From a virus, in the IMG/VR virus record IMGVR_UViG_3300046001_005979, positions 1 through 20,155 of that record: a stretch of DNA of 20,155 nt. One strand, 5' to 3'. The notes under the pieces are model-generated. The model searched no databases. It saw nothing but the letters and a program-made list of their open reading frames with translations, and had not been told where the DNA came from. This document shows, piece after piece, positions 1 to 20,155 of the stretch. Positions within the stretch are counted from its first letter, which is position 1. The number at the start of each line of letters is the position of its first letter. Made by a program: the position numbers and the translations under genes.

Positions 1-1196
1 CTGATGTGGGCGTAACAGTGGTATGCATATTTGTTAATGGTGACCGCAGCGAGGGATTTTACATTGGTGTAATTCCAGAGCAAGGTCTGGGAAACATGTA
101 CCCCGCAATTGCGGCAAGTACAAAATACAAAATAGGCAATGCCAATCAAGAAGCGTATTTTGCCAACTCAACTCGATTACCAGTAACTGAAATCAACATA
201 GACAACGATGCAATTTTTAATGATCCTAGATTTTTTGATCAAGAAAAACCTGTACACGGATATCTAGCACAGGCACTATTCCAACAAGGGTTAATTGACG
301 ATCTTGAACGCGGGACAATTCGATCTAGTAGCCAACGAGAAACACCCAGCGCAGTATTTGGAATCAGCACTCCAGGTATACCTATCTATCAAGGTGGTAT
401 GAATCCAAACGATATTAGACGAAAACTTGACGCAGGAGAAATTAAACCCAACCAAGCCAAAGTTATTGGTCGTGTTGGCGGACATAGTCTAGTAATGGAT
501 GACGGTGACCTCGACGGTGATAACGCACTGTTCCGATTACGCACAAGTCTAGGACACCAGATTACCATGAGCGATACTGGAAACTTTTTCTATATTGTTC
601 ATGCTAACGGACAAACTTGGTTAGAGTTTGGTGTTGAGGGAACTGTGGATGTATATGCCACAAACTCAGTAAACGTTAGAACCAAAGGCGATATTAACTT
701 GCATGCGGATCGTGATCTTAATATGTACGCTGGCCGCAGTGTAAAAATTAAAAGTAACGAAGATATGCAACTTGAGGCTACTACTAAAATGACATTAATG
801 TCTCAAGCTGAACTTACTGTTTATAGCAAAGCAGCCATTGGTGTAAAGGCCGACGGCACATTGACCATAAACAGTAACGGTGGCTCATGGGGAGCAGGCG
901 GCAGTTTAGTGTTGCAAGCCGGCGGCATTGATCTTAACGGACCGGCTGCTGGAAAAGTAGCAACCCCTAACCCACTAACAAAAACACTGCTTGATGATAC
1001 TAAATTTAGCACCAGCAAAGGATGGGAAGTTGCTCCAGAAGGATTAACAAGTATTGTTACTAGAGCACCAACCCACGAACCTTATCCTTATCATAACAAA
1101 GGTGTTGATGTTGAAGTTGAATTTGAGGAAGGAACGCCAAGCCCACCTCCAGGCGCTGTGCCTGTGCCAGCTGGCATAGAGATTGTGGCAAAATAA
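1..1196 (+). CDS. gp5: Baseplate hub/needle protein gp5-like, 5' partial, no lysozyme domain
   Basis: The frame is open at the left edge (codons in frame from base 3), so the true start lies upstream and 397 codons are visible. In T4-like phages gp5 trimerises to form the membrane-piercing spike below the tail tube. The first ~45 visible residues (VGVTVVCIFVNGDRSEGFYI) look like the end of the gp5 OB-fold. A linker follows, then from about visible residue 161 (GGHSLVMDDGDLDGDNALFR) a long run of short alternating beta strands (NVRTKGDINLHADRDLNMYA, SVKIKSNEDMQLEATTKMTL) typical of the triple-stranded beta-helix needle. The C-terminus has a THEPYPYH motif (1071-1094) and a Pro-rich tail. Only ~75-115 residues separate OB-fold and helix, so the T4-type lysozyme insert (~165 aa) is absent. 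The gene ends one base before the next ATG. The family call is confident; the end structure is inferred. Confidence 0.9.
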   Translation, partial: DVGVTVVCIFVNGDRSEGFYIGVIPEQGLGNMYPAIAASTKYKIGNANQEAYFANSTRLPVTEINIDNDAIFNDPRFFDQEKPVHGYLAQALFQQGLIDDLERGTIRSSSQRETPSAVFGISTPGIPIYQGGMNPNDIRRKLDAGEIKPNQAKVIGRVGGHSLVMDDGDLDGDNALFRLRTSLGHQITMSDTGNFFYIVHANGQTWLEFGVEGTVDVYATNSVNVRTKGDINLHADRDLNMYAGRSVKIKSNEDMQLEATTKMTLMSQAELTVYSKAAIGVKADGTLTINSNGGSWGAGGSLVLQAGGIDLNGPAAGKVATPNPLTKTLLDDTKFSTSKGWEVAPEGLTSIVTRAPTHEPYPYHNKGVDVEVEFEEGTPSPPPGAVPVPAGIEIVAK

Positions 1197-1197
1197 C

Positions 1198-2733
1198 ATG
1201 GGATCATTTTCTTTTACAACTACTGATGGAAAACCTTTTGAACTGAAAGGGCCGCCAAATTTCACGTTTGAACAAGCCAAAGCAATTTTTGACAAGCAAG
1301 CTGCAACTGGTTCATTGGTTGGGTTCAAACCCGGCGACGTGCTTAGTGCAGCATCTCAAGCAGCAAACGGACTAGCTGGTGCTCAAGCTACATTAACTCA
1401 GGCACTTAGCGGAGTAAACAACGCAGTTGGATCAGCCCTGGGCGGGGGTGCGCTAGGTGGAAGTTTAGTAAGTACCGCTGCCGGACTAACAGGTACAATA
1501 GGCCAAGCAGTATCGTCAATTGGAGCGGCTGGATCAGCAATTGCTGGTGCCGCAATTAATGCTACCTCAATAGCTGTAAACTCAGTAAAAAATATAAATC
1601 TTTCTTTGAACAGCTCAGTAACAAATCCCATCAACAATGCAGACTTTATTAAAACAGTATCTGATGGCGGTGCCGCATTATCTCAAATTGGATCCATGGG
1701 AGCGTCAGCTGTGACTGGTGTACTAGCACAAGGCAAAAAACTTGTGGGACAGGCCAGCGATGTGTTGAGCAATACCAAGGGTGTGGGGTCATTTGGGCTT
1801 GATGTTGGCCAACTTGAAACTGCTGGATTTTTAAAACCTGGAACATCAAAATTTATAGACTCTGGCGCACAAACAGTAAGCTCATTATTAAAATCTCCTG
1901 CTGTATGGACTGGGAAAGACGGAATAAAAAGTGTTACTGGAATACTAGATAACGCCGGCAAACAAAGTGCAATACAACAAGATTTAATGGCTAAAGGTGT
2001 TGCTGGACTTGGCGCACTGGGAGTACCAGTAAACAACTTATCTGCGCAAGGACTTGGCGGCCTAGCACTCAGTGCAGCAAAAAGCCTGCCCAACACTGAG
2101 GCATTTGTTAAAGGGCTGCCACTACCTGCAGATATTAAATCAACTATTGATAGCAATATTCGAGACGCTAGTTTTGCAGTAAACCTAGTTGATAACAAAA
2201 TGCCCCCAGCGTTTAAAGCAACTGATATTCCGGTACCTGCAACTGACACAGTAAATCGCGAAACACTAAACGCTGCAAGTGTTAGGATTTCTGGCAATGA
2301 AAAAATTCCGCCACCAAATTACGGACCCAGAGAAGACAACATTCAAGTCCAAGCCGAAGAATATGTATCTAAAGCTGCTATCCTCACCAATCAGTACATA
2401 AACGTTGCTGGTCGCGGACTTGAAGCAGTAAGTTCAAAACTAGCTGAATTAGAAAATCAACAAAGTATTACTCAACAAGCGTATGACGCAGTAAACAACG
2501 AATTCCAGAGTGTGCGTCAGGCCTACAATGCACAAGGTCCGGTATTGGCTGCTGAAGTTAATAGTTTATACCTGCGATTATCCGTAACACAACAGCGAGT
2601 AGTTGACACATTTGATAATTCGCCAAAGAAAACAGCAAGTGTAATATCATACTTGCTAGAGCAATCTAAGCAGATCAAAGAACGACTTAGAACTCTAGCA
2701 TTTAAAATTGAAGGCCGCGGCGGCGGCGAATAA
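1198..2733 (+). CDS. Unassigned Ala/Gly-rich phage structural-type protein between gp5 and gp25
   Basis: 511 aa; I do not recognise a named family. Residues 1-50 form a compact motif (TTTDGKPFELKGPPNFTFEQ, then TGSLVGFKPGDVL) like short N-terminal signatures I recall on other phage virion proteins. Residues ~50-330 are rich in Ala, Gly, Ser and Leu, with repeated hydrophobic patches such as VGSALGGGALGGSLVSTAAG. A Pro-rich linker follows (~335-385; KMPPAFKATDIPVPATDT, KIPPPNYGPRED). Residues ~385-505 are charged, Gln-rich and heptad-like (AAILTNQYI, LEAVSSKLAELENQQSITQQ, LLEQSKQIKERLRTLAFKIE), suggesting a coiled coil, and the protein ends in GRGGGE. Start: ATG 1198, one base after the gp5 stop. 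A TTG at 1183 is possible but would overlap gp5. No strong Shine-Dalgarno is visible, so coupling to gp5 translation is likely. The context suggests a hub- or tail-tip-associated protein, perhaps an ejected or chaperone-like one. The gene is real; the function is open. Confidence 0.85.
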   Translation: MGSFSFTTTDGKPFELKGPPNFTFEQAKAIFDKQAATGSLVGFKPGDVLSAASQAANGLAGAQATLTQALSGVNNAVGSALGGGALGGSLVSTAAGLTGTIGQAVSSIGAAGSAIAGAAINATSIAVNSVKNINLSLNSSVTNPINNADFIKTVSDGGAALSQIGSMGASAVTGVLAQGKKLVGQASDVLSNTKGVGSFGLDVGQLETAGFLKPGTSKFIDSGAQTVSSLLKSPAVWTGKDGIKSVTGILDNAGKQSAIQQDLMAKGVAGLGALGVPVNNLSAQGLGGLALSAAKSLPNTEAFVKGLPLPADIKSTIDSNIRDASFAVNLVDNKMPPAFKATDIPVPATDTVNRETLNAASVRISGNEKIPPPNYGPREDNIQVQAEEYVSKAAILTNQYINVAGRGLEAVSSKLAELENQQSITQQAYDAVNNEFQSVRQAYNAQGPVLAAEVNSLYLRLSVTQQRVVDTFDNSPKKTASVISYLLEQSKQIKERLRTLAFKIEGRGGGE

Positions 2734-2735
2734 CC

Positions 2736-2743
2736 TATAAATA
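2736..2743 (+). promoter_or_regulatory. T4-type late promoter box TATAAATA
   Basis: TATAAATA is an exact match to the T4 late promoter consensus, which is read by host RNA polymerase with the phage sigma-like gp55 and the gp33/gp45 co-activators. It sits in the 15-base gap between the unassigned gene and gp25. If it is used with T4 geometry (start about six bases past the box), transcription would begin at about 2749, the A of the gp25 ATG. The match is seen directly; activity is inferred. Confidence 0.65.
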
Positions 2744-2748
2744 TTAAC

Positions 2749-3126
2749 ATGGCACAACGATTCATTGGTTTCAACACACAAGGGCAATACAAGAAGTTTA
2801 CTCTTACTGATTTCCCACTGATCAAGCGAGATTTGATCAACGCTTTTAATATTCGTCAGGGTCAGTTACCAGGACGTCCTGAATACGGAACTGTGTTGTG
2901 GGACTACTTGTTTGAAGGGCAGTTAGAAGAATTACAAGCTCAGATTACAAAAGAAGTGCAACGTGTAGCCGGCGGAGACCCTAGAGTCTACATCAGTGAC
3001 ATCCAATGTTACCCGCAGGAAAACGGAATTTTAATTGAGATAGAGTTAACAATTCTACCGTCTACTGATGCCGAGCGGCTAAGTTTATTTTTTGATGTCA
3101 CAAGTCGAGTAGCCTCCTACGTATAA
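2749..3126 (+). CDS. gp25: Baseplate wedge subunit gp25 (GPW/gp25 family)
   Basis: 125 aa, close to T4 gp25 (132 aa) and typical of the GPW/gp25 family. This small wedge protein binds the gp6 dimer and nucleates the sheath, and is homologous to T6SS TssE. Visible hallmarks are an N-terminal sheath-like segment (FTLTDFPLIKRDLINAFNIR), the signature EYGTVLWDYLFE at residues 45-56, a helix (LQAQITKEVQRVAGGDPR) and paired C-terminal strands (GILIEIELTIL). The start is ATG 2749, immediately behind a TATAAATA box. No Shine-Dalgarno lies in the short gap before it. It is followed 46 bases later by gp6, its direct partner in the wedge. High confidence. Confidence 0.95.
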   Translation: MAQRFIGFNTQGQYKKFTLTDFPLIKRDLINAFNIRQGQLPGRPEYGTVLWDYLFEGQLEELQAQITKEVQRVAGGDPRVYISDIQCYPQENGILIEIELTILPSTDAERLSLFFDVTSRVASYV

Positions 3127-3145
3127 GTTAGCCGTTTTTAAAGCC

Positions 3146-3153
3146 GATAAATA
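3146..3153 (+). promoter_or_regulatory. Late-promoter-like box GATAAATA upstream of gp6
   Basis: GATAAATA matches the T4 late box at seven of eight positions; the variable first base fits the NATAAATA form described for T4-like cyanophages. It lies in the 46-base gp25-gp6 gap, the longest non-coding stretch here. The predicted start is near 3159, giving a short leader that contains a Shine-Dalgarno. Function is inferred from position and motif. Confidence 0.55.
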
Positions 3154-3160
3154 AAACATA

Positions 3161-3164
3161 GAGG
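3161..3164 (+). promoter_or_regulatory. Ribosome binding site of gp6 (GAGG)
   Basis: GAGG lies eight bases before ATG 3173, a normal Shine-Dalgarno spacing, and supports that start codon. It falls just downstream of the start expected from the GATAAATA box. Confidence 0.65.
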
Positions 3165-3172
3165 CTCTAACA

Positions 3173-6100
3173 ATGGCAACCACAACAAGACAAACAGCAA
3201 TATTTGGAATTGAGGACTGGAAACAGATCTATCAAACCTATCGCGAAGCAGACTTTCAAAGCTATGACTTTGAAACTCTACGCAAAAGCTTCGTTGACTA
3301 TTTGCGTTTGTACTATCCAGAAACATTCAATGACTACATTGAATCGTCAGAGTACATTGCTTTATTAGACGTAATTGCGTTCATGGGACAAGCACTTGCT
3401 TTCCGTACAGACTTGAACACACGTGAAAACTATATAGACACAGCAGAACGTCGTGATTCTGTTGTAAGACTTGCTAATCTTGTTAGCTATACTGCAAAAA
3501 GAAACACCGCTGCCCAGGGCTTGCTCAAGGTGTTTTCAGTTACAACAACTGAGAACGTTGTAGATTACAACGGGGTTAATTTGAGCAACGTTACCGTGGA
3601 CTGGGCAGACCCTACAAACCCAGACTGGCAAGAACAATTTACTTCAATTATCAATGCTGGTTTAACAAGCACCCAACGAGTTGGCCGACCAGGTAATCGC
3701 AACACTATTTTAGGTATTCGCACTGACGAATACGCAATTAATCTTGTGCCGGGATTTTTGCCAATAGTACCGTACACTTCTGTTGTTGACGGGGTGAGTA
3801 TGCCGTTTGAGGCCATGAGTTCTACCAGCACAGGACAAGATTACTTGTATGAGCCTGCGCCTCAAGCCAACCAGCCATTTAATATACTGTTCCGCAACGA
3901 TAGCTTGGGATTCCAGTCAGCAAACACTGGTTACTTTTTTATGTTCAAGCAAGGTGTGTTACAAAATCAAGACTTTAACCTAGCAGAGCGCATTAGTAAT
4001 CGCACAGTGAATATCAATATTGAAGGTGTCAACAACGAAGACCGTTGGCTGTTCCAGTTGGACAATGTGGGTACTGTCACACGTGAGTGGGAATATACTG
4101 AAAATATCTACGCCGCGGCAGCCGAACAAGTTGGTACAACACTACGCCCAATTTACTCAGTAACAAGTCGAACAAACGACCAAATTACAATGGTATTTGG
4201 TGACGGCACATTCTCTGAAATTCCAGTAGGTACGTTCCGTGCGTATGTGCGTGCCAGCAACGGATTGCAATACATTATTAATCCTGAAGAGATGCAAGCA
4301 GTAACTATTCCAATCAGTTACATTGACCGTAGCGGCAACTTGCAAACTATCACTTTTACTTGTGGCATCACAAGCCCGGTAAGCAATTCACAAGCCCGCG
4401 AAAGTATTGATTCTATCAAGCAAAGTGCTCCAGCCCGTTTCTACACACAAAATCGCATGGTTAACGGTGAGGATTACAACCTGTTTCCATACACTCAGTA
4501 CAACTCAATTGTTAAGAGCAAAGCTCTTAATCGTAGCAGTATTGGAACTAGTCGTTATCTAGACTTAGTAGATAATACAGGCAAGTACTCATCAACTAAT
4601 ACTTTTGGCAGTGATGGTGGTTTATGGGAAAATAATATTGTACCAACAATTTTGTTTAGCTGGACTACTCGCAATGAAATTGCTGACGTGGTTACAAACC
4701 AAGTGCAACCTCAATTGGCTGAAAGCACCATGCGTCAATTTTATTACGCAAATTTTCCTCGACAAAATGCCAACACTGGGACAACAGCACTTTCGACCTG
4801 GAACCAATCAACCACACTAGCAAACGAAACAACTGGTTACTTTAAAAATGCTAGCGGAACCCCAATCCCGGTTGGCGCTACCACAAGTACTGTGTTCCAA
4901 TATGCTGTTGTGGGCAGCTTGATTAAGTTTGTGGCGCCAACTGGCTACTACTTTGATCGCAACAACAAGTTACAGCAAGGTACTCCAACCCGATCTGACG
5001 AAACAACAGAAATCTGGGCAAGCCCAATGAGTATTCAAGGTGACGGATACAATAACGGTATTGGTAATTTAAGTTCGGGTTCGGGACCAATTACTCTCAA
5101 CAACTTTGTACCAACTGGTGCTATTGTCGACACTATTATTCCGCTGTTTGTTACTGACTTACCACTGAGTCTCGAACAATCAATTGCAGAACAAATTGTA
5201 TTGTATCGTAATTTTGGCCTTGGATACGACAACGACGGTGCAATCACTGGCGTACCTTACACATGGTATTTGATTACATCAACTAATCTTGCCCAAGATA
5301 GTATTTGGAGTCAAGCAAATGCTGGAAGCACTGCTGGAACAAATAGTGATGCAAGTTGGTTAATTCAATTTGTAACTGAAAATCAAAACTATACTATTAC
5401 ATTCCGCGGCCTAGCATATTACTTTGGGTCAGTTTTACAAACACGATTCTTCTATTACGGAGACCAGCAAATCTATGATAGCCGTACTGGAACAGTTATT
5501 CGCGACTACATTAACTGTTTAGCGGTGAACACGCAGCCTGATTCCACACAAAGTCTACCAGGTGACATTTTTATGACTATTACTGGTCAGCCTGTGGAAA
5601 GTGATGGCTACGTTGATGACTTCCAGGTCTTGGTTGGATTCCGAGACAGTGACAACGACGGAGTCCCAGACAACCCAGACTTCTTTACTGAGATTGTTGC
5701 ACCTACGGTCAACTCTAATCAAAAATACGTGTTCTTGCAACAAACAGTGGACTTTGATAACCTACAACGATATCTGTTAGTGGACCAAGGTATTGTGAAT
5801 AGTGACTATGCTACTCTTGATGACATTGAGCTAGTTAAGTCTGAGTGGAGCCCAGGACAAGTATTCTATGCCTACACTGATCAATTGTTTTATGAATTAA
5901 GCGTAGGCACCACAGGAGTTCGGACAATAGTTGCTGTTCAAGGATGGATTGCTCGCACTGGTCGCCAGGACTTGTACTACCAGTACCGTCACAACTCACC
6001 GTTGACTAATCGTATTGACCCCGGCACAACAAATATTATTGACTTGTATGTAGTGACGTTATCATATTACACAGCATATCAAAACTGGATCCGAGATACC

Positions 6101-6604
6101 ACTGGTACTGTTATAGAACCAGACCAGCCAACTATTGATGAGTTATCAACAGCTTATCAAGGTTTAAATAACTATAAGATGATTAGTGATAATATTATTT
6201 TAAACAGCGTTACATTTAAACCGTTGTTTGGAGAAAAAGCTGCAAGTAGTTTACGTGCCACTATTAAAGTTATTCGTGCTAGCAACTCAACTGCTAGCAC
6301 AAGTGAGATTAAGACTGCGGTTGTTTCAGCAATGAATGAGTATTTCTCTATTGACAAATGGGACTTTGGTGACACTTTCTATTTCTCAGAATTAGCTGCG
6401 TACCTACACGATCAGTTAGGTACAATTATTAGTAGTGTGGTATTAGTGCCACTTGACACACAAAAGTACTTTGGTGACTTGTACGAGATTCGCAGTCAAC
6501 CAAACGAAATTTTTGCAAACGGTGCAACAATCAACAACATTGATGTAATCGAAGCATTGACCAGTACCAACTTGCGTACTGCCCCAGGTAGCGGAGTAAT
6601 TTAA
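3173..6604 (+). CDS. gp6: Baseplate wedge protein gp6, enlarged
   Basis: 1,143 aa against about 660 aa for T4 gp6. gp6 forms the dimeric core of each wedge (with gp25 and gp53 or gp7) and the inner ring that re-arranges on contraction; it belongs to the Baseplate_J-like group. The N-terminus carries the expected helical segment ([40 protein letters not shown]). Family-like motifs are [13 protein letters not shown] at ~341-353 and [18 protein letters not shown] at 419-436. The C-terminal dimerisation part is recognisable at ~1060-1093 ([29 protein letters not shown]). The extra length is mainly between about 480 and 930, rich in Thr/Asn/Tyr beta-type sequence, and includes a DxDxDGxxxD-like loop at 825-833. 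The start is supported by a GAGG Shine-Dalgarno, and the TAA stop shares a base with the next ATG. High confidence in family; the role of the enlarged middle is unknown. Confidence 0.95.
5645..5680 (+). other. Calcium-loop-like Asp motif inside gp6
   Basis: gp6 residues 825-836 read [12 protein letters not shown]. The spacing of D825, D827, D829, G830 and D833 fits the DxDxDGxxD loops that bind Ca2+ in thrombospondin type-3 and dockerin-like repeats. There is a single copy, in the enlarged middle part of the protein. Metal binding is inferred from the motif only. Confidence 0.5.
6593..6596 (+). promoter_or_regulatory. Ribosome binding site of the giant gene (GGAG)
   Basis: GGAG lies seven bases before ATG 6604, inside the last codons of gp6. 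With the TAATG overlap (6602-6606) it indicates that gp6 and the giant protein are translated from the same message, probably coupled. Confidence 0.7.
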
Positions 6605-9600
6605 TGGCCCTAACACGTTCGGTAGATTTTCTACCAGAAATTTTTCAAACTGATGCTAACAAGCAATTCCTGGCCGCTACACTTGATCAGTTAATACAAG
6701 AACCTAAGTTTAAAAAAACCCAAGGCTTTATTGGTCGTACTGTTGGCCCGGGCGTGAACCCCAACGACAAATACGTTGTAGAACCCACAACAGTACGTGC
6801 TAACTACCAACTTGAACCAGGTGTGGTTAGTCTTGAGCCCGACACTGACAGAATCAATGATGTTATCACATACCCTGGACTAAATGATGCCATTGGGTTT
6901 CAGAACGGCAATCCGGCTCGCCCCGACCGCTTGTACCAAGGTGAATATTACTCGTGGGATCCGTTTGTTAACTTTGACACCTTTGTTAACTTTTCACAAT
7001 ATTTTTGGTTGCCTGGCGGTCCCAGTGTAGTTGATGTTCACGCAACTGGCATTCCTACCACTGCAAATTTTAATGTTACTCGTGAAAATGGCGTTTACAC
7101 ATTTTCTGGCGTTAGTGGAGAAAATCCTACCATTGAGCTAGTACGAGGCGGTAGCTACACATTCCAAGTAGCACAAAACGCCAAAGAGACCGTGAACTAT
7201 CGAGTTCGCAATTCAGGAATTGCTGCGTATGTAATTGATTTTCAAAATAATCCAACGCTTACGTTATCCCGCGGAAATACGTATGTGTTTAATCTTACAC
7301 TTGATGGCAATTACCCTTTCTGGATTAAAACGGCACCAACTACTGGTACTGCGGATGCGTACAACAGCGGTGTTACACGAAACGGCTCACTAACTGGCCT
7401 GGTAACATTTACTGTGCCACAAACTGCGCCAGACACATTATACTATGCCAGTGCTACGCAAAGCAACATGCAAGGTGTACTAAACATCATTGACGGTACT
7501 CCTGGCACCGGACCTGGTTTTTGGATTCAAAGCGCACCCGGCATAAGCGGTGTTTTACCAGCAACTCCAAATATCAGCAGCCGAGAAGTTTACGGTGTTG
7601 AGAACAACGGTGAAGATCTTGGCATTATAACTTTTAATGCGCCAGTAAAGACCGCTCAAGATTTTTACTATAACCTAACAAGTATTGGCACAATTGATTT
7701 AGTTACTTCTCTAAATTTTGACGAGATTAACAATCAATCAGTTGAAGCATTTATTGCCCAGTACAATGGCATTGACGGCATCACTAACCTTGACGGTCGG
7801 ACACTAATTTTTACTAACCCAGTAACAGATGCAACTGAAGGTGGTTGGCTACGTACCACACTATTTGATCCATTACCACAAAACAGTTCAAGCAATGGTA
7901 ATCCTGGAAGTTTTGATACTGTGCCATTTTCTGAAACTACTGAAATTCCAGAATCGCAACGATATCAAAAATGGCAGATTAGCTACGTAAACAATGCCGG
8001 TGTTAATTACATTAATCTTAGCCTTGTTGCAGACATTAATCCATTAGAAAAATTCACAATTGCATATGGTGCTGTAAACAGTAGCACTCAATGGTATAAA
8101 GATCCTACAGGAACATTTTTAGAAATTCCTGTGCTTACAGCTATACAAAATACACTGTATTACCAAGACGGGACTGATCCAGATATTTTTGGAACAATTA
8201 AATTAGTTGAACCTGCTGGATCAGAAACCCTGATAGTAACTGATATTATTGGCAAAAAAACATACACCGCCCCAAACGGCGTAAGTTTTTCAAATGGCCT
8301 TAAAGTAAGATTTACTGGCGATATTGAACCTGTTAGCTACAAGTCAGGTACATCAACAATTACCTATACACAAACTGAGGCTGGCACAAATTATATTTCA
8401 ACCCCAGATGCCGAAGTGTTGTATGTTGGACAACAAATTGTATTTGCTAGCCCAAGTCTTGGCGGCCTAGTTGCTGGCCAAACATATTTTGTTCGAAGTA
8501 TCGCTGCAAGCGGCCTTAAATTTACTGTTAGTGCTATTGAAAATGGCCCAGCAGTAACGTTACAATACGGAACTGGAAGTGCTACTGCTACAGGTATTAG
8601 TAATCTTGAATATTATGTAAGCGGGGTAGGTACTGCAATTGAGTTATTGCCTACAACAAATTATGTTACTCCAGAAACCTATGTTGAAGATGCTTTTGAT
8701 AGTACTATTGCTACAGAACCGGACCAACCAGATTATCTAACAATTGATCGTGCAAGCAAAGATTTAAACGCTTGGACCCGCTCAAATCGCTGGTTCCACC
8801 TAGATGTTATCAATGCCGCAGCAGCATATAATAATACCACAGCAGTATTTGATAACAATTACCGCGCCAAGCGTCCAATTATTCAATTCCGGCCAGGCAT
8901 CCGCTTGTGGAATATGGGCACCAATGGCAAAGCACCAATTAATATTATTGACTTTGAAGAAACTGATGCGTTTTCTAATATTGAAGGCAGTACTGAGTAC
9001 AAGGTATACGACTCTCCCATCCCAACAACTACATTTACAATTGGGGTTCAATACGAAATTGTTACTATTGGAACTAGTGATTGGAATACCATTGCTGGCA
9101 CAAGCGGAGTTATATACGTACCTGGTGACATTATCACAGCACAAGTTATAGGTATTGGTAACGGAACTGGCCGTGCGTTCTACGAACTTGCTGAGGGAAC
9201 ACGAATAATATTTGCTGCTGACGAAGATTCAGAAGTACGTAACAAAATTTGGATAGTTAGTTTTGCAACACCTGATACACTAACTCCGCTAATTGATCAA
9301 CCAATTATTACATTGACTCTTGCTGACGATGGCCTTGTGTTGTTTGATGAAAGCACCGTGGTGCTTGACGGACAAGCAACCAAAGGCAAAACATATTGGT
9401 ATGATGGCACTGCTTGGACCGAAGCACAACAAAAAAACAGTGTACAACAAGCACCGTTGTATAACGTGTACGACCCACAAGGTGTGAGTTTTGGTGACAG
9501 CACAAAATACCAATCAACTACTTTTACTGGAAGCAAGTTGTTTAGTTATGCAGTTGGTGATACAAATGTACTTGACGTAATATTACAATTTCCGTTGCAG

Positions 9601-12600
9601 TATCTAAATATCAACAACGTTGGTGATATTGTTTTTGAAAACAACTTATACAAAGACACTTTCTTGTATGTGGTTGATAACGTTTCAGTAACTAGTGATA
9701 TTAGCTCAGGCTCAATTAGAGAATACAATACTATTGATACCTTTGAAAAATTGTTGGGCTGGCAAACTGGTATAACTGAAACTAAAATTTATCAACAATT
9801 TAAATTTACATACGCTGGCACAACTTTAAAACTTGACGTTGCAGTGAACAATCAAGTTATAGAAGCTGTACCTGTTCTTAAAATTTATGTAGGTAGCCAG
9901 TTTCAGGATCCAAGCACATATACATACAACAATACTACCACAGCAAATACCACAGTTATCACGCTGAATGGCAATTACGTTATTGGCGACATCATTGAGG
10001 TTCTTGCATTAAGTGACCAAACTAGCCAAGTTGCATTCTACCAAGTTCCAAGTAACTTAGAAAGCAACCCTCTCAATGCTAATAGTCCTAGCTTTACGTT
10101 AGGAACCATTCGCACACACTATCAGAGTATTTGCGAAAACTTGTTAACATTGTCTGGACCTATTAATGGCTCAAACAACACTCGAGATCTTGGTAATATT
10201 GTTCCTTACGGCTTGACTATTTTACAACAAAGTGCGCCATTAACACTTGCTGGCTATTTTATGCGTAGCCAAGACTATAATATTTTTGCAGCGTTACAGT
10301 ATAACAGCCGTGAATACACTAAATTCAAAGCACAAATGCTTGACTCGGTATTGAGTCAACTCATATTTGATCAAACAGTACCAGTAATTTTAAACACTGC
10401 GTTACAAAATATAACTCTTGGAAGATTAGATACCCAACCATTCTATTGGAGTGACATGTTGCCAGCTGGCGTTACTACATACAGTAATACGTATACAGTG
10501 GGCTTTACAACATCTTCTATATTTGATACTGTGCAGATTTATAACTATACATCTGCAAACTATCTTGGGTTGTTAGTATACAAAAATGGTGTGCTATTAA
10601 CAAGAGATGTAGGGTATACTGTTGCTACTGATGGTCCTCGAGTTACTATCCTTGAGTCACTAGTTAACGGCGACAAGATAACTATCAACGAATATGCTGC
10701 TACATACGGTAGTTTTGTTCCTAATACTCCAACTAAGTTGGGATTATACCCAGCCTGGGAACCAAAAATTACTATAGAGAAAACCAGCACCAACGACGAT
10801 GTTACTGTAATTGTAGGGCATGACGGAAGCATTACTAAAGCATTTGGCGATATTCGTGATGACGTTCTGCTAGAGTTTGAGCAACGAATCTATAACAATT
10901 TAAAATTAGACGGAAACCCAGTACCACTCACAATTGAAGACGTGCTACCTGGTCAATTTCGTAGTACTGGATTTACATTTGAAGAAATTAACACTATCTT
11001 CTCTCAAGATTTTTTGAGCTACTGTGGCTGGAATAAATTAGATTACAAAACACAAACATACAGTGCTACAAATGAGTTTACTTACAATTATAGTACAGCT
11101 CAAAACAAACTCAACAATGAAAATTTGTTGGGCGCTTGGCGCGGTATCTATCGTTACTTCTACGACACTCAGCAACCTAGCTTAACTCCATGGGAGATGT
11201 TAGGACTTACTATTGAACCAGCTTGGTGGGAAGATCGTTATGGTACTGCTCCGTATACCACAGACAACTTGGTTCTTTGGGACGATTTAGAAGCTGGCTA
11301 TGTTGCTGATCCAATTGCACCGTATTATCGTCCAGACTATGCACGTCCTGGACTAACACAAGTTATTCCAACTGGTGATGAAGGACAACTGTTAAGCCCT
11401 CTTGATTCAGTGGTTGGAACTTATGATGACCAACAATTTCAAAAGTCATGGGCACTCGGTGACGGCGGCCCAGTAGAAGCTTCTTGGTATAATAGCTCTA
11501 GCTATCCATTCTCAGTAATGCATGTTCTTGCAGTGACTCGTCCTGCTAAGTTTTTTGCATTGTTTGCTGACCGAGATCTATACAAGTTTAATACAGATTA
11601 TGATCAATATCTGTACAACAACCGTTATCGGTTAGATGCCAACGGTGTTGAGGTCTACGGCAATGGAACATCAAAAGCTAGTTATATTAACTGGATGGTT
11701 GACTATAATCGCCTTACTGGAATTGACTCAACTGACATACTAACTGCTGCGCTAAAAAGTTTAGATGTGCGTTTATGCTATAGAATGGCAAGTTTTTCAG
11801 ACAAACAATATATTAAATTGTTTACTGAAAAATCAAGCCCAAACAGTACCAATGCTACTTTGATGATACCTGACGAAAGCTACAACTTGCTTTTGTACAA
11901 AAATCAACCGTTTGACAGAACATTGTATAGCTCAGTTGCTATACAAAAAGTTGAAGGGGGTTATGGTGTGTTTGGTTACGGTAATGCTCAACCATATTTT
12001 AATATTCTCCAAAGTAGCACCGCGGGCAAACTACAATCAATATCAGCTAATAATATAACAGTTCTTGTGCCTACATTTTATACAAATACAGTAGTACAAG
12101 TGCCTTATGGATTTATTTTTAGTAACGAAACAAGTGTTTGCGATTTCTTGTTAAGCTATGGTAAATTATTAGAAACTCAAGGACTAACTTTTACCAATAT
12201 TGATAACGGTTACGTACTTGACTGGACCCGCATGGCACAAGAATTCTTGTACTGGGCTGGGCAAGGATGGGGAGTTGATGCTATCATTAATATCAACCCA
12301 TTGGCGGCAAAAATTGCAATCACTCGTGAATTGGCTGTGGTTGATAGCGTTCGCGCAGAGACTACTGAAAATTTAATTCTAGATCAAAATTCTAGAGAAA
12401 TTGCTAGTCGTAATTTAAATGTTGTGCGCCTGGGAAATTATTTCTCAGCTGAGGCTCTAAGCACACAAAGTATTAGTTATATTGATTTACGATTTACAAA
12501 CTACGAACACATGATTGTTTTAAACAATCAGTCTGTGTTTGGAGACTTAGTATACGATCCAACAACTGGTGCAAGACAAAGTCGATTAAACTTGGTAGCA

Positions 12601-15600
12601 GTTACCAGTGACGACTGGAACGGTAGTGTAGACGCTCCAGGTTTTATTATCAATCAAGACAACGTTGAAGAATGGACTGGGTTAAAGAAATACACCAAAG
12701 GTGAGATTGTCAAGTACAAGAACGTGTATTGGTCAGCTCTTGCTATTATAGAGCCAAGTGCAAATTTTGATTTTAATTTGTGGGCACAGAGTGACTACAC
12801 ACAAATTGAACTAGGGTTGTTGCCTAACTTGTCTAACAAGGCTAACCAACTGGTTAACAGTTATAATATTAATACTGCCAACATTGAAGGCGACAACGAT
12901 TTGTTATCGTACGGATTAATTGGCTTTAGACCTCGCCAGTATATGGCAGCACTTAATCTTGACGATGTAAGCCAAGTTAACGTGTATCGTCAATTCCTTG
13001 GCACAAAAGGAACTGTGCTTAGTACTGAATTGTTTAAACAGGCTAACCTTGGCAAAGAATCTGCGGATTACGACATTTATGAAAACTGGGCAGTACAACG
13101 TGCTGTTTACGGTGCCAACGCTAACCGTAGTTATTTTGAATTACGTTTAGATCGTGCATTGCTAAATGCCAATCCTAGTTTAGTACAAGTAGTGTTACCG
13201 CAACAGGTTAGCGAAGCTGATGAGCAGATTCTATTATCTAATGTTTGGAGACAAAGTTACAAATTAACTAGTCCTGATATTTTACCAACCACTACATCAC
13301 TACCAACAGATATTGGATTGCCAACGGCTGGTTATGTAAAGTTAGACGACGCAGATATCACTGTGTTTGATATTAACGACCCTACCAGTCTTGCTGAAAA
13401 TATTGACAGCATTGAGGTTGGCACCAGTATTTGGGTAGCCAAAATTAACAGTTACGATTGGAACATTTATCGCGCTCAATCTGTACCTGGCGTAATTCAA
13501 CACGTTTGCGACAACTTGAATGGCACTAGCCGTGCAATTTTTTCAGCGCAGCATGGCCTTAGTACTGGCGATAAGTTAATTATTAAATTCTTTGACACCG
13601 AGATTGACGGCGTCTATCAAGTGTTATCAGTTGTTAATTTAACTACAGTAAACATTGCGTTTCAATTTTCTGGCGACCGAGCTGTTGCTAACGGTAGCGG
13701 ACTAGGGTTTACTTTACAAACTATGAGAGTTTCGCAAGCAAGTGACATTATTAACTTGCCATATGCTAATGCTATCACCCCTGGGGCAAAAGTTTGGGTT
13801 GATGACAACGGTTCAGGATTATGGGAAGTGCTAGAAAAGAACGAAGTATTTACTGACGTTGTTGGACTAAGCCCAGTTCTACTTGATGCTGGTGAACAAT
13901 ACGGTCAAAGTATTGCTCAGGCACAAAATCGATTGGCAGCATTTATTGGTAGTCCAAAGTATGGATTTAATGCAGGCACTGAAAAAGGTGCATTGTATGT
14001 GTATGTTAAATCATACGGTGATCAATACCAACCAGTTAGTCCGCTGTCCGACGAAGATTCAATCCTTACCCTAGACGGAACTGGAGTACGTGGCTACGGC
14101 AACGCTGTGGACTTTGGCAATCAAACCTGGGCCATTGCTGGTGCAAGCAAGAGTCTTGGACCAACAAGCACTGCTAATAATGGATATGCCTGTGTTATCT
14201 ATCGTGACCCGTCCCTGGGCCAAGCCGGAGCAATTCCGTTTGCACAGTGGCAATTATTAACCCAACCTGGTACTACAACTACTACAACTCCTGGTGCTGG
14301 CGAGTTTGGGTATAGTGTGGCAATGAGTCTTGACGAGCGTTGGATGTATATTGGTGCTCCAGGATTGAATCAAGTTCATGCATACGGTCGTGTTGATTAC
14401 CAAGACCAGTTTGTTCGTGCTCGAGGTGACGGTGTTACAAAAAGATACGTTATCAGCAACACTATCCAAATTAATGCAGCTACACAATTAAAAGTTTCAG
14501 TTGATGGAACTGTGCAATTTTTAAATATTGATTATACTGTATCAAGTGATCTAGGCACTGTGACATTTGTTACAGCTCCTCCGCTAGATAAGTTAGTTGA
14601 CATCCAACGACTGTACATTCAACAACTTGACGCACAAACTTATTACGAAGTTACGCAAAGCGCAACATCTGGTAGTGGTGTTGGTGCTAAGTTTACTATT
14701 GTTCGCCAACGAGGCGAAGTTGGGCAGCCAGGCGCTACAGTTGGAAGCGTGGGCGCAACTAGCTCAGGATCAGGGTATGCACCTGGTAATACAATTACTA
14801 TTGCTGGTGCAAGTTTTGGCGGCACCAACGATATCACATTAACTATTACCAGTATTGGTACAGGCGGCACCCTGGGCAATTTCAACATTGCATACACCCC
14901 GCCAGCACTAGCAAGTACATTTTCGCTGAATGAATACTTCTTTACGGCTACTACAATCAATAGCTTTAGCGTTAGTGTCAACAATGTATTACAACGACCA
15001 AATATTGATTATACTTTTAATACTGGCACAAAAGATATTTCTTTTTACAACAATCCAGGTTCAGGCACCACTATTCTTGTTAACGCACAAGGGTATTTTG
15101 AATATGTGGGTAGTATAACTGCAAGTGGACTAAGTGCCAGTGATAGATTTGGCCACAGTGTAAGTTGCACTACTGACGGTCGCCAAGTAGTAATTGGTAC
15201 TCCTTACAGCACTGTTAGTTCCAGTGGCGAAGCTGGTAACGTGTATGTGGTTGACCGTAATGTACAGCGTTTTATCTATGGTGAAGATGGAAGCACAATT
15301 AATTTTACTTTACTTGGTACACCAGTTGGGCCAATTAGTGTAATTGTTAATAATGTGTTCTTGGTTAACGAAACTGATGCAACAGTGAGTGCGCCTAATA
15401 GTTTTTACTGGAACGGTGCAAGCACAGTCACAGTTAACGCCGACTTAAAGATTGGTGACGTAATTGAGATTGAAACTAACCAGTTTGCGCAAATACAAAA
15501 AGTGCAACAGAACATTGTTGCTGATTTTTCTAACTTTGGGCAAGCAGTTGAAGTATGCCCATACAACTGTAGCTTATATGTTGGAGAACCGCAAAGCAGT

Positions 15601-18600
15601 ATTCAAATTTACAAAGGTGGCGTGGTTGAGCGCAGTGTAAATCAAAGCCGAGTATACGGCACTATTACTAACACAGTTGCTAACGCAAGTCTTACCAGTG
15701 GCAATACTATTCGTGTAAACAACATGGATGTGATAGTACCAACCACTTGGAACAGTGCATCAACATACAGTAAAAATACTGTGGTGTACAATACTGTGGG
15801 TTCTACTACAACTATCTATGTTGCTGCAATTGCTGTACCTGCGTTAACTGCAATCACAAACACATCATATTGGACAGTGGTTACAACTACTACTGTATCT
15901 GCAAGTGCAAAAGTGCGTGCTCTAGCCGCACAAATTAATGTCAATGTTCCAAACGTCAGCGCCACAGTCAGCACTACTGGTTATCTAACTATTGCTGTTA
16001 AAAACAGCAATGCCGCGCCAGAATTTGATAAAGTCCAAGTAGCCCCCGGCAGTGTTGGAACCGCATTTGCTGATTTAGTATTTGAAACATTTGTTTGGAC
16101 ACAAACAATTGAAAACCCATACCCAATTGCATTTTCAGCGTTTGGCAGTAGCATAAGTGTTGACGACAATGCCACAAACATTGTTGTTGGCGCACCACAA
16201 GGTACATTGTATCTAGAAGCTGTGTGGGATGACGGAACTACTATTTGGGACTCAGGCAGCACAATATTCTTTAGTGTTACTGTTCAAAGCGGTGCCGCAT
16301 ACACATTTGACTATCTGCCAAGTTCAACACTGGTTGTAACAAATCCAGGCAAGTTTGTATTTGGGCAACAAATTACAAGTAGCGAAGTTGCATCGTACGA
16401 TGCATTTGGTACTGCGGTCAACTACACTGGCGGCGTGTTAATGGTTGGTGCACCAAAAAATGATGCTGGTGATTCAACTGCTGACTTTGGCGCAGCTTAT
16501 GTTTTTGAAAACGTAACTAGATCACCTGCTTGGTCAGTATTGACAGAACAGCAACCAACTGTAGATATTAGATTGCTTAATACATCCTTCTTGTACGATA
16601 GCATTACTAGTGAAACTTCAACATTCTTAGATTTTATTAATCCGTTGCAGGGCAAAGTACTTGGGGCCGCACGTCAAAATATTGATTATATTGGCGCAGT
16701 TGATCCTGCAGCATATAATGTTGGACCTGTAAATGTACGAGGTACTACCTGGAGCGCAAACCACGTTGGTGAAATTTGGTGGGATACTAGTAGTGTTCGA
16801 TTTATTGATCCTAATCAAGATGATATTGTATATGCAAGCCGTCGATGGAGTCAAGTGTTTCCTGGGTCAACTGTAGACGTATATCAATGGATTGTAAGCG
16901 CAGTGCCGCCAGCACAATATGCTGGCGAAGGCACACCTCTAGATACACTAAGCTACACTGTAAACGCACGGTTAACCACACAAGGTACATTTACTACAGA
17001 TTATTATTTCTGGGTTAAAGGTATCACTGTTACGTCAACTAAAATTGGCAAGACATTGCCAATAAGCACAGTCGCTAGTTACATTGAAAATCCCAAAGCA
17101 TCAGGTATTCCTTACCTGGCGCCTATAAACGCCAGCACAATTGCATTGTACAACAGTGGCGATTATATTGCAGCCAGCGATACAATTATTAACATTGAAT
17201 TTGATCGCCAGCTCACAAGCGACAACGTACACGTTGAGTATGAGTTAATTCCACAAGACCGCAAAGATGGATTCTTGAGTGCAAACTTATATCGTAAATT
17301 ACAAGACAGCTTTTGTGGAGTTGACACATTTGGTAACTTGGTTCCAGATCCTAATCTAGGTGTTGCTGAAAGATATGGTGTACAGTTTAGACCACGTCAG
17401 TCAATGTTTGTAGATCGTTTTGCAGCGTTGAAGAATTACTTGACTCGAGCAAATACTGTGCTAGCACAGTACACAATTAGTGAAAGTCGAACATTTAACT
17501 TACTCAATAGTGCTGAAGCCAAACCTAGTGCTAACTCAGGACTTTGGAATTTACAAGTTACTAACTTAGAAATCTTGGGCTTCCAAAATATCTACACAGT
17601 GCCACTGGGCTACAAATACCTAGTAGATACTGACAGCAGCAACCGTGGCTTATGGACAATATACACAGTGCAAAACAGCGATGTAACTCTTGGTGAAAGA
17701 GTGCTGGTATTAACTAGAGTACAAGGTTACAATACTCCTGACTATTGGAGTTATATTGATTGGTACCGTGTTGGATACAACTCCAGTACAAAAGTAATTG
17801 CTGAAGTTCTTACATACAGTAGTTTGACTACATTGTCAGTTGCTGTGGGTAGTTCAGTTAAAGTCACAGCCAATGCTCAAGGTAAATGGGAAATCTATTT
17901 ACTTGAAGATACTGGCTGGAGTCGTGTTGGATTGCAAGATGGTACTATAGAGTTCTCAGCAGAACTATACGATTATGCACTTGGTCGATTTGGGTTTGAC
18001 GTTGAAGTTTTTGACGCACAATATTACGACCAAGAACCTGTGATTGAAACACGCAACATTATTCAAGCAATCAATCAAGAATTGTTTGTTGACGATTTAG
18101 CAATTGAGCGCAACAGATCCCTTGTACTGATGTTTAATTTTGTACTAAGCGAATTCTCTGCACCTGAATGGCTAGTCAAGACATCACTAATTGACGTTGA
18201 TCACAGAATTCGAGAACTATTACCATTCCAAAATTACAGTCGTGACAACCAAGAATTCGTGTCAGACTACATCCAAGAAGTCAAACCGTACCACGTGAGT
18301 GTCCGCGAATTTAACTTGAAGTACACCGGCTTTGACAGTTTCCGTGGCGACCTTGCAGACTTTGACGTACCTGCGTTTTATGACACCACATTAGACACCC
18401 CGCAGTACACTAGTCCAATATTGCTGCCATATCTACACAGTACCAGCTTTAATGCAGCGTTTAATACTGCAAGCGATACTCCAGCATCAAGCCAATTGTG
18501 GGAACAATGGCCGTACAGCCAGTGGTATAACAATTACTTTTTGAGTCTTGATAGTATTGACATGGTAGAATTTGGCGCAGGTTATTCTGAGCCTCCGGTG

Positions 18601-20155
18601 GTTACTATTGAAGGCGAAGCAACTGAACCAGCAGAAGTTACTGCAATTATTAACGGCTCTGGGCAAGTGGTGTCAATTGTGGTTAACAATCCTGGTTCTG
18701 GTTACAGTGCAACCCCAAGTATTGTTTTTGATGGTGGCGGTGGCTCAGTTACAACTGTAGCAAGAGCTTACCCAATTATGACCGGCCAAGGCTTAGGCCA
18801 AAACTACAGTGCATCCGAAGTTGCAGTGACCCAAGATTCATATAACTTAACACGCAGTTTCCGCACAGTTATCAAATACGACCGTTTCCAGTACTTCAGT
18901 GATGTACAAGATTGGAACGCATCTGCAACTTATCAAGATGGCACACTGGTTCGATATGACAATCGTGTATGGCAAGCATCAAGTACAGACTCAACTGCGG
19001 TAGTTGGCCCAACATTTGATCTTGAAGACTGGACCTTGGTCAATGCCGGAACGTTTAACAACGGCCTGGGACTAACTGGTGTAGACCGTACCATGGGTTT
19101 GTATGTTCCGGGCGTGAACTCTCCTGGACTAGAACTTCCATTGCTGATTGACGGTGTTGATTACCCAGGCGTGCAAGTTTATGGTGATTACTTCCTGGGT
19201 AATCCTGCGTTCATTGACGCACAGTACGAAAGTGCATTTACTGATACAACATTAGGCGACACATTTACTAGCGTTAACGTTGATGGCGGTGAGTTTATTG
19301 GCCTATACGAAGGCCATGCCCCAGAAGAATTAGTTAACGGGGCAGAATTTGATACGTTGGACTTACGAGTATATACTCGTCCTGGTAGCGACTGGAGTTA
19401 TGATGGTCATGGCTTTCAGCTAGGCAGCGTTCGTTATGTTTACGAAGCAGCAATTACTGACACGTATAGTTGGGCAGGCGTAGTCGATAACCCCGTGCAA
19501 GTGTTAGTAAGCAATCAAACAACTGGCGAAGACCTTGCACTTAATATCAATTACACTGTTAATTGGATTAATCAAACAGTTACTCTTGACCTTGGCGTTG
19601 GTGATGGAGAAGTAATTAATATTACTGTGTACGAACTTGGCGGAGGCAGCCAGTTATATCGTGACAATTATCTTGGTACAATTGGTAATAATGTAACCAT
19701 ACCAGTCAACAGCGCAGAAATTTCTGACGTAGCAGTGTTTGTTAATGGCAACGCAATTACACAAGGTATTACCTGGAAGCCATATATTGACAGCACTGTA
19801 TGGAATATCTTGAATACCTATAGCCGCCAAGACAATGTAAATAACTCTGCAGAATTTACAGGATCAATTACAGACACTACGTTAACCATTACTGCTGTCT
19901 CTACAGGTACAGTTGTTGTTGGTCAAGAAATAAGTGGTACTAATATTTTACCTGGTACCGTAATTACTGCATCAATTACTGGCATTGGCGGAACAGGAAC
20001 ATATACAGTAGACCAATCACAAACAGTAGCTAGCACAAGCATTACTACAAACGAACAATTTTATCGTGCGTTGCAATCTGTCCCAACTGGCGTGAACATT
20101 ACTAATACCGCGTATTGGTATAATTTTATTCCAACTTTAGAAACGCTAGTAGAAT
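6604..20155 (+). CDS. Giant mosaic virion/baseplate protein (3' partial, at least 4,517 aa)
   Basis: The frame from ATG 6604 has no stop to the right edge, so length is unknown but at least 4,517 residues. Start support: GGAG seven bases upstream and a TAATG overlap with gp6. It sits where T4 has wedge genes 7 and 8. I see no T4 gp7 likeness by eye, but stretches resemble giant structural proteins of T4-like aquatic phages (from memory). Backbone blocks: 1-140 ([20 protein letters not shown]), ~1400-1550 ([41 protein letters not shown]), ~2070-2150 ([15 protein letters not shown]), ~3340-3430 ([13 protein letters not shown]), ~3880-3915 ([20 protein letters not shown]), ~4155-4270 ([19 protein letters not shown]). 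Between these lie inserted beta modules listed separately. The composition is Thr/Asn/Tyr/Gly/Val-rich and beta-type; I saw no long helical or membrane segment. Likely a late virion protein forming the outer baseplate and host-contact surface; the exact role is inferred. Confidence 0.93.
7123..7671 (+). other. Cupredoxin-like module nested in a second copy of itself
   Basis: In the giant protein, residues ~174-191 ([16 protein letters not shown]) begin a module that is completed only at ~306-356 ([11 protein letters not shown], then [26 protein letters not shown]). In between, residues ~216-296 hold a complete version of the same pattern: [50 protein letters not shown]. The two series align segment by segment, so a module appears inserted in its own relative. 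The fold name is from memory of phage 'RG-TY-F...FWI-T-P...TF-VP...LYY' domains. Usual Cys/His ligand positions read ASATQSNM here. Confidence 0.6.
8392..8595 (+). other. 'VGQ-I-F...[10 protein letters not shown]' beta module in the giant protein
   Basis: Residues ~597-664 read [39 protein letters not shown] and GSATATG. This is a small all-beta module I recall as widely scattered in phage tail proteins. Its own function is unknown; it probably acts as a spacer or decoration. Confidence 0.45.
9034..9186 (+). other. '[12 protein letters not shown]...GNGTGRA' beta module in the giant protein
   Basis: Residues ~811-861 read [40 protein letters not shown]. The pattern matches a short module, recalled from many phage structural proteins, of the form Y-I-x-x-x-GTTDF...FTATGxGTGTG. 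Function unknown. Confidence 0.45.
12673..12786 (+). other. CBM5/12-like module 1 in the giant protein
   Basis: Residues ~2024-2061: W-x5-Y-x2[14 protein letters not shown]...P...NLW. This is the aromatic layout of small chitin-binding-type (CBM5/12) modules, which occur in many phage tail and baseplate proteins. Glycan binding is an inference. Confidence 0.45.
14271..14288 (+). repeat. Two tandem 9-bp units (TACTACAAC) in the giant gene
   Basis: TACTACAAC occurs twice in a row, flanked on both sides by CCTGG. It encodes [10 protein letters not shown] in the linker between propeller blades 2 and 3. The unit length preserves the frame, so copy-number change would lengthen or shorten the linker without breaking the gene. 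Confidence 0.6.
14407..15117 (+). other. Insertion between propeller blades 3 and 4 (three beta modules)
   Basis: It contains a 'V-V-DG...DYT' module (14407-14610: [20 protein letters not shown]), a GSGY-type module (14656-14892: [42 protein letters not shown]) and a second 'V-NN...DYT' module (14911-15117: [18 protein letters not shown]). Each is of a kind recalled from other phage tail proteins. Together they make a large loop leaving the propeller. Confidence 0.5.
15748..15882 (+). other. CBM5/12-like module 2, inserted between blades 5 and 6
   Basis: Residues ~3049-3093: [15 protein letters not shown]...TIYVAA...ITNTSYW. Same W...Y...V-Y...Y-A...YW layout as the other CBM5/12-like modules here, with a slightly longer middle loop. 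Binding is inferred. Confidence 0.4.
18562..18771 (+). other. Two tandem 'GxGY...P' repeats in the giant protein
   Basis: Residues ~3987-4056: [19 protein letters not shown] followed by [20 protein letters not shown]. Both units share [N/E]-x-GxGYxxxPxxx[I/V]. This is a short beta repeat recalled from many phage baseplate and tail proteins; function unknown. Confidence 0.55.
18913..19041 (+). other. CBM5/12-like module 3 in the giant protein
   Basis: Residues ~4104-4146: [20 protein letters not shown], then QASS...GPTFDLEDW. This is the clearest match in the window to the compact CBM5/12 layout (W, Y-x2-G-x-V-x-Y, W-x-A, P, W). Carbohydrate binding is inferred. Confidence 0.5.
19801..20124 (+). 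other. CBM5/12-like module 4, split by a 'VGQ-ISG' module
   Basis: The first half reads [18 protein letters not shown] (19801-19854) and the second [20 protein letters not shown] (20059-20118). Joined, they make a complete W...Y...D-V...FYRA...YW module. Between them lies an intact foreign-looking beta module (19855-20049): [49 protein letters not shown], a type common in phage tail proteins. Confidence 0.55.

Follow-up and report, generated by a model that had tools for sequence, protein, structure and literature searches.

The window analysed here is a whole stretch of 20,155 bases of viral DNA, an IMG/VR fragment (record IMGVR_UViG_3300046001_005979), in which a gp5-like gene, gp25 and a gp6-like wedge gene are followed directly by a giant open reading frame (Table 1). 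The record lacks only the 3′ end of the giant protein, whose full-length relatives have about 4,700-5,300 residues, and three pieces of the frame match the profile phrog_10938 (E 1e-76, 1e-130 and 7e-64). The contigs bearing these relatives reach 364 kb and therefore belong to jumbo phages. Nucleotide and tblastn searches of isolated phages gave no match to the window or to its propeller stretch. The gp6 neighbour shares about 33% identity with its nearest counterparts, which belong to jumbo phages such as Atu_ph07 and 121Q. The phages whose giant protein carries the propeller are freshwater jumbo phages, and a search with the propeller profile found no relative in bacterial genomes.

Table 1. 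Genes of the window and features of the inserted propeller block (positions in the window).
Feature	Position	Strand	Basis or remark
gp5-like hub/lysozyme remnant	3-1196	+	
Gene, no family given	1183-2733	+	
gp25	2749-3126	+	PF04965, 27.3 bits
gp6-like wedge protein	3173-6604	+	phrog_10646, E 1e-279
Giant virion protein ORF, 4,517+ residues, 3′ end open	6604-20154	+	phrog_10938 virion structural protein
Scaffold hairpin, about residues 2395-2412, last shared residues before the insertion	13786-13839	+	Aligned with L320 and PA5oct
Inserted block, residues 2413-3304, propeller and modules, about 890 residues	13840-16515	+	Absent in L320
Blade 1, YGQSIAQ...IGSP	13894-14073	+	Motif, model strands, hhalign
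Blade 2, YGNAVDF...AGAS	14089-14268	+	Weakest sequence kinship to other blades
Blade 3 strands 1-3, FGYSVAM...IGAP	14299-14397	+	
Insert 1, blade 3 strand 3-4 loop	14398-15069	+	AF2 strand order
Insert 1 outer modules	14410-14607 and 14890-15069	+	T7-tail-fibre-like
Insert 1 central Gly-rich module	14617-14889	+	
Blade 3 strand 4	15070-15123	+	AF2 model
Blade 4 strands 1-3, FGHSVSC...IGTP	15133-15276	+	Pfam 34 bits, model, hhalign
Insert 2, blade 4 strand 3-4 loop	15277-15456	+	
Blade 4 strand 4	15457-15513	+	AF2 model
Blade 5 strands 1-3, two invariant Cys	15529-15648	+	Model, hhalign
Insert 3, blade 5 strand 3-4 loop, outer domain and nested W..YW module	15649-16086	+	
Nested W..TY..NT.YW module	15745-15891	+	
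Blade 5 strand 4	16087-16119	+	AF2 model
Blade 6, FGSSISV...VGAP	16135-16380	+	Motif, model, hhalign
Blade 6 strand 2-3 loop	16201-16287	+	Poorly predicted in AF2 model
Blade 7, FGTAVNY...VGAP, with W-strand where scaffold resumes	16396-16554	+	Pfam 37 bits, model, hhalign

Within the 4,517-residue frame, if small deviations are allowed, the motif [FY]G.[SA][VIL]...G.[PS] is present seven times (starting at residues 2433, 2498, 2568, 2849, 2978, 3180 and 3268), always inside residues 2431-3304 and nowhere else, against an average of 0.006 and a maximum of one in 5,000 shuffles of the region. All seven repeats carry FG or YG and six the GAP-type Pro, blade 2 reading GAS. The stretch scores 67.2 bits against the Pfam family FG-GAP_2 (PF14312), above its curated cut-off of 23 bits, and four stretches pass on their own. 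When the blades are cut out singly, blades 4 (34 bits) and 7 (37 bits) exceed the cut-off, blades 1, 3 and 6 give sub-threshold matches in register, and blades 2 and 5 have no FG-GAP match in Pfam. The motif count put forward in a preliminary description of this DNA is thus confirmed, and the FG-GAP profile search proposed there gives a match.

The kinship of the blades was followed with hhalign, using blade profiles built from 42 relatives. Blades 1, 3, 4, 5, 6 and 7 are linked in register, most pairs at 70-97% probability, while nearly all blade-to-module and blade-to-scaffold controls stay at 0.1-7%; the outlying control pairs the scaffold hairpin with the end of blade 7 (39%, E 3e-4). In blade 5, both Cys are invariant in 42 of 42 aligned relatives. 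No such link was found with these profiles between blade 2 and the other six, and its assignment as a blade rests on the motif, the predicted strands and its conservation.

Integrin-type propellers are characterized by seven repeats with the Gly and Pro positions of the FG-GAP/Cage motif, four antiparallel strands per blade and a closed ring (PMC3192720). The first of these features is present in the repeats of the window, and an AlphaFold2 model of residues 2380-3340, computed from an alignment of 42 sequences (pLDDT 86.7, pTM 0.87), predicts four strands in each blade. For the fourth strand of blade 7 the model offers two candidates, residues 2418-2422 or 3310-3316. A Foldseek search of the PDB had the propeller of integrin alpha-5 as its top match (E 2.6e-9, probability 1.00), aligned whole and over nearly the entire query in a match with a TM score of 0.57 by target length and an rmsd of 14 Å; across the integrin alpha-5 matches the values were 0.51-0.57 and 14-18 Å, a loose superposition. 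A profile search of PDB sequences gave sub-threshold matches, integrin alpha chains making up seven of the eight. Among the predicted structures of BFVD, the search retrieved FG-GAP proteins from both phages and giant viruses; a 411-residue giant-virus protein fits with a TM score of 0.73 by its own length. In the case of a distant relative (L323), a second AlphaFold2 model was too poor to be of use, probably owing to an alignment in which some proteins have insert 1 and others lack it; it reached a pLDDT of 69.6 and matched assorted propellers without singling out integrins. In any case, motifs, Pfam score, hhalign, model and Foldseek agree on the proposed seven-bladed FG-GAP propeller, which can be regarded as established at the level of the family; its ring is likely closed.

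The blades are not evenly spaced. Blades 3, 4 and 5 are followed by motif-to-motif distances of about 280, 129 and 202 residues, compared to about 65-90 for plain blades, in agreement with the sizes of the three large insertions described previously. However, their location has to be revised, since the predicted strand order places each of the three in the strand 3-4 loop of its blade (3, 4 or 5), that is, within blades and not between them. Insert 1 carries two outer modules that are mutually homologous (E 2.5e-10) and show weak similarity to the N-terminal domain of the T7 tail fibre, whereas the W..YW module of insert 3 matches the solved tail fibre of F2 pyocin (E 4.7e-4). A chitin-binding assignment of the latter (CBM5/12) was considered and rejected: the Pfam matches were weak (3 of 14 members, best E 0.0012) and the pyocin fibre matches better, so no carbohydrate binding is claimed.

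With our own blade profiles, the complete and ordered set of seven blades was recovered from 129 distinct proteins, pooled from propeller-anchored and flank-anchored scans. Across them the inter-blade spacings change in jumps, not smoothly: 65/130/200 residues between blades 1 and 2, 70/150 between 2 and 3, 187-200/250/280/353/408 between 3 and 4, 128/215 between 4 and 5, 150/200/217/260 between 5 and 6, and 88/110/158 between 6 and 7. One site may hold different modules in different relatives, and one module, W..YW, occurs at three different sites. In L026 and L075 blade 1 bears it in its strand 2-3 loop, and in L163 it lies between blades 1 and 2, together with a second addition; it is also found near the C terminus of other relatives. 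In its nested position in blade 5 it is absent from about half of the relatives and replaced by another module in L313 and L306. The Gly-rich module that the window carries in blade 3 gives way to an unrelated one in L045, L096 and L165 and is absent from L029 and L136, while L063 has a Gly-rich module in a blade 4 loop and L090 a different module in a blade 2 loop. Depending on the relative, the strand 2-3 loops of blades 1, 2, 4 and 6 bear modules as well. In L096, L100 and L117, segments of the propeller seemed at first to be lost, but this proved to be a BLAST artefact. The idea that the modules are interchangeable on a constant propeller is therefore upheld, as relatives acquire, lose and exchange them at fixed positions; like the blades and the insertion described next, this turnover is a direct result of the computation.

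Among loci spanning the slot, scans anchored on the flanking scaffold, and not on the propeller, found the propeller in 77 of 77 and in 70 of 71, although in the few most distant ones the profiles detect only part of the seven blades. The sole exception is L320, in which the flanks are joined by a short stretch (...KVWIDSNSNGKYDTYEK-KSGTWTSTREEID...); at this junction the window shows a 17-residue segment, about 890 inserted residues and a 13-residue segment. PA5oct reads across the slot in a similar way. A tree of the upstream scaffold, obtained with a quick method and showing long branches, groups the 73 other relatives together with L320 as their sister (support 88); the isolate phages fall outside. 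The propeller is an insertion into an older scaffold, and the empty site of L320, together with its basal branching, suggests a single gain of about 890 residues after the L320 branch, in the protein encoded after gp25 and gp6, with retention since then. It is this empty-site relative that sets the sequence of events in the phylogeny. Moreover, a W-strand of L320 is located where blade 7 ends in the window. Since the end of blade 7 resembles the scaffold hairpin and L320 has a W-strand at this point, a strand of the scaffold itself may complete blade 7. The giants of other jumbo phages have no FG-GAP motif, and their slot is filled with roughly 90-1,550 residues of different sequence; in SCTP-2, visual inspection of the slot had suggested a LamG-like domain, for which Pfam gave no hit.

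As regards the place of the giant protein on the virion, the position of its gene behind gp25 and gp6 recalls that of gene 7 behind gene 6 in T4. The PA5oct homologue is a virion protein (annotation; ESI-MS/MS), and gp245 of phAPEC6, taken as a homologue by size and neighbourhood, is a 381.9-kDa protein detected with 17 peptides by mass spectrometry, whose gene adjoins that of the wedge protein gp244 (PMC7247149). From gene order and from the mass spectrometry and annotation of homologues we infer a virion protein of the baseplate region, at the tail tip. The earlier designation as a phage baseplate protein thus finds indirect backing in the gene order and in the homologues present in virions, but not in similarity to T4 gp7, to which hhalign found no homology (probability 0.3%).

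A propeller that was inserted once and kept, while its modules come and go, is probably a fixed ring displaying changeable contact pieces. According to this working model, the seven-bladed propeller would have entered the gp6-adjacent giant once in a lineage of jumbo myophages and have been retained since, forming a rigid ring exposed at the baseplate edge. Its constant part would be the blades, and the loops of individual blades would carry small modules of tail-fibre type, which would contact the host surface or neighbouring fibres and be exchanged between phages. Such a ring at the baseplate periphery is the reading that the data support best, and we would give it an even chance. A stronger version, in which the ring of a whole jumbo-phage lineage is a fixed, multi-site display that has interchangeable modules for recognition on its two faces simultaneously, and host range evolves by swaps, in convergence with alphaI, is advanced tentatively, with the balance tilting against it. 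The diversity of phage receptor binding is usually looked for in tail fibres and spikes, and a conserved ring with module turnover offers a concrete place to seek host-range change in uncultivated jumbo phages.

The presence of modules alone does not mark the propeller as receptor-binding, because further members of these module families are present in other parts of the giant protein. This recurrence also fits a purely architectural part of a very large baseplate, either a spacer or a joint between wedges or between wedge and fibre, whose loops would tolerate recombining modules and make no host contact. The rest of the scaffold likewise gains and loses pieces, in other phages that share the scaffold a small or different filling of the slot suffices, and conservation is about equal in blades and scaffold. 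However, the turnover is focused on a few propeller loops, and several of the modules are tail-fibre-like, which goes beyond the needs of a neutral spacer, so that we consider an architectural role unlikely, albeit a serious competitor of the display ring. A docking socket, in which the blades would hold a separate tail-fibre or accessory protein and the modules would act as adaptors for different fibres, seems more improbable still; propellers are common protein-docking folds, and by synteny the giant sits where T4 has gp7, the attachment point of the peripheral wedge proteins. Finally, a chance or degenerate run of FG-GAP-like motifs forming no propeller, to which the missing Pfam matches of blades 2 and 5 might point, is scarcely credible in view of the shuffle test, Pfam, the inter-blade alignments, the model, Foldseek and the seven blades kept in 129 proteins.

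With regard to the display ring preferred here, the closest known systems fall into several groups. In T4, gp7 is encoded directly after gene 6, like the giant, but it has 1,032 residues against about 5,000, with sequence homology undetectable. PA5oct gp355, 121Q gp582, GAP32_230, Atu_ph07 gp180, Phosso 294 and SCTP-2 140 share the gene neighbourhood and are homologous in the scaffold on both flanks of the propeller, but carry no FG-GAP motif. On the other hand, jumbo phages also encode free-standing proteins of this kind: gp213 of Sinorhizobium phage AP-J-162 is a stand-alone 'hemagglutinin' likened to a human integrin (PMC11242549), and gp320 of Agrobacterium phage Atu_ph07, whose gene is near tail genes, has FG-GAP_2 matches and a BFVD TM score of 0.60 by target length. 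Unlike the propeller of the window, both are separate proteins of about 375-395 residues, not fused into the gp6-adjacent giant. The FG-GAP proteins of protist giant viruses (Harvfovirus, Megaviridae and others) have the same fold by BFVD in other protein contexts. No paper combining FG-GAP, baseplate and phage, or jumbo phage, integrin and propeller, was found in the open-access literature searched.

The propeller of integrin alpha-5 (PDB 4wk0/4wk2) has seven FG-GAP blades of four strands each, as predicted for the phage protein. Integrin-type propellers also carry a DxDxDG calcium loop between strands 1 and 2 of several blades (PMC3192720), whereas a D.[DN].[DNS]G scan of the region found none in any blade of the window, its sole match, DDNGSG at 2400, lying in the scaffold hairpin; the absence of calcium loops sets the phage propeller apart from integrin-type propellers proper. 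In the alpha subunits of integrins that have it, the ligand-binding alphaI (vWA) domain is a propeller insert located between blades 2 and 3 (PMC3192720). The phage propeller, in contrast, is viral, lies inside a structural protein of about 5,000 residues, and has its inserts spread over several blades at the same time, in loops of both the strand 3-4 and the strand 2-3 type. A module inserted in an FG-GAP propeller and stand-alone integrin-like propellers in jumbo phages were therefore already known; what is new is a propeller inserted into the gp6-adjacent giant and bearing several exchangeable modules, an independent case, comparable to the alphaI integrins, of modules budding from an FG-GAP propeller.

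The cysteine pair in the blade 5 hairpin of the propeller, the seven-bladed FG-GAP block of the giant virion protein, is invariant in the aligned relatives (42 of 42), and it may be regarded as a candidate disulphide or metal site. In the scaffold flanking the propeller, the recurrent 'VWV......W.VY/L' hairpins look by eye like strands 3-4 of an FG-GAP blade, and in an alignment the second of the pair matches the last part of blade 7.

Outside the propeller, most relatives lack the 'Y.I...GTSDW..I.G' module at its position in the giant protein. By eye, this module is similar to the type that substitutes for the Gly-rich module of blade 3 in three related phage records (L045, L096 and L165). 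As for the propeller's insertion slot, in Salicola phage SCTP-2 it is filled by a sequence, spanning roughly residues 2010-2350 of the protein, that has a LamG-like appearance by eye, with no Pfam match. Family searches with the Ala/Gly-rich product gave nothing credible.

Features discussed, with their coordinates
Feature	Sequence	Nucleotides	Residues	Remarks
Hairpins 'VWV......W.VY/L'	window	13426-13476 and 13786-13839		recurrent in scaffold
C...C pair (CPYNC)	window	15556-15570	2985 and 2989	blade 5, strand 1-2 hairpin
'Y.I...GTSDW..I.G' module	window	about 9000-9150	about 800-850	
Ala/Gly-rich gene	window	1183-2733	516 in total	between gp5-like gene and gp25
Phosso giant protein	PV764938.1	48338-57826		without annotation; basis, FG-GAP_2 matches
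Phosso second giant protein	PV764938.1	57900-68978		without annotation; adjoins first; basis, FG-GAP_2 matches

Sinorhizobium phage Phosso contains 42 FG-GAP_2 matches, most of them within two neighbouring giant proteins, which are possibly strings of several propellers. A pair of smaller ORFs around 92-94 kb, each some 400-430 residues long, also has matches.
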